Shown here one piece after another: positions 1 through 64,000 of a stretch of DNA of 64,000 nt; the first letter of the stretch is position 1; the number at the start of each line of letters is the position of its first letter. The notes beneath the pieces are model-generated. The model saw only the letters and a program-made list of their open reading frames with translations. It did no database searches and had not been told where the DNA came from. The position numbers and the translations under genes were made by a program. The DNA is from an uncultured Planctomycetaceae bacterium (GTDB taxonomy: Bacteria; Planctomycetota; Planctomycetia; Planctomycetales; Planctomycetaceae). The stretch spans positions 1 through 64,000 of the forward strand of contig CAITYU010000333.1 of the NCBI GenBank assembly GCA_903896675.1, given 5' to 3'.

Positions 1-372
1 CGTGGCATTCTTGAGATGCCCCTGCGAACGATTGCCGAGAACGCCGGGCTCGACGGATCCGTCGTGGCCAACCGCGTTCGCAAGGACAAGAAGGCCAGCT
101 ACGGCTATGACGCCATGAACAACAGGTATGGTGACATGCTGGAGTTCGGCGTGATTGACCCGACAAAGGTGGTTCGCACAGCACTGCAGAACGCCACCAG
201 CGTGGCAGCCCTGCTGATGACCACGGACTGCATCGTGGTGAACGAACCGAAGAAGCCGGAAAAGGATGGCCACCACGACCACCACCACGACGGGGGCGGC
301 ATGGGCGATATGGGTGGCATGGGCGGAATGGGTGGCATGGGAGGAATGGGCGGCATGGGCGGCATGATGTAG
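1..372 (+). CDS. groL: Chaperonin GroEL, C-terminal part (5' end outside window)
   Basis: This is the last 123 codons of a GroEL (Hsp60) subunit, the ATP-driven folding chamber of the cytoplasm. The frame is open from base 1, so the gene begins upstream of the window. Residues [16 protein letters not shown] and the stretch [20 protein letters not shown] are canonical for the GroEL equatorial domain. The end is a long Gly-Gly-Met tail, as in housekeeping GroEL, preceded by an odd His/Asp-rich run (HHDHHHD, codons from about 274 to 294). groES follows 93 bases later and a second groEL after that, so this copy is the first of a split groEL-groES-groEL locus. The GGM tail marks it as the more typical paralogue of the two. 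Identification is secure; which copy is essential cannot be told here. Confidence 0.96.
301..369 (+). repeat. GGM-coding tandem repeat at groEL 3' end
   Basis: Near-perfect 9-base units of the form ATGGGNGGN are repeated in frame and encode the Gly-Gly-Met tail of GroEL. Third positions vary between units, so protein-level selection rather than recent slippage is likely. Confidence 0.9.
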
Positions 373-465
373 AAAATGCTGCGTGCTGTTCACTCTCTGC
401 AGACTGTTGAACTTTCAAACTCTGAACATACGGGCTGAGCCCAGTTAACATTGGAGACTGAATCG

Positions 466-753
466 ATGAAGATCAATCCTCTTGATGACCGTGTTGTTGT
501 GAAGCCGCATGAAGCTGAAGAGACCACTGCTGGTGGTATCGTGCTGCCGGACGCTGCTCGTGAAAAGCAGCAGCGGGGCACTGTGATTGCTGTTGGTCCT
601 GGCCGGCTGCTCGACAGCGGGTTACGGGCTGCAGTCAGCGTCAAGGTTGGTGATGAAGTGTTGTTTGGCAAGTACGGCGGTACAGAGATCGAGATTGACG
701 GCGAAGACGTCAAGATCCTGCGCGAGAGCGATATTCTGGCGAAACTGGCCTGA
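466..753 (+). CDS. groS: Co-chaperonin GroES (Hsp10)
   Basis: A 95-residue GroES, the heptameric lid of the GroEL chamber. It starts [14 protein letters not shown], contains the mobile-loop region [12 protein letters not shown]-like (seen as [16 protein letters not shown]) and ends with a typical C-terminal strand [16 protein letters not shown] prefer the ATG at 466 over an in-frame TTG at 451 because GGAG at 453-456 sits at normal ribosome-binding distance from 466 and the family begins with MK-PL-DR. It lies between two groEL genes (93 bases after the first, 91 bases before the second), so it can probably serve both. No CIRCE element (HrcA operator) was found upstream. Confidence 0.97.
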
Positions 754-844
754 GGTCTGCTGCGTCATCGGGCGTTAGCTGTTAGTGACTTAATTTCCCG
801 GGCGGCAGATGGTCGCCAGTGGACTGCTGTAAGGAGCCTTTGAG

Positions 845-2461
845 GTGGCAAAGCAACTGTTGTTCGATGACCGCGCTCGGATCAAGCTGCAGCGCGGTGT
901 GGATACGCTCGCCAGCGCAGTGGCGGTCACGATGGGTCCTACCGGACGCAACGTGATTATTGACAAAAGTTTTGGCAATCCGGTGGTGACGAAGGACGGG
1001 GTAACGGTTTCCAAGGAAGTGGAACTGGAAGATCCGTACGAGCACATGGGAGCGAAACTGGTCAACGAGGTGGCCAGCAAGACCAGTGACAAGGCCGGCG
1101 ACGGTACTACCACTGCCACCGTGCTGACTCGGGCCATCTACAACGAGGGACTGCGAAGCATCACTCTCGGTGCAAACCCGACTGTTGTGCGTCGTGGAAT
1201 CGACGTTGCAGTAGAGGCTGCTCTGAAGAGCATCGAGGAACTTGCTCGTCCGGTGGAGTCCAAGGCCCAGATCGCTCAGGTCGGTGCCATTTCCGCCAAC
1301 AACGATAAGGCTATCGGCAACCTGATCGCTGACGCAATGCAGCGTGTGGGTCGTGATGGCGTGATCACAGTTGAAGAGGGCAAGGGCAGCAGCACGACGC
1401 TGGAATTCGCTGAAGGGATGCAGTTCGATAAGGGTTACATCAGCCCCTACTTCGTGACTCAGGCCGAGGACATGAAGTGCGTGCTGGAAGACTGCCTGAT
1501 TCTGCTGTTCGAAAAGAAGATCAGCAGCCTGCGGGAATTTGTGCCACTGCTGGAAAAGGTGGCACGCACGGGCAAGCCGCTGCTGGTGGTGGCCGAAGAC
1601 GTGGACAGCGAAGCCCTCACGGCACTCGTTGTCAACAAACTGCGGGGCGTTCTGAAGATCTGTGCGGTCAAGGCCCCGGGATTCGGTGATCGCCGTAAAG
1701 CCATGCTTGGCGATATGGCGGTTCTGACTGGCGGTACACTGATCTCCGAGGATCTCGGGATTCGTCTTGAGAACGTCGAAGTCGGACATCTCGGTTCTGC
1801 GCGACGCATTGAAGTTGGCAAGGATGACTGCACCATCATTGAAGGTGCTGGCCGTTCTGAAGACATCAAGGTGCGAGTGCAGCAGATTCGCGACCACATT
1901 GAGAAGACTGACAGCGACTACGACCGGGAAAAGTTCCAGGAACGTCTGGCCAAACTGACGGGTGGCGTAGCGGTCATTTCAGTGGGTGCCAGCACCGAAG
2001 CAGAGATGAAGCAGACCAAGGCACGCATGGAAGATGCCCTGCATGCGACTCGTGCTGCGGTCGAAGAAGGTATTCTGCCCGGCGGCGGTGTGGCGCTGCT
2101 GCGAGCGATTGCCGCTGTGGAAAAACTGGATCTGCCAGGGGACGAAGCAATCGGTGCACGCATCATCGCGAAGGCACTTGAAGCACCGGCACGCACGATC
2201 GCTGAAAACTGCGGCAAGGATGGCGCGGTGATTGCGGACGAGATTCGGCAGTTGTCGGGCAGCATGGGTTACGATGCCGCCAGCGACGAGTATGTCGACA
2301 TGCTGAAGGCGGGCATTCTGGACCCTGCCAAGGTTGTTCGAAATGCTCTGTCCAACGCCGCCTCCATTGCCGGCCTGATGCTCACAACTTCGGTGCTTGT
2401 CACCAAGACCGAGGATGCGGATGGTGGTAAGAAGCCGGCGTCTGAGGGTGTAATTCGCTGA
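845..2461 (+). CDS. groL2: Chaperonin GroEL, second paralogue without GGM tail
   Basis: A full-length 538-residue GroEL. Visible hallmarks are the ATP-binding [11 protein letters not shown] motif, the segment [18 protein letters not shown] containing the hydrolysis-linked Asp neighbourhood, and the equatorial [19 protein letters not shown] stretch. The start is GTG at 845, supported by AAGGAG at 831-836. Unlike the copy at the left edge it lacks the Gly-Gly-Met tail and ends in a charged [17 protein letters not shown] segment. In bacteria with several chaperonins, non-GGM copies are often specialised for particular clients or stress; that is family knowledge, not shown here. A strong terminator follows at 2551-2578. 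Confidence 0.96.
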
Positions 2462-2550
2462 TGGTTATGCTGGCCGGCAGTGATACTGTCTGCGTGGTCA
2501 GCGTGACCTCCGGGAATTGATGGGGCTTTACAGCCGATGACTGAAGTCAG

Positions 2551-2578
2551 CGGGACACCTGTAGGGTGTCCCGTTTTT
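2551..2578 (+). terminator. Rho-independent terminator after groEL2
   Basis: A perfect 9-base-pair stem CGGGACACC/GGTGTCCCG with a 5-base loop is followed directly by TTTTT. It separates the groESL block from dnaJ. Confidence 0.9.
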
Positions 2579-2594
2579 CATAGGCAGTCCTGAG

Positions 2595-3755
2595 ATGTCA
2601 GCACAGCGTGACTACTACGAAGTTCTCGGGGTGTCCCGCACCGCGACCTCCGAAGAACTGAAAAAAGCTTATAAGAAGCTGGCGGCGAAGTTTCATCCGG
2701 ACAGAAATCCGGGGGACGACGAGGCCGTGCAGAAGTTCAAGGAAGCATCTGAGGCGTTCGACGTTCTGAACGATCCGGACAAACGGGCGCGATATGACCG
2801 TTTCGGTCATGCTGGCGTCAAGGGTGCCGCAGGAGGCGGTGGCGGATTTCAGGACGTCGGAGACATTTTCAACGCTTTCGGGGATCTCTTCGAGGGTTTC
2901 GGATTTCAGTTTGGAAACCGGTCCGGTGGCGGACGATCCGGTGGTGCATCCCGCGGGGATTCGCTGCAGGCGACGGTTCGGATTGACCTCCCGGAGGCGT
3001 ATGCTGGCTGTCGTCGTGAACTTCGGATTTCCCGTCACGAGTCCTGCGAATCCTGTCAGGGTTCGGGCTGCCGTGCAGGCAGTGCTCCGGCAAAATGCAG
3101 CACCTGCATGGGGCGTGGCCAGGTCATGACGACTCAGGGATTCTTCCGGATGCAGACCGCCTGCCCGACCTGCCGGGGGCGGGGCACCGTTGTACGTGAT
3201 CCCTGCACGGCATGCAGTGGACAGGGGCGACAACTGAAGGAAGTCGTCAGGGAACTGTCGGTACCGGCGGGTGTTGATACCGGGATGCAATTGTGTTTAC
3301 GGGGCGAGGGAGAAGCCGGACAGAATGGCGGGCCTCGTGGTGACCTCTACGTGGAAATCGAAGTTCGCGAGCACCCGCTGTTCAAACGCGAAGGGCAGGA
3401 CCTCAACTATCGGTTGCCGGTCACATTTGCCCAGGCAGCACTGGGTGCGGAAATCGAGATTCCGACCCTGAGGGGGCGGGAAATGCTGAAGATCCGACCG
3501 GGGACCCAACCCGGAGAAACCAGCCGTCTGAAGGGCTATGGCATGCCGGACCCACGTGGCGGAAACGGTCGCCCCGGGGATCTGCTGGTGGAGATTCAGG
3601 TTGAGGTGCCCAGGAAGCTCACCGGCGAGCAGGAAGAGCTGCTGCGGAAACTGGCGGAACTGGATCACAAGCATGTCATGCCGCAGAGAAAATCATTCTT
3701 CGAACAGGTGCGCGAGTTTTTCTCGGGCGCCGGCGAGGAAGGCAGTGAAACATAG
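2595..3755 (+). CDS. dnaJ: Chaperone DnaJ (Hsp40, type I)
   Basis: A 386-residue type I J-protein that stimulates DnaK ATPase and delivers clients. The J domain spans about residues 5-70 with HPD at 34-36. A Gly/Phe-rich linker runs about 72-125. The zinc-binding domain has four CxxCxGxG-type repeats at C151/C154, C168/C171, C190/C193 and C204/C207, all intact. The C-terminal substrate-binding domains follow ([20 protein letters not shown]). Length is normal for the family. No dnaK is present in the window; grpE follows 96 bases downstream, so the two DnaK cofactors are probably co-transcribed. Confidence 0.97.
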
Positions 3756-3851
3756 TGTCTGAGGGTATCTGATAGTTTGCGGTGCTGCATTTCGGTTCCG
3801 CAGCCTTATGGGGCGGATCAGATTTGGCAGGATAGTGCAGGAGTACGAGCG

Positions 3852-4409
3852 ATGAGTGACGGCACAACAAATGATATGAATCCGGCACCGGACGAACTGG
3901 ATCAGGCGGCCGCAGCTTTCGCGGATGCAGCCGGATCGGGAAGTTTTACTCAGCTTGCGGAAATGCAGGCAAAGATCGATGACCTGCAGGGACGGCTGAT
4001 GCGCAGCTATGCCGATCTGGAAAATTACCGCAGGCGAGTTCAGCGTGATCAGGATGACGCTCGGAAGTTCGAATCTCTGCGACTGGTCAGAGATCTGCTG
4101 CCCGGGCTGGACGGTTTGAATCGAGCCATCAGCAGTGGCGAACAGACGGGTGATCGGCAGGTGCTGCTGAATGGTATCCGCATGGTCGCTCAGCAGTTTC
4201 GCGACATTCTGAAGCTGCACTCTGCCGAGCAGATCGAGGCGGTTGGCCGTCCGTTTGATCCGAATCTGCATGAAGCACTGACGCAGATTCCGTCGGCTGA
4301 CCATGAGCCGATGACGGTGCTGCAGGAAGTCGAGGTCGGCTACCGCATGCATGACCGGGTAGTTCGGCCTGCGCGGGTCATTGTTTCGTGTGCTCCGCCA
4401 CAGGCCTGA
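3852..4409 (+). CDS. grpE: Nucleotide exchange factor GrpE
   Basis: A 185-residue GrpE, the ADP-release factor of DnaK. The coiled-coil region LQGRLMRSYADLENYRRRVQ and the C-terminal beta-wing ending GYRMHDRVVRPARVIVS are characteristic. An upstream in-frame ATG exists at 3777, but AGGAG at 3839-3843 fits the ATG at 3852, and the extra N-terminal residues have no similarity to GrpE. The acidic N-terminus (residues 1-35) is typical. It follows dnaJ and precedes an FmdB-type zinc ribbon gene. Confidence 0.95.
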   Translation: MSDGTTNDMNPAPDELDQAAAAFADAAGSGSFTQLAEMQAKIDDLQGRLMRSYADLENYRRRVQRDQDDARKFESLRLVRDLLPGLDGLNRAISSGEQTGDRQVLLNGIRMVAQQFRDILKLHSAEQIEAVGRPFDPNLHEALTQIPSADHEPMTVLQEVEVGYRMHDRVVRPARVIVSCAPPQA

Positions 4410-4464
4410 GAATTCACGCGGGGCGAATGTTGCGAGAAAAATGCTGGACCGTGGAGAAGTCAAG

Positions 4465-4767
4465 ATGCCTACGTATGAGTATCAGTGCGGCAACTGCGAA
4501 CACAAATGGGAAGAGTTCCAGTCCATCAGTGCCAAGCCCACAAAAAAATGCCCTGAGTGCGGTCGCGCCAAAGCGGAGCGACTGATCAGTGCCGGGGGTG
4601 GGATCATTTTTCGCGGGTCCGGTTTTTACCAGACAGACTACCGCAGTGACTCGTACCGCAAGGGTGCTGAAGCAGCAAAGAAAGCTTCTGATGGTGGTAC
4701 CACGACAGCAGGCACAAAATCTGCAGATGCGGCCCCCAAAAGCAGCAAGTCGGACGGAGGTGGCTGA
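4465..4767 (+). CDS. FmdB-family zinc ribbon protein
   Basis: A 100-residue protein starting MPTYEYQCGNCEHKWEEFQS, the standard FmdB/CxxC zinc ribbon N-terminus, with metal-ligand pairs at C8/C11 and C29/C32. The remainder is a low-complexity Ser/Lys/Ala/Gly tail. GGAG at 4453-4456 supports this ATG; a longer in-frame ORF begins at 4381 but would overlap grpE and lacks family similarity. FmdB-like proteins are named from a formamidase operon regulator, but the exact function of most members is unknown. The gene lies 55 bases after grpE and its stop overlaps the next start (TGATG), so it is probably co-expressed with both neighbours. Confidence 0.88.
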   Translation: MPTYEYQCGNCEHKWEEFQSISAKPTKKCPECGRAKAERLISAGGGIIFRGSGFYQTDYRSDSYRKGAEAAKKASDGGTTTAGTKSADAAPKSSKSDGGG

Positions 4768-5564
4768 TGCCCGGATCAGACGAGCTGTTTTCCATCTCCG
4801 ACCAGGCGGTACTGATCACTGGAGGTAGTCGGGGCATCGGCAGGGCAATTGCTGAAGAATTCAGTCGCCGCGGTGCCAATGTAGTGATCTGCAGCAAAAG
4901 TCAGAGCTCCGTCGATCTGGCTGTGGCGGAGATGCGGGCTGCCGGCATGGCCGTTGATGGACTCGTCTGTGACGTGGCGGATGAACAGCAGATAGACAGC
5001 ACTGTAGCAGCCACGCTGGAACTGCGAGGGCGAATTGACACGCTGGTGAATGTGGCCGGTGTGAATCGCCGGAAGCGGGCGGAAACAGTGACGGCCGAGG
5101 ATTACGACTTCATTCTGGACACTAACCTTCGCGGTGCTTTCCTGATGTCACAGCGAGTCGGTCGGCATATGATTGAACGCGGTGGTGGCGGGGTACAGAT
5201 CAATATTGAATCTCTGAACACGTGGATGCCGCTGAAAGCGGTCCTGCCGTACGCCATGAGCAAATTCGGAATGCAGGGAATGACCCGCGGTCTGGCACTC
5301 GAATGGGGTCGGCATGGCATCCGCGTCAACAGTCTCGCGCCTGGTTTTGTCCTGACGGACCTGACCCGAGGACTGTGGTCTGACGAAGGCATGCAGGCGT
5401 GGAACCTGGCTAATGCGCCTCTGGGACGTCTGGGTGTGCCGGCTGACATGGCAGGAACCGCGGTGTTTCTGGCATCACGTGCATCTGCCTTCATGACAGG
5501 CCAGACGCTGTACGTGGACGGAGGTTTCTCGGCTGGCTGGAACTGGCCCATTCCGCTGTCCTGA
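4767..5564 (+). CDS. Short-chain dehydrogenase/reductase (SDR, gluconate 5-dehydrogenase-like)
   Basis: A 265-residue classical SDR that should oxidise or reduce a hydroxyl/carbonyl group with NAD(P). The cofactor motif TGGSRGIG is at 18-25, the NVAG motif near 95-98, and the catalytic tetrad appears as N120, S149, Y162 and K166 (YAMSK). The C-terminal GQTLYVDGG is typical. The overall pattern (RVNSLAPGFVLTDLT) resembles sugar-acid dehydrogenases such as gluconate 5-dehydrogenase or 2-deoxy-gluconate 3-dehydrogenase, but substrate cannot be fixed. ATG overlaps the stop of the FmdB gene, so translation is probably coupled. Confidence 0.9.
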   Translation: MPGSDELFSISDQAVLITGGSRGIGRAIAEEFSRRGANVVICSKSQSSVDLAVAEMRAAGMAVDGLVCDVADEQQIDSTVAATLELRGRIDTLVNVAGVNRRKRAETVTAEDYDFILDTNLRGAFLMSQRVGRHMIERGGGGVQINIESLNTWMPLKAVLPYAMSKFGMQGMTRGLALEWGRHGIRVNSLAPGFVLTDLTRGLWSDEGMQAWNLANAPLGRLGVPADMAGTAVFLASRASAFMTGQTLYVDGGFSAGWNWPIPLS

Positions 5565-5706
5565 TTACGGCCCTCCGCACGCTCGACTCGGCAGTGATTT
5601 CCCGCCAGAATATCCTGCGCCATGGCTGTTTCTGCTGGTGTGCTCGGCATCCTGAGTGGCAGGTTACCTACCCGCAGACAACGCAGTCCGCTGCGGGAGT
5701 CGACGT

Positions 5707-8127
5707 ATGCGAACGTTTCTGCAAACCGGCTGGTACGGTTTTTTGCTGCTGGCCGTCGTCTTCTGTGGTGCCGGAGAGGGACTGTCTCAGGAAATATCGG
5801 TGATACCCGAAGTTGAGCGCCAGCCTCTGATGGCCTCGATTCGCAGACTGACGGAGGCGCTGGCCTTTGCAGGAGCACCTTTGGAGCCGGAGGTGGTGGC
5901 GGCACTGGATGCAGCCATGGCCATGCCGGACGACCGTTCCGCAGTCACGGCGGTGCAGCAGGTGCTTGACCCGCTGTGCCTCGCGATGATCAATATCAAC
6001 CCGGAAAGCCGAGTGAAGGTCACGGAGGGACCGGTCCGCAGGGAACTCATGCAGCAGGGGTGGCGTGCTTTTCTGGTCAAGGTCCACAATGAAGCCGGCA
6101 TCAATCCACCGCTGCAACTGGAAAGCCCGAATGCGCTGCCGATGTATCAGCAGGGACGCGGGGCTCGCGAAGAGCCCCGGACGAAGGAAAAACTGGTTAA
6201 TCCGGACGAGATTCCCGATCGATTCCTTGATCTGTCTGTACTTCAGCGCGAGCCCCTGAAGCCCAACCTTTCCGGACTGGCAGTCGAATACCGTGTCGTG
6301 CTGCTGTTCAGTCGTGACGCCGGTCAGCGCGAGGCTCTGCTCAGCTTTCACATTGGTGCGGGAACTCAGGATCTGGGCTTCCGCAGTGCCTTGCCGGTGC
6401 TGTTCAAATGCCTGCCTGCCACTCGTGTTGTGCTGCGGGTTCATGACACAGACGGCCAGCCCACCACAGCCAGTTTCGTGATTCGCGACCAGTTGAACAG
6501 AGTCTATCCACTGCCATCACGCCGGCTGGCACCCGACTTCTTCTTTCACGATCAGATCTATCGGGCAGACGGCGAATCCGTATCACTGCCGCCCGGCGAA
6601 TACAGTTTCGTGGTGAATCGGGGGCCCGAATACGTGCCTCAGCGACTTGCCGTCACGGTGCCTGCCGCGGAGACTCATGAAATTTCAGTGCAGTTGAAAC
6701 GCTGGATTCATATCGCCGAACGAGGCTGGTTTTCAGGAGACCACCATGTGCACGCCGCAGGCTGTGCTCACTATGACAGCCCAACCGAGGGTGTTGGGCC
6801 TGAAGACATGCTGCGACACATCCAGGGTGAAGACCTGAATGTCGGCTGTGTGCTCAGCTGGGGCCCCTGCTGGTACACTCAGAAGCAGTTCTTTGATGGT
6901 GCCGTGTCGCAGTTGTCAAAACAGGGAACTCTCATGCGTTACGACGTGGAGGTGAGTGGATTTCCCTCATCTCACGCCGGTCATCTGTGTCTGCTGAAGC
7001 TGAGGGAGGATGACTTTCCCGGTACGACTCGGCTCGAGCAGTGGCCCAGCTGGACTCTCCCCGTGCTCCAATGGGGACGGGAACAGGGGGGTGTCGTGGG
7101 CTACAGTCACAGTGGCTGGGGACTGGCACTTCCGGACGAAATGCCGGACGGCAGTCGGCAGTTCCATGGTCAGCCCTGGGGCGGCGCACCGCGTGGCTGG
7201 CAGGGCAGGGCAGCATCCCGACTGCCGGATCCCGCCATGCCGAAGTTTGACGGCATCGGGGCCAACGAGTTTGTGGTGACAACAACTCATGGTGCCTGCG
7301 ACTTTATCTCCGCTGTTGATACTCCGGCCATCTGGGAACTGAATGTCTGGTATCACACGCTGAACTGCGGCATGACGACTCGCATCAGCGGGGAAACCGA
7401 TTTCCCCTGCATTTACGGTGACCGAGTCGGACTTGGACGGGTCTACGTCAGCCTGCCAAAGTCCGGCGAATTAACCTACGACGAATGGGTCGAGGGACTG
7501 CGGGATGGTCGCAGCTACTGTGGCGATGGGCTCAGCCATATTCTCGATCTGCGGGTGAATGGTGTGGGAGTTGGGGAGCGTACCGCGACTGGAGTGAGCC
7601 GGCTGGATCTGGCGGAACCGGGCGAGGTGGACGTGACTTTTGACGCTGCCGCACTGCTGGAACCCGAGCCTGGAGAGTTGACAGAGTCGATCAGAAACCG
7701 CCGGCTTGACGACAAGCCTTACTGGCACATCGAGCGCTGTCGTATTGGAAGTTCCCGCAAGGTCCCGGTGGAAATCATCGTGAACGGCATTGCGGTCGCA
7801 GTTCGCGAATTGACAGCAGACGGGCACACGGAGTCATTCAGGATTCCCGTGAAACTGCAGGGATCGAGCTGGATTGCCGTGCGAATACTTCCCTCCGTAC
7901 ACACGAATCCCGTCTTCGTGCACACGGCCGGTCGGCCGGTTCGTGGGGGCCGTGACAGTGCGGAGTGGTGCCTGCAGGCAGTGGATGTCTGCTGGAATTC
8001 CAAGCGGGAAAGGATCCGCGAGAATGAGCGTCCGGCGGCGGAAGCCGCATATCAGCACGCTCGGTCTGTCTATCAGGCGATTGTGAATGAATATGAACAG
8101 GCAGGACAGGGCAAAAATCACCCGTAG
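5707..8127 (+). CDS. Exported CehA/McbA-type (PHP-fold) metallohydrolase
   Basis: An 806-residue protein with a signal peptide (MRTFLQTGWYGFLLLAVVFCG, cleavage near the following Ala/Ser). I chose ATG 5707, preceded by GGGA at 5695-5698, because it puts the hydrophobic signal at the N-terminus; the ORF extends upstream to 5656. A PHP-like metal-binding motif GDHHVH is at residues 344-349, followed by further His/Asp/Glu residues (SHSGWG, GDRVGLGRVYVS), as in the CehA/McbA hydrolase family. The first 330 residues hold beta-rich domains without a recognised name. It is probably periplasmic; related proteins cleave phosphoester or carbamate bonds, but the substrate here is unknown. Confidence 0.8.
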   Translation: MRTFLQTGWYGFLLLAVVFCGAGEGLSQEISVIPEVERQPLMASIRRLTEALAFAGAPLEPEVVAALDAAMAMPDDRSAVTAVQQVLDPLCLAMININPESRVKVTEGPVRRELMQQGWRAFLVKVHNEAGINPPLQLESPNALPMYQQGRGAREEPRTKEKLVNPDEIPDRFLDLSVLQREPLKPNLSGLAVEYRVVLLFSRDAGQREALLSFHIGAGTQDLGFRSALPVLFKCLPATRVVLRVHDTDGQPTTASFVIRDQLNRVYPLPSRRLAPDFFFHDQIYRADGESVSLPPGEYSFVVNRGPEYVPQRLAVTVPAAETHEISVQLKRWIHIAERGWFSGDHHVHAAGCAHYDSPTEGVGPEDMLRHIQGEDLNVGCVLSWGPCWYTQKQFFDGAVSQLSKQGTLMRYDVEVSGFPSSHAGHLCLLKLREDDFPGTTRLEQWPSWTLPVLQWGREQGGVVGYSHSGWGLALPDEMPDGSRQFHGQPWGGAPRGWQGRAASRLPDPAMPKFDGIGANEFVVTTTHGACDFISAVDTPAIWELNVWYHTLNCGMTTRISGETDFPCIYGDRVGLGRVYVSLPKSGELTYDEWVEGLRDGRSYCGDGLSHILDLRVNGVGVGERTATGVSRLDLAEPGEVDVTFDAAALLEPEPGELTESIRNRRLDDKPYWHIERCRIGSSRKVPVEIIVNGIAVAVRELTADGHTESFRIPVKLQGSSWIAVRILPSVHTNPVFVHTAGRPVRGGRDSAEWCLQAVDVCWNSKRERIRENERPAAEAAYQHARSVYQAIVNEYEQAGQGKNHP

Positions 8128-8266
8128 AGCGGTCTGTATTTACACTGACGACAAACATGCAGCCCGGACATTCCTGCCCGGCCCCATCCTCCCAAAACAC
8201 CGGGGTTTTCCACTGCTGAATCTCCGCTCTCCACCATAAAACGACCTTTGTCACTGGCGGTCAGTA

Positions 8267-8296
8267 TTGAGCCCAACTGACAATTCAGACTAGATT
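8267..8296 (+). promoter_or_regulatory. Candidate sigma-70 promoter
   Basis: TTGAGC at 8267-8272 and TAGATT at 8291-8296 are separated by 18 bases, a moderate match to TTGACA/TATAAT. It lies about 50 bases before the acyltransferase-like gene at 8348. Confidence 0.35.
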
Positions 8297-8347
8297 ACCG
8301 GTTTATGCGGTTTGCAGTTTTGCAGTGTCGAGAGGGGCGGTGCAGGG

Positions 8348-9262
8348 ATGTCTGTCAGTCCTGAACATTACGCCGGTTTTCTCGAGCGAATGGGACATCG
8401 TGTCCGGTGCTCAGCCGGTCTCTGGTGGTTCAACGTTCAGAATCGGGTTTACACCTCATTCCCTTTTCATCGCAGCGTCGACGCCTGTGACGTCGATAGT
8501 GCTGCTGTGCTGGGACTGGACGGACTGGTGGTGCGATACGGTTGTCCGGAGGAACAGGGCACGGCCAGTTTTCGTGTGATGTGTCAGGATCCGAATTACG
8601 ACTTTCCGAATCTCCGCAGCCGTACCCGGACTCAGGTGCGACGCGGTCTGGAATCGTGTGTGGTGCGACAGGTGGATTTTGCAGATCTTGCCAGAGACTC
8701 CATCGCCCTGCACGCCGACACCCTGCAGCGTCAGGGTCGCAGTGTGCCAGATGACCTCGAGCAGACCTGGAAGCGTTACTATGCCGAGGCCGCGAAGACC
8801 AGCGGGGCGGAGGCGTGGGCTGCATTTGTGGACGGACGCATGGCAGCCTGCCTCGCAGCATTTGTGATTGAGGATGTCTCCAACCTGCTGATCGTCAGAT
8901 CGTCGCTGCAGTATCTCGAGTCATATCCGAACAACGCCCTGATCTACCAGTATCTGCACACCAGACTGCGACAGGGCGACATCCGCGCCGTCAGCTATGG
9001 CTATCAGTCAATTCAGGCCGGCCTTGAATCACTCGATCAGTTCAAGACGGGGATGGGCTTTGAAAAAGTGGCCACGGGTCAGCGTGTGGAGTTTGCAGGA
9101 TGGCTGCGTCCGCTGATCAACCGTGCGACCATCCCGGTGCTGCAGCGACTGTTGTCTTCCGGTGCGGATTCCGAGCAGCGAGCGAAACTGCTCGGGCTGC
9201 TGCAATGGTACGGAAACCAGCCTGCCCGCACGACTGTTGTCAGGACCAGCAGAGCCGCCTGA
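8348..9262 (+). CDS. Acyltransferase-like (GNAT/FemAB-type) protein
   Basis: A 304-residue soluble protein. Motifs such as VDGRMAACLAAFVIEDVSNLLIV, YPNNALIYQYL and GYQSIQAGLESLDQFKTGMGFEKV fit the acetyltransferase-like fold that GNAT and FemAB/peptidoglycan aminoacyl transferases share, where a late Lys/Gly-Phe turn closes the acyl-CoA site. No signal peptide or membrane span is visible. The start at 8348 is preferred over 8312 because of purine-rich sequence (GCAGGG) immediately upstream. The gene stands alone between a hydrolase and a convergent DUF1571 gene. The fold assignment is a moderate-confidence judgement; the acceptor substrate is unknown. Confidence 0.6.
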   Translation: MSVSPEHYAGFLERMGHRVRCSAGLWWFNVQNRVYTSFPFHRSVDACDVDSAAVLGLDGLVVRYGCPEEQGTASFRVMCQDPNYDFPNLRSRTRTQVRRGLESCVVRQVDFADLARDSIALHADTLQRQGRSVPDDLEQTWKRYYAEAAKTSGAEAWAAFVDGRMAACLAAFVIEDVSNLLIVRSSLQYLESYPNNALIYQYLHTRLRQGDIRAVSYGYQSIQAGLESLDQFKTGMGFEKVATGQRVEFAGWLRPLINRATIPVLQRLLSSGADSEQRAKLLGLLQWYGNQPARTTVVRTSRAA

Positions 9263-9269
9263 ATCGAAC

Positions 9270-9301
9270 GGCCCCGCCGGGGTAATTACCGCAGCGGGGC
9301 C
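9270..9301. terminator. Bidirectional hairpin between convergent genes
   Basis: GGCCCCGC (9270-9277) pairs perfectly with GCGGGGCC (9294-9301). The loop itself holds the 10-base palindrome GGTAATTACC. There is no T-run, so it is an imperfect intrinsic terminator, but its place between converging genes supports that role. Confidence 0.5.
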
Positions 9302-9328
9302 AGCAACTCGAAGTCTGCCGCGATCCGT

Positions 9329-10300
9329 TCAATTCCGTGATCGATTAAACTTTGGAGCGAATTCCTCCGCAGCCAGTTGTACACCGAAATTGAATCGTGA
9401 AAACATGTACTCTTCAATCAGGGTCTCTTCCGCAGGACTTTCAGCACTGACCTGCTCGTCGCTGCTCCACGTGTGGTTCACCGCTCGAAGTGGAATGTGA
9501 TACCGCGTGTCGATCATGATTCGGCTGATGCGGTAAACCGGACTGGTATCTCTTGACTGGTAGCGGAACTCGAAACAGTAACAGGGACGGTCATCAACCA
9601 CGCCATCCTGAGTACGAATGCAAACCACCGGAACCCTGCCCTCCAGTTCATCCCGGCGATGGGCAATAATCCGCTCAGCCATTGCCAGAATCCCGGCCTG
9701 CGTCACAGGGTGACGGGTTTCACGCATGGCCATATCCCCGGTGGGATCAATCTTCACAGCCGGCAGAAGTGCTCGGGCACCGCCAAACTTCACCCACATC
9801 CTGTCCGGACTGGCCTCCACATTGTAAACCACCTGCTGACCGACCTTTACCGTTTTCCACTTCATGTGCACACTGAACACGGGCAGGTGCCGAACCTTCA
9901 TATCGATATCTTCCTGCTGACGCAGGTCACCGCCGATACGTTCACGCTTGTGAAAGGTCACGGTGTACTGATCCTGATTCCTCAGAAATCGGGCACCATC
10001 CTCCAGCAACAGCAGGGCAAACTTCAGCGACTCTTCCTGGCTCAGTGTTGTGACCGGGCCGAGAGATGCAGCAGCCTGAACGTCCAGACTGCGGGGTACA
10101 GCGCCGCCGGCATCCGCTGGCAGTGGCACATCGGATACGGCATCAGACTGCACATCACTGACCACCACCGTCCGAACCGGATCTTCCCCGGCCGGAACCG
10201 GGTCGAAAGCGGAAAATGCAAACAGTGCTGATGCACTGACTGCAATTACTGCAGCCGTGTTCCAGCGACGATCAGAGCGGTCGTTTGTAGTATTCGCCAT
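9329..10300 (-). CDS. DUF1571 family exported protein
   Basis: A 323-residue protein with an N-terminal hydrophobic segment ([17 protein letters not shown]) that is a signal peptide or anchor. After an Asp/Ala/Pro-rich spacer the region from about 90 onward ([48 protein letters not shown]) matches the DUF1571 family, which is mostly planctomycetal and has no established function. The fold is probably LolA-like, i.e. a curved beta sheet that can hold a lipid; that is inference. It is transcribed divergently from the OleC-like ligase with a 427-base gap. GAGG lies about 11 bases before the ATG. Confidence 0.75.
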
Positions 10301-10727
10301 CTTTGCGGAAGCCTCAGGTTCGCGAAACCACTGCCAGTCCGTCTCTGCAGTGGTTATCGAATGTCACCGGCCGGAAAATCGACCTGCTGTTGGTCGACTG
10401 TCCCCACTGAAAACCGGATTCCCTTCCAGCAAATCCAGGCAGGATTTTCAATTGCATCGTCACGAACCAGGTGCCGGCAGTCACAGGGTTTCGGCAGAAA
10501 ATGCCGGAGGCCGGGAGGAAGGCAGCCCTGTTTTGGGTATTCGGCAGATCCTGCAGAGTCCGCCCCGCCGACAAACTCCCGCTTATCCATTCAACAGGAC
10601 TCACAAACCAACCTTACGTCCACCACGGCAGCGATGCAGACTCGCACGTTTTCTGCCAGGATACCGCAAAGTTCAATTGAGCAGTTACCCCAGCCGGTCC
10701 GTGGAAACTCGACGGGAACTGGAAATC
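10301..10727. other. Intergenic control region between divergent DUF1571 gene and OleC-like gene
   Basis: A 427-base gap. The frame of the downstream ligase stays open through it, but the extra 157 residues show no domain, are rich in Arg/Ser/Pro and lack a plausible ribosome-binding site, so I treat it as noncoding. It contains an 8-base inverted repeat near the DUF1571 start. No convincing promoter was found. Confidence 0.55.
10326..10355. repeat. 8-bp inverted repeat upstream of DUF1571 gene
   Basis: AACCACTG (10326-10333) and CAGTGGTT (10348-10355) are perfect inverted arms 14 bases apart, 26-55 bases upstream of the DUF1571 start codon. It could be an operator or an RNA hairpin in the leader. 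Confidence 0.45.
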
Positions 10728-12389
10728 ATGTCCACACCGCTGAACATCGCTGACCGACTTCGCTGCTCCGCCAGCATCGTCCCCGACCAGCCTGCCGTGA
10801 TATTTCCGGCCTGCCGAGACCACCGGGGACGCACGGCATGGACCCAGGTCTCCTTCGCACAACTCGACGCCGAAGTGGACCAGCTCACTCGCGGACTGAT
10901 CAGCCTCGGAGTCCGCCCTGGACAACGCATGGTGCTGATGGTCAGGCCGTCAATTGAATTTATTGCTCTGGTCTTTGCCGTTTTTCGTACCGGCGCAATC
11001 TGTGTACTGATCGACCCCGGAATGGGCCGGGGCAGCCTGCTTAAATGCCTCGACGAAACCGATCCGGACGGATTCATTGCCATCCCGCTGGTGCATCTGA
11101 TTCGCAGCCTGATGCCGTGGCGGTACCGCAGGGCCCGCCTGAATGTCAGCGTCGGCTCACGGAACCTGCCATGGCTGGAATCACTGGATGGCCTGCTGCA
11201 GCGCGGCAGTATGGCAGACTCAGCAGCGCTCCCGCAGACACTTGCTACCGATCCGGCAGCCATCATCTTTACCAGTGGCAGCACAGGCCCACCCAAAGGT
11301 GTTGTTTTCGAACACGGCATGTTCAATGCTCAGGTGGACCTGATCCGCAGCTTCTACGGTATCGCTCCGGGGGAAACAGACCTGCCCGGATTTCCGCTCT
11401 TCGCGTTGTTCAATCTGGCAATGCAGGTTACAACGGTAATCCCCGAAATGGACCCTGCGCGTCCGGCCGCCGTCGATCCTCTCAGAATTCTCGAGGGACT
11501 CAGCACGCAGCGCGCCACACAGGCCTACGGATCGCCAGCCATGTGGAATCGTACAGGACGCCACTGCGAGCAGTTCGGAATTCGCATCGAGCGTTTGAAC
11601 CGAGTCCTTTCGGCGGGAGCCCCCGTACCGTTGCACGTGATTCGTCGGATCACCGCGATGCTGCGTCCGGATGCCGATATCCATACCCCCTACGGAGCAA
11701 CGGAATGCCTGCCGGTAGCATCGATCGGTGGACGCGAAATCCTCGCCGAAACTGCTCCTCAATCAGCCAGCGGACGGGGGACCTGTGTTGGCCGAGTGTT
11801 TGCGGGAGTAGAGGTGCGGATTATCCGAGCCACCGATGCGGTCATCCCGAACATCTGCCAGGCTGAACAGCTGCCACCCGGTGAAATCGGTGAAATCATC
11901 GTCCGCAGTCCGGCAGCGACACGTGAATACTTCCGCCGGCCGGAAGCAACTGCTGCCGCAAAAATTTCGGATGGCGAGACTTTCTGGCACCGCATGGGAG
12001 ACGTCGGATTCCTCGACGAACAGCAGCGACTCTGGTTCTGCGGACGCCGCGCACATATTGTCCACACAGCAGCCGGACCGATGTACTCAGTCTGCTGCGA
12101 AGCAATTTTTGACCAGCACCCTCAGATCTATCGTTCGGCTCTGATTGGACTTGGCCCGGTCGGTGATGAACGCCCGCTGATTGTTGTGGAACCTGAAGGA
12201 GGTCAGTTTCCGGACACGCCGGCAGCGGCCAACCGACTGACAGCAGAACTGCTCGCAATCGCAGCCGCAAACCCGCTTACCGCCTCCATCCAACGTGTGC
12301 TTTTCCACCGGTCATTTCCGGTCGACACGCGGCACAATGTCAAAATCAACCGCGAACAGCTGCGGATCTGGGCCGCGATCCAGCCCTGA
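10728..12389 (+). CDS. OleC-like AMP-dependent acyl ligase (beta-lactone synthetase / fatty acyl-CoA ligase family)
   Basis: A 553-residue member of the ANL (acyl-AMP ligase) superfamily. The phosphate-binding loop [12 protein letters not shown] is at 181-192 and YGATE at 322-326; the C-terminal region has [17 protein letters not shown]. The string [21 protein letters not shown] closely resembles OleC of long-chain olefin biosynthesis, which uses ATP to turn a beta-hydroxy acid into a beta-lactone. No OleA, OleB or OleD partner is in the window, so a plain fatty-acid CoA ligase role is also possible. The usual final catalytic Lys may be in NVKINREQL. Start ATG 10728 has GGAA-rich sequence upstream; the frame is open further upstream but without similarity. 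Confidence 0.8.
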
Positions 12390-12527
12390 CGCAGGCCCGA
12401 CACTTGCCCTGAACCGTCGTCAATGTTGTAATGTGCACCGCTCCACACTGTCGGCAGTGCGAAGTCAGGTGCTGCGGCACCATCTGCAGTTCCCTGAAGC
12501 GGTTTCTGTGCCTCCCGTGAGCCTGTA

Positions 12528-14171
12528 ATGGCGGAACAGACTGACAGCAGCAGTGATAAACAGAACGCCAGCGACACTCAGAAAGTTGCTGACGCCGGTC
12601 AGGCTGCTGCGGCACCCCGGCCCTCGCAGGCACCGGGCCGGCCCACTGGTCGCCGTCGTCGGCCACCGGCATGGGCCGTCAGCCTCGCTGCTCATGTTGC
12701 AAAACTCCGGCAGTTCGTCCGCGTGGATTTACCAGACCTGCTGAAAAATCGACGACGCGAAATCTCCACGGTGCTGATCAGTTTCGCCGTGCACCTGCTG
12801 GTCGGTCTGCTGTTCGCCACCTGGATGATGCCGGACGTCGCCACCGATGGTGTCCTGCGACTGCTGGGTGTCGCTGAAGATCCCGCTGAGGATGTTCAGG
12901 CTGAGGATATCCCCCGGATTGTCCAGCCGGATTCAATGCAGGACCTGCGGGTCGACAGCACCATGAAGCAGATGCTGTCGGAACTGGACCGCGGCACTCA
13001 GCGGATGAACCTGAATTCGCCGCGGCCCGAGGATCTGACGCTGCCTGTGGATGATCTGCAGGACCTTTCTGAGATCCCGGTGATACGCGGCGAGTTCGGT
13101 GGCAGGTCCGAGGCAGGTCGCCGGGCAGCAGTCAAAAAATTCGGCGGCAGCGCAGACAGTGAACGAGCAGTCAATGCAGGACTTACGTGGCTGCAGAAAA
13201 TCCAGAAACAGGACGGATCCTGGAGTTTCGAAGAAGTCGGCGGTGCAGGGCAGGGTGGCACACTGCAGGCAACGCCGATGGGAGCCACTTCACTGGCCCT
13301 GCTGACATTTCTCGGCGGTGGACACACTCACGAAATCAAAGGGGAATATCAGGAAACCGTCGCACGCGGACTCAACTGGCTCCTCAGCAAAGCAGAAACC
13401 ACATCGTCAGGGCTCGATCTCCGCGGTACAGCCCAGGGTAACTCCGGACTCTACGTGCAGGGAATCGCAACAATCTGCCTCTGCGAAGCCGCCGCACTGA
13501 CTCCCAAAGACCGCACACTCAAACGCGCTGCCACCAGCGCCATTCGCTTCGTTGAAAGATCCCAGGACCGCCTTGGGGGGGGCTGGCGTTACACACCAAA
13601 CCAGCCCGGAGACACCTCCGTCACAGGCTGGCAGATCATGGCACTGCAGAGCGCCAAAGCCAATCGCATCTCCGTGGCTGCTGACACCATGCAGGACGCC
13701 CGCGCGTTCCTGCGATCAGTTTCCGTCGAAAACGGAGCCCGCTACGCCTATATGCCCCGCGGTGGTCCCACAGAAACCATGACAGCCGTCGGACTGCTCT
13801 GCCAGATGTACATGGGCTGGCGACGGGACCGCCCGGAACTGCAGGCCGGTGTTCAGCACCTGGCAAATGTCGGCCCCAGCCGGGAAAATATGTACTACAA
13901 CTACTACGCAACACAGGTGCTGCATCACTGGGGCGGGGAACTGTGGGAACAGTGGAACCTGAAGATGCGCGAACAACTGGTCACAACTCAGGTCAGAAAC
14001 GGCCCCGGAGCCGGCAGTTGGGATGTCACTGATCCCCACGGCAATGGTGGTGGCCGCATCTACCAAACCGCTCTCAGTGTACTGACCCTCGAAGTTTACT
14101 ACAGACACCTGCCCATGTATCGCAGGCTGGATGAGGCCACAGAAAAGGCATCCACTGCCAGCAAGCAGTGA
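12528..14171 (+). CDS. Membrane-anchored protein with terpenoid-cyclase/prenyltransferase (alpha/alpha toroid) repeats
   Basis: A 547-residue protein. Residues 1-60 are low-complexity and basic, followed near 83-103 by one membrane span (STVLISFAVHLLVGLLFATWM). From about residue 210 the sequence has repeated motifs of the squalene-hopene cyclase / prenyltransferase toroid: GLTWLQKIQKQDGSWSF, GLNWLLSKAE, RFVERSQDRLGGGWRY and GSWDVTDPHGNGGGRIYQTA. The DxDD protonation motif of true squalene cyclases was not seen, so it is probably a binding or structural relative rather than a terpene cyclase. The topology puts the toroid outside the cytoplasm if the N-terminus is inside. GTGAG upstream supports the ATG. 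Confidence 0.75.
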   Translation: MAEQTDSSSDKQNASDTQKVADAGQAAAAPRPSQAPGRPTGRRRRPPAWAVSLAAHVAKLRQFVRVDLPDLLKNRRREISTVLISFAVHLLVGLLFATWMMPDVATDGVLRLLGVAEDPAEDVQAEDIPRIVQPDSMQDLRVDSTMKQMLSELDRGTQRMNLNSPRPEDLTLPVDDLQDLSEIPVIRGEFGGRSEAGRRAAVKKFGGSADSERAVNAGLTWLQKIQKQDGSWSFEEVGGAGQGGTLQATPMGATSLALLTFLGGGHTHEIKGEYQETVARGLNWLLSKAETTSSGLDLRGTAQGNSGLYVQGIATICLCEAAALTPKDRTLKRAATSAIRFVERSQDRLGGGWRYTPNQPGDTSVTGWQIMALQSAKANRISVAADTMQDARAFLRSVSVENGARYAYMPRGGPTETMTAVGLLCQMYMGWRRDRPELQAGVQHLANVGPSRENMYYNYYATQVLHHWGGELWEQWNLKMREQLVTTQVRNGPGAGSWDVTDPHGNGGGRIYQTALSVLTLEVYYRHLPMYRRLDEATEKASTASKQ

Positions 14172-14186
14172 CTCTGCGGTGCCCCG

Positions 14187-15842
14187 TCAGGGAAGACGGC
14201 CAAACGTCATGATCGCAATGTCGTCATTCTGAGACCGTCCATTGGCATGCTTCCGCACATCGGTCAGAAGATCACGCCCCAGCTGCGACGTGTCCACAAT
14301 CCCCTTCCTGACAAACTCAAGAACCTTCTCGGTCGTGTAAAGTGATCCGTCCGGTGCCATCGCCTCATCGACGCCGTCTGTCCGCAGCAGAAACAGATCT
14401 CCCGGCTCAATATCCCGCTCCACAACGTCGTACTCGTAGTCGTCCATGATCCCGATCGGAATCCCGATCTGCCCACCGGCAAACTCCTCAACGGTCCCGT
14501 CAGCCCTGCGAACCAGCGGCGGATAATGACCGGCATTCACCATCGAAATTCGATTCGACTGCAGGTCCACGACAGCCAGAGTGTAGGTCACGAAACGCCC
14601 GGCCACCATGTTGTGACACATGTGACGATTGATGCGGCTGATTGCGACCGAGACGTCGTCGGTAAAACTCATGGTGTTCTGCACCACGCTGGAAATACGA
14701 GACATGATCAGTGCACCCGGTACACCCTTGCCGGCAACGTCGCCGAACGACACACAGATCCTGTGCTCACCAATCATGAAACAGTCGTAATAGTCGCCCC
14801 CGACAGCCTGAGCCGCATCATACGAAGCGTAAAAATACCAGCCCGGTACCTCCGGCAGAACCTCAGGCAGCAGCGCCTTCTGCACAGAGCGAGCAATCTT
14901 CATTTCCTCATCCTGCTTCTGCTTTTCGAGATGACTCTTGAGCAGTCGCACGTTTTCATACGCGTTTGCCGCCTGACTGGCCACTGCCAGCAGCAGTTCC
15001 AGATCCTCATCCGTGAAACGCTTCATCGGATTCTGAGTATCCAGGTTGATGACACCGAACGGACGTCCCTGCAGGTCCAGCATCGGCACACACATCATCG
15101 AATGCAGCTTCAGACTGGAAATGGACTCACTGGCACTGAATCGAGCATCGTTGGCAGCGTCCGCAGAAAGAATTCCAATCTTCTCATCCAGCACCTTCAT
15201 CAGAATGGTCCTGCTCAGCCGCACGGACTCGTCGTCACTCTCCGCCCGCCGTTTCTGAGCTACCGGCACCAGTCGCTCAGACCCGGCCAGACGAATCTGA
15301 ATTGTGCCACGATCAGCCTGAGGAAAAATATCGAACAGCACATCCAGAATTCTGGGTGCGATTTCTGAAAGCTCAACCTGACCGGCAAGGGACTGGTTGA
15401 TCTTCAGAATGCCACGAAGCTTTTCCTCCGGACGCACTTCAAAGACACCAAATCCACGTGCCGCCGAACTGCCCATGATGGTGGCAGAACTGTTTTCCGA
15501 CAGCTCAAACCCGTCCGATGTGACAGCCATCGGCTCAGGCTCAGCCGCCTCCGACTCAAAACGCAGACGCACCGGGCCCAGTTTGATGCGGTCATTGTGC
15601 TGCAGAGGTACCGCACTGCGTTCCCTGAGTTCCAGCAGTTTGCCGTTCAGGGCCGTCCTGTTGGCCGCTCCCAGACACTCCACAAAATACTGCCCGTTCT
15701 GCTCAAGAATCTGCGCATGCCGACGAGACACCTGCGCATTGTCCACCTGGATGTCGCAGTCAGGACTGCGCCCAAGCACGGCCGGAAAGCGAGTCAGTTC
15801 GAACGAAGTCTCCTCGTTCAGCAGCACGACAATCCTGGGCAT
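14187..15842 (-). CDS. FHA-GAF-SpoIIE (PP2C-type) serine phosphatase
   Basis: A 551-residue signalling protein. Residues 1-98 form an FHA phosphothreonine-binding domain (GRSPDCDIQV, SRRHAQI). Residues about 150-300 are a GAF sensor domain (MMCVPMLDLQGRPFGVINLD). After a short coiled linker the SpoIIE/RsbU phosphatase domain runs from about 335 to the end, with metal-binding Asp residues in GGDYYD (D350) and FGDVAGKGVPG (D368). It should dephosphorylate a Ser/Thr-phosphorylated partner, typically an anti-sigma-factor antagonist, under control of a phosphoprotein and a small ligand. Start at 15842 is chosen for MPRIVVLLNE with an AAGGTG box upstream; a longer frame reaches 15884. It follows the uronate isomerase-like gene by 47 bases on the same strand. 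Confidence 0.9.
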   Translation of the reverse strand: MPRIVVLLNEETSFELTRFPAVLGRSPDCDIQVDNAQVSRRHAQILEQNGQYFVECLGAANRTALNGKLLELRERSAVPLQHNDRIKLGPVRLRFESEAAEPEPMAVTSDGFELSENSSATIMGSSAARGFGVFEVRPEEKLRGILKINQSLAGQVELSEIAPRILDVLFDIFPQADRGTIQIRLAGSERLVPVAQKRRAESDDESVRLSRTILMKVLDEKIGILSADAANDARFSASESISSLKLHSMMCVPMLDLQGRPFGVINLDTQNPMKRFTDEDLELLLAVASQAANAYENVRLLKSHLEKQKQDEEMKIARSVQKALLPEVLPEVPGWYFYASYDAAQAVGGDYYDCFMIGEHRICVSFGDVAGKGVPGALIMSRISSVVQNTMSFTDDVSVAISRINRHMCHNMVAGRFVTYTLAVVDLQSNRISMVNAGHYPPLVRRADGTVEEFAGGQIGIPIGIMDDYEYDVVERDIEPGDLFLLRTDGVDEAMAPDGSLYTTEKVLEFVRKGIVDTSQLGRDLLTDVRKHANGRSQNDDIAIMTFGRLP

Positions 15843-15889
15843 AAACAGACACCTTCGCCAGAGACCATGAATTCGCCTCAGCACACGCC

Positions 15890-17179
15890 TCAGCGCTGAA
15901 TGCCACCAAAGATCGACTCAACATTCCCCCGCAGCAACCGACTGCCCAGTTCCACCGCTCGCTCGACACTCCAGCCACGACCACCCACAAAGTCCTCGGC
16001 CAGCACCTTCGCAAGAATGCGACGATACATCGCAAACTTCGGCAATGCAAACTCCAGCTTGTACATGTCGCTGTAGTAGCCCACCTGCTTGCCTGCCGGA
16101 ACAGCCTGCAGCCGAGCCCGCGTGTCCCGCTCGATATACACCGGAATATTTGAATACCACCAGTGCCCGCACGTGATCACGTTCGGGAAAATCCATGCAA
16201 AACTCACCAGTTCCTGGTTGCTGGTCTCAGCCAGCACCGAGACCGGAAAGACCACACCCGGAAACGCATTGAACAACTCGCGATACTGCACCAGCGACAC
16301 GCGGGAATCAAACAGATCCTGACCCTGATAGACTCCCTGCTCGTACACCCTGCGATTCACACCGATCATCAGATCAAACGGCAGCTCATGCTGATCACAG
16401 AATTCAGCCAGCATCCAGAAGACAAACTGACTCAGCCGTGATTGTTCTTCAGCGGTCAGTTCGGCACCGGAAAACGACTTCGCCACCAGTTGACTGGCCA
16501 CCACCGACGAGACCGAGGCCGGAGAAAAGGAGGGTGGCAGCGAGATGGCACATGCACGAGCGTTATTCGCGGTGAAATGCTGAAACAAACGCCCAACCGC
16601 ATCCCGCAGTGATGTCGCGTCCGTTACCGCAATACCGGTGGCCGCCTGCAGACGCTGCTGCACAGTCGGCTTTGTCAGATGAAACACCAGATCATCCGTT
16701 CGCAGGCAGGGAACGTAATATGACGTGTCAAATCCCTGCAGCGGATCATCAAAATCATTTGTCAGGTAAACCTGATCGAGGCCGGATTTCTGCAGCACCT
16801 GCTGCTCCCAGTCCGGCGCAGACATGCACCGCAGCGAAGCGTCGTACAGTGACTCCCAGTTTGACTCGGTGATCCGATCATCCGCAAATCCAAACAACTG
16901 CTGACTCATCTCCAGCAGCCAGCTGTACTGTGCTGTATTCTCCACGTGCTGCAGCCATGGAACAAGCCGCCGCACCTTCTCGCGAGGATCCAGGCCGGGC
17001 TCCTCAATCTGCTCCTTAGCCAGACCCGCCGAGTGAGCCAGTTCGGTGTAGTAGTGATACCCCAGAATGTCTGCCAGAGTCCGCGAAGCAGCCTGATGCG
17101 GATTGATATGAGTATGCGGATCAATCAATCGCAGCGACTGCAGCGGCTGAAGAATCTCCTGAATCGGACACGCGGACAT
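15890..17179 (-). CDS. Uronate isomerase-like (UxaC family) metal-dependent hydrolase superfamily enzyme
   Basis: A 429-residue cytoplasmic enzyme of the amidohydrolase superfamily. The N-terminal IDPHTHINPHQA holds the HxH metal motif, and the C-terminal part includes CGHWWYSNIPVYIERDTR, NVITCGHWWY and SDMYKLEFALPKFAMYRRILAKVL, a pattern seen in glucuronate/uronate isomerases, which interconvert uronic acids and keto acids. Length is slightly below the usual ~470. The start MSACPIQEIL at 17179 is supported by GGAAG upstream; a longer frame to 17314 would add a hydrophobic, unrelated extension. No other uronate-pathway gene is adjacent, so the substrate is inferred from family only. Confidence 0.75.
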   Translation of the reverse strand: MSACPIQEILQPLQSLRLIDPHTHINPHQAASRTLADILGYHYYTELAHSAGLAKEQIEEPGLDPREKVRRLVPWLQHVENTAQYSWLLEMSQQLFGFADDRITESNWESLYDASLRCMSAPDWEQQVLQKSGLDQVYLTNDFDDPLQGFDTSYYVPCLRTDDLVFHLTKPTVQQRLQAATGIAVTDATSLRDAVGRLFQHFTANNARACAISLPPSFSPASVSSVVASQLVAKSFSGAELTAEEQSRLSQFVFWMLAEFCDQHELPFDLMIGVNRRVYEQGVYQGQDLFDSRVSLVQYRELFNAFPGVVFPVSVLAETSNQELVSFAWIFPNVITCGHWWYSNIPVYIERDTRARLQAVPAGKQVGYYSDMYKLEFALPKFAMYRRILAKVLAEDFVGGRGWSVERAVELGSRLLRGNVESIFGGIQR

Positions 17180-17532
17180 AACTGAAAGCTTCCGAAACGA
17201 AAACGGCAGAATGCAACACAACAGACAGGCAGGCTGGATCAGAATACTCTGCAGCTCCGCTCGCCCAGAATATCCGAAAAGCAGCAAAATGTCAGCTGCA
17301 CAGTGCCACACCAACCCACAACACCCGCGTAATTCCCCTCACACATCGCAAAAAACACACATTTCCCCGAACCCGTCCGAAATTCCCGGCAGAGAATCTG
17401 CCGGACTTTATTTTTCAGCTGCCATCGGTAAGAATTTCCCCACCCGGGCAGGATCGGTTCCGGCGCAGAACTTCGCTTCCGCAGTTGGCTGACCACGATG
17501 GCAGTCTCTGCTGGCCCTTCAGTGAATCGTTT
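17180..17532. other. Intergenic region between divergent uronate isomerase-like gene and potassium transporter
   Basis: A 353-base gap, AC-rich on the + strand in its middle part. The one clear structure is the hairpin with T-rich tail at 17386-17415. No c-di-AMP riboswitch consensus could be recognised by eye. Confidence 0.5.
17386..17415 (+). terminator. Terminator-like hairpin in leader of the potassium transporter operon
   Basis: CCGGCAGA (17386-17393), a GAA loop and TCTGCCGG (17397-17404) form a perfect 8-base-pair stem, followed by ACTTTATTTTTC. It points toward the TrkH-type gene about 120 bases downstream and no + strand gene ends before it, so attenuation of the transporter transcript is a reasonable hypothesis. 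Confidence 0.6.
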
Positions 17533-18942
17533 ATGTACCGCCCGAACGCCTGGTCGCGCTGGGAATTGTCTCAGAACGCCCGGCAGAGTTTCTGGCAGAA
17601 ACTCACCCCTCCCCAACTCTTCACAGCCTCCTTCGCCGTGCTGATTCTGGCCGGTGCCGCCGGTCTCAGACTGTTGCCGGGAATTTCCGTCGGCCAGCCA
17701 CTGTCCTGGGTCGACTCCATTTTCATGTCCACCAGTGCTGTCTGTGTCACCGGTCTTGCTGTCGTGGACCCCGGCACCAGACTGACCTTTGCCGGCCAGG
17801 CCTGGCTTGTCATGCTGGTCCAGTTCGGTGGCCTCGGTATCCTCACTTTCACCAGCCTCATCATCACTGCACTCGGACGTCGCATGTCCATCCGCGAAGA
17901 GTCCCTGTGCATTTTCACGGCCGATGCTGCCCCCCATCTGACGCCAGGCCAGATCACTCGGAATATCATCCGCTATACCCTTGTTATTGAGGCTGCCGGT
18001 GCACTCGTTCTGTACCTGCTGTGGGGCAGCTCACTGGGTTGGTGGCAGGCGATCTGGCCCGCCGTCTTCCACTCCATCAGCGCCTTCTGCAACGCCGGTT
18101 TCTCCACCTTCACCTCCAATCTGATCGACTTCCAGCAGTCTCCCGGTACGCTGCTCACCATCTCAGCCCTGATTGTCCTCGGTGGCCTCGGATTCCTGAC
18201 CCACGAGGAAATCCTGCAGTCACTGCGTTCACGCAGAAAACGCCGCGCTTTCCGGATGTCCGTTCAGTCCCGCATCATCCTCGTCACGACGGCAGTGCTG
18301 CTGCTGCTGGGCTGGGCTCTGCTGACGCTGCTCGAATGGGACAATACCCTCGCCGGACTTCCCTTGTCTGATCGCCTGATCAATGGACTGTTCATGAGCG
18401 TCACGGCTCGCACCGCCGGCTTCAACTCCATCGACTACAACCAGGCAGCAGACAGCAGCAACTTCGTTACCATGCTGCTGATGATGATTGGTGGCTCTCC
18501 CGGATCGACCGCCGGAGGACTCAAGACCACAACCGTAGCGCTGATCTTTCTCATGGCAGCCTCTCGCCTCCGCGGTCGCGAGACCACCACGGTCTGGTAT
18601 CGAACCATCCCCGAAGCCACCACTTCCCGTGCCGTCGGTCTGTTCACAATTACCATGGCTGTCACGGTTTTTGGCATCCTGCTGCTGACAATTTCCGAAC
18701 AGCATATCGCAGAAGGTGGCAGTGACCTGCGAGTGTGCATGTTTGAAGCCATCAGTGCTTTCAACACCGTCGGACTCAGCATGGGCATCACCCCCGGTCT
18801 CACGGCCGTCGGCAAATGCATTTCAATCCTGCTCATGTTCTTCGGACGCGTCGGTCCGTTGACCGTGGCTGCCGCACTGACCATTCCGCAGAAGGGCGCA
18901 AATGAGTTTCGCTATGCAAACGAAGATGTTGTTGTGGGGTAA
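17533..18942 (+). CDS. TrkH/KtrB-type potassium uptake membrane subunit
   Basis: A 469-residue polytopic membrane protein, the ion-conducting subunit of a Trk/Ktr potassium transporter. The four selectivity-filter loops are visible as TSAVCVTGLA, SAFCNAGFST, TARTAGFNSI and SAFNTVGLSMG, each with the conserved Gly. Many hydrophobic segments lie between. I chose ATG 17533; an in-frame TTG at 17485 would add a soluble stretch ahead of it. The RCK subunit gene starts 3 bases after the stop, so both are translated from one mRNA. The leader hairpin upstream may regulate the pair. Confidence 0.93.
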   Translation: MYRPNAWSRWELSQNARQSFWQKLTPPQLFTASFAVLILAGAAGLRLLPGISVGQPLSWVDSIFMSTSAVCVTGLAVVDPGTRLTFAGQAWLVMLVQFGGLGILTFTSLIITALGRRMSIREESLCIFTADAAPHLTPGQITRNIIRYTLVIEAAGALVLYLLWGSSLGWWQAIWPAVFHSISAFCNAGFSTFTSNLIDFQQSPGTLLTISALIVLGGLGFLTHEEILQSLRSRRKRRAFRMSVQSRIILVTTAVLLLLGWALLTLLEWDNTLAGLPLSDRLINGLFMSVTARTAGFNSIDYNQAADSSNFVTMLLMMIGGSPGSTAGGLKTTTVALIFLMAASRLRGRETTTVWYRTIPEATTSRAVGLFTITMAVTVFGILLLTISEQHIAEGGSDLRVCMFEAISAFNTVGLSMGITPGLTAVGKCISILLMFFGRVGPLTVAAALTIPQKGANEFRYANEDVVVG

Positions 18943-18945
18943 ATC

Positions 18946-19602
18946 ATGAAACGATTTGTGGTTGTCGGACTGGGAAACTTCGGATCCAGCGTCGCGGAAG
19001 CTCTGTTCAGTCAGCGGCACGAAGTAATTGCCATTGATACGAACGAAAATGCCGTGGACCGCATCGCGCCATACTCCACTCGCGCTGCCGTCGGAGATGC
19101 TCGCAGCATTCAGGTCATGGAACGGCTGGGAGTACGTGGAGCCGATGCTGCCGTCGTCAGCACCGGTGACGACATCACTGCCAGCATCCTCACCACCATG
19201 GTGCTGCACGACCTCGGAGTTCGCGATGTCTACGTCAAGGTCATCTCACGGGATCATGCTCGAGTCATGGAAAGACTGGGGGTCTCGGAAACCATTTTCC
19301 CCGAACGCGAGTCCGCCATCAGCCTCGGCAAACGCATGTCTGGCTCGGGACTCCTCAACTACGTATCCATCGGCACGGGCTTCAGTATTCAGGAAATGGG
19401 AGTCCCGGCCAGCTGGAACGGAAAAACCCTGCGATCTCTGGGACTTCGACAGAACTTCGGCATCACTGTGGTAGCGATCCACGATGTGCTGTCCGATCGT
19501 ATGTCGTTCGCATCCGACCCGGATACCGTGCTGAAGGAATCCGATGCCCTGATTGTCGCAGGCAGGGACGACGACCTCGCCAAAGCCGCAGCCATCGAGT
19601 GA
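18946..19602 (+). CDS. trkA: TrkA/KtrA-type potassium uptake regulatory subunit (RCK domains)
   Basis: A 218-residue cytoplasmic gating subunit. The N-terminal Rossmann fold begins MKRFVVVGLGNFGSSVAEAL with GxGxxG, an acidic residue after strand 2 (AIDTN) for NAD(H)/ATP-type nucleotide binding, and DARSIQVMERLGVRGADAAVV. The C-terminal RCK_C (TrkA_C) domain covers about residues 135-218. One RCK_N plus one RCK_C makes it KtrA-like rather than the doubled E. coli TrkA. It directly follows the channel subunit by 3 bases. Confidence 0.93.
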   Translation: MKRFVVVGLGNFGSSVAEALFSQRHEVIAIDTNENAVDRIAPYSTRAAVGDARSIQVMERLGVRGADAAVVSTGDDITASILTTMVLHDLGVRDVYVKVISRDHARVMERLGVSETIFPERESAISLGKRMSGSGLLNYVSIGTGFSIQEMGVPASWNGKTLRSLGLRQNFGITVVAIHDVLSDRMSFASDPDTVLKESDALIVAGRDDDLAKAAAIE

Positions 19603-19660
19603 CAACGGGCCCCCCCACTTCCACCAGCAAAAGCCGCACCTGAACCGCACGTGGCGGATT

Positions 19661-20458
19661 TCAGCCGGATTCACCACGCCGCGGCGGACCCGGGAAAAAT
19701 GCGTTCGTCCGCCGCACATACTCTGCATATCCCGGACGTCGCAAACTGATATCACGCTCCAGCATCGGCACTCCGGATACACGCATCAGAAAAAAAGCCA
19801 TCGCCAGCGGCGACAGCACTGTCCAGAACGGAGCACCACAGCCCACTGCCACCAGCCAGAGTCCCCACCACACACAGAAATCCCCGAAGTAATTCGGATG
19901 GCGAGTCAGACGCCAAAGGCCTGTCTGCAGCACCTGTCCGCGATTCTCAGGGCAGGACCGAAAACGAGCCAGTTGCCAGTCCCCCACGGACTCAAAGAAC
20001 AGACCCAGCAGCCACAACAGCAGTCCGCCAACGACAGCACCCTGACTGCGCGCGGCACCCCCACCCAGCGCCGACACCACCGGCAGGCCCACAAACCACA
20101 GAATGACAGCCTGCAGCAGGAACACAAGAAACAGGCTCTTCCACCAGAAGCCCGGCTGATGACCGTCCCGAATCGCAGCATAACGGCGGTCTTCGTGGGG
20201 ATCCCGCAGGATTCTCAGACCAAGATGCACCCCCAGTCGAACCGCCCAGATCAGCACCAGACCCAGCAGCAGCTGGTGCACGCCACGCACGTCAGGCCAG
20301 CCGCGAACCACGACCGCCGTCAAACCCGTCACAGCAAACCCAGGACCCCAGAACGCGTCCACGATGCAGTACCGACCAACTGCCAGACTCAGCAGCCAGA
20401 TTGCCAGAGCCCAGACAGCGGCCGCAGCCGCCGTTGCCACAATCAGTTCCGCAGTCAC
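19661..20458 (-). CDS. DUF1295 / steroid 5-alpha-reductase-like membrane protein
   Basis: A 265-residue integral membrane protein with about six or seven hydrophobic spans. The late motif TRHPNYFGDFCVWWGLWL and PMLERDISLRRPGYAEYVRRTNAFFP are the signature of the DUF1295 family, which resembles steroid 5-alpha-reductases and isoprenylcysteine methyltransferases. The enzymatic role of bacterial members is mostly unproven; a NADPH-dependent lipid reductase is the usual guess. It converges with trkA (58-base gap, no obvious terminator) and lies 55 bases downstream of cysS on the same strand, so read-through is possible. Confidence 0.82.
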   Translation of the reverse strand: MTAELIVATAAAAAVWALAIWLLSLAVGRYCIVDAFWGPGFAVTGLTAVVVRGWPDVRGVHQLLLGLVLIWAVRLGVHLGLRILRDPHEDRRYAAIRDGHQPGFWWKSLFLVFLLQAVILWFVGLPVVSALGGGAARSQGAVVGGLLLWLLGLFFESVGDWQLARFRSCPENRGQVLQTGLWRLTRHPNYFGDFCVWWGLWLVAVGCGAPFWTVLSPLAMAFFLMRVSGVPMLERDISLRRPGYAEYVRRTNAFFPGPPRRGESG

Positions 20459-20513
20459 TCAACAACTCCTGCACCCCGCAACAGTCAGCACAATCGCCGG
20501 ACAGCCGCAGAGA

Positions 20514-22046
20514 TCAGGCGAGGCGTTTCTCTGCAATGGTTCCGGTCGGAGACGTCTTTACATCATAGCCTCGCTTCTGAATCTGTCCCCGAATCTGGTC
20601 GGCCGCACCAAAATCCTTTCGCTTTCGCGCATCGTCCAGGTCACTGCAAAGCTGCCGAATTTCCGCCTGTTCGTCCGTTACCTGACCCCCGCCGTGGACC
20701 GCTGCCAGTGGTGCCACCGCCAGTACCTCATTCACCCGCTCCAGAACACCCAGTGCCACCGCCGGATCCGCAGGTGTCGTTGCCGCCCAGGGCAGAATCG
20801 CCCCCAATGCCCCGGCGATATTCAGGTCATCCGCCAGTGCAGCGGCAAACGCATGCAGGACCGGGTGCGAAAGATCCACCGGTTCCGTATGTCCGCCACT
20901 GGCAGCCTCCAGACGCGCACGAAACTCAGTCAGTCGCCGCACCACACCGGCCGAATCAATCAACCCCTTGTGAGTAAAGTTCATGTTGCCCCGATAATGC
21001 GACTTCAGCAGTTCCAGACGCAGCACCGCCGGATGCACCGAAACCCCGGTCGGCTGCCCCTTGTCGTCCCGCACTCGCCCCTGAAGCACGTCGCGAACCG
21101 TGTAAAAGTTGCCACGACTCTTGGACATCTTCTCACCTTCCACCAGCAGGAATCGCGCGTGCATCCAGAATCTGGCAAATGTACTTTCACCCGTCGCACC
21201 GCATGTCTGAGCAATTTCACACTCATGATGCGGAAAAATCAGATCCTCCCCACCAGTATGAATATCGATAACGTCGCGGCCCAGTCTCCTGCGAGCCATG
21301 CATGAGCATTCAATGTGCCAGCCAGGATACCCGGCACCCCATGGCGAATCCCATTTCATGATGTGTGACGAATCAGGCTTCCAGAGCATAAAATCGGCCG
21401 GATGCCGTTTATTCGCCTGGTTATGCTCGCTGACTCGGCCACCTGCACCCGTCATCAGACGGTCCAGCGTATTCCCGCTCAGTCGACCATAAGCCGGAAA
21501 ACTCTCCACGCTGTAATAAACCACTCCGTCCGGGCCCACATAAGCATGCCCGCGCTCAATCAGCTGCCCGATCATCTCCAGCATCGCATCAATATGCTGC
21601 GTCGCCTGCAGCACGTTGTCCGGATACTCAAATGCGACCCGCACACCCAGCGTCCGAGCGTCCTCCAGAAATGCGTCTGTAAAGTACTTTGCAATCTGAT
21701 AGGGATCGTCCGGATTCTGCACAGCACCCTCGGGCACACGGCCCGACTTCTTGTCCTCCTTCATACGCCGCGCAGCAGCCTGCATCTTGTCTTCGCCACC
21801 CCCGTCTGCACTGGCGTCATCCGTCATATGACCGACATCCGTGATATTCATCACGTGATGCACACGGTGCCCGAAAAACTCCAGTGTGCGACGGATCAGA
21901 TCCGCAAACAGAAAAGAACGAAAATTACCGATGTGAGCAAAGTCATACACTGTGGGACCACAGCTGTACATTCGCACGCAGTCGCTGTGCACAGGCTGAA
22001 AAACCTCAGTGGTACCGGTGAGCGTATTGAAGAATCGGATTTCCAT
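20514..22046 (-). CDS. cysS: Cysteinyl-tRNA synthetase
   Basis: A 510-residue class I aminoacyl-tRNA synthetase that charges tRNA-Cys. The zinc ligand region [19 protein letters not shown] holds the HIGH-equivalent HIGN, the second zinc site follows as [10 protein letters not shown] and [18 protein letters not shown], and KMSKSRGN is the KMSKS loop. The C-terminal DALR-like helical region ends [25 protein letters not shown]. An insertion of Asp/Gly/Lys-rich residues follows MTDDAS (about 75-100). GTG at 22052 is an alternative start two codons earlier; I prefer ATG 22046. It is a single-gene unit with a 234-base upstream gap. Confidence 0.97.
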
Positions 22047-22280
22047 TTGCACGTCTCAAACAGGGGAACATCGCTGAAAAACTCTCGAGGCCGAGCGAAA
22101 CATAGTCAAAATACGAAAGCAGCAGCAGCCGTCTTCAGCCCCTGCACCGCGGTTTTTCAGCCGTTCGCTTTCCCGGCAGCGATCACCGCTGCCAGCAGGC
22201 GACGAAAATCTGCAGTTTTCGCCGTCCGACACCTCACCGACCGCTGGTTCCCGCATCCGGGTCCCGCCGGCATCACCGGT

Positions 22281-23945
22281 TCATTCACGAAATTCGGCGA
22301 TCACGTAAGGTTGCTCTCGCAGACCGGAACGCACCCACTGCACATACAGGACTCCGCTCAGCTTCGACTCACACGGCAGCTCCAGCGCCGATCGCAGCTC
22401 TTCCGCAAGCATCCCCCGCTCAGCCTCCGCCACCACCTCGCGATCATGCCTTCTCAGTCGCACGTACAGCGATGCCTCCACTTCACCCTCCGGCCGCGCC
22501 AGACGCACAATCAGAATTCCGCCCGGCTGCTCAGACAGCCACTCCGACACATCAGGCTCGCCACGCAGCTCCGCCACAAACTGTAATCCACCCAGATAGT
22601 TCAACTGACCGTGATATCCGCCGAACCAGCCCACCGGCCTGTTCGAATTCCTCACGAATTCAGCCATCGGTCGCAGATCAAAGCCGTTCCACAGAGTATC
22701 CGTGAGGGCATTTACGAGGATCACCTGAAACAGCACTGCTGATACCGCCACTGCCGTCACAACCACCACGGTACGACAGCGGCGAAACAACAGCAGACCC
22801 GGCGCGGTGGCCATCAACACCAGCGATTCACGCCAGTTGACAAGTCCCTGCAGTCCGGTACCGGAAAACACCTTCATCGCATTAACCACCAGCGGGACTG
22901 CCCCCAGCAGCACAGTCCCGCCGAACACCGGCAGCAGTTCGAACCCCCGCAGCTGCTGACTACCACGATCCGCTGCAGCCGCCAGCAGCAGAGCAGCCGC
23001 TGGTATCGCCGGCAGAATGTAGTACGGCTGCTTGCCACTCACGGCACTGAGAATCACGAAAGCCGCCCCCAGCCAGACAGCCGCAAAGCGGACGCCGCCA
23101 TCCGACAGACTACCGCGCAAACCGCGCCAGACAGACCCCAGCAGCAGCCAGGGAAGCAGACCGGGTGGCAGCACCGCAGCATAAAACCAGAATGGCTGAC
23201 GATGCGCAAAGGAATTCACCATCCGGCCCGCTGTCTGCCCGAACAACAACTCATCCGCATAAGCCCTGCCACCACTCAGCGCAGACGGTATCACCCATGC
23301 CAGTGCTGTCACAGCCGCCAGCAGCACACTGCAGAATACCCCGAAAAGCCAGTGCCGCGAGCGATTGACGGACTTGTTGAGGGACCCCGCCAGCATGACC
23401 GGCAGCACAAACACCAGCAGCACCGGACCCTTCGACAGAATACCCAGCCCCATGCACAATCCAGCCTGCCAGAAACCTCGACTGTCACCTCCGGCAGCCC
23501 GCAGAACCCCCAGCAGCGCGCCCTGCACAAACACAGTCAGCAGAGCGTCAAACATCGTCACCGGAGAGAAGTACATCCACAGCAGACTCGATGTGTGGAT
23601 CAAAGCGGCCATGCCTGCCCGTTCAAACGCCTGTGGCCACAGGCGCAGACCCAGACGCCACGTCAGAAAGACACTGAACACTGCAGCAAGCGGGGCTACG
23701 CTCCGTGCCACAGTGTCGCTCTCACCGCACAGCACCCACGCAAGATTGATCAGCCAGAACAACAACGGAGGCTTGTGCGCATACGTTTCACCATTCAGAT
23801 GCGAAACCAGAAAATCACCACGCTGCAGCGATTCCCACGCAACCGTCACATATCGAGTCTCATCAGGAGGCAGCAGTGGTCGCGACAGAACCGTACCCGC
23901 ACACAGCAGGCTGGCAAGCCCGATCGCTGTCAATGGAAACTTCAT
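22281..23945 (-). CDS. GT39-type (ArnT/PMT-like) membrane glycosyltransferase
   Basis: A 554-residue polytopic protein of the dolichyl/undecaprenyl-phosphate sugar transferase family. The catalytic first external loop reads PPDETRYVTVAWESLQRGD, with the conserved Asp-Glu, followed by HKPPLLFWLINLAW; about ten further hydrophobic spans and a soluble C-terminal domain follow. Such enzymes move a sugar from a lipid-phosphate carrier to lipid A or protein on the outer face of the inner membrane. Two genes upstream on the same strand (LpxB-N domain and GT2, 15 bases gap to the nearer) complete a likely carrier-loading cassette. Confidence 0.88.
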   Translation of the reverse strand: MKFPLTAIGLASLLCAGTVLSRPLLPPDETRYVTVAWESLQRGDFLVSHLNGETYAHKPPLLFWLINLAWVLCGESDTVARSVAPLAAVFSVFLTWRLGLRLWPQAFERAGMAALIHTSSLLWMYFSPVTMFDALLTVFVQGALLGVLRAAGGDSRGFWQAGLCMGLGILSKGPVLLVFVLPVMLAGSLNKSVNRSRHWLFGVFCSVLLAAVTALAWVIPSALSGGRAYADELLFGQTAGRMVNSFAHRQPFWFYAAVLPPGLLPWLLLGSVWRGLRGSLSDGGVRFAAVWLGAAFVILSAVSGKQPYYILPAIPAAALLLAAAADRGSQQLRGFELLPVFGGTVLLGAVPLVVNAMKVFSGTGLQGLVNWRESLVLMATAPGLLLFRRCRTVVVVTAVAVSAVLFQVILVNALTDTLWNGFDLRPMAEFVRNSNRPVGWFGGYHGQLNYLGGLQFVAELRGEPDVSEWLSEQPGGILIVRLARPEGEVEASLYVRLRRHDREVVAEAERGMLAEELRSALELPCESKLSGVLYVQWVRSGLREQPYVIAEFRE

Positions 23946-23960
23946 CTGCCTGTCTTCCGT

Positions 23961-24314
23961 TCAGCCGGCAGAACGCAACGGCGTGGACGCCCCCGGGCCA
24001 ATGGCTTCCGGTCCGTCATTCGGTATATCAGAAGCCAACGCAGCCGCGGCCAGCCGACGACGCTCTCTGGAAATCAGCTGCAGATTACGCAGATAGATGA
24101 ATGTGCCCATCCCCTGACCCAGCATGAACACCGGGTCCCGGCGGTAGACAGAATACACCAGCAACATGGCGCCTCCCAGCAGACTCAGGTACCAGAAGGC
24201 CACCGGAATCACACTGCGCCCCTGTCGCTCACTGCTAAGCCACTGAACGACGAATCGCCCCATGAACACCATTTGGCCGACCAAACCGAAGATGATCCAG
24301 GACCTCTCGCTCAT
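23961..24314 (-). CDS. LpxB N-terminal-domain (LAB_N) small membrane protein
   Basis: A 117-residue protein with three hydrophobic segments. WIIFGLVGQMVFMGRFVVQW, SERQGRSVIPVAFWYLSL and YSVYRRDPVFMLGQGMGTFI are hallmarks of the LAB_N domain, otherwise found at the N-terminus of some lipid A disaccharide synthases and as a stand-alone protein next to GT2/GT39 genes. Its function is unproven; a flippase or scaffold role for the sugar-lipid is a guess. The start lies 80 bases inside the 3' end of the GT2 gene in another frame, which is a long overlap. Confidence 0.85.
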   Translation of the reverse strand: MSERSWIIFGLVGQMVFMGRFVVQWLSSERQGRSVIPVAFWYLSLLGGAMLLVYSVYRRDPVFMLGQGMGTFIYLRNLQLISRERRRLAAAALASDIPNDGPEAIGPGASTPLRSAG

Positions 24315-25041
24315 TCTCAGCCCCTTCCGGCTGTTCCAGCACCGGCACCGAACTTCGACGAATCAGCCACGCCACACCGACCAGATCAATCAACCCCGAC
24401 AGCAGACGTCTCAACGTGTCGTAATGAGAACGACCGTGCAGCCTCGGACGGTGGTTCACCGCTGCGGATATCACCCGACCACCACCGCGCACCACCAAAG
24501 CCGGCAAAAACCGATGCATATGGTTGAATCGCGGCAACTGCAGAAAAACCGAACGATAGAAGACTTTGATGCCACAACCGGTATCCGGAGTGTTATCGCC
24601 CAGAATGCGACTGCGGACAGCGTTCGCAACACGCGAACTGAAAACTCGCCACGCCGAATCACGCCGATTCCGGCGGTGACCAGCAACCATCCACAAACCA
24701 CAACCAGCGTCCTCCGTCAGCAACTCATACATCGCCCGCAGATCCGCCGGATCGTTCTGACCATCCCCGTCCAGAGTCGCTATCACGGTCCCACGGGCAA
24801 CGTCAACACCCGTCATAACAGCCTGACTCTGACCACAACTGAATCGATGTCGCACCACTCGCAACGGCAACATCGTTTGCCGCAGCTCCGCCAGCACCGT
24901 CTGAGTCGCATCAGTGCTGCCATCATCGACAACGACCACTTCCCACGACCCGAAATCTGACAGCGCAACCGCAATTTCCTGCAGCAGTACCGGCAGATTC
25001 TCTGCCTCATTGTGGGCAGCAATCACAACTGACAGTTTCAT
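24235..25041 (-). CDS. Family 2 glycosyltransferase (DPM1/ArnC-like)
   Basis: A 268-residue GT-A fold enzyme starting MKLSVVIAAHNEAENLPVLL. The nucleotide-binding VVVDDGSTD and metal-binding LDGDGQNDP motifs are intact, and the central NTPDTGCGIKVFYRSVF and RRLLSGLIDLVGV fit dolichyl-phosphate-mannose-synthase-like enzymes that load a sugar onto a polyprenyl phosphate. ATG 25041 is preferred (AGGGATGG upstream, family N-terminus) over a longer frame to 25089. It overlaps the LAB_N gene by 80 bases and heads the GT2-LAB_N-GT39 cassette. Confidence 0.9.
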   Translation of the reverse strand: MKLSVVIAAHNEAENLPVLLQEIAVALSDFGSWEVVVVDDGSTDATQTVLAELRQTMLPLRVVRHRFSCGQSQAVMTGVDVARGTVIATLDGDGQNDPADLRAMYELLTEDAGCGLWMVAGHRRNRRDSAWRVFSSRVANAVRSRILGDNTPDTGCGIKVFYRSVFLQLPRFNHMHRFLPALVVRGGGRVISAAVNHRPRLHGRSHYDTLRRLLSGLIDLVGVAWLIRRSSVPVLEQPEGAENEREVLDHLRFGRPNGVHGAIRRSVA

Positions 25042-25080
25042 CAGAACCATCCCTGAACACTGAAGCCATCCCTGGCAGGC

Positions 25081-25109
25081 AGAAAACACAAAACCTGCCG
25101 CTCGGCAGG
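25081..25109 (-). terminator. Terminator-like hairpin in 5' leader of GT2 gene
   Basis: On the - strand CCTGCC/GGCAGG (25094-25109) with a 4-base loop is followed by TTTTGTGTTTT. It lies 40-68 bases before the GT2 start and no - strand gene ends upstream, so it may act as an attenuator. Confidence 0.4.
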
Positions 25110-25626
25110 ATTCGTCGGAAAATCCCGCAGACCCGACGCAGCGTTTTCACACTTGCTAAGCATGAATTATGCCATAATCCGCTTCGCAGTTCTACTGCAG
25201 GGAAAAAAACCTGCACCCAACCCGCAACCACCGTCAACCGCCCCGCGGACACACAACACAAACGACCCACACCACCCAAACACCCAGCGCATTCCAGACC
25301 AACGACAGTACCTCCCACCTTCAGTCACTATCCGAAAACGGACCATGAAGTGCACGTATTTCCACACCATATCTTCAGTCGTACGCCAGTCGAGCGGGGC
25401 TCACAAAAGACCGCAGTGACCGGGACTGGCGCTGCCGTATCGTCTTAACCCACAATAGTTTAAGACCAGACAACCACGATCGCGCGCAGCACAGAGGACG
25501 CCGCATCAGGAGACTTTTCCGATTTTCCACTCCACCAAACCGGCCGAAGTCTTTGAGTTTCCTGCTTTCTTACTGTACAACCTTAGACAAGCCAGCCGTC
25601 TCATCACAGCAACAGAGGATCTTTTC
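25110..25626. other. Intergenic region between divergent GT2 cassette and ExbBD-kinase operon
   Basis: A gap of about 520 bases with A/C-rich sequence on the + strand around 25200-25330. No ORF with coding character was recognised. The right side holds a candidate promoter at 25553-25581. Confidence 0.5.
25553..25581 (+). promoter_or_regulatory. Candidate sigma-70 promoter of the ExbBD-kinase operon
   Basis: TTGAGT (25553-25558) and TACAAC (25576-25581) have an ideal 17-base spacer and lie 46 bases before the first start codon. Each hexamer matches the consensus at 4 of 6 positions. Confidence 0.4.
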
Positions 25627-26538
25627 ATGTCTTCGGTCAAATCCGGCGGAAGTTCGCGATTGCGAATGCCGCAGATCAAGCTGACCAGGTATGAGGTCGC
25701 TATTTCTGTGCTGCAGACCTCCGGATTAATTGCGATCCTGACATTCCTCGTCATGCTGATGATCTGGTTGTCCAATCTGCTGCCCGCTCCGATTTCCAAA
25801 AAAGTCGAACTGATGCCGGCGGGGGATGGTGGCTGGGAGGACGGTAGTCCTGACGCCACGCCAAACGTGGAATCTCCTGAGGACGCTGTGCCGGACCCGT
25901 CGATGGCCAACGAGGAAACTGACGTTACTCAACTGGAAGAGGTGCTCGAGCAGGTTGTGGAGATCGCCGAGAACGCGGCCGTCATCGAAGCTCCCAATGA
26001 AAATCGTGACCGTAACACATCAGGCATTCCCGGCAGTGCCGATGGCACGGGTGGCCGACCGTTGGGCAGTGGTGGTCCTGGACGTGGCGGTGCGAAGCGT
26101 GAGCAGGGCTGGATTGTGGAGTTTGCCGACAAGGGTGATCTCGACAGCTACGCCGCTCAGCTGGATTTCTTCGGCATCGAACTGGGTTTGCTGGAGAAAG
26201 AGGATTCACGACTGACATATCTCAGTAATGTCAGTCGTCCGGTACCCACCAAACGGGAAGTGCGCACCGGAGATGCGGAAAAACGTCTGTTTTTGAAATG
26301 GCAGGATGGCAGCCAGGATCGGATTAAGGCGGACATGGAGTTATTTCAGCGCGCCAGCGTGGACGGCAGCAACGGAATAATCATGCATTTTTACCCTCAG
26401 GCGACAGAGCAGATGCTGGCGCAGCTCGAGGTTGCCTACGGCAATCAGCAGCCGACAGCCATCCGTCGTACATATTTTCGTGTCCGCAAGGCGGGCAGTG
26501 GCTACGAGTTTGTCGTGGATCGTCAGGTTCTGAAATAG
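25627..26538 (+). CDS. Single-pass membrane protein of unknown function, TonB-like topology
   Basis: A 303-residue protein with no recognised family. Residues 1-22 are basic and cytoplasmic, 29-52 form one membrane span (TSGLIAILTFLVMLMIWLSNLL), 60-135 are acidic with a Pro/Glu/Val linker, 136-160 are Gly-rich (GTGGRPLGSGGPGRGG), and about 165-303 form a globular domain (EQGWIVEFADKGDLDSYAAQ, IMHFYPQATEQMLAQLEVAY). This layout resembles TonB or TolA, whose partner is ExbB/ExbD, and ExbB follows 19 bases later. There is no detectable TonB sequence motif, so the comparison is topological. AGAGGA at 25614-25619 supports the ATG. It is the first gene of the operon. Confidence 0.75.
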   Translation: MSSVKSGGSSRLRMPQIKLTRYEVAISVLQTSGLIAILTFLVMLMIWLSNLLPAPISKKVELMPAGDGGWEDGSPDATPNVESPEDAVPDPSMANEETDVTQLEEVLEQVVEIAENAAVIEAPNENRDRNTSGIPGSADGTGGRPLGSGGPGRGGAKREQGWIVEFADKGDLDSYAAQLDFFGIELGLLEKEDSRLTYLSNVSRPVPTKREVRTGDAEKRLFLKWQDGSQDRIKADMELFQRASVDGSNGIIMHFYPQATEQMLAQLEVAYGNQQPTAIRRTYFRVRKAGSGYEFVVDRQVLK

Positions 26539-26557
26539 TCGCGAAGTGGATTCAGCT

Positions 26558-27286
26558 ATGACAAGTGTTTCTGAATTGATCAGTTTCATCGGGATCCTCG
26601 CTCAGGATGCTGCGGCCGCTCCGGCGGCTGGACCATCCACATTCATGAAGATCATCGAAAACTCGATCTGGGCCGGTATTGCCGCCTGTGCGGCGGGTGG
26701 CATGTACGCGGGACTGCTGCTGGTGCGACGAGTCAAGCAGAAGCAATTCCCGGGTGCAGCATCCGAACAGGCATTTCTGACCGAACTCACGGAATGCCTC
26801 GAACGCCGTGATTTTGATGCAGCGCTCCAGGTGTGCGATAATCCGGCACTCTGGAACAAAGCGCTTGCACAACTTGCCGCCATCGCGATTCAGGCCAGGG
26901 ACCTGCCGATGAAGAAGATCCGCCAGATGGTTGGCGAACGCTTTGAACGCGACATCCTTGGCAACCTCGATCGCACCAACGCATGGGTGGGCACCAGCAT
27001 AAAAACTGCCCCGCAGCTGGGACTGCTGGGAACGGTTCTGGGGATGATTAATGCCTTTGCCAAGATTGCTGGCGCTGCAGCCACGGGTGTCGACCCCAAG
27101 GAACTTTCCGCAGACATCAGCTTTGCACTCTGGACAACCGCAGCAGGCATGGCTATTTCGATTCCGCTCATTGTCATTCAGGGATCTGCCTCCAACGGCA
27201 TCAAGAAACTGCAGGAGAACATCGACGAAGGAACAGGCACGTTTCTGGACAGCCTTGCTGAAGCCAAGGCCAGGGCCGGCGGCTGA
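26558..27286 (+). CDS. MotA/TolQ/ExbB-type proton channel subunit
   Basis: A 242-residue inner-membrane protein that forms the pentameric stator of proton-driven motors. Three membrane spans are visible: NSIWAGIAACAAGGMYAGLLLV, the TAPQLGLLGTVLGMINAF helix (the classic ExbB/TolQ second span), and ALWTTAAGMAISIPLIVI. Between spans 1 and 2 lies a cytoplasmic loop of roughly 100 residues. ATG 26558 is chosen over GTG 26546. The ExbD gene follows 65 bases later and a second ExbD domain is in the kinase gene after it. Confidence 0.92.
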   Translation: MTSVSELISFIGILAQDAAAAPAAGPSTFMKIIENSIWAGIAACAAGGMYAGLLLVRRVKQKQFPGAASEQAFLTELTECLERRDFDAALQVCDNPALWNKALAQLAAIAIQARDLPMKKIRQMVGERFERDILGNLDRTNAWVGTSIKTAPQLGLLGTVLGMINAFAKIAGAAATGVDPKELSADISFALWTTAAGMAISIPLIVIQGSASNGIKKLQENIDEGTGTFLDSLAEAKARAGG

Positions 27287-27351
27287 TATTCACTGGCACT
27301 CGGTTCAGGCTTTTCAGGATTCCGGCATCCCGTCAGTGACAGAGCAGAATC

Positions 27352-27807
27352 ATGGCAGCAGAAGAGGAAGACGACACACCATATCAGAAGAAGTCGCGGC
27401 CACCCGAAGACACAGAGATTGACATTACGCCAATGATCGATGTGACCTTTCAGCTGCTGATCTTTTTCATGGTGACATCCACGATGCAGGGCAACCCGCC
27501 GGCAATCGTGCCCAGATCCATGTCCGGGGGATCCACGGAACTCGCAAAAGTCGCATTCAAGCTCGTCATCAAGGCACCTGTCGAAAAGAACACGGACCCC
27601 GTGATGGAAATCGACAAAAAGCCCATCACGATGGAAGAACTTCGTGCCCGACTGAACGAGGAAGCCGGTGCTCGCCCAAACGGCATCGATCTGATGATCA
27701 TGGGAGATCGTGCGGTACCCAACCGATTCACAGGTGAAATCGAAACCATGATCTCGGAAATACCCAACGTCGGGTTTCACTACGCCGTTCAGGACCGTCG
27801 GGAATAA
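27352..27807 (+). CDS. ExbD/TolR-type proton channel subunit
   Basis: A 151-residue ExbD. An N-terminal charged cytoplasmic stretch precedes one span, [20 protein letters not shown], containing the proton-carrying Asp at residue 30. The periplasmic domain (MEIDKKPITMEELRARLNEE, NGIDLMIMGDRAVPN) is complete. ExbD dimers rotate inside the ExbB pentamer and transfer proton-motive force to a partner. The next gene carries another ExbD domain with a nearly identical span, so the two could form a heterodimer. Confidence 0.93.
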   Translation: MAAEEEDDTPYQKKSRPPEDTEIDITPMIDVTFQLLIFFMVTSTMQGNPPAIVPRSMSGGSTELAKVAFKLVIKAPVEKNTDPVMEIDKKPITMEELRARLNEEAGARPNGIDLMIMGDRAVPNRFTGEIETMISEIPNVGFHYAVQDRRE

Positions 27808-27884
27808 ATCGCAATGCCGATTGATCGGCGATATCAGCGGGGTCAGCAGAGAACAGCCGGAACACACTTGAGATTCCCAGTGCC

Positions 27885-29396
27885 ATGAGTGATCTGACGG
27901 ACAAAAAACTTGGTGAATTCCACCTGCTGCGACCGCTGGGCAGCGGCGGCATGGCCGAAGTCTATCTGGCCGAGCAGACATCGCTGCAGCGCTACGTCGC
28001 CGTGAAGGTAATGAAACCGGCTCTGATGGCACATTCCGGTCAGGACATGCTGGCCAGGTTCAAGCAGGAAGCCATGATGGCAGCCGGCCTGAATCATCCG
28101 AACATCGTGCAGGTGTACACGATCGGGGAAGAGCAGGGCCTGCACTACATTGCTCAGGAGTTCGTGCAGGGCAGCGACCTGGCAACACTGATGCGGGAAC
28201 GCGGCAAACTGGATCTGGCATCCGTTCTCCATGTCATGCGACAGGTCGCTGCGGCTCTCAAGGCTTCCGGTCGGGCCGGGATCGTGCATCGCGACATCAA
28301 ACCGGAGAATATCCTCGTAACAAAAAAGGGCGAGGTGAAGGTGGCCGACTTCGGCCTCGCACAACTCGGCGAAAACACCGAAGGCAGAGAGGGCGTGACG
28401 ATGGGCACGCCACTGTACATGAGCCCCGAGCAGGTCAGCGGCAGGGAACTTGACCCCCGCTCAGATATTTACTCATTCGGAGTCACCTGCTACCAACTGT
28501 TGTGCGGAGAACCCCCGTTCCGTGGCACGACGGCCGTGCAGATTGCCATGCAGCACCTGAAAAACCCACCGCCACCGCTGCATGAACGCAACCCGCAACT
28601 CCCCAAGACCCTGTGTCGCCTCGTGCATCGCATGATGGCCAAGCGTCGCGGTCTGCGATATCAGTCGGCCGATGAAGTTTCAGAAGATATCAAAACCCTC
28701 ATCGCCGCCCAGAAGCAGGGGCGATCGCTGGACCTCGTTCGGTTACCCCGCCTCGAGGAACTCGAGCGGCTGGCGGAGCAGGAGCGGCAGCAGCACCAGC
28801 GAAATCAGCATCAGCAATCCGCAGATGGGCTGGACGACGGCGGAGACCTGCCGTTCGAAACATCTGCCGGTTCACAGACGGCTCCCGAGCCTGTCAGGGC
28901 CAAACCGGAACGACCAAAACCGGTGGCTCCGGTACCCGTCGCAGCAGATGATGACGACGATCCGCCGCCCCGCAGGCCACGCACGGAAGACAGTGCCGCA
29001 ATTGACCTCACGCCAGCCGTGGACGTGACCTTTCAGCTGCTGATTTTCTTCATGGTAACGGCATCCTTCAGTATGCAGAAAGCCTTTGACGTACCGCCGG
29101 CCAAAAATACCGATGGCGTTTCTGCGGCCGTTGTGGTGCCTCAGGAGTCCGAAACGTCGGCCGTCAAAGTGCAGGTGGATGCGGACAATGCCATGTACGT
29201 CGAGGAAACCAAAAAAGCCATCACGTTCAGAGAACTGCTGGAGCTGCTGAAACAGGAAAAGGGCTCAAGTTCGGATGTGACAGATGTGGAACTGGAACTG
29301 CATCCGGACTCCACACACGAGGCTCGGGTTATCGTCATTGACGCAGCAACTCAGGCAGGTTTTACGCGAGTCAGAAACAGAATTGTTGAGTGGTAG
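27885..29396 (+). CDS. Serine/threonine protein kinase fused to a C-terminal ExbD domain
   Basis: A 503-residue two-part protein. Residues 11-275 are a complete Hanks-type kinase: P-loop LGSGGMAEV (18-26), catalytic Lys41, Glu62, HRDIKPEN with Asp137, DFG at 155-157, and SPE at 180-182. All key residues are present, so it should be active. A charged Gln/Arg coiled region and Pro-rich linker run about 285-368. Residues 372-503 are an ExbD domain: [20 protein letters not shown] with the proton-relay Asp380, then a periplasmic domain with the usual [25 protein letters not shown]. In planctomycetes kinases usually end in a single span plus sensor domains; here the span belongs to ExbD. Topology fits: kinase inside, ExbD outside. 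No frameshift is visible at the junction. Confidence 0.93.
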
Positions 29397-29486
29397 CAGC
29401 AGGCCCGCCACCAGCGGGACCGGCTGGCAGAAATCCTCTGCCGGATCGAACAGCCAATACGGGAAAAATACTGACGGGATAAGACT

Positions 29487-32400
29487 GTGGCAGACAAATC
29501 TTCTGACAAATCTGAATTCGACCCGGAAGCAGACCGGCAGCAACTGGCTGAAAAAGCGAAACAGCAGCTGCAGCGTGGTCGACTTTCCGCGTTTTCCGAT
29601 CGCCTCACGGGTGGGCCGGTCAGAAATGAAGATCAGAAAATCTCCCGCTCCCCGGCAGTGCTTCTGCTGACGGGGACCACGATTGTCTGCTTCCTGCTGG
29701 CCGGTATCTTCTGGTTCATCAATCAGAGGAACGTCGAAGAACGCCTGCTGAAGGACGCCCAAACATTCCTTGAACAGCAGAAATACCTCGACGCCGAAGC
29801 GCGATTCGTGCAGTTCATCGCACAATACCCGAAGACGGAATCGACGGCTGCTGCCCGCATCGGCCTCCATCGCACTCGAGTCGAAAAGTTTATCCTCACT
29901 GATACCCCGGACGTCATCAAGGGCATGGCCGAGTTCAGAGAGCTGGAGTCTGAGTGTCGTGAACTGCCCGGATTCAGTGAGCTGCAGGATACGCTTCGGC
30001 GTTACACTGATCGACTGGCCTACGCCGGCGCTGTTGTCGCTGAAGTCACGCAGTCCGAAGAAGCTCTTGTCGTCAGCCGGGAAGCCCTCGACCTGCTGCA
30101 GCGGTATTCTCCGGATGGCGTACCAGCATCACGGCTCCAGCGCCTGACGGAACGACAGCGAGTGGCTGAAGGAGCGATTGCTCGTAAACTGACCTTTCAG
30201 GCCACATCCGAAAAAATCAGCAGCCTGCTGCAGGCTGGCGACACTGCCGGCGCCATCAGGACTCGCGAAGAGCTGATTCAGCGATTTCCGACTCTGGCGG
30301 AAGACAAGGACGTCCTGAAGATGCTGACGGACATCCTGAACCGTGAGAAGGAACTGGTGGTTCGCACGGATCTCGCACGGGATGCGATTCCCGCTGATCC
30401 GGCCCTCGAACAACTCCCCGCACTGACGCCGGCGCTTCGCACGCAGGCCGCTTCGGATCTGACATCACAGAACCGTTTTGTGGTGACCTGCGGCCGAGAC
30501 TCCTGCTGGTCGGTGGATGCTGACACAGGAGATCCGCGCTGGCGACGAGTCATCGGTACAGGCGCACCGTTTGCTCCCCTGCCTGTGGACGGCTCACGAC
30601 GCGGCGTACTGGTCTACAGCACGCAGTTCGAACAACTGCAGATGCTGGCAGAAGATACCGGAGAGGTGCTGTGGCGACAGTCCATCGAAGCCCGCCCATC
30701 AGCTCCGCCAGTCATCGCGGGCGGTACCGTATTCATCACAACGGACAACAATGAACTCTGGCAGGTCGCTGCAGATTCCGGTCGAGCCCTTGCAAAGCTG
30801 AAATTCCCGCAGGCCATCACCGGCCCTCCGGCTTTCTCCGGCGATGGTCAGGTGCTGATCATCCCCGGCAACCAGATCATGGTTTACACCATCAGCCTGA
30901 ACCCTTTTGGCTGTCTTGCCGCATCCCGTATTCCGCACGGACCGGGCAGCGTTCGCGTGCCGATTGCGTCGGCCGGAAATTACTTTCTGATGTGTGACAA
31001 TCAGACGACAGCAAAGGCCCGTATTCAGACACTGCGGCTGGAACCATCCGGACAGGTAACCGTGATTGCAGAAAATCCGGTGGATGGGCAGGTCCAGGAT
31101 CCCATGCTGCTGCGTGGCTATGAACTTTTCGTGCCCTCGACGCCGCAGCGAGTCACAGCATTCCGGGTCAGCGATGAACCCGGACAGCCTCCACTGTCTC
31201 CGGTCGGGGCAAATCAACTGGAGGACGGCCTCCAGACTCGCATGTTTCTGATGGCCGGTCCAGGCGGTCAGGTCTGGCTGGGTGGTCGGGATCTGAGAAA
31301 ATTCCGTACGCTGGCCAACGCAGTCGAACTGGAATCAGGACTAACGGCGGAGGGCGTGCACACGCAGCCGATTCGCCTGCTTGAGGATTCGGCATTCCTG
31401 ACCACGCGAACTTCCGTCTCCGACTCGACTTTCTTCACGCGTGCTGATCGTGAACAGATGCAGGGGATCTGGCGGACCGCGATTGGTTCCCGCATTGTGG
31501 CCACGGCGCCATCAGCGGGTGGTGAGTCGCTGCTGGCCATTACCGATTATGGCGAATCCTACCGTGTTCCGTTTGCCGAACTGAAGCGGCAGAGCTTCCT
31601 GCTGGAATCGGTCAGCCGCTTTCGCCTGCCGGACAAGCTGGCATCGACGATCAACGGATTCGTGCTCAACGATGGCCGCCCGGCCGCGTGGTCCGGACTC
31701 CCCGAACCTCTGATGTGGACCTTTACAACTACGGGGCAGTTGGAGCAGCGGTGGACATTGCCGGGCGTTCCGGAAGTGCCGCCCGTCGCGATCAACGCGG
31801 GAGCTGTTTATGCGGTCCCCGGCAAACTGCACCTCACCGGCCTTTCCGAAGGTCGCACCGCCGAGGACTACCTGTCTGCCCAGACGCAGGATCGGCAGCA
31901 GCCATGGAAAGCACTTGTGGCCATTTCCGGTACGCAGGTGCTGGCAGTGACGGCCGGTAATGAATTTGTTCGAGTCGAATATCGGGACACACCGCGACCG
32001 CAACTGGCGGAACTGAGCGTCGTGAAATTCCCGCACACAATTGAAGTGGCTCCCTCGGCCGCCAATGGATACCTCTTCGCTGCAACGACCGATGGACGAC
32101 TGCTGATGATGCAGGCATCCAGCCTTGAAATTCTCGCTGAAGCACAACTCGGAGGTGTCCCCAGCGCATCACCAAAGGTCGCCGGACAGGTGGTCATTGT
32201 GGAGGTCGCCGGACAGGCCGCTAAGGTCTTTCGAATTCAGGGCGGACTGGCGCCGGCATCCGAACTGCAACTGGCTGGCTTCGGAATTGCCGGAAACCCA
32301 CTGGCGGTGGATGACGGAGTACTGGTCGCTCGCACGGATGGCATGCTCACAAAACTTGATACAGCCGGGGTTCCAACCGGAGCTTCGATGTCCGTAGGCC

Positions 32401-32498
32401 AGGCGGTGCAGTCCGGTCTGGTCCGCTTCGGCAATCAGATCGTGATCACCGGCATGGACGGCAGCTTTTACGCAATTGATCCGGCACTCAGGCGATAA
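29487..32498 (+). CDS. Membrane-anchored TPR-like plus PQQ-type beta-propeller protein
   Basis: A 1003-residue protein. The first 55 residues are cytoplasmic, followed by one membrane span (SPAVLLLTGTTIVCFLLAGIFWF, about 54-76). Residues about 80-300 are helical and TPR-like (AQTFLEQQKYLDAEARFVQF). From about 330 to the end come PQQ/WD-like blade repeats (CGRDSCWSVDADTGDPRWR, MLAEDTGEVLWRQSIEA, ITTDNNELWQVAADSGRALA), a BamB-like propeller used for protein binding rather than PQQ catalysis. It should face the periplasm. Start is GTG 29487. The gene sits 90 bases after the kinase-ExbD fusion, in the same run of + strand genes. Confidence 0.82.
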   Translation: MADKSSDKSEFDPEADRQQLAEKAKQQLQRGRLSAFSDRLTGGPVRNEDQKISRSPAVLLLTGTTIVCFLLAGIFWFINQRNVEERLLKDAQTFLEQQKYLDAEARFVQFIAQYPKTESTAAARIGLHRTRVEKFILTDTPDVIKGMAEFRELESECRELPGFSELQDTLRRYTDRLAYAGAVVAEVTQSEEALVVSREALDLLQRYSPDGVPASRLQRLTERQRVAEGAIARKLTFQATSEKISSLLQAGDTAGAIRTREELIQRFPTLAEDKDVLKMLTDILNREKELVVRTDLARDAIPADPALEQLPALTPALRTQAASDLTSQNRFVVTCGRDSCWSVDADTGDPRWRRVIGTGAPFAPLPVDGSRRGVLVYSTQFEQLQMLAEDTGEVLWRQSIEARPSAPPVIAGGTVFITTDNNELWQVAADSGRALAKLKFPQAITGPPAFSGDGQVLIIPGNQIMVYTISLNPFGCLAASRIPHGPGSVRVPIASAGNYFLMCDNQTTAKARIQTLRLEPSGQVTVIAENPVDGQVQDPMLLRGYELFVPSTPQRVTAFRVSDEPGQPPLSPVGANQLEDGLQTRMFLMAGPGGQVWLGGRDLRKFRTLANAVELESGLTAEGVHTQPIRLLEDSAFLTTRTSVSDSTFFTRADREQMQGIWRTAIGSRIVATAPSAGGESLLAITDYGESYRVPFAELKRQSFLLESVSRFRLPDKLASTINGFVLNDGRPAAWSGLPEPLMWTFTTTGQLEQRWTLPGVPEVPPVAINAGAVYAVPGKLHLTGLSEGRTAEDYLSAQTQDRQQPWKALVAISGTQVLAVTAGNEFVRVEYRDTPRPQLAELSVVKFPHTIEVAPSAANGYLFAATTDGRLLMMQASSLEILAEAQLGGVPSASPKVAGQVVIVEVAGQAAKVFRIQGGLAPASELQLAGFGIAGNPLAVDDGVLVARTDGMLTKLDTAGVPTGASMSVGQAVQSGLVRFGNQIVITGMDGSFYAIDPALRR

Positions 32499-32513
32499 CG
32501 CGGGTTTGTGTTC

Positions 32514-35084
32514 ATGAAACTCAGATTCCTTCAGTTCCCCGAAATTCGTGGCGCAGCAACACATTGGCTTAAAACCATGGTGGTTGTCCTGCTGATGCTG
32601 TGCAGCGCTGCGGTCAGTGGCGACGAATCAGTCGGACGAACCGAACTGCCGAAGCTTTCCGAAATGCCGTTGCCCACAGCCGAGGCACTGTTGCGCGCGG
32701 ATCTTGACGACAGAGAGTTTGACTGGGTTGTGCTGAAGGCCGGCACACCGGAAGACCGGCGAGTTGTGGTCGTCAATCCTCTCGATTCAAGACCCGACAT
32801 CCTTGGAAAACAGGATGCAGAATACAAAAAACTGGAGGCCTCAAGGCCACAGAATCAAAAGGAACGCGAGGCTCGGACAAAGCGTCTGAAAAGCCTGAAG
32901 AAACTGATGTTCACGCTGCCCGGCGATCTGACTGAGTACGCCGTTCCTGTCGAACAGGTCGATCAGATCCTGTACTTCGAGGATCTGATGCTGCTGGTGG
33001 TCGACCAGTTGCTTGAGAAAGCGGATTACCGCACATCCTATGAATTGCTGCTGCGAGTCGAGACAGAACTGCCAGGCTGGGAAAAATCAGTTCCTCGATT
33101 CGAGCGACTGCTGCTGAGCGAAGCGGCAACGCGGGCTGCCGCCGGAGAAATCTATGCGGCGCTGGCTCTGCTTGATCAGGTCTTTCAGCGAAATCCGCAA
33201 AGCACTGAACTGCCCACCCGATTGGGTGAACTGGTCCGGCCGATGATCAGTGATGCAGTGGGCAAAGAGGATTTTCGCAAGGCCCGCTACCTGATCGATC
33301 GAGTCCGCCGGCTGTTTCCGCAGCATGAAGTGGCCGTTGCGGCACAGACCGAACTGCAGACACTCAGCCAGACCCTGCTGGACAAAGCCACGGCCAGCAG
33401 CCAGCAGAAACAGCATGCCGAAGCCGCTGAACTGGCTCGCCGTGCCGAAGCGGTCTGGCCCACAGCAGGAAATGGTCGTGCCACATTCACTCAGCTGTTT
33501 GCCAGACACCAGGTCCTGCGAGTCGGCATCAACGACCCGCAGGGCCCCTTCATTCACCCGGCTCCACTGGAGTCGGACGAGCGACTGCAGGAGCTGGGGC
33601 AGGTCAGTCTGTTTGAGCCTTCTTCAGCCGACGAACTGACGTATTTTCGCTCTGGCTTTTTCGAGGTCTGGGATCCCACGGATCTTGGTCGGGAAGTCGT
33701 GTTCACACTGCGTGAAACAAAACCGTCGTGGCAGACACAGCCACTGCTGACAGCCAACCAGGTCGCCGAATCGATTGCTCAGCGAATCGACATCGCTCAC
33801 CCGCTTTACAGTTCGCGGCTGGCCTCCTTCGTTTCAGAGATCTCCGTCAGATCTCCGTCGCAACTGAGACTTCGATTTTCCCGAGTCCCGCTGAGCATCG
33901 AATCTCTGCTGAGATTTCCGGCAACCCGCAGTGTCCCACCAGGTGGTGACGAGGCTGCTGCTGCATCGGCCAGCGGAACAACCGCTGTCATCGCCACGCG
34001 TTTTCAGCAAAAGACTGCGGCCGGAAATGCAACATCCTGGCTCAGGGGTGTTCCTGAGCCCGATGGGCTGGACGCCGGCAAATATCATGTCGCCGAAATT
34101 CAGGAACAGCGATTTGATGACCGAAATCGCATGATTCAGGCCTTCAACCGCGGCGACATCGATTACATCCCGAAGCTGCTTCCGTGGGAGGTGGACGCCT
34201 TCCTGGCATCAGATTTTCAGGTGAAGAAATACGCACTACCCATGACGCACGTGCTGATCTTCAACCCCCGTTCGGAACGTATCACAAACGCTCAGACACG
34301 CCGTGCACTGTCCTTCGCAATCAATCGCGAAGGCATCCTGCGTTCCACAATCCTGCGGGATGAATCAATGAAGCATGGCCGACCGACAAGTGCCGCATGG
34401 CACCTGCGCAGCTATGCCACGGAACCTCGTGAGCCGGCACCACGATTCAACCTGCGACTGGCTTACGCCCTCCGGTTCGCCGCCGAACAGCAGTTGAGAA
34501 TCGCCGAGCTGATGAAACTGACGGAGGCTGCAAAGGAAAAGGCGCGGGTTGACAAAATCAATTTTGACCCCGAACAGTTCCGCAGGAACACCAAAGTCGA
34601 CTACGTCAAACTCCCGCGCCTGCGATTTGTGGTCGAACCTGGTGAAGTGCCCAAAGCTGCAGCCGAACGCCTGCTGAGCTACTGGACCCGAATCGGTTTC
34701 GAAATCGACGTGATTCAGGGCGATCAGCCCGGAATGCCACTCTCAGACTCTGACTGGGACTTCTGCTATCGACAGGTACGGATGGAAGAACCACTGCTGG
34801 AACTCTGGCCGGTCCTCGCAAATGACACGACTTTTGATATGTCACGACTGGGACTGTATCCCGACTGGATGCGCCAGGAGCTGGTGGGCCTGGACTATGC
34901 CTCCAGTTTCCTCGATGCCCAGGAAAAACTGTTCACGATTCATCGACATATCGCTGCTCAGGCCTTCCTGATCCCGCTCTGGGAAGTTGATGAGTACGCA
35001 GTGCTGCGAAAGAACGTTTCCGGGACACCGGCTCAACTGATGTCGGTCTACCACAACGCAGAGCGATGGATGATCAAGCCATGA
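32514..35084 (+). CDS. Exported TPR-like domain fused to family 5 solute-binding protein
   Basis: An 856-residue protein with a signal peptide (LKTMVVVLLMLCSAAVSGDES). Residues about 40-325 are helical with TPR-like pairs (AAGEIYAALALLDQVFQRNP, AAELARRAEAVWPTAGNG). From about 335 it matches dipeptide/nickel-type SBP_bac_5 proteins: LLTANQVAESIAQRI, RITNAQTRRALSFAINREGIL and SDSDWDFCYRQVRMEEPLLELWP. Such proteins normally deliver peptides to an ABC importer, but no permease or ATPase gene is in this window. ATG 32514 is chosen; a GTG two codons earlier is possible. The stop overlaps the next start (ATGA), so translation is coupled. Confidence 0.85.
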   Translation: MKLRFLQFPEIRGAATHWLKTMVVVLLMLCSAAVSGDESVGRTELPKLSEMPLPTAEALLRADLDDREFDWVVLKAGTPEDRRVVVVNPLDSRPDILGKQDAEYKKLEASRPQNQKEREARTKRLKSLKKLMFTLPGDLTEYAVPVEQVDQILYFEDLMLLVVDQLLEKADYRTSYELLLRVETELPGWEKSVPRFERLLLSEAATRAAAGEIYAALALLDQVFQRNPQSTELPTRLGELVRPMISDAVGKEDFRKARYLIDRVRRLFPQHEVAVAAQTELQTLSQTLLDKATASSQQKQHAEAAELARRAEAVWPTAGNGRATFTQLFARHQVLRVGINDPQGPFIHPAPLESDERLQELGQVSLFEPSSADELTYFRSGFFEVWDPTDLGREVVFTLRETKPSWQTQPLLTANQVAESIAQRIDIAHPLYSSRLASFVSEISVRSPSQLRLRFSRVPLSIESLLRFPATRSVPPGGDEAAAASASGTTAVIATRFQQKTAAGNATSWLRGVPEPDGLDAGKYHVAEIQEQRFDDRNRMIQAFNRGDIDYIPKLLPWEVDAFLASDFQVKKYALPMTHVLIFNPRSERITNAQTRRALSFAINREGILRSTILRDESMKHGRPTSAAWHLRSYATEPREPAPRFNLRLAYALRFAAEQQLRIAELMKLTEAAKEKARVDKINFDPEQFRRNTKVDYVKLPRLRFVVEPGEVPKAAAERLLSYWTRIGFEIDVIQGDQPGMPLSDSDWDFCYRQVRMEEPLLELWPVLANDTTFDMSRLGLYPDWMRQELVGLDYASSFLDAQEKLFTIHRHIAAQAFLIPLWEVDEYAVLRKNVSGTPAQLMSVYHNAERWMIKP

Positions 35085-36742
35085 GAACAGCTGTAATCTG
35101 CCTGATGCTGTCAAGTGTGCTTCCCGAAGCACTGCTGTTTGCCCAGCAGACTTCGCCGAATGCAACAGCCGGTTCCGTCGCCCAGGCGGATGCACCCGCA
35201 CCGGCACCCACCGCTGCTCCGACACCCCCCCCGGTTGACCGGACACCGTTTCAGCAGCGCCCCTATCGTGTCACCGTGGAAGTTGGTTTCAGTGGCCCAG
35301 ACGCCGTCGATCCTCAACTGCGGACCGAAATTGTGCGGCAGATTCGCGACGGGTTTGATCGCCTGTACGGGGCAATGTGGATCACCAGTGTGCTTGAATC
35401 CTCGTGGTTCGTGCCCGGCAGCAGAGAATCCCTTGAACGCCTCGATGCGCCGCAACTGGAGAGCCGGTATGTCGAAAGCGAAACCGAAAAAGCCCTGCTG
35501 ATCGCAGTGGAATGCGACCGTGATGGGTTTACCGTCAGTTGTCGTGAACACGATGTTCGCATTCAGGAGCTGACACCCGTGATTACACGTACCGTCTTCA
35601 CTGCAGACGCTGCGGCACATGCTGCCTGCGAGCTGGGGCGCGACAGCTTTAGGCCCATCCTTCTGTACACATCACAGACACTGGACAAAACCGAACTGGA
35701 ATTCGTGGTGCAGGCTGGCTTGATCACCCCACCGGATCCCAGTGCTGCCCAACTGCGGGAGGGCGACGTGCTCCGCACATTCCTGCGACAGATGGACCGA
35801 AAAAATCCCGGCAAGGTAAAACTCCTGCAGAGACTTGATCTCTGTTATGTTCGCATCACCGGATTCAACGATGTGCTGGGCAGTGGCGGACTGTCAGCAG
35901 ACGAACAGCCGGTGCGGGTTGAAGGCGTGGATACCCAGCCATCACAGGGCTGGCAGGACACCAGCCGAGCGCGTGGAGTCCTGCTTTCACACGGCCTCGT
36001 ACCATTCGGAACCAAAGGGCGCAACCTGCAGCAGATCGGCGTACGCCAACGCCCCATTGCAGCCTCCAGTCGCGTGCGAATGGTGCTGCAGAACCGACCG
36101 GATCGACCGCTGATCTGCCTGCGAGTGGACCAGGTCGCAAAGCTCCGACAGACTGATGTCAGTGCCCAACCACCGGTTCGGGTACTGACGGATCGCAGGG
36201 GCGAACTCACCCTGCAGACCGATCCCAAAAATCCCACGTTCTGGCTCTACGCATACAGCGGCAGCACGCTGCTTGCTCGAGTTCCATATGCTCCGGGACT
36301 CACCCCCGTTGATACCGTGAAACTTCCTGATGACTCCATTCGCCTCGGCGTTGAGGGGGATCTGTATCTGCTGCGAGACGAACTTGTGGATATGGTCGCC
36401 GAAAAAGCCGTCCATATGAGTCTTGCGAAAAAGGCGTCTGAAGCGAAAAACGGCGAGGGTTTTCTGGAGGCTGTTGCAGCCATGAATACCCTGCCCGGTG
36501 ACGAAGCCTTCGGCCTGAAGCTGAATGAAATCCGGGCTCCGGCCATTGATCGCGCCGACAAAGCCAAAAATTCCGCTGCAAAACGTCGCATTGAATCTCT
36601 GATTGGCAGAATGTCAGACTCCCTCGTGAAATACTTTGCTCCGGAGAAACGGGTGGCTGAAGCCGACGAACTGCTGAAACTGCGTCGAGCCGCCGGATTG
36701 CCGGATGAAGCCCCTGCCGGAAGTTCGGGCAGCGGCCGCTGA
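35081..36742 (+). CDS. Exported protein of unknown function, last gene of the ExbBD-kinase operon
   Basis: A 553-residue protein with a signal peptide (MRTAVICLMLSSVLPEALLFAQQ) followed by an Ala/Pro/Thr-rich linker (about 28-55). The rest is a mixed alpha/beta protein without a recognised domain; it contains repeated beta-rich stretches (YRVTVEVGFSGPDAV, RPLICLRVDQVAKLRQ, RRGELTLQTDPKNPTFWLYA). An ending Ala/Lys-rich helix (SAAKRRIESLIGRM) precedes a Gly/Ser tail. ATG 35081 overlaps the stop of the solute-binding protein by 4 bases, so they are co-translated and their products may interact in the periplasm. Confidence 0.75.
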   Translation: MRTAVICLMLSSVLPEALLFAQQTSPNATAGSVAQADAPAPAPTAAPTPPPVDRTPFQQRPYRVTVEVGFSGPDAVDPQLRTEIVRQIRDGFDRLYGAMWITSVLESSWFVPGSRESLERLDAPQLESRYVESETEKALLIAVECDRDGFTVSCREHDVRIQELTPVITRTVFTADAAAHAACELGRDSFRPILLYTSQTLDKTELEFVVQAGLITPPDPSAAQLREGDVLRTFLRQMDRKNPGKVKLLQRLDLCYVRITGFNDVLGSGGLSADEQPVRVEGVDTQPSQGWQDTSRARGVLLSHGLVPFGTKGRNLQQIGVRQRPIAASSRVRMVLQNRPDRPLICLRVDQVAKLRQTDVSAQPPVRVLTDRRGELTLQTDPKNPTFWLYAYSGSTLLARVPYAPGLTPVDTVKLPDDSIRLGVEGDLYLLRDELVDMVAEKAVHMSLAKKASEAKNGEGFLEAVAAMNTLPGDEAFGLKLNEIRAPAIDRADKAKNSAAKRRIESLIGRMSDSLVKYFAPEKRVAEADELLKLRRAAGLPDEAPAGSSGSGR

Positions 36743-36752
36743 GACATCCAGC

Positions 36753-37469
36753 ATGCAGGTCATCTACGAGGATAATCACCTGCTTGTGATCAGCAAGCCG
36801 GCGGGACTGGCCACCATGGGGGCATTGCCTGGTATCCCCACAGCACTGGAGCTGGCACGCAACGATATCGCGCACCGCTACAGAAAACCGGGAGCCGTGT
36901 ATCTGGGGGTGGTCAGCCGACTGGACTCAGCCGTCACTGGAGTCCTTATCTTCGCTCGAACGTCAAAGGCCGCAGCCCGCCTCAGCGCACAGTTCCGGGA
37001 ACGTTTGATTCGCAAGACTTACATCGCCCTGACGTCACGGACTCCGCAAAAGTCGGCCGAACGTGTTGACTGCTGGCTGCGACGAGATGATGACAGACAT
37101 CTCACAGTACCCGCGGCTGCGAATTCAGCCGGCGCCCAGCACAGCAGCCTCGACTACCGCTTACTGGGGCAGGGTGACGGAAAGTCTTTGCTGGAAATCA
37201 CACCGCACACGGGGCGAAAGCACCAGATCCGTGCTCAACTGCAAGCGCTCAAAATACCCATCGTCGGAGACAGAAAATATGGCAGTGACACAACTTTTCC
37301 ATCCGGAATTGCCCTGCATGCGCTCAGCCTGCAGTTTAAACATCCAGTCCTGCCGGAACTTCTGCACATTTCTGCCCCGCCTCCGAGCCCCTGGCCGACA
37401 TGGACCAGCGATCTGCTGAAGGACATTTATCCTAAGGACGCTGTCAGACGCCTACCGCTTCCAGATTGA
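36753..37469 (+). CDS. RluA-family pseudouridine synthase
   Basis: A 238-residue enzyme that isomerises uridine in rRNA or tRNA. It begins MQVIYEDNHLLVISKPAGL, the normal catalytic-domain start, contains the active-site loop VSRLDSAVTGVLIFA with the catalytic Asp at residue 58, and LEITPHTGRKHQIRAQL. No S4 RNA-binding domain is present, which suggests an RluA/RluC-minimal or TruC-like form. An in-frame ATG at 36705 would overlap the upstream gene. The 3' end overlaps the convergent sigma factor gene by 26 bases. Confidence 0.9.
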   Translation: MQVIYEDNHLLVISKPAGLATMGALPGIPTALELARNDIAHRYRKPGAVYLGVVSRLDSAVTGVLIFARTSKAAARLSAQFRERLIRKTYIALTSRTPQKSAERVDCWLRRDDDRHLTVPAAANSAGAQHSSLDYRLLGQGDGKSLLEITPHTGRKHQIRAQLQALKIPIVGDRKYGSDTTFPSGIALHALSLQFKHPVLPELLHISAPPPSPWPTWTSDLLKDIYPKDAVRRLPLPD

Positions 37470-38439
37470 ACTGAGCAGGATTCAGAAAAGGACGCAGTTT
37501 CTCCAGGGCCTTCAGCTGCAACTGCCGCACTCGTTCCTTGGAAACTCCCAGATCTGCAGCGATTTCACGCAACGTACGAGCATCTGTCGAGGCTCCGCCA
37601 AGCCCGAATCGATGCAGCAGAATCTGATGCTCCCGTGGATCCAGCACGTCCGGGGCCTGTTGCAGCAGCTCCTTCACAACGGCCTGCGGGTCAGCGCAGA
37701 TTGGCTGCTCACTGTATTCCTCCGGAACCTCTGTCAGAATCTCCGCAGATGTGACCGGAAACCGCTGACGGCGACGCTGACGCACCTTCCACGCGCGAAA
37801 GAAGTGTCTTTGAATCGAATGCGTGGCGTAAGTACTGAACCGAAACCTCCGCGAATAATCAAACCTGTCAATTGCTCCCAGCAGAATCATACTGCCATCA
37901 CTGCTGAACTCCTCAACATCCTGAACGGAAGTCGAAAACTTACGAGCAATTGAGGCAACAAGACGCAGGTTGGACCTCACCAGTTGACCGCGAATCTGCT
38001 CCGACTGCTCCAGCATTCGGCGGATCTCCGGTATCAGTTCCGCTGACGGAGCCGCTGGGTCCAGACGACTCCGCAGACAGTTCGCACGATACCGCAGCAG
38101 GTTCATCGCCCTGAACAATGTCTGCTCCTGCGAGAATGTCAGCAGAGGGTCACATGCACTAAGACCTGTCCCGGCATCGCTGCTGTTCTCACACACTGCC
38201 CTGGAAACTTCCGCAGTCGACAACTGTAATTCTTCCAAAAGCTGCATTGCAGCGGTGACAGGCTCCGAATCCTCCTCAAGCTCTTCAAACTCGGACGCAT
38301 AGATGAAGCGAATCTCTGTCTGCAGCAACTCCTCGGCAGCGATTCGCAGGGCCTGCAATTCGGCAGGGCTGGCGACTCTCCTTCTGGAGGAGCTGGGTTT
38401 TGCCTTCGATTCCCGTCGTCTCGCTGAACAAACGCTCAT
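37444..38439 (-). CDS. Sigma-70 family RNA polymerase sigma factor
   Basis: A 331-residue sigma factor. Residues 1-140 are a charged N-terminal part with no clear domain. Region 2 covers about 150-222 (LRLVASIARKFSTSVQDVEE, RFDYSRRFRFSTYATHSIQR), which binds the -10 element and core enzyme; region 4 covers about 262-318 (LDPREHQILLHRFGLGG, ADLGVSKERVRQLQLKALEK), which binds -35. A region 3 linker is short. It is closer to RpoD-type alternative factors than to ECF factors. GGAG lies 7 bases before the ATG. Its promoter and three copies of a 9-mer lie upstream, so autoregulation is likely. It diverges from a photolyase gene and converges with the RluA gene (26-base overlap). Confidence 0.9.
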   Translation of the reverse strand: MSVCSARRRESKAKPSSSRRRVASPAELQALRIAAEELLQTEIRFIYASEFEELEEDSEPVTAAMQLLEELQLSTAEVSRAVCENSSDAGTGLSACDPLLTFSQEQTLFRAMNLLRYRANCLRSRLDPAAPSAELIPEIRRMLEQSEQIRGQLVRSNLRLVASIARKFSTSVQDVEEFSSDGSMILLGAIDRFDYSRRFRFSTYATHSIQRHFFRAWKVRQRRRQRFPVTSAEILTEVPEEYSEQPICADPQAVVKELLQQAPDVLDPREHQILLHRFGLGGASTDARTLREIAADLGVSKERVRQLQLKALEKLRPFLNPAQFNLEAVGV

Positions 38440-38457
38440 CTCTCAGCTCCGTTGAAG

Positions 38458-38466
38458 ATCGTTCAC
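38458..38466. promoter_or_regulatory. ATCGTTCAC motif, leader copy
   Basis: Third copy of the 9-mer ATCGTTCAC found in the sigma factor control region. It lies about 20 bases before the sigma start codon, in the same orientation as the copy at 38511. Confidence 0.5.
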
Positions 38467-38500
38467 CTCAGGCCCTTAATCGGCCACCCAATACGTCCAC

Positions 38501-38529
38501 ATGATACATAATCGTTCACTTGCATTCAA
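38501..38529 (-). promoter_or_regulatory. Promoter of the sigma factor gene
   Basis: Reading the - strand, TTGAAT (38524-38529) and TATCAT (38501-38506) are separated by exactly 17 bases. One copy of the 9-mer lies inside the spacer, so a bound regulator would block or remodel polymerase binding. Confidence 0.6.
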
Positions 38530-38541
38530 CCGTGAACGATT
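38510..38541. promoter_or_regulatory. 10-bp inverted repeat operator overlapping the sigma promoter
   Basis: AATCGTTCAC (38510-38519) and GTGAACGATT (38532-38541) are perfect inverted arms with a 12-base spacer, overlapping the -35 to -10 spacer and the bases just upstream of -35. The geometry fits a dimeric repressor or activator site. Confidence 0.6.
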
Positions 38542-38632
38542 CTGCAAATTAACTTCCTCGACAAAAAAAATCGCAAATACCCCAACAAAAACGACGTTTC
38601 CGTATTCAAAAAACCAAACCTAGACAGACAAT

Positions 38633-38661
38633 ACGGTCACAGTGATCACAAAAACGGTCAC
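38633..38661. repeat. ACGGTCAC direct repeat with central GTGATCAC palindrome
   Basis: ACGGTCAC occurs at 38633-38640 and 38654-38661, 21 bases (two helical turns) apart, and the palindrome GTGATCAC (38642-38649) lies between. It is upstream of the photolyase gene, where a transcription factor could bind. Confidence 0.45.
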
Positions 38662-38689
38662 CAGCAGCAACCAAAACAGTCGGCCAAAA

Positions 38690-38714
38690 GAACGTTTTGC
38701 AACCAAAAACGTTC
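38690..38714. promoter_or_regulatory. 9-bp inverted repeat upstream of photolyase gene
   Basis: GAACGTTTT (38690-38698) and AAAACGTTC (38706-38714) are perfect inverted arms with a 7-base spacer, 40-64 bases before the photolyase start. It may be an operator or a transcript hairpin. Confidence 0.5.
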
Positions 38715-38753
38715 CGCACGGGCCGAGTCAGCCACATCAGGGAAAGCAGACAG

Positions 38754-40226
38754 ATGCAGTCAGTTCCGGACATCCGAATTCGCAGGATCAATGATCAGGG
38801 AATTCACAGTGCGGGCGAATTCGTGGTGTACTGGATGACTGCGAATCGCAGACTCCATTTCAATTTCGCGCTCGACCGTGCACTGCAGCACTGTCGCGCG
38901 CTGCAGCGGCCCCTGCTGATATTTGAGCCCCTGCGCTGCGACTACCGCTGGGCCAGTCGCCGGTTGCACGCCTTTGTGATCCAGGGTATGCGGGACAACG
39001 CCGCGGAAGCCCGTCAAAACGGTCATGCCTATGCCGCCTGGGTCGAACGCGCGCCGGGGGAGGGCAGTGGACTGCTGCTGCAGATAGCAGCCCAGGCCTG
39101 CGTCATCGTGACCGATGATTATCCCTGTTTCTTCCTGCCCCGGATGATTCGTGCCGTTGGTCGCCACCTGCCCGTGCTGCTGGAGGCCGTGGATTCCAAT
39201 GGGCTGCTGCCCATGCGCGCAACCGAACAGGTTTTCCCTACCGCGTACGCATTCCGCCGATTTCTGCAGAAACAATTGACTCCGCACCTGTCTGACTGCC
39301 CGAATCAGGAACCCCTGGCTGACCCCGCTGTGCCACGCCTGCTGCAATTGCCGAATCTTTTCGAACACCGGCCCGGACTGTGCTCGGACAGTGAACTCGC
39401 TGACCCTGCCGGCTGGCTCGACACAATCCCCATCGATCAGTCTGTTCGCGAAACCAGTTCCATTGGGGGAGCAGTTGCAGCCCGCCAGTGCCTGTCTCTG
39501 TTCCTCACCCGAAAACTTGCCCGTTACGGCGAGGAACGCAACGAACCCGATGCCGACGTCGCCAGCGGACTCTCACCATGGCTGCACTTCGGTCAGATCT
39601 CTGTGCATGAAGTGTTCCAGCAACTGGCCGAACGGCAGAAGTGGAACCCCGGACTGCTGGCAGATCCCAGACAGACACGCGGCAGCCGTAATGGCTGGTG
39701 GGGAATGTCGGAGTCCGCAGAGTCCTTTCTCGACGAACTGGTCACATGGCGGGAGCTGGGATTTAACATGTGCTGGCAGGATCGCCGGTATGATCGCTGG
39801 GATTCCCTCCCCGACTGGGCTCGAAAAACTCTGCAGGAACATGCCACGGACCGACGGCCCGAGATCTACACCCACGAACAGCTCGAAACCGCAGGAACCA
39901 GCGACCGAATCTGGAACGCTGCTCAAAGACAACTGCTCGGCGAAGGTCGCATGCAGAACTACCTGAGAATGCTGTGGGGCAAAAAAGTGCTGGAGTGGTC
40001 CCCGCAGCCCCAACAGGCACTTGCCTCTCTGATCGAACTCAACAACAAGTACGCACTCGATGGACGTGACCCCAACTCCTACTCCGGTATTTTCTGGGTG
40101 TTTGGTCGCTATGATCGCGCCTGGGGACCCGAGCGAAAAATCTTCGGAAAAATCCGCTACATGACCTCCGACAGCACCGTCAGAAAACTGGACCTGAAAC
40201 GCTACCTGCAGACGTGGGGACGCTGA
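38754..40226 (+). CDS. Class II deoxyribodipyrimidine photolyase
   Basis: A 490-residue flavoprotein that splits UV-induced cyclobutane dimers with light. The N-terminal Rossmann domain has FVVYWMTANRRLHFNFALD and LLIFEPLRCDYRW. The C-terminal FAD domain ends with NKYALDGRDPNSYSGIFWVF, DRAWGPERKIFGKIRYM and KRYLQTW, which is the class II signature. ATG 38754 has AGGGA at 38739-38743; an in-frame TTG at 38697 is unlikely. It is divergent from a sigma factor gene, sharing a 314-base control region rich in repeats. Confidence 0.93.
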   Translation: MQSVPDIRIRRINDQGIHSAGEFVVYWMTANRRLHFNFALDRALQHCRALQRPLLIFEPLRCDYRWASRRLHAFVIQGMRDNAAEARQNGHAYAAWVERAPGEGSGLLLQIAAQACVIVTDDYPCFFLPRMIRAVGRHLPVLLEAVDSNGLLPMRATEQVFPTAYAFRRFLQKQLTPHLSDCPNQEPLADPAVPRLLQLPNLFEHRPGLCSDSELADPAGWLDTIPIDQSVRETSSIGGAVAARQCLSLFLTRKLARYGEERNEPDADVASGLSPWLHFGQISVHEVFQQLAERQKWNPGLLADPRQTRGSRNGWWGMSESAESFLDELVTWRELGFNMCWQDRRYDRWDSLPDWARKTLQEHATDRRPEIYTHEQLETAGTSDRIWNAAQRQLLGEGRMQNYLRMLWGKKVLEWSPQPQQALASLIELNNKYALDGRDPNSYSGIFWVFGRYDRAWGPERKIFGKIRYMTSDSTVRKLDLKRYLQTWGR

Positions 40227-40388
40227 CCCTGGTCCGTCCAGCAAAGCCCCATTCGGCAGAATCTGCTGCCACGACCGCTTGCCGGAACCCCAATTCCGAT
40301 TCCCACACGAATCTTGAGTGGAGTTTCCGGAATGTGCTGAACCACCCCGATTTTGCATTCCGCAGACAGCGAAAGTGACGATAAGGCG

Positions 40389-40492
40389 AACACGGTGGCC
40401 TGCAGGTCGCCATGTTTTTCCCGGATGGTCCTGAAAGCGAGCCTACAGTGCGAGACTTCAGCGCTCTCTTGCCACCAAACACGGTGGCCTGC
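40389..40492 (+). repeat. 15-bp direct repeat spanning the start of the FHA gene
   Basis: AACACGGTGGCCTGC occurs exactly at 40389-40403 (in the leader) and 40478-40492 (codons for NTVAC). The two copies are 89 bases apart. Confidence 0.55.
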
Positions 40493-41128
40493 CTGAAACT
40501 GGCCAATGATGGTCGCCGATTTCCATTTCGACCGCTGACCGCCGGACACTGCCTGATCGGCAGCGGCGCTGCCTGTGATCTCCGACTCGGTGAAACCGGC
40601 GTTCCCTCCCTGCACTCCTCCATCGAACTCAACGGCGCCGCCGCCCGTATCACCCTCCTCGCCTCCGCTCCGGCACTCTGCATCAATGGACAGGCCGTCA
40701 GTCATGCCGATCTGCGAGACGGAGACCTGCTGGAAATCGGCGATTTTCGGGCCGTCTTTCACTTCTGCCTGCCAGCCAGCGATGCCGCAACACCGCCCAT
40801 CGCCCGCCACGAAGAACTGGCTGTCCGCAAACAATTACTCGAACTGGCTGCCTCCGCCCGCTCGGCTGCCAGCGAGTCTGATTCCGCAATGTGTGAAGCC
40901 CAGCTCTTCGGCGATGAAAACCACGAAGACAGCGACGCCGACGCAGACGATCTCCTGCTCAGACTGGACCTGCTTGACAGACGCATGGATGATTCTGCTC
41001 GAGCCCTGAAGGAACTCGTCAGACAGCAGCGAATCGTCGCAGACGTGCTGCAACGGATGGCGGTGCAACTGGAACAACTTGCTACCGGCAGCCACGCTGG
41101 AAACACGACTCGCCGCGCCAGCGCTTGA
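40412..41128 (+). CDS. FHA domain protein with C-terminal coiled region
   Basis: A 238-residue protein. Residues about 28-115 are an FHA phosphothreonine-binding domain (LIGSGAACDLRLGETGVPSLHSSIEL is spread over the glycine, Ser and His positions of the family; INGQAVSHADLRDGDLLEIG follows). Residues 130-235 are acidic then helical (DDLLLRLDLLDRRMDDSARALKEL) and likely coiled-coil. It has no membrane span. It should read the state of a Ser/Thr kinase, possibly the operon kinase at 27885, though that link is only inference. The start may be later, as a 15-base repeat spans the leader and first codons. Confidence 0.83.
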   Translation: MFFPDGPESEPTVRDFSALLPPNTVACLKLANDGRRFPFRPLTAGHCLIGSGAACDLRLGETGVPSLHSSIELNGAAARITLLASAPALCINGQAVSHADLRDGDLLEIGDFRAVFHFCLPASDAATPPIARHEELAVRKQLLELAASARSAASESDSAMCEAQLFGDENHEDSDADADDLLLRLDLLDRRMDDSARALKELVRQQRIVADVLQRMAVQLEQLATGSHAGNTTRRASA

Positions 41129-41241
41129 AGCCCGGGAAGTTGAACACCCGAACAGTGCACGAAATCTGAACAGACCCATCGGTCCGGAATTCCAGCAGTT
41201 GGTGTTTGACTAAACCACAGTCAGCACTGCAGGTCGGTCGA

Positions 41242-41272
41242 TTGACAGTCCGGTTTCCTGATGCCATATATG
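41242..41272 (+). promoter_or_regulatory. Candidate promoter with perfect -35 box
   Basis: TTGACA at 41242-41247 is a perfect -35 match. Possible -10 boxes are CATATA at 41265-41270 (17-base spacer) or TATATG at 41267-41272 (19-base spacer). It would give a leader of about 190 bases for the gene at 41463. Confidence 0.5.
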
Positions 41273-41364
41273 ATGCGGTTCGAGAGGATTTCGTCAGTAT
41301 CCCGTTGATTCAGCAGCGGATCTGACGAAGACTTCTGTGTCCTGCCGTGGAAGTGTGCTGCCGG

Positions 41365-41393
41365 TTGCCTGCGGTGGACATTGCCTGCGGTGG
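41365..41393 (+). repeat. Tandem 13-bp direct repeat TTGCCTGCGGTGG
   Basis: Exact copies at 41365-41377 and 41381-41393 with a 16-base period, in the leader of the CxxCH gene. Confidence 0.6.
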
Positions 41394-41462
41394 TACTGGT
41401 AACTTTGGTGGATTATTGAACTTCCGGTGATCTTGATGTTTCGGGATGAAAGAGAGAGGGCG

Positions 41463-41837
41463 ATGAAGAACGTATTGAAGTTTGTGGCGGTCGCCGCCGT
41501 GGCTGCCGGCCTGTTTGTGACCAGCGGATCACAGGCCGTTGCTCGTCCGAAGTACAAGGACGTGATGAGTGCAACCTACGCTGAACTGGCGAAGAAGCAC
41601 GGCACGGACGGTAAGTTGACCTGCGCCGTTTGTCACCCGGATAAGGACAAGAAGATCCGAAATAACTACGGCGCGGAATTCGGCAAGGCGCTGACAAAGA
41701 AGAACGAATCGGATGAAGCCAAAATCAAGGAAGCTCTGACCAAGGCAGAAGCCGGCAAGAGCGCCACCGAAGGCAAGACCTTTGGCGACCTGATCAAGGC
41801 CAACGAGCTGCCGGGCACCGCCGAAGCCGCAAAGTGA
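41463..41837 (+). CDS. Small exported CxxCH (c-type heme motif) protein
   Basis: A 124-residue protein with a clear signal peptide (MKNVLKFVAVAAVAAGLFV, cleavage near SQAVA). The mature part has a single CAVCH motif in KLTCAVCHPDKDKKIRNNYG, the c-type heme attachment signature, then Lys/Glu/Ala-rich helices. It would be a small periplasmic monoheme protein if matured, but a distal axial Met or His is not obvious, so a structural zinc or no cofactor is possible. GAGAGGG precedes the ATG; a longer frame starts at 41427. A stem-loop terminator follows, so it is a single-gene unit. Confidence 0.72.
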   Translation: MKNVLKFVAVAAVAAGLFVTSGSQAVARPKYKDVMSATYAELAKKHGTDGKLTCAVCHPDKDKKIRNNYGAEFGKALTKKNESDEAKIKEALTKAEAGKSATEGKTFGDLIKANELPGTAEAAK

Positions 41838-41871
41838 TTGGCTGCGGAAAATACGAGCTGGAAACACTGGG

Positions 41872-41898
41872 GGGCTGATGTGAATCAGCCCTCTTTGT
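41872..41898 (+). terminator. Terminator after CxxCH gene
   Basis: GGGCTGAT (41872-41879), GTGA tetraloop, ATCAGCCC (41884-41891), then TCTTTGTC. Confidence 0.7.
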
Positions 41899-42124
41899 CA
41901 TCCAGGAATTGCAAAAAACCTGAATTTCCGCATCTTTTCTCGATTGAACGCCGATACCGGGCGTGATATTCTTCGCGGTCCGGGTGTACCTGCAACTGCT
42001 CCGCTTTCCGGTCGCAGCTTGCAAAAACTGTTGTGTGTGCCCTTTTTTTGTGACTCTTTTTGCGTCAGCGTTCAGGTTCCGATTGCCTGTCAATCCAACC
42101 GCTCGCGGGAAATCTTGAACAATC

Positions 42125-42424
42125 ATGAGCACTCTGAAAAAGAACAAGCGGATCAAGCGAGCGTCGCTTGCGGAACTTTACGGTGATCTGAAGCCCGGTC
42201 GGGGCAATAAGAAAACAGAGCGCGGCAAAGCCAAATACCTGGGTGGTAACGGACGCAAGACGACCGGTATCTCCAAGCGTGTCTACCGCAGGAATCTGAA
42301 GCGAATTCAGGTCGTTGAAAACGGCGCTGTCGTGTCTCGCCGAGTGCCGGTGCGCCTGATCCGCTCAGGCGCCATCACCAAGCCACTGGCTCAGGACCCG
42401 TTTGCCCTTCCGGAAAACAACTGA
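42125..42424 (+). CDS. bL28-like ribosomal protein with atypical N-terminus
   Basis: A 99-residue very basic protein. Residues 34-86 ([55 protein letters not shown]) resemble the core and C-terminal part of bacterial 50S protein bL28, where LxxRALRSGxVxK is conserved. The N-terminus differs: instead of the usual Cys-containing MxxxCxxCG zinc region it has a Lys/Arg helix ([20 protein letters not shown]). No frame shift to an upstream CxxC region was found. It could be the cell's bL28 in a zinc-free form or a diverged paralogue. A strong terminator follows. Confidence 0.6.
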
Positions 42425-42729
42425 GTCTCCGGCACAACCTCTGCCAGCGCGCTCGGTCTTTCTGCATCAACCCGCGACCACTGGTCGCGGGTTTTTTCGT
42501 AACTGTTGCTGCAGCCAGCAATTCCCGTTTCCAGCCTTCGAAAAGTTTCATCGATTCGGCAAATCGCAGCCAGTGCCGGGCGTGGTCTGGTTGATCTGAC
42601 GTCCATGGAACCTAGGATGATGCAGCAACGGCAGAGTCGCTCACAGGGATTCTCAGGGGCTCTGCCTGTACTTTCCCATCCGGAATCGCCCCGGTGGACT
42701 CGTATTCATTTTCTCAGACGCAACCGACT
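42425..42729. other. Intergenic region between bL28-like gene and mrp
   Basis: A 305-base gap holding the terminator at 42471-42497. Nothing else was recognised apart from ordinary sequence. Confidence 0.5.
42471..42497 (+). terminator. Rho-independent terminator after bL28-like gene
   Basis: CCCGCGACC (42471-42479) pairs with GGTCGCGGG (42483-42491) around a 3-base loop, followed by TTTTTTC. Confidence 0.92.
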
Positions 42730-43794
42730 ATGCCGACCGCCGAGCAACTGCAACTTCTTGTTTCAAATGTTGTTGAACCACTCACCCAGCGATCACTCGG
42801 TGAACTGCGGATGGTTCGTGACACCTTCATCAACGGCAATGACGCTCGCGTGCGACTCGAACTGCCGACTCCGGCATGGCCCAACCCCAAAGGCCTCGAA
42901 GAACTCGTGCGTCAGCGAATTCGCTTCGCGGCTCCTGACCTCGATGTCCGCATCGAAGTGCACTCAACCGTCCGCGGTAAGGATACCGGCGGTCGCATCG
43001 GGCTGAATGTGCACAATGTCATTGCAGTCGGCAGTGGCAAGGGTGGAGTGGGCAAAAGCACAGTCGCCGCGGCGATCGCCTGCGGACTGCACTCCTTCGG
43101 TTGTCGCGTGGGCCTGATGGATGCTGATGTCTACGGTCCCAGCATCCCGCACATGATGCACGCCGAGGGTCGGCCGGCGGCCAGCGAAGTCACCGACAGC
43201 GAAGGGAACCGCATGATGCGGATGGAACCGATTGATGCCGGAGGCGTCAAGCTGATGTCCATGGGATTCTTTATCGATCAGGGCCAGTCCGTCGTCTGGC
43301 GCGGACCGATGCTGCACAAAGCGCTCACGCAGTTCCTGAAGGACACTGACTGGGGCGAACTTGACTATCTCATCATCGACCTGCCTCCGGGTACCGGAGA
43401 CGTTGCTCTGACACTCGCTCAGCAGGTCGGGCTGGCCGGGGCTGTTGTCGTCTGTACTCCGCAGCAGGTTGCTCTGCTGGACGCCATCAAAGCCGTTGAT
43501 ATGTATCAAAAGGTCAGCGTGCCAATCCTTGGGTTCATCGAAAACATGACCGGTGAGATTTTTGGCCGTGGCGGTGTGCAGAAGGTTGCCGCGGAAATGA
43601 AAATCCCGTTCCTCGGTGAAATCCCACTCAAAGCCTGTATCCGGGAATACGCCGACCGCGGACAACTGATGCAGATGCTGCAGGAAGACAACCCGGCTCG
43701 AGACGACCTGCGAGCGGTCTGCCAGAATGTGGCAGTTCAGATTTTCCGGGAACTGATCCGATCGCCTGCCGGCCCGGTCCTCGAAATCCTCTGA
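42730..43794 (+). CDS. mrp: Mrp/ApbC-type iron-sulfur cluster carrier ATPase
   Basis: A 354-residue P-loop ATPase that carries and inserts Fe-S clusters. Residues 1-80 form a MIP18/DUF59 domain, and 95-350 the ParA/Mrp domain with deviant Walker A GSGKGGVGKST at 101-111. The switch LIIDLPPGTGDVALT and VVCTPQQVALLDA are typical. The usual C-terminal CxxC was not seen in FIENMTGEIFGRGG, where many Mrp proteins have Met-Ser-x-F-x-C-P-x-C; this one appears to lack it. ATG 42730 is chosen over an upstream frame start at 42694. The SufE-SufS fusion follows 40 bases later. Confidence 0.92.
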   Translation: MPTAEQLQLLVSNVVEPLTQRSLGELRMVRDTFINGNDARVRLELPTPAWPNPKGLEELVRQRIRFAAPDLDVRIEVHSTVRGKDTGGRIGLNVHNVIAVGSGKGGVGKSTVAAAIACGLHSFGCRVGLMDADVYGPSIPHMMHAEGRPAASEVTDSEGNRMMRMEPIDAGGVKLMSMGFFIDQGQSVVWRGPMLHKALTQFLKDTDWGELDYLIIDLPPGTGDVALTLAQQVGLAGAVVVCTPQQVALLDAIKAVDMYQKVSVPILGFIENMTGEIFGRGGVQKVAAEMKIPFLGEIPLKACIREYADRGQLMQMLQEDNPARDDLRAVCQNVAVQIFRELIRSPAGPVLEIL

Positions 43795-43834
43795 TCTTTG
43801 CCACAGGCCACACGGTAAACACTGGGGGAATGAA

Positions 43835-45544
43835 ATGGGGCTGCCACTCGCGGAGATCTTCGAAGAGTTCTCCGACCTGGACCGCGAGGACCAGTCGAAA
43901 TACCTGCTGGAGCTCGGCGACGATCTGCCGCTGTTCCCCCCGGCTCTGCGCACTGAAGCAAACCGTGTCTATGGATGTCAGAGTCAGGTGTGGCTATCGG
44001 CTGACGTCAGCGGTCACGGAGACAATGCGGTCATCCGAATTCTGGCGGACAGCGACTCCAATATCGTTCGGGGGCTGATAGCAATCCTGCAGTCCGCCTA
44101 TGACGGAATGACCGCCTCTGAAATACTCAGCTATGATATTCAGGCCGTGTTTCGGCAGCTGAATCTGCAGCAGCATATTTCACCGCAGCGTCGAAACGGA
44201 CTGCGCGGGATGGTGGAACGCATCCAGCTCCTCGCCCGGAAACACGCCGTCAGTTTCGAGCTGTCTGCAGAAGAATCAGCCAGTGTTGCAGGCGCGGTGC
44301 TGCCCCTGTGTCCGGCCCCGCGATTTGATGTCCTGCAGATCCGCAGGCAGTTCCCGGTGCTCAACAGACCCCTCGGAGATGGACGGTTTCCTGTTTATCT
44401 GGACAGCGGAGCCTCCTCACAAAAGCCGGCCTGTGTCATCGAAAAGGAACGCGAGGTTGAGGAACAGTACTACGCCAACGCGCATCGGGGCACTTACCAG
44501 TTCGGGGTGCGAATTGATGAGGAGTTCGAGTCAGCTCGTGAACTGACAGCAAACTTCCTCGGAGCCCGATCTGCGGACGAAATCGTATTCACCGCCGGAA
44601 CCACGGCCGGCTTGAATCTGATCGCTTTCGGCTGGGCACTGCCGCGCCTGCGTCCCGGTGATGAAATCCTCACAACCGTGATGGAGCATCACGCAAACTT
44701 CGTCCCATGGCAGCAGGTGGCGATTCGCACGGGAGCCCGGCTGAAACTCATCCCACTGACATCGGACGGCCGGCTGGACGCATCCGCATTCGACTCCGTC
44801 TTCACTGAAAAAGTCCGGCTTGTGGCGGTCACCGCCATGTCCAACATGCTGGGAACCATCAACCCCATTCGGGAAATTGCCAGAAGGTGCCGTCAGATCA
44901 ACGCCTGCCTCGTTGTTGACGGCGCCCAGAGTGTCCCGCATCTCCCTGCAAATGTTGCGGCTGATGAGGTCGACTTCCTTGTCTTCAGCGGACACAAAAT
45001 CTACGGCCCCACAGGAGTGGGCGTCGTATACGGTCGCCAGTCAAGGCTGGAGGAGATGGAACCGGTGATGTTCGGAGGTCATATGATTTCCGAGGTCACA
45101 ACTGAACGCTCAGTCTGGTCACGACCGCCGGCGAAATTTGAGGCCGGTACGATGCCCATCGTGCAGGTGATCGGCCTCGGCGCAGCCATTCGCTGGCTGC
45201 AGCAACTGGGGCTGGCCGCCGTGCATCAGCACGAAGAGCAATTGACTCGTCTGTTGTTTGATGGTCTGCGTGAAATCCCCGGACTGCGAATCTTCGGTCC
45301 AGCCCCCGAGCATCGCGGGGCCATCGTCAGCTTCCGGATCGACGGCGTTCACCCGGAGGATCTGGCCGCGTTGCTCGACAGCCACGGCGTGTTCACGCGA
45401 CATGGACATCACTGCACCATGCCGCTGCATGCTCACCTTGGTATTGCCGGATCCACTCGCGTCAGTTTCGGAGTCTACAACACTGCTGACGACGTGCAGG
45501 CGTTCCTGAAAGCCCTGAACCAGGCTCGTCAGCAACTGCAGTGA
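43835..45544 (+). CDS. SufE-SufS fusion (sulfur acceptor plus cysteine desulfurase)
   Basis: A 569-residue protein joining two partners of the SUF pathway. Residues 1-140 are SufE: VYGCQSQVWL with the sulfur-accepting Cys48. A short linker leads to SufS from about 165 on: YLDSGASSQKP (190s), MEHHANFVPW (283-292), FSGHKIYGPTG with PLP-binding Lys388, and RHGHHCTMPLH with the desulfurase Cys527. All active residues are intact. SufS produces a persulfide that SufE passes to the scaffold, so fusion would channel sulfur within one chain. It follows mrp by 40 bases, giving a compact Fe-S assembly pair. No sufBCD is in the window. Confidence 0.92.
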   Translation: MGLPLAEIFEEFSDLDREDQSKYLLELGDDLPLFPPALRTEANRVYGCQSQVWLSADVSGHGDNAVIRILADSDSNIVRGLIAILQSAYDGMTASEILSYDIQAVFRQLNLQQHISPQRRNGLRGMVERIQLLARKHAVSFELSAEESASVAGAVLPLCPAPRFDVLQIRRQFPVLNRPLGDGRFPVYLDSGASSQKPACVIEKEREVEEQYYANAHRGTYQFGVRIDEEFESARELTANFLGARSADEIVFTAGTTAGLNLIAFGWALPRLRPGDEILTTVMEHHANFVPWQQVAIRTGARLKLIPLTSDGRLDASAFDSVFTEKVRLVAVTAMSNMLGTINPIREIARRCRQINACLVVDGAQSVPHLPANVAADEVDFLVFSGHKIYGPTGVGVVYGRQSRLEEMEPVMFGGHMISEVTTERSVWSRPPAKFEAGTMPIVQVIGLGAAIRWLQQLGLAAVHQHEEQLTRLLFDGLREIPGLRIFGPAPEHRGAIVSFRIDGVHPEDLAALLDSHGVFTRHGHHCTMPLHAHLGIAGSTRVSFGVYNTADDVQAFLKALNQARQQLQ

Positions 45545-45551
45545 TGACAAT

Positions 45552-45574
45552 CGCGCGGACCCACTGTCCGCGCG
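45552..45574. terminator. Hairpin between convergent sufE-sufS and Gfo/Idh/MocA genes
   Basis: CGCGCGGAC (45552-45560), CCACT loop, GTCCGCGCG (45566-45574): a perfect 9-base-pair stem without a T-run. Its location between convergent genes suggests shared termination. Confidence 0.55.
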
Positions 45575-45607
45575 GGCGGACTGCTGTTCAACCCGGCCAC
45601 ACCCGAA

Positions 45608-46939
45608 CTAGACAGCACGCACTTCAAAACCGCTGCGATACGACTTCGTCAGTAGTTTGTCCGCCGCTGGCAGATCTGTCCGGAAGCTTTCAGCGTTCCA
45701 CTGAATCTTCTGACCGGGCAGTCGAGCGGCCACATTCCCCAACTGCACCGTCTCGGTCAGCGGACCAGCGTAGTCGAAACCATCCGTAGTTTTCTGCCCA
45801 GCCAGCACCGCATCCACCCACGCGTGCCAGTGACTCACACCAGCAACGTCAGGAAGTTTGTAATCTGCAAATCTGTCCATCGGGTACAACTGCGGCATAC
45901 CTACGTGCGGCAGCACCATCGTGCCACCTTCGCCGATGAACAGCGAACCGGCATTCGGCAGTTGCCGGTCGGCAGGCATGCCGGCCAGTTCCACCGGTGG
46001 CTTCAGTCCACCGTCACGCCAGATCACTTTGATCGCTCCAGTCGTGTACTGCGTGCCGGCAAACTCCCAGGTAACGGTTTCCGGCCCAGGCCAGACTTCA
46101 GCAGTTGTCCCCGAGTTCTCCGCCAGAATGCTCGCGGGGTGTCGGATACCGAGGGCCGAGAACACCGGATCCAGGATATGACAGCCGAAGTCGCCCAGGG
46201 CCCCGGAACCAAAATCCTGCCAGTCACGCCACTTGAACGGATGATAGACGTCGGCGGCGAACGGCCGCTCCGGTGCCGCTCCCAGCCAGAGATCCCAGTT
46301 GACCGTCGGCGGAACGTCAGCAGGTGCCGGGCGATCGGTCCGCTGACAGTACTGTCGCCCCTGAACTCCAACCCACGAGTGGACCTCCCGGACTCGACCA
46401 ATCGCACCATCCTGTATCAGCCGGACCCCCAGTCGATACTCCTTCGCCGAATGAATCTGATTACCCATCTGAGTTGTCACGCCGGCTTTTTCCGCCATTC
46501 GCGTCAGTTGCCGCGCTTCCCAAACCGTGTGTGTCAGTGGCTTCTGGCAGTAAACATGCTTTCCCATCTGCATGGCAGCCATCGCCACTGGTGCATGCAT
46601 GTGGTCGGGAGTGGACACGATGACCGCATCCACAGTTGCTCCCAGCTGCTGCAGCATTTCACGATAATCCGACCAGTGCCTGACGCCCGGATAAGCTGCG
46701 TCGGCCTTGTCAAAACGTGTCGAGTCAATGTCGCAGAAGCCAACAAACTTCACCGCCTCATGGGTGCCGATACTGTTGAGGTCAGCCCATCCCATTCCAT
46801 TCACGCCCACTGCTGCCACATTCAACTGTTTGTGGCGATTTGCAGCCTGCAGCACTGAGGGCAGGCCCGCAGCACCGATCAACGCTGCTGAATGCTGTAG
46901 AAACTGACGTCGATTCGTTGACTGATCGGACGCGGCCAT
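45608..46939 (-). CDS. Tat-exported Gfo/Idh/MocA family oxidoreductase
   Basis: A 443-residue NAD(P)-dependent sugar oxidoreductase. A twin-arginine signal is visible (NRRQFLQHSAALIGAAGLP, Arg10/Arg11), so it should fold in the cytoplasm with its cofactor and then be exported. The Rossmann domain has NVAAVGVNGMGWADL, and the motif HVYCQKPLTHTVWEARQLT with the conserved EKP-like Lys-Pro (here QKP). The C-terminal domain contains GSGALGDFGCHILDP, frequent in planctomycete members. Start at 46939 fits MAASDQSTNRRQF; the frame extends to 47035 without signal. It is divergent from the PSCyt1/PSD1 operon, 270 bases apart, and probably acts on sugars released there. Confidence 0.9.
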   Translation of the reverse strand: MAASDQSTNRRQFLQHSAALIGAAGLPSVLQAANRHKQLNVAAVGVNGMGWADLNSIGTHEAVKFVGFCDIDSTRFDKADAAYPGVRHWSDYREMLQQLGATVDAVIVSTPDHMHAPVAMAAMQMGKHVYCQKPLTHTVWEARQLTRMAEKAGVTTQMGNQIHSAKEYRLGVRLIQDGAIGRVREVHSWVGVQGRQYCQRTDRPAPADVPPTVNWDLWLGAAPERPFAADVYHPFKWRDWQDFGSGALGDFGCHILDPVFSALGIRHPASILAENSGTTAEVWPGPETVTWEFAGTQYTTGAIKVIWRDGGLKPPVELAGMPADRQLPNAGSLFIGEGGTMVLPHVGMPQLYPMDRFADYKLPDVAGVSHWHAWVDAVLAGQKTTDGFDYAGPLTETVQLGNVAARLPGQKIQWNAESFRTDLPAADKLLTKSYRSGFEVRAV

Positions 46940-47209
46940 AGCCTGAGTTCCCTGAATGGTGGGGTAATGATGAGGAATTCCGGGGACGCAATTGTCCCTG
47001 ATCAGCAATCTCTCCGGAATTGAGCCAAAAGACAAGTCTTCCGGGTATTCCGCTCACTACCGCCCCGGTTCTGCATGCAGCCCGGTCCGTAAACTCACTC
47101 GAGAGTGGCAAAACAGCGACGTATACTGATACACTTTCAGTCGTGCGGTCCATCATCTGCGCCAGCCCTCGGTTCCATTCAGCCAGCCATTCTTCACCTG
47201 GACACAGCC

Positions 47210-50200
47210 ATGCCGGGAATTCAGATCCTCCTGTCCCTGCGTTCAATCGCTTCTCCTGCGGGCATGGCTGCATTGATCACCTGCACGCTGCTGATGACTG
47301 CAGCCCATGCTGCGGATCCGGCCGACGCTGTACAGTTCAATCGGGATATTCGCCCGATTCTGGCCGCCAACTGCCTCGAATGCCACGGCTTCGACGCCGG
47401 TACTCGCAAAGGTGATCTGCGTCTGGATACACCGGAAGGCGCTTTTCTGGACCACGATGGAAGGGCCGCCGTGAAACCTGGAAAGCCCGAAAACAGTGAA
47501 CTTATCAAACGAATCGACTCCTCCGATGCCGACATTCAGATGCCACCTCCGGAAACCGGAAAAACGCTGACCGCACAGCAGAAAAATCTGCTGCGTCGCT
47601 GGATCGAAGAAGGTGCTGCATGGCAGAAACACTGGGCATTCGAAGCCCCTGTCACGCCACCTCTGCCCGCAGTCCGTCGGGCCGACTGGGTCCGCAACCC
47701 CGCCGACGCATTTGTTCTGCATCGGCTCGAGCAGACAGGACTGCAGCCGCAACCGGAGGCGGATCGAACCACACTGATCCGCCGCGTGGCTTTTATCCTG
47801 ACAGGACTGCCACCAGCGGTTTCGGAAGTCGATGAATTCCTCAGCGACCAGTCGCCGGATGCCTACGAACGCATGATCGAGAGATATCTGCAGTCACCTC
47901 GCTATGGTGAAGAACAGGCTCGACACTGGCTCGATGTTGCTCGGTATGCTGACACTCACGGACTGCATCTGGACAATGAACGTGAAATGTGGGCGTGGCG
48001 CGACTGGGTGATCAGTGCCTACAATCGCAATCTGCCATTTGATCAGTTCACCACGTGGCAGCTTGCCGGTGACCTGCTGCCCAACGCCACGCTCGAACAG
48101 AAGGTGGCCACGGGATTCAATCGCTGCAATGTGACAACCAGTGAAGGTGGGGCGATCAATGAAGAATGGCTCTACCGCTATGCGGTGGATCGAACCAGCA
48201 CGACGATGCAGACATGGATGGGTGTGACCGCAGGCTGCGCCGTCTGCCACGATCACAAATACGATCCCATAACCATGCGTGATTTCTACTCTATGTACGC
48301 CTTTTTCTATTCGGCGGCCGATCCCGGCATGGATGGTAATATCAGCCGGACACAACCCTTTCTGCGAGTTCGGACGCCCGAAAGGCAGTTGTTGACGGAC
48401 GACGCCGATGCTCGCGTAAAGCTGGCGGAGCAGCAGTTGCAGAAATCGCTCAGCGACGCAGCAGCAACCGACAGGCTCACCGATGAACCGGCAGACCCCG
48501 CTGCAGAACGCTCTGTCAGTGATCTGATCCTCGACGATTTCCTGCCTCCCGGCAGCCGATCCCGAAACACCTCCAGAAATGATGCCGTCTGGGTCCGCAG
48601 TGCAGGATCCGGAGATAACACGGACGCCCGCTCACTGGAACTGGCTTACGGATCAGACTACGAACTGACCATCGATCTGACACTGATTCCCATTGTGGTA
48701 CCGGCCGATGGCATTCTGACCGTTGATGTCTGGACGGACCCTCGACACCCCCCCCGCAGCCTCCGTATTCAGTACGACGACGGACGTGCTCGACGCTCAG
48801 TCTGGTCTGATACAACAGAAGTGTCCGGTGGCAGAAGGATGGGCAGCCTGCCAACACCCGGGATCTGGCATTCGCTCGAAATCTCACTCCCGCAGGCCGG
48901 ATCAACTCCCGGCGCACGCATTAAATCGCTGGTGCTCGGACAGGATGGTGGTCGCGTTCGCATCGACAGTGTCCGCATCGCCGGACGCATTGCTGCCGGA
49001 CGTGATCCCCGCGCCTCCTTCAAAGCCTGGTGGGAAATCTCCAAAGGGACAAATCCGGATGGTCTGACACCTGAACTGCAGAAGTTGCTTTCGGCTGGTC
49101 CGCAGGACACCCCGGATGCCGCACAACTTCTGCAGTTGAAGCAGTTCTGGAGACGAGTGGTGCAGCGTGTTGAAGATTCGCCGGCCGCAGCGGAGCGTAA
49201 ATCCCTGGATATGGCTCTCGCACGACAGGCTGCGGTTCAGGACGAGGTCCCCGGCACCTTCATGTTCACCGATCTGCCGCAGCCTCGCGAGGCGTTCATC
49301 ATGGAACGCGGACAGTACGACAAACGCGGTGCAAAGGTGGAACCCGGTGTTCCTGCTCAGTTTCCACCCCTGCGCAGCACTGATGGCCAAACACTCACGG
49401 GACGTCGCGCCACACGCCTCGACCTGGCCAACTGGTTCACCTCACCGGAGAACCCACTGACTGCCCGAGTGACCGTCAATCGCATCTGGCAGCAGGTCTT
49501 CGGCACTGGACTCGTCCGCACCAGTGATGATTTCGGTACTCGCGGTGATCCTCCATCCCACCCCGAACTGCTTGACTGGCTGGCCACCGAATTCCGCAAC
49601 TCCGGCTGGGACCAGAAACAGTTCTTTCGCCTGCTGCTCACCTCAGCCACATTCCGCCAGCGGTCAGTGGCTGCAGAGTCTGCCCTGCAGCTGGATTTCG
49701 ATAATCGACTGCTGTCCCGCGGCACAAGATTCCGCCTTGATGCGGAACAACTGCGCGATAATGTGCTTTACGTCAGCGGTCTGCTGGATGCCACCATGGG
49801 TGGTCGGGGGGTCATGCCCTATCAGCCACCGGATATCTGGGAACCCGTCGGTTATGAAAACAGCAACACCAGATTCTATATGCAGGAACATGGCGGTGCA
49901 CTCTACCGTCGCAGTGTTTACTGCTTCATCAAACGCACGGCACCGCCGCCCTTCATGACAAATTTCGATGCTCCCAACCGCGAGCAGTTCTGCAGTCGCC
50001 GCGAACGCAGCAATACCCCACTGCAGGCACTGCAGTTGATGAACGACGTGCAGCATTTTGAGGCCGCCAGAGTCCTCGCACAGCGACTGCTGCAATCCCC
50101 GGGGAATGACGTCGCCCGCATCACCCTGCTGCATCGCACAGTGCTGGCACGCGAACCGGCTGAAGACGAATTGCCGATTCTGCAGCAGGCATTGAAAACG

Positions 50201-50359
50201 CAGCAAAAACACTTTGAGAACTACCCTGAAAAAGCCGCTCTGGTGATTCGGAACGGGGAAGCCCCCATCGCTGAGCAACTGCCCGCTGTGGAACTGGCTG
50301 CCTGGACAATGCTCTGCAATCTGGTACTGAATCTCGACGAAACTGTCTGCCGCAACTGA
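47210..50359 (+). CDS. PSCyt1-PSCyt2(DUF1549)-PSD1(DUF1553) exported protein
   Basis: A 1049-residue planctomycete-type protein. An N-terminal signal segment (GMAALITCTLLMTAAHAAD) precedes PSCyt1, which has the heme motif ANCLECHGF. PSCyt2/DUF1549 follows (ARHWLDVARYADTHGLHLDN, AVCHDHKYDPI with a second CxxCH). Between DUF1549 and PSD1 lies a roughly 200-residue beta-sandwich-like insert (SDYELTIDLTLIPIVV, ARIKSLVLGQDGGRVRIDSV). PSD1/DUF1553 is at the end (NPLTARVTVNRIWQQVFGTG, SNTPLQALQLMNDVQ). The role is unproven; it is thought to act in polymer degradation at the cell surface. The sulfatase gene starts 17 bases after. The ORF is open from 47105. Confidence 0.9.
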   Translation: MPGIQILLSLRSIASPAGMAALITCTLLMTAAHAADPADAVQFNRDIRPILAANCLECHGFDAGTRKGDLRLDTPEGAFLDHDGRAAVKPGKPENSELIKRIDSSDADIQMPPPETGKTLTAQQKNLLRRWIEEGAAWQKHWAFEAPVTPPLPAVRRADWVRNPADAFVLHRLEQTGLQPQPEADRTTLIRRVAFILTGLPPAVSEVDEFLSDQSPDAYERMIERYLQSPRYGEEQARHWLDVARYADTHGLHLDNEREMWAWRDWVISAYNRNLPFDQFTTWQLAGDLLPNATLEQKVATGFNRCNVTTSEGGAINEEWLYRYAVDRTSTTMQTWMGVTAGCAVCHDHKYDPITMRDFYSMYAFFYSAADPGMDGNISRTQPFLRVRTPERQLLTDDADARVKLAEQQLQKSLSDAAATDRLTDEPADPAAERSVSDLILDDFLPPGSRSRNTSRNDAVWVRSAGSGDNTDARSLELAYGSDYELTIDLTLIPIVVPADGILTVDVWTDPRHPPRSLRIQYDDGRARRSVWSDTTEVSGGRRMGSLPTPGIWHSLEISLPQAGSTPGARIKSLVLGQDGGRVRIDSVRIAGRIAAGRDPRASFKAWWEISKGTNPDGLTPELQKLLSAGPQDTPDAAQLLQLKQFWRRVVQRVEDSPAAAERKSLDMALARQAAVQDEVPGTFMFTDLPQPREAFIMERGQYDKRGAKVEPGVPAQFPPLRSTDGQTLTGRRATRLDLANWFTSPENPLTARVTVNRIWQQVFGTGLVRTSDDFGTRGDPPSHPELLDWLATEFRNSGWDQKQFFRLLLTSATFRQRSVAAESALQLDFDNRLLSRGTRFRLDAEQLRDNVLYVSGLLDATMGGRGVMPYQPPDIWEPVGYENSNTRFYMQEHGGALYRRSVYCFIKRTAPPPFMTNFDAPNREQFCSRRERSNTPLQALQLMNDVQHFEAARVLAQRLLQSPGNDVARITLLHRTVLAREPAEDELPILQQALKTQQKHFENYPEKAALVIRNGEAPIAEQLPAVELAAWTMLCNLVLNLDETVCRN

Positions 50360-50376
50360 ACTTTGAAAGCCGAACC

Positions 50377-51990
50377 ATGTTTCGAACAACCTGCCTGCTG
50401 ATATCTCTGCTGAGCTGGCTGCCACTGTCTGCCACCAGTCCGGCTCAGTCTCCCGCTGCCCAGGCGACACCTCGTCGACCGAATATTGTCTTTATCTTCT
50501 GCGACGACCTGACCTGTCAGGCCATCAGCGCCTACGGTGAAAGTCGACACCTTCTGGAAACACCCCATATCGACAAACTGGCCGCACAGGGCGCCCGCTT
50601 CGATCGCTGCCTTGTCACAAACTCGATCTGTGGCCCCAGCCGAGCCACGATCCTGACCGGAAAATACTCGCACCGCAACGGGTTCTACAACAACAGCAAC
50701 TGCACCTTCGACAACTCGCAGACAACCTTCCCCAAATTACTGAAGGCTGCCGGGTATCAGACTGCCATGATCGGAAAATGGCACCTCGTCTCGGACCCCA
50801 CCGGATTCGATCACTGGCAGATTCTGCCCGGCCAGGGGCTTTACTATAACCCGCCCATGATTCGCAACGGCGAAAAGGTCAAACTGACCGGATATACGAC
50901 CGACCTGATCGCTGATCTCTCGATTGACTGGCTGAAGCAGCGGGATCGCACAAAACCGTTTCTCCTCATGAGCCAGCACAAAGCACCACATCGCGAATGG
51001 GCTCCCGCACTTCGACACCTGGGCTGGGACAATGACCGGGTTTATCCGGAGCCCCCCACACTGTTCGATGATTTTTCAGGACGCAGTCGCGCCGTGGCCG
51101 ATCACGATATGGGACTTGATCGAACCTTTACGGAACTTGATGCAAAACTGCGTCCCTCACCCAATATGTCTCCTGAACAACTGCAGCAGTGGAACGCATG
51201 GTACGGACCGCGAAATGAGAAATTCCTCGCAGCAGGACTGCAGGGCAGGGAACTCGTCCGCTGGAGATACAACCGCTATATGCATGACTACCTCGCCTGT
51301 GTGAAGGCGGTGGACGAAAACGTCGGACGACTCATGCAGACTCTGGAGGATGAGGGGGAAGCGGAAAACACAGTGGTTGTGTTTACGAGCGATCAGGGAT
51401 TCTTTCTGGGAGAACATGGCTGGTTCGATAAACGCTGGATCTTTGAAGAATCGCTCCGTACACCGATGATGGTGCGCTGGCCCGGCGTTGTGAAGCCCGG
51501 GTCCGTGCAGAAGGAAATTGTTTCGCTCGTTGACTTTGCACAGACATTCCTTGAAATCGCCGGACTTGAGCAGCCGGGCGATATGCAGGGACGCAGCCTG
51601 CTGCCCATTCTGCAGGGGCAGACTCCGACGGACTGGAGAACCAGCCTGTATTACCACTATTACGAATTCCCGGCGCCGCATCGGGTTCGGCCACACATGG
51701 GTGTCATCACCGATCGCTACAAGCTCGTGCACTACTACAAGCCGGATATCGACGAATGGGAACTGCTCGATCGACAGCAGAATCCCGAAGAAACAAAGAA
51801 CTACTACAACGATCCGGAATATGCCCAGGTGGTTAGCGAACTGCAGACCGAACTGCAGCGACTGCGTCAGGAAGTCGGTGACACCGCCGAGGCTCCGCGG
51901 TCCGCATACGGGAACCAGCCGTTTGACGGAGAGGCCGTCAAGCCTCAAAAGAAGCCAGGCTCAGAGAAAAAACAGACCAAACAGCAGTGA
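50377..51990 (+). CDS. Exported sulfatase (FGly-type)
   Basis: A 537-residue type I sulfatase with a signal peptide (CLLISLLSWLPLSATSPAQS). The metal site begins IVFIFCDDLTCQ and the modification motif is CGPSRATILTG, with Cys85 to become formylglycine. IGKWHL follows, and Asp/His ligands sit in HKAPHREW and VFTSDQGFFLGEHGWFDKRW. It should cut sulfate esters from a polysaccharide or lipid outside the cytoplasm. It sits 17 bases after and 16 bases before PSCyt1/PSD1 genes, so the three form one operon, a common planctomycete arrangement. The FGly-generating enzyme is not in the window. Confidence 0.95.
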   Translation: MFRTTCLLISLLSWLPLSATSPAQSPAAQATPRRPNIVFIFCDDLTCQAISAYGESRHLLETPHIDKLAAQGARFDRCLVTNSICGPSRATILTGKYSHRNGFYNNSNCTFDNSQTTFPKLLKAAGYQTAMIGKWHLVSDPTGFDHWQILPGQGLYYNPPMIRNGEKVKLTGYTTDLIADLSIDWLKQRDRTKPFLLMSQHKAPHREWAPALRHLGWDNDRVYPEPPTLFDDFSGRSRAVADHDMGLDRTFTELDAKLRPSPNMSPEQLQQWNAWYGPRNEKFLAAGLQGRELVRWRYNRYMHDYLACVKAVDENVGRLMQTLEDEGEAENTVVVFTSDQGFFLGEHGWFDKRWIFEESLRTPMMVRWPGVVKPGSVQKEIVSLVDFAQTFLEIAGLEQPGDMQGRSLLPILQGQTPTDWRTSLYYHYYEFPAPHRVRPHMGVITDRYKLVHYYKPDIDEWELLDRQQNPEETKNYYNDPEYAQVVSELQTELQRLRQEVGDTAEAPRSAYGNQPFDGEAVKPQKKPGSEKKQTKQQ

Positions 51991-52006
51991 ATACCGGAGG
52001 TGCTGA

Positions 52007-55000
52007 ATGTCGCTGGTCAGTCGCTGCGCAATTCTCATCCTCACGGTTCTGATCAGGCCGGTGTCAGGACAGACGGCCCCCGATTTCGACCGGGATGTTG
52101 CTCCTGTCCTGCTCAGTCGCTGCCTCGAATGTCACCGGAAAGCCAATCCCTCCGGTGGCCTTTCGCTCGAGACTGCCGCTGATCAGCGCCGCGGCGGCGA
52201 CAGTGGTCCGGCACTGATTCCCGGCAATGCGCCCAGCAGCCTGCTGCTGACTCGAGTCCTGGCAGCCGAAATGCCACCTCCGATGAATGGTCACGATCGT
52301 CCGCTGCCCCAGCCGGAAATGGATGTCCTCAGACGCTGGATTGATGCGGGGGCCGTCGTTCCCGACGGCCGGATGCTTGATCTGTTCGAAAAAACTCTCA
52401 CCAATCGCGGTGGTCGCGACTGGTGGTCGTTTCAGCCACTGCAGACAACTCAGCCACCGCCACCCTCCTCGATCCCCTGGAACACATGGCAAACCCATCC
52501 CATTGACCGATTCATTGCAGCCGGTCTGCAGCAACAGCAGTTGACACCGGCCCCCTCAGCGACAGCCCGGGAGCTGGTAAGAAGGCTGAGCTGGGTGGTG
52601 ACCGGTCTGCCTCCACTGGATTCCGACATGGAACTGGCTGCTGCCGCAGACAGAGCAGGGCAGGGGGGGCTGACAGCCATTCAATCTCAGCAACTGGTTG
52701 ATCGGCTGCTCGCATCACCTCACTATGGTGAACGCTGGGCCAGACACTGGCTGGATGTGGTACGTTATGCCGACACCAGTGGATATGAACGCGACCAGCC
52801 CAAACCATTTGCCTGGAAGTATCGAGACTGGGTCGTGCAGGCACTGAATGCGGACCTTCCATGGGATCAGTTTGTCCGCCTGCAGCTCGCCGGAGACGAA
52901 GTGCCGAATCGCAGTGAGCACACGGTCATTGCCACTGGCTTTCTGCGGCTGGGCACATGGAACGACGAGCCGAATGACCCGGAAGACTACGTGTATGAAC
53001 GCCTTGAAGATCTGGTGCACACGACGTCCTCAGCCTTTCTGGGACTGACCGTCAAATGTGCACGCTGCCACGATCATAAATTCGATCCGATTCCCCAGTC
53101 CGATTATTATCGATTTGCGGCAGCCTTCTGGCCGGGACCACTGAAATCCGGAAGTCGCACGCTGCTGGGTGGACCGGACGCAGAAACACTGGGATTTCCG
53201 GAAGTCCTCGGCTGGACAGACCTCACGCGACAGCCCTCGCCGCTGCATATACTGAAAAACGGCGAGCGTCACAGGCCGCTGCAGGCTGTTTCCGCTGGTC
53301 CACTCAGTTGCCTGCCAGCACCGGGGCGCAGTGATTTTTCTGCAGCGGAAGCCGGCAGCACAACACGGCTCAGACTGCAGTTGGCAGACTGGATTGCCAG
53401 CCCGCAGAATGCACTTGCCGCGCGAGTCATCGTGAACCGCCTGTGGATGCACCATTTCGGAGAAGGTCTTGTTCGCAGCACCAGCAACTTCGGCTTCACC
53501 GGCGATCAGCCCAGCCATCCTGAACTGCTGGACTGGCTCGCCGCAGAACTGCTGCGCAGTGGCGGCAGCCTGAAGCACGTGCACCGTCTGATACTGACCT
53601 CAGCAGCGTGGCAGCAGTCAGCACAACATCCGCAGGAACAGCACTATAGTTCCGTCGACGCAGGCAACCGCTGGCTGTGGCGCGCCAACCGGCGAAGGCA
53701 GGACGCTGAATCCCTCCGGGATGCGTTTCTGGTCGCATCCGGGGAACTGGATCGACGACTCGGAGGCCCCGGTTTCGTACCCACGCTCAGCACGGACGCC
53801 CTCGAAGGCCTCTCGAAAAAAGACGCAGCATGGACAGCATCACCACCGTCAGAACAACTGCGACGCAGTCTGTATATGTATCTGCAGCGCAGTTTGCAGC
53901 CACCCATGATGACCACCTTCGATCAGTGTGATACCACCATCTCCTGCGGGCGCAGAGATGTCTCCATCGTCGCCCCTCAGGCACTGACAATGCTGAATAA
54001 TCAGTTCATGCACCAGCGCGCCGAGGCACTGGCCGCTGCCACTGTATCCAAACCCGGACAGATCGCCCGGATCCGACACATCTGGCAGGCAATCCTGCAG
54101 CGACAGCCTCGTGAAGAAGAGCTGTCGGACAGCCTCCAGCACCTTGAAACTCAACAACGCCTGCTGGTCGAAAGTCTGCAGCTTGCGGCAGCACGCAGGC
54201 AAAATCCGCTGCCCGCCCGCATTGCCCCGGCAGTTACAGCCGTCTGCCGACAAATCGCTGCCCCAACGGAATCCGTCCCCCTCACCGCTGAAGTACGACT
54301 GCTGCTGGATGCCTCCACAGGAATCCAGCTGTCCCCAAACGGATCCGTCGAACTCTGGCTCAGCCGCGATCCAGCCGGGCGAAACGCAACCCAGCCTGTA
54401 CCCGCACGCAGGCCAACGCTCAGCAGACTGCCGGGAAAAGAATACGCTGCAGTGCAGTTCGACGGACGCGGCAGCTTCCTGCAGCTTGGCAATGGACTGC
54501 TGGAACGGGACGAATTCACAGTGTTTGCCGTAGTGACGGATCAAGCCGCCGCAGGACACCGGGAACTGCTGTCAAACTGGAGCGGACGCGATGGAAACTC
54601 CACGGAGTCCCTGTTCGTGGGACTCACAGGCGAACGAGCCTTCCGCTTAAGCGACGCTCTGTCCGGAGCCGGAGAATTGCAGCAGGGCGACCAGCCCTTT
54701 CTGCTGACTGCTGCCAATGGGCCGAACGGAGCCGCACTCTTCCAGGGACTGCGGCAGGCCGTCTTCCAGTCAGCCAGACTACCCACCAGACGACTCGATA
54801 CACCCTGGGTCATCGGGCAACAGGGGAATATCGAGGGCGAGTACTGGCAGGGACACCTCAGCCTGCTGGTGGTCTTCGACCGTCAACTCAATCCCGATGA
54901 ACGGCTGGCGGTGCAGAGTGCCATCAGCAGCAGGTTCAGTCTGCCTCTGCAGGAACAGCCCACGGCAAAGCCTGCCAATCCCGAGCAACTGGCACTCGCT

Positions 55001-55051
55001 TCTCTGTGCCTGGTACTGCTGAACACAAATGAATTCGCCTTCATAGACTGA
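52007..55051 (+). CDS. PSCyt1-DUF1549-DUF1553 exported protein with LamG-like insert
   Basis: A 1014-residue relative of the protein two genes upstream. Signal peptide MSLVSRCAILILTVLIRPV, PSCyt1 with SRCLECHRK, DUF1549 with HWLDVVRYADTSGYERDQ and KCARCHDHKFDPI, then DUF1553 (NALAARVIVNRLWMHHFGEG, SIVAPQALTMLNNQF). Near the end, about residues 755-980, a concanavalin/LamG-like beta sandwich (ELWLSRDPAGRNATQ, AVQFDGRGSFLQLGNGL, NIEGEYWQGHLSLLVVFDRQ) is inserted before the terminal ALASLCLVLLNTNEFAFID that normally closes DUF1553. The insert may bind a glycan. It ends the operon, 11 bases from the convergent TatD gene. Confidence 0.9.
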   Translation: MSLVSRCAILILTVLIRPVSGQTAPDFDRDVAPVLLSRCLECHRKANPSGGLSLETAADQRRGGDSGPALIPGNAPSSLLLTRVLAAEMPPPMNGHDRPLPQPEMDVLRRWIDAGAVVPDGRMLDLFEKTLTNRGGRDWWSFQPLQTTQPPPPSSIPWNTWQTHPIDRFIAAGLQQQQLTPAPSATARELVRRLSWVVTGLPPLDSDMELAAAADRAGQGGLTAIQSQQLVDRLLASPHYGERWARHWLDVVRYADTSGYERDQPKPFAWKYRDWVVQALNADLPWDQFVRLQLAGDEVPNRSEHTVIATGFLRLGTWNDEPNDPEDYVYERLEDLVHTTSSAFLGLTVKCARCHDHKFDPIPQSDYYRFAAAFWPGPLKSGSRTLLGGPDAETLGFPEVLGWTDLTRQPSPLHILKNGERHRPLQAVSAGPLSCLPAPGRSDFSAAEAGSTTRLRLQLADWIASPQNALAARVIVNRLWMHHFGEGLVRSTSNFGFTGDQPSHPELLDWLAAELLRSGGSLKHVHRLILTSAAWQQSAQHPQEQHYSSVDAGNRWLWRANRRRQDAESLRDAFLVASGELDRRLGGPGFVPTLSTDALEGLSKKDAAWTASPPSEQLRRSLYMYLQRSLQPPMMTTFDQCDTTISCGRRDVSIVAPQALTMLNNQFMHQRAEALAAATVSKPGQIARIRHIWQAILQRQPREEELSDSLQHLETQQRLLVESLQLAAARRQNPLPARIAPAVTAVCRQIAAPTESVPLTAEVRLLLDASTGIQLSPNGSVELWLSRDPAGRNATQPVPARRPTLSRLPGKEYAAVQFDGRGSFLQLGNGLLERDEFTVFAVVTDQAAAGHRELLSNWSGRDGNSTESLFVGLTGERAFRLSDALSGAGELQQGDQPFLLTAANGPNGAALFQGLRQAVFQSARLPTRRLDTPWVIGQQGNIEGEYWQGHLSLLVVFDRQLNPDERLAVQSAISSRFSLPLQEQPTAKPANPEQLALASLCLVLLNTNEFAFID

Positions 55052-55062
55052 CGGAATTTCAG

Positions 55063-55881
55063 TCAGACGGCATCGACCGAAGGTGGCAGATTCAGTGCCT
55101 CACAATCCAGCCGGAACAGACGACGCGCGTTGACCGTCGTAATCGTTGCCATATCTTCCATCGACATACCATGAACTTCCGCCAGACAGGCACACGTATC
55201 GGCAACCCACGCTGGCTCGTTTCGTTTGCCACGGTACTGCTGAGGTGCCAGATACGGAGCGTCCGTTTCGATCAGCAGGCGGTCCAGCGGGACCTGAGCT
55301 GCCACGGCTCGCAATGCATCATTCCTGCGATAGGTCAGCATGCCACTGAAGGACAGAAACATTCCCAGTTGCAGACATTCTCTCGCGGTGGCTTCGTTGC
55401 CGCAGAAGGAATGCATCACGCCGCGCAGCGGAGCAGTCTCTGAAGCCTCACGCAGCACTTCCAGAACCTCAGCTTCGGCCTCACGACAGTGCACAACAAA
55501 GGGCTTGTCACACCGACGGGACAGCTGAATATGGCGACGAAATGAATCGTACTGCAGATCCAGCGGAACGTCCTTCCAGTAGTTGTCCAGCCCGGTCTCG
55601 CCAATCCCCACGACCCGCGGGTGATATGCCAGCTCCTCAATCCGCTCCCAGTCCCCCGGCCGAATCTCATGAGTGTGGTTGGGATGCACTCCCACCACCG
55701 CAGAGATCCCGGGATACCTGTTGGACAGCAGGACCACGGCCTGACTGGTGGCAGCAGAAATGCCGATCGCGAGCAATTGCACAACCCCGGCGGCGGCGGC
55801 ACGCCCCAGCACCTCTTCAAAATCCTGACGGAATGAATCAGATTCGGGATGACAGTGAGTATCAACCAGAGCAGTGGCCAT
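55063..55881 (-). CDS. TatD-family metal-dependent DNase
   Basis: A 272-residue TIM-barrel hydrolase. Metal ligands are visible in LVDTHCHPES at the N-terminus, GIGETGLDNYW, VHCREAEAEV and IETDAPYLAP, all standard TatD motifs. It acts as a 3'-5' exonuclease or deadenylated-DNA repair enzyme in relatives. It is cytoplasmic. It lies 34 bases after the isopropylmalate-synthase family gene and shares a strand with uvrC, suggesting a three-gene unit. Confidence 0.94.
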   Translation of the reverse strand: MATALVDTHCHPESDSFRQDFEEVLGRAAAAGVVQLLAIGISAATSQAVVLLSNRYPGISAVVGVHPNHTHEIRPGDWERIEELAYHPRVVGIGETGLDNYWKDVPLDLQYDSFRRHIQLSRRCDKPFVVHCREAEAEVLEVLREASETAPLRGVMHSFCGNEATARECLQLGMFLSFSGMLTYRRNDALRAVAAQVPLDRLLIETDAPYLAPQQYRGKRNEPAWVADTCACLAEVHGMSMEDMATITTVNARRLFRLDCEALNLPPSVDAV

Positions 55882-55915
55882 TGGGAATTCCGGAACTGAA
55901 TGAACAGGGATCGAT

Positions 55916-57151
55916 TTAACGGACTTCTGCGGCTATCCGCTGCAGCAGAACATCATCCACAATCGTCCCTTTGGGCAGCAGCTTCAACTTCTCCACAATG
56001 CGAATCACCAATGCCTCATTATGAGGAATGCCCAGACCCTGCAGGCGATGCGCCACCGCCCGACGACCGCTGTGCCTTCCCAGCACCAGCCGTATCTCAT
56101 CACCACCCACGGTCTCCGGACGAAACGGCAGATATGTGTCAGGATTCTTGAGCAGCCCGTCCTGGTGAATTCCAGCCTCCGTCGCAAAGATATTCGCTCC
56201 TCCAACAGGCTTCATCAGGGGCAGAACGATGCCCGTAAGCTCCGCCACCAGACGACACAGCGGGGCCAGCAGGCGAGTATCAACGCGGTGGGTCCGCCCG
56301 TACTGTTCCTGATGAAGTGTCAGCGCCATCACCACCTCCTCCAGCGATGCATTCCCGGCACGTTCTCCGATTCCGTTCACCGTGCACTGCACCACATTGG
56401 CCCCCTCGGCAATACACGCAAGGGTATTGGCAACAGCCAGACCAAGGTCGTTGTGAAAATGCACCGCCAGCAGAGCCCGCTGCAACTCCGGAACCCCGTC
56501 CTGAATCCGCCGGATATAGTCCCGCGATTTTTCAGGAGTCAGCAGACCAACAGTATCAGGAAAACCAACCGTGGTGGCACCCGCCCGAATGGCCTCCCGA
56601 TAACACTCACACAAAAAGTCGACTTCCGTACGGCTGGCATCTTCAGGACTGAACGCCACAATTCGGAACTTCTCCGCCGCATATCCGACTGTGTCGGATA
56701 TCAACTGCAGAATCTCAGTCCGACTCTTCCCCAGCTTGTAAGTTCGATGCAGCGGACTGGTTCCGCAGAACAGACTGACCCCCCGCTTGTGAACCGGGTT
56801 TCCATCCAGTGCCCGATCTGCCGCATCAATGTCACTGCGCACCGTCCGGCAAAGCGCCGTCAGTACCGGCCCCCGCACACGCCCCACCATCAGACGGATG
56901 GCTTCCACATCCGCTTCAGAACTGGCCGGAAAGCCGGCATCCAGGGAATGCACACCGGCCTTTTCCAGAGCCAGCGCGATCTGCAGTTTTTCCTGCGGCT
57001 CCAGCGTCGCCCCAGGCATCTGCTCGCCATCTCGCAGAGTTGTGTCACTGAACAACACCACTCCACTGCGACGATGTCGCGCTATGATGGCCTCGCGAAT
57101 CCTGTCCTCCAGTCGCTGACGAAATGTGCGTACCCGGCGGTCTTCCGACAC
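55916..57151 (-). CDS. 2-isopropylmalate synthase / homocitrate synthase family enzyme lacking the regulatory domain
   Basis: A 411-residue acyl-transferring DRE-TIM aldolase-fold enzyme. [12 protein letters not shown] at 36-47 with catalytic Arg40/Asp41, metal ligands H231 and H233 in [22 protein letters not shown] and [11 protein letters not shown] are conserved. It should condense acetyl-CoA with a 2-oxo acid (2-oxoisovalerate for leucine, 2-oxoglutarate for homocitrate). The C-terminal LeuA allosteric domain of about 120 residues is absent, as in homocitrate synthase (NifV-type) and re-citrate synthase relatives. No nif or leu gene neighbours help decide. It is 36 bases downstream of the UvrC gene. 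Confidence 0.88.
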
Positions 57152-57187
57152 TGCAAACCCCCTTCCCTGCGCAGACTTTCACTGGAA

Positions 57188-58585
57188 TCAGCTGTCCCCG
57201 CGACGCTTCCCCCGACGACGACCACTCTGCTCTCCCAGAGACGAGCGGCGCCGCAGCATATGATGGTAATGCTGAGCAAATCTGTGGGCCTCATCGCGAA
57301 TGTACTGCAGCAGCCGCAAGGCCCACGAATGACGACTCAATCGATGCGGCTCTGATGCACCAGGCACATAAATCTCCTCCTCTCGCTTCGCCAGAGAAAC
57401 TGTTGGCGGAGGAGTGATGTTCAGCAGCTGAAATGTCTCCATCACCGCATTCAACTGCCCCTTGCCACCATCAATCAGCAGCAGATCAGGAAAGGCATCG
57501 CCCTCCTCATTCAGACGCGAAAAACGCCGAGTAATCACTTCACGCATCGATGCAAAATCATCCACGCCCTCCACTGTCTGTATCCTGAACTTCCGGTAAC
57601 CTGGCTTGAAGGGAAGACCGTCAATGAACTGCACCAGACTGGCCACCGTTTCGCTGCCCTGCAGATGGGCTATGTCCAGACCTTCAATACGGCGAGGAAT
57701 CTCGGACAACCCCAGCAGCTTCCGCAAACCCTCAAGCCCCTTTCGCGGATCCGTGTAAAAAACTTCCGGCTGCGCATGACTCTCAAGGTCGCCCCGCAGA
57801 TTCAGACTCTCCAGGGCCTGAATCTCATCCCGGATCCTCGCCGCCTTCTCAAAACGCAGCTCGCGGGAAGCCTGCTTCATCGCCTCTTCCAGCTCCTTCA
57901 GCAGCGCAGGCCGGCCACCATCCAGAAACAATCGCAGCCGACGGATGTCCTCCCGGTAATCCTCACGACTGATCCTCAGATTACACGGCGCCGTACACTG
58001 ATTGATACTCGCCAGCAGACACGGCCTGAACCAGCGCCAACGCTCGTCCTGCTCATCAATCTCCAGAGAACACGTCCTGAATCGAAAAATCTTCTGCAGC
58101 ACGGCAATCGTGCCACGCAGTTGTCCGGCACTGGTGAACGGACCGTACAATCGTACTCCCGACGCTTCCGGCTGACGAGTAAACTCAACGCGGGGAAAAT
58201 CTTCCCGCGTCGTAATCTGCAGATACGGAAAAGTCTTGTCATCCTTCAGCAGAGAATTGAAACGAGGCTGAATGTCCTTGATCAGCCGCGCCTCCATCAA
58301 CAACGCATCAACCTCGCTCTCCGCCGCAATGAAATCCACATCCCGGATCTCCAGTACCAGATCGGCCGTCCTGCGATCCACCTCCGCTGCTGCCGTAAAA
58401 TAACTCGAAGCACGGTTCCGCAGATTCACAGCCTTGCCAACATATATCACACGCCCTTCACCATCCTTCATCAGATACACGCCCGGGCCAGTCGGAAATC
58501 GACGCACTTTCCTGCGCGGAGTCAGCGCGTCATCGTCCCCGCCATCCTCAGGACACTCCTGATCACGTTCCTCTCCTGTTGTCAT
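57188..58585 (-). CDS. uvrC: UvrC-type excinuclease without the C-terminal HhH domain
   Basis: A 465-residue UvrC. The GIY-YIG domain (PTGPGVYLMKDGEGRVIYVG, about 31-110) makes the 3' incision; a UVR coiled segment (LLKELEEAMKQASRELRFEKAA) binds UvrB; the RNase H-like domain (GLDIAHLQGSETVASLV and LLLIDGGKGQLNAVM) makes the 5' cut. The protein ends at RDEAHRFAQHYHHMLRRRSS and a basic tail, exactly where E. coli UvrC (610 aa) continues into tandem HhH DNA-binding motifs. So the last domain is missing; the stop is clean, with no sign of frameshift in the downstream sequence. It opens a - strand unit with the IPMS-family and TatD genes. Confidence 0.93.
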   Translation of the reverse strand: MTTGEERDQECPEDGGDDDALTPRRKVRRFPTGPGVYLMKDGEGRVIYVGKAVNLRNRASSYFTAAAEVDRRTADLVLEIRDVDFIAAESEVDALLMEARLIKDIQPRFNSLLKDDKTFPYLQITTREDFPRVEFTRQPEASGVRLYGPFTSAGQLRGTIAVLQKIFRFRTCSLEIDEQDERWRWFRPCLLASINQCTAPCNLRISREDYREDIRRLRLFLDGGRPALLKELEEAMKQASRELRFEKAARIRDEIQALESLNLRGDLESHAQPEVFYTDPRKGLEGLRKLLGLSEIPRRIEGLDIAHLQGSETVASLVQFIDGLPFKPGYRKFRIQTVEGVDDFASMREVITRRFSRLNEEGDAFPDLLLIDGGKGQLNAVMETFQLLNITPPPTVSLAKREEEIYVPGASEPHRLSRHSWALRLLQYIRDEAHRFAQHYHHMLRRRSSLGEQSGRRRGKRRGDS

Positions 58586-58890
58586 AATCTGATATTCCGT
58601 CCAGTAATTGCTCCCAGCACCGCGACGGCAAAATCGCCCGCGTTCGGCTTCCGAAAGGAATTTTCCAGGGTATTGTAGCGAGACTTTCAGGGTCGTGGCG
58701 GCATTCCCGCAGATATCGGGCCCTCAGCCACCAAAACTGAAAGTGATCGATTTTCGCATCGCTGGATGTTGAATTTATACCCGGTTTCCGTAGTTTAGTA
58801 GTCGTTGACTGTAGCCGGAACGGGGGGTTTCGGCGGAACAGGGTCAAGTTGGGCCGATGATGGCCGATGGAAACTGAAAGGCTGGGTCAC
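58586..58890. other. Intergenic region between divergent uvrC and lipoprotein genes
   Basis: A 305-base gap. TTGAAT at 58769-58774 with a weak T-rich box 16 bases later is a possible promoter for the lipoprotein. Nothing else was recognised. Confidence 0.4.
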
Positions 58891-59229
58891 ATGAAGATGA
58901 TGCGTTCTCTTGCTGCACTGGTGCTGGTGGCTGGTGTGTCAATTACTCTGGGCTGTGGTGGTGGCGAGCAGACTGGTGCTGCTGGTGGCGGTGCGTCCGC
59001 TGGTTCCGGAGTTGCTGGTGGTGCACCTGCTGCCCCGGCTGAAACTCCGGCCGCTCCAGCCGATGCTGCTGCCCCGGCTGCCGCTCCTGCTGAAGGCGAA
59101 AAGCCGGCTGACGCGGCTGCACCCGCTGCCGCTCCTGCTGAAGGCGAAAAGCCCGCTGACGCTGCCGCTCCTGCCGCTGCTCCTGCTGAAGGCGCTGCCC
59201 CGGCTGCTGATGCACCGAAAGCTGAATGA
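58891..59229 (+). CDS. Ala/Pro-rich repeat lipoprotein
   Basis: A 112-residue lipoprotein. The signal sequence ends in a lipobox SITLGC with Cys22 as the lipid-modified residue. The mature part is Gly/Ala-rich and then contains three 16-residue repeats (ADAAAPAAAPAEGEKP and one degenerate). There is no globular domain, so it is probably a spacer or envelope-tethering protein. ATG 58891 is used (an alternative ATG at 58867 would add 8 residues). A strong terminator is at 59261, shared with the convergent topA. Confidence 0.8.
   Translation: MKMMRSLAALVLVAGVSITLGCGGGEQTGAAGGGASAGSGVAGGAPAAPAETPAAPADAAAPAAAPAEGEKPADAAAPAAAPAEGEKPADAAAPAAAPAEGAAPAADAPKAE
59059..59202 (+). repeat. Three 48-bp tandem coding repeats
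   Basis: Three consecutive 16-codon units encode ADAAAPAAAPAEGEKP, the third with GAAP at its end. DNA copies differ at several third positions. Confidence 0.85.
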
Positions 59230-59260
59230 TCTCGATCACCGATCACCGATCAATTCCATG

Positions 59261-59294
59261 AAAAAGCCCGACCGCTCCAGCAGTCGGGCTTTTT
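59261..59294. terminator. Bidirectional rho-independent terminator
   Basis: AAAAAGCCCGAC (59261-59272) pairs with GTCGGGCTTTTT (59283-59294) around a 10-base loop. The A and T runs at both ends let it stop the lipoprotein transcript and the convergent topA transcript. Confidence 0.9.
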
Positions 59295-59320
59295 CCGTTT
59301 CAGACCTGCTGACTTCCGGC

Positions 59321-62011
59321 TCAGACATCCCGACTGCGTTTTTTGGCAGCCTTACCCGCAGATTTGCGGACAGCCTTCTTCACGGCCTTCTTCACGGCCT
59401 TTTTGGTGCCACGAGCCCCAGCACCACGACGCCCCGCCGACTTCCCACCGCTGGCAGCCTTCGCCGCCAGCCATTGCAGCGCCTGCTCCATAGTGACCGA
59501 GGCCGGATCCGTGTCTTTGGGTACAGTGGCATTCACCGATCCATGCTTCACATACGGACCGTAACGCCCCTCGAAGATCTGCACTGCAGCCTGATCCTCC
59601 GGATGCGGACCCAGTTCCTTCAGTGCTACCGGCGCTGACTTGCGTCGCGTATTCCGCAGCATCTCAACGGCCACATCCAGCGGCACATTCAGCACACTGT
59701 AGGTCTCTCCGTCATGCTCAAACTGATGCGTTTTACGGTCAAAACCCGCAAACACCTTATCGTGAGTCACATACGGGCCGAACATTCCGATCCCCGCATT
59801 CACAACCTTCCCCGTCAGCGGATGTTTACCCAGCTGCCGCGGTAACGCCAGCAATTCCAGCGCAGTCGGCAGATCCAGACTGTCAGTGCTGATGAAGTTG
59901 GGAACACTGCAGTACTTCGGCTTCTTGCCGTCCTCCGTAACATCCCCCATCTGCAGATAAGGGCCGCGCGGACCTCGCTTCAGATAAATCGGCAGACCCT
60001 CCTCAGGATGCATACCGATTGCCGTTGGACCACGCTGTTTTTCATCCAGCAGGCGATCCGCGACTTCATTGGTGATCTCACCCGGGGCAATCGTGTCCGG
60101 AATCGAAGCCGTCAGCTTTTCCTCACCGCGGGTTTTTTCGAAATACGGGCCATAACGACCAACTCGGACTGCAGCGTCCAACCCATCAATCGACAGCGTG
60201 CAGGCCTCACGAGGATCAATGTCCCCGTCCCTCAGCTTCACCTGCTCATCCAGACCCTCACGGCCGTTGTAAAACTCACGCAGATACGGCAAACGCTCTG
60301 CCGATCCTGTCGCGATATCGTCCAGCATCTGCTCCATCTGCGCCGTAAACCCCAGATCCACCAGACGCGGAAAGTAGTTTTCCAGCAGTCGAGTAACCGC
60401 CATTGCCGTAAATGTCGGAATCAGCTGATTCCCATTCTTCCGCACATAACCGCGATCCACAATCGTGCTCAGAATGCTGGCATACGTGCTGGGACGACCG
60501 ATGCCCTCTGACTCAAGCGTCCGCACCAGAGTTGCCTCAGTGAAACGCGCCGGAGGCTTGGTTTCATGAGCATTTGCTTCGGCCTGCTGCAGATCCAGAC
60601 GGTCCTTCTCACGCATCGTCGGCAGGGTCGAATCCTGATCCTCAATCGCCGCATCCGGATCATCACTGCCTTCCACATAAGCGCGGAAGAACCCCGGAAA
60701 TTCCACCGTCCTGCCCGTCGCCCGAAACTCGGCTTCACCCGCCGAAATCGTAACCGTATCAAACCTCAGCTGCGCGTCGGCCATTTGTGTCGCCATCGTC
60801 CGCTTCCAGATCATCTGATACAGACGATACTCAGGCCCGGACAGCCCCAGTTCCTCAGCCGTCCGCATGTCCGTACCAGCCGGGCGAATTGCTTCGTGAG
60901 CCTCCTGGGCGCCTTTCGTTTTGGTCGAGAACTGCCGCGGTTCAGGACTGAGATAGCTGCGACCATACAAATCATCCACCCGCCCCCGAGCCGCGCGAAT
61001 CGCTTCACCGCTCAGATTCACACTGTCCGTTCGCATGTACGTGATATGGCCCTCCTCGTACAGTCGCTGCGCGATCTGCATGGTCTGCCGAGCGGACAAT
61101 CCCAGCTTTCGATTGGATTCCTGCTGCAGGGTACTGGTCGTAAACGGAGGATAAGGACGCCGCACCTGCTGCTTCTGCTCGATCGCAGTCACCACCCACG
61201 GCAGTGTTTCGATCTTCTGCACCGTCGCCCGTGCCTGCTCTTCGGACAATAACAGCACATCCGCGCCAACTTTCAGGCGACCGGTCTGCTCGTCAAAGTC
61301 CCTGCCCGACGCGATGCGACGCCCCCCCAGCGACTGCAGCAATGCCTCAAAGGGAACCCCCGATTCGGCAGTCAGACGCGCTTTGATGTCCCAGAAGCGA
61401 CCGCTGCGAAATTTCATTCGCTCAATCTCACGATTGACCAGCAGTCGCACCGCTACACTCTGCACTCGCCCAGCGGATAGTCCCCGAGCAATCTTCTTCC
61501 ACAGCAGCGGACTGAGCGTGTAACCATACAAGCGGTCCACAACTCGTCGGGTCTCCTGTGCCTGCACCAGATTCTCATCCACCTGACGAGTGTTTCGGAT
61601 GGCCTCGAGAATTGCTGGCTTTGTGATTTCCGAGAATGTCATGCGGCTGACAGGCACAGTTGGCTTCAGTACCTGCACCAGATGCCAGCCAATGCTTTCT
61701 CCCTCACGGTCTTCGTCAGTCGCCAGCACAAGCTCGCTGACCTTTTTCAGGCCGTCCTTCAACTCAGTGATGAGCTTCTTCTTCTCCGCCGGCACCACGT
61801 ACAGCGGATCAAAGTCGTCATTGACGTTGACGCCCAGCGTCGCCCACGACTCCTTTTTCAGCGCAGGCGGTATTTCAGCGGCACTGGACGGCAGGTCGCG
61901 AATGTGCCCCATACTGGCCCGAACGATGTAATCATCGCCCAGAAATCCCGCAATTTTCTTCGCTTTTGCTGGTGATTCAACAATCACCAGCGCTTTCTTG
62001 AGAGCAGCCAT
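59321..62011 (-). CDS. topA: DNA topoisomerase I (type IA)
   Basis: An 896-residue type IA topoisomerase that relaxes negative supercoils. The TOPRIM domain starts ALVIVESPAKAKKI and has LATDEDREGESIGWHL; the catalytic Tyr is near residue 325 in HITYMRTDSVNLS; LSAGRVQSVAVRLLV and EGIGRPSTYASIL are typical. The C-terminus has no Cys4 zinc fingers but three Toprim_C repeats (GRYGPYFEK, RGPRGPYLQMG, GMFGPYVTHD, RYGPYVKHG) and a Lys/Ala histone-like tail (KKAVKKAVKKAVRKSAGK). It is a single-gene unit, with the terminator on its 3' side. Confidence 0.96.
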   Translation of the reverse strand: MAALKKALVIVESPAKAKKIAGFLGDDYIVRASMGHIRDLPSSAAEIPPALKKESWATLGVNVNDDFDPLYVVPAEKKKLITELKDGLKKVSELVLATDEDREGESIGWHLVQVLKPTVPVSRMTFSEITKPAILEAIRNTRQVDENLVQAQETRRVVDRLYGYTLSPLLWKKIARGLSAGRVQSVAVRLLVNREIERMKFRSGRFWDIKARLTAESGVPFEALLQSLGGRRIASGRDFDEQTGRLKVGADVLLLSEEQARATVQKIETLPWVVTAIEQKQQVRRPYPPFTTSTLQQESNRKLGLSARQTMQIAQRLYEEGHITYMRTDSVNLSGEAIRAARGRVDDLYGRSYLSPEPRQFSTKTKGAQEAHEAIRPAGTDMRTAEELGLSGPEYRLYQMIWKRTMATQMADAQLRFDTVTISAGEAEFRATGRTVEFPGFFRAYVEGSDDPDAAIEDQDSTLPTMREKDRLDLQQAEANAHETKPPARFTEATLVRTLESEGIGRPSTYASILSTIVDRGYVRKNGNQLIPTFTAMAVTRLLENYFPRLVDLGFTAQMEQMLDDIATGSAERLPYLREFYNGREGLDEQVKLRDGDIDPREACTLSIDGLDAAVRVGRYGPYFEKTRGEEKLTASIPDTIAPGEITNEVADRLLDEKQRGPTAIGMHPEEGLPIYLKRGPRGPYLQMGDVTEDGKKPKYCSVPNFISTDSLDLPTALELLALPRQLGKHPLTGKVVNAGIGMFGPYVTHDKVFAGFDRKTHQFEHDGETYSVLNVPLDVAVEMLRNTRRKSAPVALKELGPHPEDQAAVQIFEGRYGPYVKHGSVNATVPKDTDPASVTMEQALQWLAAKAASGGKSAGRRGAGARGTKKAVKKAVKKAVRKSAGKAAKKRSRDV

Positions 62012-62409
62012 GAACGATCAGTTTCTGAAAAGCCGGTCAAACCGGCATAAGTACAGCCTCAGCAGATTCCCCTACAACAAAGCCGGAACGGCCGGGGATT
62101 TCAACACATTCGAGCGATTTGCACCACTTTCCGGGAAAATCGAGAAAACCAGGGCCCGGCAGCCCGACAGGGTCCCGCAACCCAACCTCCCAGTGCATAC
62201 TGCCTCCGTTCTCACGGCAAACCGCAGACAGGGAAACCCCGGTTGACCTTGCCTCTGCACTGCCGACGGCTAGAATCCCCGCTTTTCCCGTTGTTCACCC
62301 ACGACCGTGCCTCCCGCGTTACTGGAATAAGTGATCATACAGACGTCTGTCAAGTCAGTCGTTCGGTTGTCACCTCCGGAACACCCGGCTTCAAAGAGTT
62401 TTTACTCAT
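62012..62409. other. Intergenic region between divergent topA and SurA/PpiD-like gene
   Basis: A 398-base gap. TTGCCT (62250-62255) and TAGAAT (62272-62277) with a 16-base spacer are a possible promoter of the downstream gene. No ORF of note was recognised on either strand. Confidence 0.4.
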
Positions 62410-64000
62410 GAGCACTCCGTTCACTTTCCTGCGTCGCCATCAACAGATCACCATGGTCAGCATCGTGATTCTCTCGATGGTGGCCTTCACCATCGACGAC
62501 ATGATGTCCAACCAGACAAATCACTTTGTCATGCTGGGGGTCCTGCTGGGCGGAATCATCATGGGTTTCTCCGGCATCCGGCAGGGACGCTGGCTGCAGT
62601 ACAGTATCGGCGGTGCGATCTTCGGTGGCATCGCCGGCTGGCTGATTCCCGGATCTGTCTCGTCAACTGACGGTTTCTACCAGGACTCCGCCATTGGGGC
62701 CTTCGATGACCAGCGGATCCAGGAAACTTCCACACGCCGCAGCATCTGCAATGCCTTCATGGCGCAGGCCTTCAGCAAAGTCTACGGTGCCGGGACCGAG
62801 CAATTCGCGCCACAGTTCCGCTACTACACAACTCTCCAGGAAGATGCCATTTTCGGCGAACTGCTAAAAGCCGAAGCCGACGCCATGCAGATCGTTGTGA
62901 CCGACGAAATGGTCTCGGACTTCATCAATCAGGCAGTCGATGGCCGTCTCTCGGAAAAAGCCTTCGCAGAAATCCGAACCGGACTCAACATCGGCGGACT
63001 GGCGGTCACTGAAGACCAGTTGTTCGAAGCATTCCGACACGAAATAGCCGCCCGGCTCGCCTTCACACAATTGTCGCCATCCACAGCCGCTGTCGCTCAA
63101 CCCCCCGGCGTCTACTACGACATGTTCCGCAGAACTCAGGTTCGCCAGCGACTCAATGCCGTCCAACTGGATGTGGATGCATTCCTCGCTAAAGTTCCCG
63201 AACCCGCGACCGCCGAAATCGAATCCACGTTCGCACAGTATGCAAAGAAATTCCCTGGAATGGATGGCCCAGGCTCCCCCGGCTTCCGCCAGTTCAATAA
63301 AGCGTCCCTCGCATACCTTGAACTCTCATGGAAGTCTGCCCAGGACAGCACACCGGCACCCACAGATGCCGAAATCGAGACTTTTTATAACGAAAAGAAA
63401 GATACCTTCTACCGGAAAGAACCCGAAGAAAAACCGGCAACCGACCCCGCCACGCCCTCGCCGGCACCGACAGACCCGGCAGCACCCAACGCTGCACCAA
63501 CTGACCCGGCAACTCCAGTGACACCGGATCCGGCCACACCCGCTCCAGATGCTCCCGCTCCAGATGCTCCCGCTCCAGATGCTCCTGAGCCAGGAACGCC
63601 GGCACCGGATGCTCCACCGGCACAGCCAGCAGAATCAGACCCAAAGCCTGAAGGTAGCTGCCTCCCTTACCAGGATGAAACCACAAAGCCTGCCGATCCA
63701 CCAGTGACACCACCGCCTGCACAGGATACACCAGCAGCAGATGCTCCTGCCGCACCAGATGCTGCTCCTCAGCCGCCAGCCGCAGAGACAGCCAGTCAGC
63801 CACCAGCCGCAGACGGCGGCGATCCCGTTCCATTTGTCATCCCACCCGTCGAATATCGTCCGCTCGATGACGAACTCAAATCTGAGATTCGCGAACAACT
63901 GCATGAGGAACGCATCCGCAAAGCCATTGATGAAAAAATGGACGCCGTCATGACCGGGCTTCGGGAAATTGAACGAAAACGGTCGGCCGAACGACGCCAG
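62410..64000 (+). CDS. SurA/PpiD-like membrane protein (3' end outside window)
   Basis: At least 530 residues, open to the right edge. Two hydrophobic spans (TMVSIVILSMVAFTIDDM and HFVMLGVLLGGIIMGFSG plus a GGAIFGGIAGWLIP segment) are followed by a SurA_N-type region: AMQIVVTDEMVSDFINQAV, FAEIRTGLNIGGLAVTEDQL and EAFRHEIAARLAFTQL. The order is as in PpiD/SurA-type peptidyl-prolyl isomerase chaperones. A PpiC rotamase domain would lie after residue 340 or outside the window. Residues about 340-475 are a long Pro/Ala/Asp-rich linker with three 15-base coding repeats. ATG 62410 starts MSTPFTFLRRHQQ. The family is common in planctomycetes; the assignment is moderate because the end is missing. 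Confidence 0.75.
63542..63586 (+). repeat. Three 15-bp coding repeats in Pro/Ala linker
   Basis: Three consecutive units GCTCCAGATGCTCCC (last ending CCT) encode APDAP within the linker of the SurA/PpiD-like protein. Confidence 0.85.

What the first reader, a model, noticed from the sequence alone, without database searches (positions are those of the whole stretch)
25627..36742. Seven-gene operon combining a proton motor, kinase and large periplasmic proteins: candidate new envelope system
Tight same-strand genes encode TonB-like protein, ExbB, ExbD, kinase-ExbD, a TPR/PQQ propeller, a TPR/solute-binding fusion and an unknown exported protein. The last two overlap by ATGA. This is not a TonB, Tol-Pal or Mot locus: it has no TonB-dependent receptor, Pal or OmpA-like peptidoglycan binder. 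Inference: a force- or energy-sensing signalling system in which the motor drives or reads periplasmic proteins and reports to the cytoplasm by phosphorylation.
Basis: partly seen in the sequence, partly recalled or inferred. Interest (0 to 1): 0.88.

Follow-up and report, generated by a model that had tools for sequence, protein, structure and literature searches.

The report
Class-wide planctomycete envelope motor with kinase
These seven adjacent genes encode an unstudied proton-driven machine across the cell envelope that most sampled genomes of one planctomycete class keep, usually together, and in one branch a protein kinase is fused to the motor's central axle; it probably does a Tol-like envelope job, but no function has been tested.

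Summary
The seven genes are real, adjacent and same-strand, and not a chance cluster. Of 76 tallied loci in the window's class, 47 carry all seven in order; the 29 partial ones are never out of order. The last gene (g7) was found in 83 of 98 class genomes; the first (g1) in 52 of 392 phylum genomes, all 52 in this class. Motor residues are conserved. The g7 N-terminus folds like TolB domain 1/FlgT. TolB_N was found in 0 of 98 class genomes, and 58 of 83 g7-bearing genomes lack any TonB-receptor plug domain. Best reading: a proton-driven trans-envelope machine that works like Tol-Pal but is not Tol-Pal. The kinase is a later addition (24 loci, probably one clade); elsewhere g4 usually has a zinc-ribbon-like N-terminus and g5 often an FHA-like domain, never together with the kinase. 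So signalling is not the core function, but a kinase on a motor axle is unusual and testable. No description was found in the papers searched. Function is inferred.

The parts
25627..26538 (+). g1: membrane-anchored periplasmic protein (TM helix about 21-51, disordered linker, folded C-terminal domain about 158-303); TonB/TolA-like topology only
   Evidence: family found in 52 of 392 phylum genomes, all 52 in the class
26546..27286 (+). g2: ExbB/TolQ/MotA-type pentamer subunit; Thr163 and Thr198 (alignment numbering of the tool) invariant in 17 rows
27352..27807 (+). g3: ExbD/TolR-type axle subunit with the TPMIDV motif
27885..29396 (+). g4: Ser/Thr kinase (residues 12-260) joined by a linker to an ExbD axle and periplasmic domain (368-496)
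29487..32498 (+). g5: short cytoplasmic tail, TM helix, weak TPR region, PQQ/BamB-type beta-propeller region
32508..35084 (+). g6: signal peptide-like N-terminus (by eye), weak TPR region, SBP_bac_5 (oligopeptide-binding type) domain
   Evidence: no PDB sequence match at E <= 0.01
35081..36742 (+). g7: exported protein; FlgT/TolB-domain-1-like N-terminal fold, Cna-B/transthyretin-like sandwich about 333-421, C-terminal helices 424-542 (numbering from the 35066 start). ATG at 35081 overlaps the g6 stop (ATGA)
36705..37469 (+). RluA-type pseudouridine synthase; neighbour, not part of the system (next to g7 in 7 fetched same-genus loci, not found in 5 others)

Best explanation
A class-specific, proton-driven trans-envelope machine that works like Tol-Pal. 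Five g2 and two axle subunits (g3 and/or g4) form an ExbBD-type motor in the inner membrane. Its motion or force is passed by g1 and by membrane-anchored g5 to periplasmic g6 and g7 at the wall or outer membrane, to maintain or remodel the envelope. In the window's lineage a Ser/Thr kinase sits on the cytoplasmic end of one axle subunit, where it can either report motor state or set it by phosphorylating motor parts. Shown by sequence: the gene set, its conservation, intact motor residues, intact kinase motifs. Inferred: the 5:2 assembly, force transfer, the outer-membrane target, and any link between motor and kinase.
For: Conserved order: 47 of 76 tallied loci complete, none out of order. 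In the overlap, g1 and g7 lie on one strand within 13 kb in 37 of 43 genomes. Where the unit is split, the motor half g2-g3-g4 was found elsewhere in 10 of 10 such genomes whose best motor region I fetched (7 of family f2, 2 of f4, and G025). ExbD Asp invariant in 19 rows, ExbB Thr residues invariant in 17 rows, aligned to ExbB/TolQ and ExbD/TolR structures. The g7 N-terminal domain resembles two known periplasmic partners of such motors: FlgT (Foldseek E 6.3e-7) and TolB (2.5e-5); TolB 7mx5 Z 9.0, rmsd 3.0, 113 aligned; FlgT 3w1e Z 8.2, rmsd 9.9, 200 aligned. The g5 propeller region matches BamB entries. g7 in 83 of 98, TolB_N in 0 of 98 class genomes; 58 of 83 g7-bearing genomes have no Plug domain.
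Against: The g7 fold is shared with unrelated periplasmic proteins (PelC, PqiC, LpoB, CT253), Z near 9 is only moderate by the tool's own note, and the FlgT superposition is loose. No sequence match of g7 to a PDB chain (only a chance-level hit). g1 lacks the SHLS His reported for TolA/TonB and its C-terminal domain found no PDB fold with Z >= 5. No Pal in the locus. 15 of 98 class genomes gave no g7 match, 12 of them in family f3. TPR calls are sub-threshold. No expression or phenotype data.
Confidence: 0.55

Rival explanations
1. An energised uptake or import system: the motor drives uptake of peptides or macromolecules into the periplasm, with g6 (oligopeptide-binding-type domain) capturing the cargo.
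For: SBP_bac_5 in g6 over cut-off, kept with the motor throughout; ExbBD motors power TonB uptake (established knowledge).
Against: No TonB-receptor Plug domain in the window's genome nor in 58 of 83 g7-bearing class genomes; no ABC permease or outer-membrane barrel among the seven.
Confidence: 0.17
2. A sensing system: periplasmic g5-g7 and the motor read force, proton motive force or cell-wall peptides and set kinase activity.
For: Kinase fused to the axle with intact catalytic motifs; FHA over the Pfam cut-off in 6 of 6 FHA-like g5 N-termini scanned; the g5 propeller also matches the propeller of a solved bacterial membrane kinase (7eq5).
Against: Kinase in only 24 of 76 tallied loci, probably one origin; FHA domains mostly lack phosphothreonine-binding residues and also match the YscD cytoplasmic domain, which points to a scaffold role; two further g5 N-termini scanned have neither.
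Confidence: 0.18
3. A surface motor for gliding or secretion, like AglRQS or GldLM, moving surface proteins through g7.
For: Weak match of g5 to the gliding TPR protein GltE profile (17.8 bits, cut-off 225); two different axle proteins, as in AglQ/AglS (PMC9389320, passages seen).
Against: No adhesin or secretion genes among the seven; no sequence match to GldL or GldM models among the hits listed.
Confidence: 0.07

Closest known systems
Tol-Pal (TolQ-TolR-TolA-TolB-Pal-CpoB)
   Same: Same motor family; single-TM transducer-like g1; beta-propeller (g5), weak TPR (g5, g6) and a TolB-domain-1-like fold (g7) in one operon-like unit
   Different: No TolB_N match in 98 class genomes; no Pal in the unit; no SHLS His in g1; domains spread over different proteins; extra SBP domain and second axle subunit
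vWA force-transducer loci of the PVC group (PMC12204202, section 8 read)
   Same: tolQ-like gene, two different tolR-like genes, TPR gene, single-TM transducer
   Different: No vWA domain in any of the seven proteins; that section mentions no kinase, PQQ propeller, SBP or FlgT-like protein
TonB-ExbB-ExbD
   Same: ExbB and ExbD homologues and a single-TM periplasmic protein
   Different: No TonB family hit; no Plug domain in the window's genome
FlgT / flagellar H-ring with PomAB-type stators
   Same: Periplasmic protein of similar fold paired with an ion-driven motor of this family
   Different: No flagellar genes among the seven; g7 adds a beta-sandwich and a helical C-terminus; no sequence relationship found
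Membrane Hanks-type kinases (PknB; the PQQ-propeller kinase of 7eq5)
   Same: N-terminal cytoplasmic kinase, one TM helix, periplasmic domain
   Different: The TM and periplasmic part is an ExbD motor axle, not PASTA or propeller; the PknB_PASTA model scores 342.7 against a cut-off of 450

Membership tests
5:2 ion-driven motors (ExbBD/TolQR/MotAB) | ExbB/TolQ subunit with conserved pore Thr residues | tested here: met
   MotA_ExbB 67.9 bits; Thr163 and Thr198 invariant in 17 rows, aligned to ExbB/TolQ. The Glu of the ExbB GIAEAL stretch is not kept (window: DISFAL)
5:2 ion-driven motors (ExbBD/TolQR/MotAB) | ExbD/TolR axle with proton-binding Asp | tested here: met
   Asp invariant in 19 g4 rows, aligned to the ExbD Asp; g3 has TPMIDV
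5:2 ion-driven motors (ExbBD/TolQR/MotAB) | Pentamer around a dimer, proton-driven motion | not testable with these tools
   needs purification and cryo-EM
Tol-Pal | TolB with TolB_N domain | tested here: not met
   PF04052 in 0 of 98 class genomes, own included; controls ring
Tol-Pal | TolB-domain-1-like fold in a periplasmic partner | tested here: inconclusive
   g7 64-228 resembles TolB D1, Z up to 9.0, but the fold is shared with PelC, PqiC, FlgT
Tol-Pal | Pal/OmpA peptidoglycan-binding lipoprotein in the operon | tested here: not met
   none among the seven; one OmpA-domain protein elsewhere in the genome
TonB/TolA transducers | TM helix with SHLS His | tested here: not met
   no His inside the TM stretch of 23 g1 rows, read by eye; one row has a His at its periplasmic end
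TonB/TolA transducers | TonB/TolA C-terminal fold | tested here: inconclusive
   no PDB chain with Z >= 5 for the g1 model
TonB system | TonB-dependent receptors in the genome | tested here: not met
   PF07715 0 hits in own genome, about 95% complete; absent from 58 of 83 g7-bearing class genomes
vWA force-transducer loci | vWA C-terminal domain on the transducer | tested here: not met
   no vWA family for any of the seven
Hanks-type kinases | Gly-loop, Lys, HRD and DFG motifs | tested here: met
   all present in the window; HRDxKP[ED]N in 22 of 23 and DFG in 23 of 23 fused kinases, one row being cut by a contig end
FHA phospho-readers (g5 of other lineages) | phosphothreonine-binding Arg and Ser | tested here: not met
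   Arg after the conserved Gly in 8 of 25, Ser three before His in 1 of 25 rows (read by eye; motif recalled)

The most novel reading that the evidence does not exclude
A protein kinase built into the axle of a proton-driven membrane motor: motor motion or proton motive force directly controls the kinase, so the cell reads mechanical load or energy at the envelope through phosphorylation. The rest of the unit is a previously undescribed class-wide counterpart of Tol-Pal.
Probability: 0.25. Interest if true: 0.92.

Novelty: new variant of a known kind. Interest (0 to 1): 0.74.

Why it matters
Planctomycetes have unusual envelopes, and how this class maintains its outer membrane without a detectable TolB is open. 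A near-universal, usually syntenic motor unit is a concrete candidate and can be knocked out. The kinase-ExbD fusion gives a direct handle on whether such a motor's state can be read by a cytoplasmic enzyme.

Tried and rejected
Tried and led nowhere: sequence search of g6, g7 and g1 against PDB chains gave no relative; g1 fold search gave nothing with Z >= 5; promoter and terminator scans were near the shuffled level (promoters 2 against a mean of 4.4, terminators 17 against 14.7), so no transcript boundary could be inferred.

Rejected: 'kinase fusion arose twice'. The 65-row LG+G4 tree needed 2 changes, but 37 of those rows under the mixture model put all 13 kinase rows on one side of a branch (support 84, not starred), so one origin is preferred, not shown. 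Rejected: FHA as a working phospho-reader. Rejected: RluA as part of the system. Rejected: chance adjacency.

Rows dropped before counts: duplicates L077 (contig length equal to that of L048) and L092 (equal to that of L056); L170 (only an ExbD matched); 62 of the 80 loci, which are other ExbD loci. Of the 44 non-own genomes with a g7 hit, 40 were fetched. L038 counts as a kinase locus although a frame break separates its kinase and ExbD (24 = 23 + L038). The tree used 37 of the 65 rows.

Not found in print: searches (open-licence PMC only). Of papers I saw: PMC12204202 passages and section 8; passages of PMC2754498, PMC8567305, PMC11032199, PMC9389320; otherwise search listings. One possibly relevant 2020 paper cited in PMC8567305 (Mahajan et al. 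2020b; new planctomycete protein families including biopolymer transport complexes) is not held under the DOI that I recalled for it, so prior description there is not excluded.

Full report
1. Observation. The window is part of contig C333 of a 5.9 Mb, 95% complete genome, whose relatives are planctomycetes (titles). The seven ORFs are present at 25627-36742 on +. Pfam puts MotA_ExbB in g2, ExbD in g3, Pkinase plus ExbD in g4, PQQ_2 in g5 and SBP_bac_5 in g6 over cut-off, and nothing in g1 and g7; the TPR matches are below cut-off. g7 can start at 35081, giving the ATGA overlap with the g6 stop. In loci with all seven genes the median ORF spacing g5-g6 and g6-g7 is -4.

2. Conservation. The g7 protein matched 45 of 59 relatives. 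I fetched 40 of the 44 non-own genomes with a hit, then 20 more regions seeded on g4, and a scan of named genomes gave 18 further loci with the system among 80 returned, including Roseiconus nitratireducens, a Schlesneria, a Blastopirellula and a Thermoguttaceae MAG. After dropping two duplicates and one locus with only an ExbD, 76 loci including the window were tallied: 47 hold g1-g7 in order on one strand, 29 are partial (some cut by contig ends), none is out of order. In families f2 and f4 and in G025 the unit is split; in all 10 such genomes fetched, a separate g2-g3-g4 set was found. By profile, g1 is in 52 of 392 phylum genomes, all 52 in the window's class; g7 is in 83 of 98 class genomes. 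In the 43 genomes with both, 37 have g1 and g7 on one strand within 13 kb.

3. Motor. The axle Asp is invariant in 19 g4 rows and aligns with ExbD and TolR of solved structures. In g2 the Thr residues of LGLLGTV and ALxTTA are invariant in 17 rows and align with ExbB and TolQ; the Glu of the ExbB GIAEAL stretch is not kept.

4. g1 and g7. The g1 model is confident only for the TM helix and residues 158-303; no PDB chain reaches Z 5. It lacks a His in the TM stretch, unlike the SHLS motif described for TolA/TonB (PMC12204202; alignment). The g7 model (mean pLDDT 77.8) has an N-terminal part that Foldseek ranks closest to FlgT (E 6.3e-7) and TolB (2.5e-5). VIA-align gives TolB 7mx5 Z 9.0, rmsd 3.0, 113 residues, and FlgT 3w1e Z 8.2, rmsd 9.9, 200 residues. 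The same fold occurs in PelC, PqiC and other periplasmic proteins, so this is a lead, not proof. A Cna-B/transthyretin-like sandwich (3e8v Z 9.4) and helices follow.

5. Not TonB, not Tol-Pal. The window's genome has no Plug domain, no TolB_N and one OmpA-domain protein on another contig. In the class sample TolB_N is in 0 of 98 and Plug in 27 of 98; of 83 genomes with g7, 58 have no Plug. The unit therefore cannot mainly serve TonB receptors, and it is a candidate for the envelope task done elsewhere by Tol-Pal. That last step is inference.

6. The kinase. g4 carries a kinase in 24 of 76 loci (23 called by profile, plus L038 where a frame break splits kinase and ExbD). Where g4 was callable and has no kinase, 33 of 37 have a CxxC...CxxC N-terminus (zinc-ribbon matches below cut-off in the two scanned). 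g5 begins with an FHA-like domain in 25 loci (over the Pfam cut-off in 6 of 6 scanned). None of the 59 loci where both N-termini could be called has kinase and FHA together. A 65-row tree under LG+G4 needs two changes for the kinase; a 37-row tree under the mixture model makes it one side of a branch, support 84, not starred. Kinase catalytic motifs are intact. The FHA domains mostly lack the residues that bind phosphothreonine and also match the YscD cytoplasmic domain, so a scaffold role is as likely as reading phosphates.

7. Mechanism. Most likely proton flow through g2 around the g3/g4 axle drives g1 and g5, which act on g6 and g7 at the wall or outer membrane. In the kinase lineage the axle's cytoplasmic end carries a kinase on a linker of about 100 residues; because such axles are dimers, assembly would bring kinases together, and motor state could change their activity. 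Shown: genes, conservation, residues. Inferred: assembly, force, target, coupling.

8. Novelty. No description was found in nine full-text searches of an open-licence library; one possibly relevant 2020 paper could not be read. The nearest published kind seen is the vWA force-transducer locus (PMC12204202 section 8), which shares the tolQ plus two tolR plus TPR layout but has a vWA domain that none of these seven proteins has. A weak physiological lead: R. [quoted passage not shown] whether they belong to this unit was not tested.

Noticed in passing
L038:4538-6054: In the window's closest sampled relative in the tree (G007) a frame break in the linker separates the kinase ORF (354 aa) from the ExbD ORF; sequencing error or real splitting not resolved.
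   Followed up: partly
L041:1216-2145; L158:1165-2118; L159:1-846: A second, divergent g1 paralogue sits next to g1 in three fetched loci, which may mean two transducers on one motor.
   Followed up: no
L170 (G481:C3:11200-26200): A g4-like ExbD domain lies at the end of an ORF of at least 1650 aa (open frame 2326 aa) with no other g1-g7 gene found nearby.
   Followed up: no
L067:2971-4377, L069:3031-4437, L071:11975-13369, L054:13098-14669: A separate Ser/Thr kinase gene lies convergent just beyond g7 in several loci without the fusion. Planctomycetes have many kinases, so chance was not excluded.
   Followed up: partly
L177:7861-8754 and L184:7470-8531: In two families the g4 ExbD has longer N-termini with weak GYF_2 matches below cut-off, another swap of the axle's cytoplasmic module.
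   Followed up: partly
L067:8305-11709, L071:4890-8228, L075:9050-12556: g5 starts with a different N-terminal module, unmatched over cut-off in the two scanned (L067, L075), in place of the FHA-like domain.
   Followed up: partly
L188:7583-10473 (own genome, C333): Another ExbD gene in the window's genome is followed by an 816-aa protein with only weak SQHop_cyclase_C/TED matches.
   Followed up: partly
window 26546-27286: The Glu of the ExbB GIAEAL stretch is not kept in g2 (DISFAL and variants in the 17 rows), a departure from ExbB/TolQ.
   Followed up: partly

Follow-up and report, generated by a model that had tools for sequence, protein, structure and literature searches.

An ExbD-type subunit of a proton-driven envelope motor carries a Ser/Thr kinase in the same polypeptide in an uncultured planctomycete, and the same one-frame fusion recurs in 32 species of the Planctomycetaceae, always in the same gene order. 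We analysed a window of 64,000 nt on contig C333 of the source genome (G000, a 5.9 Mb draft). The original prediction described one uninterrupted 503-codon gene at 27885-29396 (+), combining a complete kinase with Lys41, Asp137 and a DFG at 155-157 with a complete ExbD domain containing a single span and a proton-relay Asp380, and each of these elements was found where it had been placed. The gene translates without a stop, and both halves matched their Pfam families far over the cut-offs. The kinase half matched Pkinase (PF00069) with 175.3 bits (cut-off 31.7; E 2.1e-51) over profile positions 1-253 of 263, and the other half matched ExbD (PF02472) with 67.8 bits (cut-off 25.4; E 1.3e-18) over positions 3-121 of 128. 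Among solved structures, the kinase matched StkP, PknA and PknB best (177-190 bits to the PDB sequences). The NCBIfam model for PASTA kinases, NF033483, scored 342.7 bits, below its cut-off of 450, and Pfam found no PASTA domain. Besides the residues named above, the protein has E62, N142, T172 and T175.

The ExbD part could be aligned with solved ExbD along its entire length. Asp380 (codon 29022-29024) lies in the TPxxDV motif and aligns with the conserved Asp of the solved ExbD chains 6tyi and 7ajq. In the AlphaFold2 model of the full-length fusion, a transmembrane helix at about residues 376-400 carries Asp380 and precedes the periplasmic domain (425-500), which was modelled with pLDDT values of 93-98 across residues 431-500; a further helix spans residues 290-313, and the region of about 314-375 is disordered. 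The kinase half was poorly modelled, being covered by only two sequences, and Foldseek matches of this half thus add little to the sequence evidence. Homology supports the proposed topology with the kinase inside and ExbD outside. Because ATP is found inside the cell, the kinase should be there too, and what is known of the two protein families argues strongly for a cytoplasmic kinase half, an Asp380 helix in the ExbB pore and a periplasmic ExbD fold.

Table 1. Fusion gene with its parts, and the remaining operon genes, in window coordinates.
Feature	Position	Strand	Evidence
303-aa single-span protein, first operon gene	25627..26538	+	no Pfam match; hydropathy; AlphaFold2; conserved position
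ExbB/TolQ-type pentameric channel subunit	26546..27286	+	PF01618 E 9.1e-19; alignment to 7ajq/6ye4
ExbD1, ordinary, 151 aa, own Asp (ITPMIDV)	27352..27807	+	PF02472 E 9.9e-15
Ser/Thr kinase–ExbD2 fusion gene	27885..29396	+	503 aa, one stop-free frame (translation)
Kinase domain, aa 12-260, PknB/PknA/StkP-like	27918..28664	+	PF00069; PDB sequence match; residue table
Linker, aa 281-372	28725..29000	+	model pLDDT mostly <50; composition; Ka/Ks
ExbD domain, aa 368-496	28986..29372	+	PF02472; AlphaFold2; alignment to solved ExbD
1003-aa single-span TPR + beta-propeller (BamB/PQQ-like) protein	29487..32498	+	PF13360 E 3e-13; TM 57-75
858-aa exported protein: N-terminal region, then family-5 extracellular solute-binding domain	32508..35084	+	PF00496 E 4.7e-13; hydrophobic N-terminus
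558-aa exported protein, no assigned fold, last conserved operon gene	35066..36742	+	no Pfam match; hydrophobic N-terminus; conserved order

The suggestion that the fusion might recur among planctomycetes was borne out in six genus-level groups. Fifteen genomes of the source genus, the source included, have the one-frame fusion (cut by a contig end in two of these; in two further genomes, G015 and G016, contig ends interrupt the gene itself), and the other 17 cases belong to five further groups, g6 (1), g15 (1), g48 (3), g61 (8) and g66 (4). The genome of one carrier, G081, consists of one contig of 8,920,478 bp. Two frame breaks were observed, both probably sequence errors of draft genomes. 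In the close relative G007 (L050:7480-7700), the fusion is split into two frames within the linker, and the ExbD part has no upstream start codon, which makes a sequence error the probable cause; in G031 (L062, near 11100-11250), an indel disrupts the frame in the P-loop region. K41, E62, D137, N142, D155-G157, T175 and E182 are invariant in all 30 fused kinases compared, T172 is present in 29 of them, and the proton-carrying Asp of ExbD is kept in 29 of the 29 other fused frames checked. Ka/Ks, calculated from pairs without synonymous saturation, was 0.02-0.06 in the kinase half and 0.00-0.07 in the ExbD half; the linker gave values of 0.14-0.53. Both halves of the fusion are under strong purifying selection. 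A partial phylum-wide sample of 139 genomes contained no other kinase–ExbD fusion. Five long ExbD frames (G256, G277, G307, G199 and G297) were considered as candidates and rejected, as their extra length is an open stretch ahead of the true start and gave no kinase match. In a plasmid collection, the fusion query matched only kinases, and no place covered 80% of the query.

The fusion gene takes the ExbD2 position of an operon encoding, in order, a single-span protein, ExbB, ExbD1, ExbD2, a TPR/propeller protein, an SBP_bac_5 protein and an exported protein. This order is conserved across the Planctomycetaceae and, with weaker matches, in other families of the class; the motor operon is widespread in planctomycetes and apparently undescribed. 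The first five gaps between the genes of the source operon measure 7, 65, 77, 90 and 9 bases, and the last two genes overlap. ExbB keeps the motifs GLLGT (with T163) and ALWTTAAG, which coincide with the pore Thr residues in alignments to solved ExbB. For the 303-aa protein, hydropathy and AlphaFold2 predict a transmembrane helix at about residues 21-51, an acidic, Gly-rich periplasmic linker and an alpha/beta C-terminal domain (160-303). This outline of membrane helix, disordered linker and folded end leads us to guess that the protein might be a force transducer. The His of TonB and TolA (SHLS motif) is absent from its helix 21-51 and from the aligned helix of 12 homologues, and a search for its fold gave no PDB match under E 0.1 with Foldseek and weak Z values with VIA-align. 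In some fusion genomes the operon begins with two tandem copies of this protein (second copies at L049:3186-4145, L184:851-1846 and L186:2662-3618), and Roseiconus nitratireducens (L125) has three consecutive ExbD genes, against two in the corresponding operon.

Comparison of ExbD2 among these operons revealed that the kinase is one of several N-terminal modules. In the kinase-free operons of the Planctomycetaceae, the N-terminus of ExbD2 is a zinc ribbon of the form CxxC...CxxC (weak Pfam Zn_ribbon matches); ExbD2 of other families has a domain there that weakly matches GYF_2 (E 0.008-0.014, under the cut-off). All ExbD2 types have in common an acidic stretch directly before the membrane helix, so the module swap occurred upstream of it. 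ExbD2 is thus a slot for exchangeable cytoplasmic modules: a zinc ribbon, a weakly matched GYF_2-like domain or, in the fusion, a kinase. One ExbD2 of the family, in G071 (L203:174-7151), exceeds 2,200 residues: an N-terminal zinc ribbon is separated from a normal ExbD end by a repetitive, probably disordered linker of ~2,000 residues (repeats around PSIFDETFSPSAEAAAKAAE...EYSMDGVVALPEADGSFFPP).

A second cytoplasmic module was found on the propeller protein, which in most kinase-free operons has an FHA domain N-terminal to its span (PF00498, 26.2-46.2 bits against 20.7; four homologues). Pfam gave no PF00498 match in the propeller protein of the source. We counted 31 operons with the kinase and without FHA, 28 with the zinc ribbon and FHA, and five with the zinc ribbon and without FHA. 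The distribution is suggestive of mutual exclusion between kinase and FHA. We rejected it as statistical evidence, since the tree of the operon core shows a single gain of the kinase and five changes of FHA, leaving one evolutionary event as the single independent contrast. In another family (G049, L091:8855-12265), the propeller protein begins with a helical module (LTKYQAKKLL) with no Pfam match, which we take to resemble the N-terminal part of Ser/Thr kinases in planctomycetes.

A likely source of the fused kinase is present in the same genomes. A stand-alone kinase close to the fused one (52-63% identity over the domain) occurs in 77 of 81 sampled genomes of the family, one in each, and the fusion carriers hold both kinases. 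The stand-alone kinase of the source genome (G000:C101:5489-7012) has a single span and is 52% identical to the fused one over the kinase domain. The two share an N-terminal motif. In place of ExbD2, the stand-alone protein has a span of its own and a helical region in the periplasm, and its gene sits outside the motor operon. In the kinase tree, the 28 fused rows form a clade (support 96) that joins the stand-alone clade, apart from the other kinases of the genome, which served as the outgroup. The kinase of G031 can be placed with equal fit in either the fused clade (AU p 0.67) or the stand-alone one (AU p 0.60), and the operon tree places G031 without resolution beside the fused clade, adjoining a zinc-ribbon genome. 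The simplest reading of these sequences is that the stand-alone membrane kinase was duplicated and that one copy was fused to ExbD2, which would have taken the place of its own span and periplasmic domain, while the kinase would have displaced the zinc ribbon. The original prediction had contrasted the fusion with planctomycete kinases in which the span is followed by sensor domains. The closest stand-alone kinase is just such a protein and is the apparent source of the fused one. Kinase genes also lie near the operons of other lineages (L054, L055, L067, L086, L088, L091 and L096); by score they are of a different type and, with ~45 kinases per genome, their positions may be due to chance. 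In L086, L091 and L096 (G040, G049 and G057, of one other family), a kinase gene of 469-475 aa is convergent to the operon end and adjoins a pseudouridine synthase gene.

The combined protein shares features with several known systems and departs from each. Like the ExbBD/TolQR motors (PF01618 + PF02472), the system has the pore Thr in ExbB and the single span, the Asp of TPxxDV and the periplasmic domain in ExbD. Unlike in those motors, the short cytoplasmic tail of ExbD is replaced by a 260-residue kinase with a long linker, and the operon has two unlike ExbDs and no recognisable TonB or TolA. With membrane kinases of the PknB/StkP type, the fusion shares a cytoplasmic kinase, a flexible juxtamembrane linker and a single span; instead of PASTA domains, its extracellular part is ExbD. 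A 2025 force-transducer survey described PVC-group operons with a TPR gene, a tolQ-like gene, two unlike tolR-like genes and a vWA transducer, and described no kinase or kinase–ExbD-type fusion in them (PMC12204202). Both operon types combine a motor gene with two unlike ExbD/TolR genes and a partner without assigned function. In contrast to the surveyed operons, the one reported here has no vWA gene and no membrane-helix His in its first gene, and includes the propeller and SBP_bac_5 proteins. In its main text, a 2024 study of Planctomycetota Ser/Thr kinases names WD40, TPR, sulfatase-modifying and DUF1080 as accessory domains and does not mention ExbD among them (PMC11032199); the kinases treated there resemble the fusion in being single-span proteins with a cytoplasmic catalytic domain and a periplasmic accessory domain. 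The main text of transposon-essentiality papers on Planctopirus and Verrucomicrobium does not mention the operon genes. The statement that no protein of this layout had been described agrees with our searches of open-access full texts, which gave no description of a kinase–ExbD fusion; subscription papers, supplements and domain-architecture databases lie outside the scope of these searches.

How could a kinase operate on a motor subunit? The original prediction offered two possibilities: phosphorylation could be governed by proton flow or rotation, or the motor could be switched by the kinase. Between kinase and membrane, the linker consists of the predicted helix 290-313 and a disordered, Pro/Asp-rich stretch up to the membrane, and among the fused frames the distance from the end of the kinase match to the membrane motif is 105-179 residues. 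In solved motors, five ExbB/TolQ subunits surround two ExbD/TolR subunits, and the cytoplasmic parts of TolQ reach ~60 Å into the cytoplasm (PMC12215075). A linker of at least 105 residues is sufficient to clear them. Being disordered, fast-evolving and variable in length, and with a counterpart of ~2,000 residues in G071, the linker favours a tether over a transmitter of torque. We therefore tentatively prefer, at a little under an even chance, the reading of the fusion as a receptor-type kinase with ExbD2 as its outer, sensing half, tethered and acting by proximity, in which signals would travel mostly inward. Beneath the motor, the kinase would be suspended on its long, flexible tether. The periplasmic parts, namely the ExbD folds, the propeller and the solute-binding-like protein, might engage a target and thereby pair or cluster the motors bearing ExbD2, so that kinase domains would meet and trans-phosphorylate their activation loops at T172/T175, as in PknB-type kinases. 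The activated kinase could then phosphorylate targets at the motor. Pairing within one motor would be impossible if ExbD2 pairs with ExbD1, as it might, leaving one kinase per motor. In sister operons, the same task may be carried out in trans by a separate kinase together with the FHA domain of the propeller protein as a reader; the fused kinase would perform it in cis. The window also contains, ~10 kb upstream of the operon, a gene for an FHA + GAF + SpoIIE-type phosphatase (14187-15884, minus strand; PF00498 64 bits, PF07228 148 bits), which is a possible partner of the fused kinase.

The direction of this signal is inferred from the receptor-like ancestry of the kinase, and a flow from inside to outside is a rival reading. 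The tethered kinase would then phosphorylate the motor and gate or assemble it on cytoplasmic cues. Its targets could be ExbB (in the cytoplasmic helices), ExbD1 (in the tail), the propeller protein (in the cytoplasmic tail) or the linker of the fusion itself. A flexible tether suits such local substrates, and the other modules of the slot, the zinc ribbon and the GYF_2-like domain, look like cytoplasmic interaction domains that fit a cytoplasmic input. We nevertheless regard this direction as somewhat less likely, as the kinase apparently descends from a membrane kinase of receptor-like build, periplasmic part included, which favours the outside-in flow. The freedom of the linker in length and sequence, together with the ~2,000 residues of its sister, is also what one would expect if no tight coupling were needed and ExbD2 just positioned the kinase where motors gather, its activity and substrates being independent of the motor state. 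A pure anchor would need neither the proton Asp nor the operon position, yet the ExbD half keeps its Asp, is as constrained as the kinase, and is encoded within the operon in all intact cases; this makes a mere anchor an unlikely explanation. Direct mechanical coupling, in which rotation of ExbD2 or proton flow would physically switch the kinase on or off, draws on the covalent joining of the kinase to a subunit whose family is believed to turn or move within the pore, ExbBD, TolQR and MotAB being treated as one 5:2 motor family (PMC12215075). A disordered, poorly conserved linker of this length would not carry torque, and we consider such coupling very improbable. Finally, the frame breaks in G007 and G031 might point to an artefact, with two genes joined through faulty sequencing or assembly, or to a gene in decay. 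The recurrence in one frame in 32 species and a Ka/Ks near zero in both halves refute this.

On the most far-reaching reading, the fusion could represent a class of envelope-spanning signalling machines of planctomycetes in which the motor subunit is itself the signalling enzyme. Its kinase would be switched by the assembly or load of an ExbBD-type motor, the propeller and solute-binding-like arms would sense the envelope, and the read-outs (kinase, zinc ribbon, GYF-like domain and FHA) would vary by lineage. We offer this as a conjecture that falls short of an even chance. The usual view of ExbBD, TolQR and MotAB proton motors is that they generate force; if one of their subunits doubles as a kinase, protein phosphorylation would be tied to the state of the envelope in terms of energy or load. 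The pattern of module swapping, as read from the sequences, suggests that cytoplasmic regulation may be a general feature of the planctomycete motor operon. The original prediction did not cover the operon context, the swapping of modules or the source of the kinase, and these are the more informative part. The fusion offers a clean genetic handle, because residues of the kinase (K41 or D137) and of proton transfer (D380) can be changed separately in one protein, and operon versions with the kinase or with the zinc ribbon and FHA can be compared in related organisms.

Elsewhere in the window, a second combined frame (43835-45544, +) encodes SufE together with a SufS-type cysteine desulfurase (Aminotran_5) in 569 aa, and it adjoins the gene for an Mrp/ApbC-type ATPase (42694-43794).
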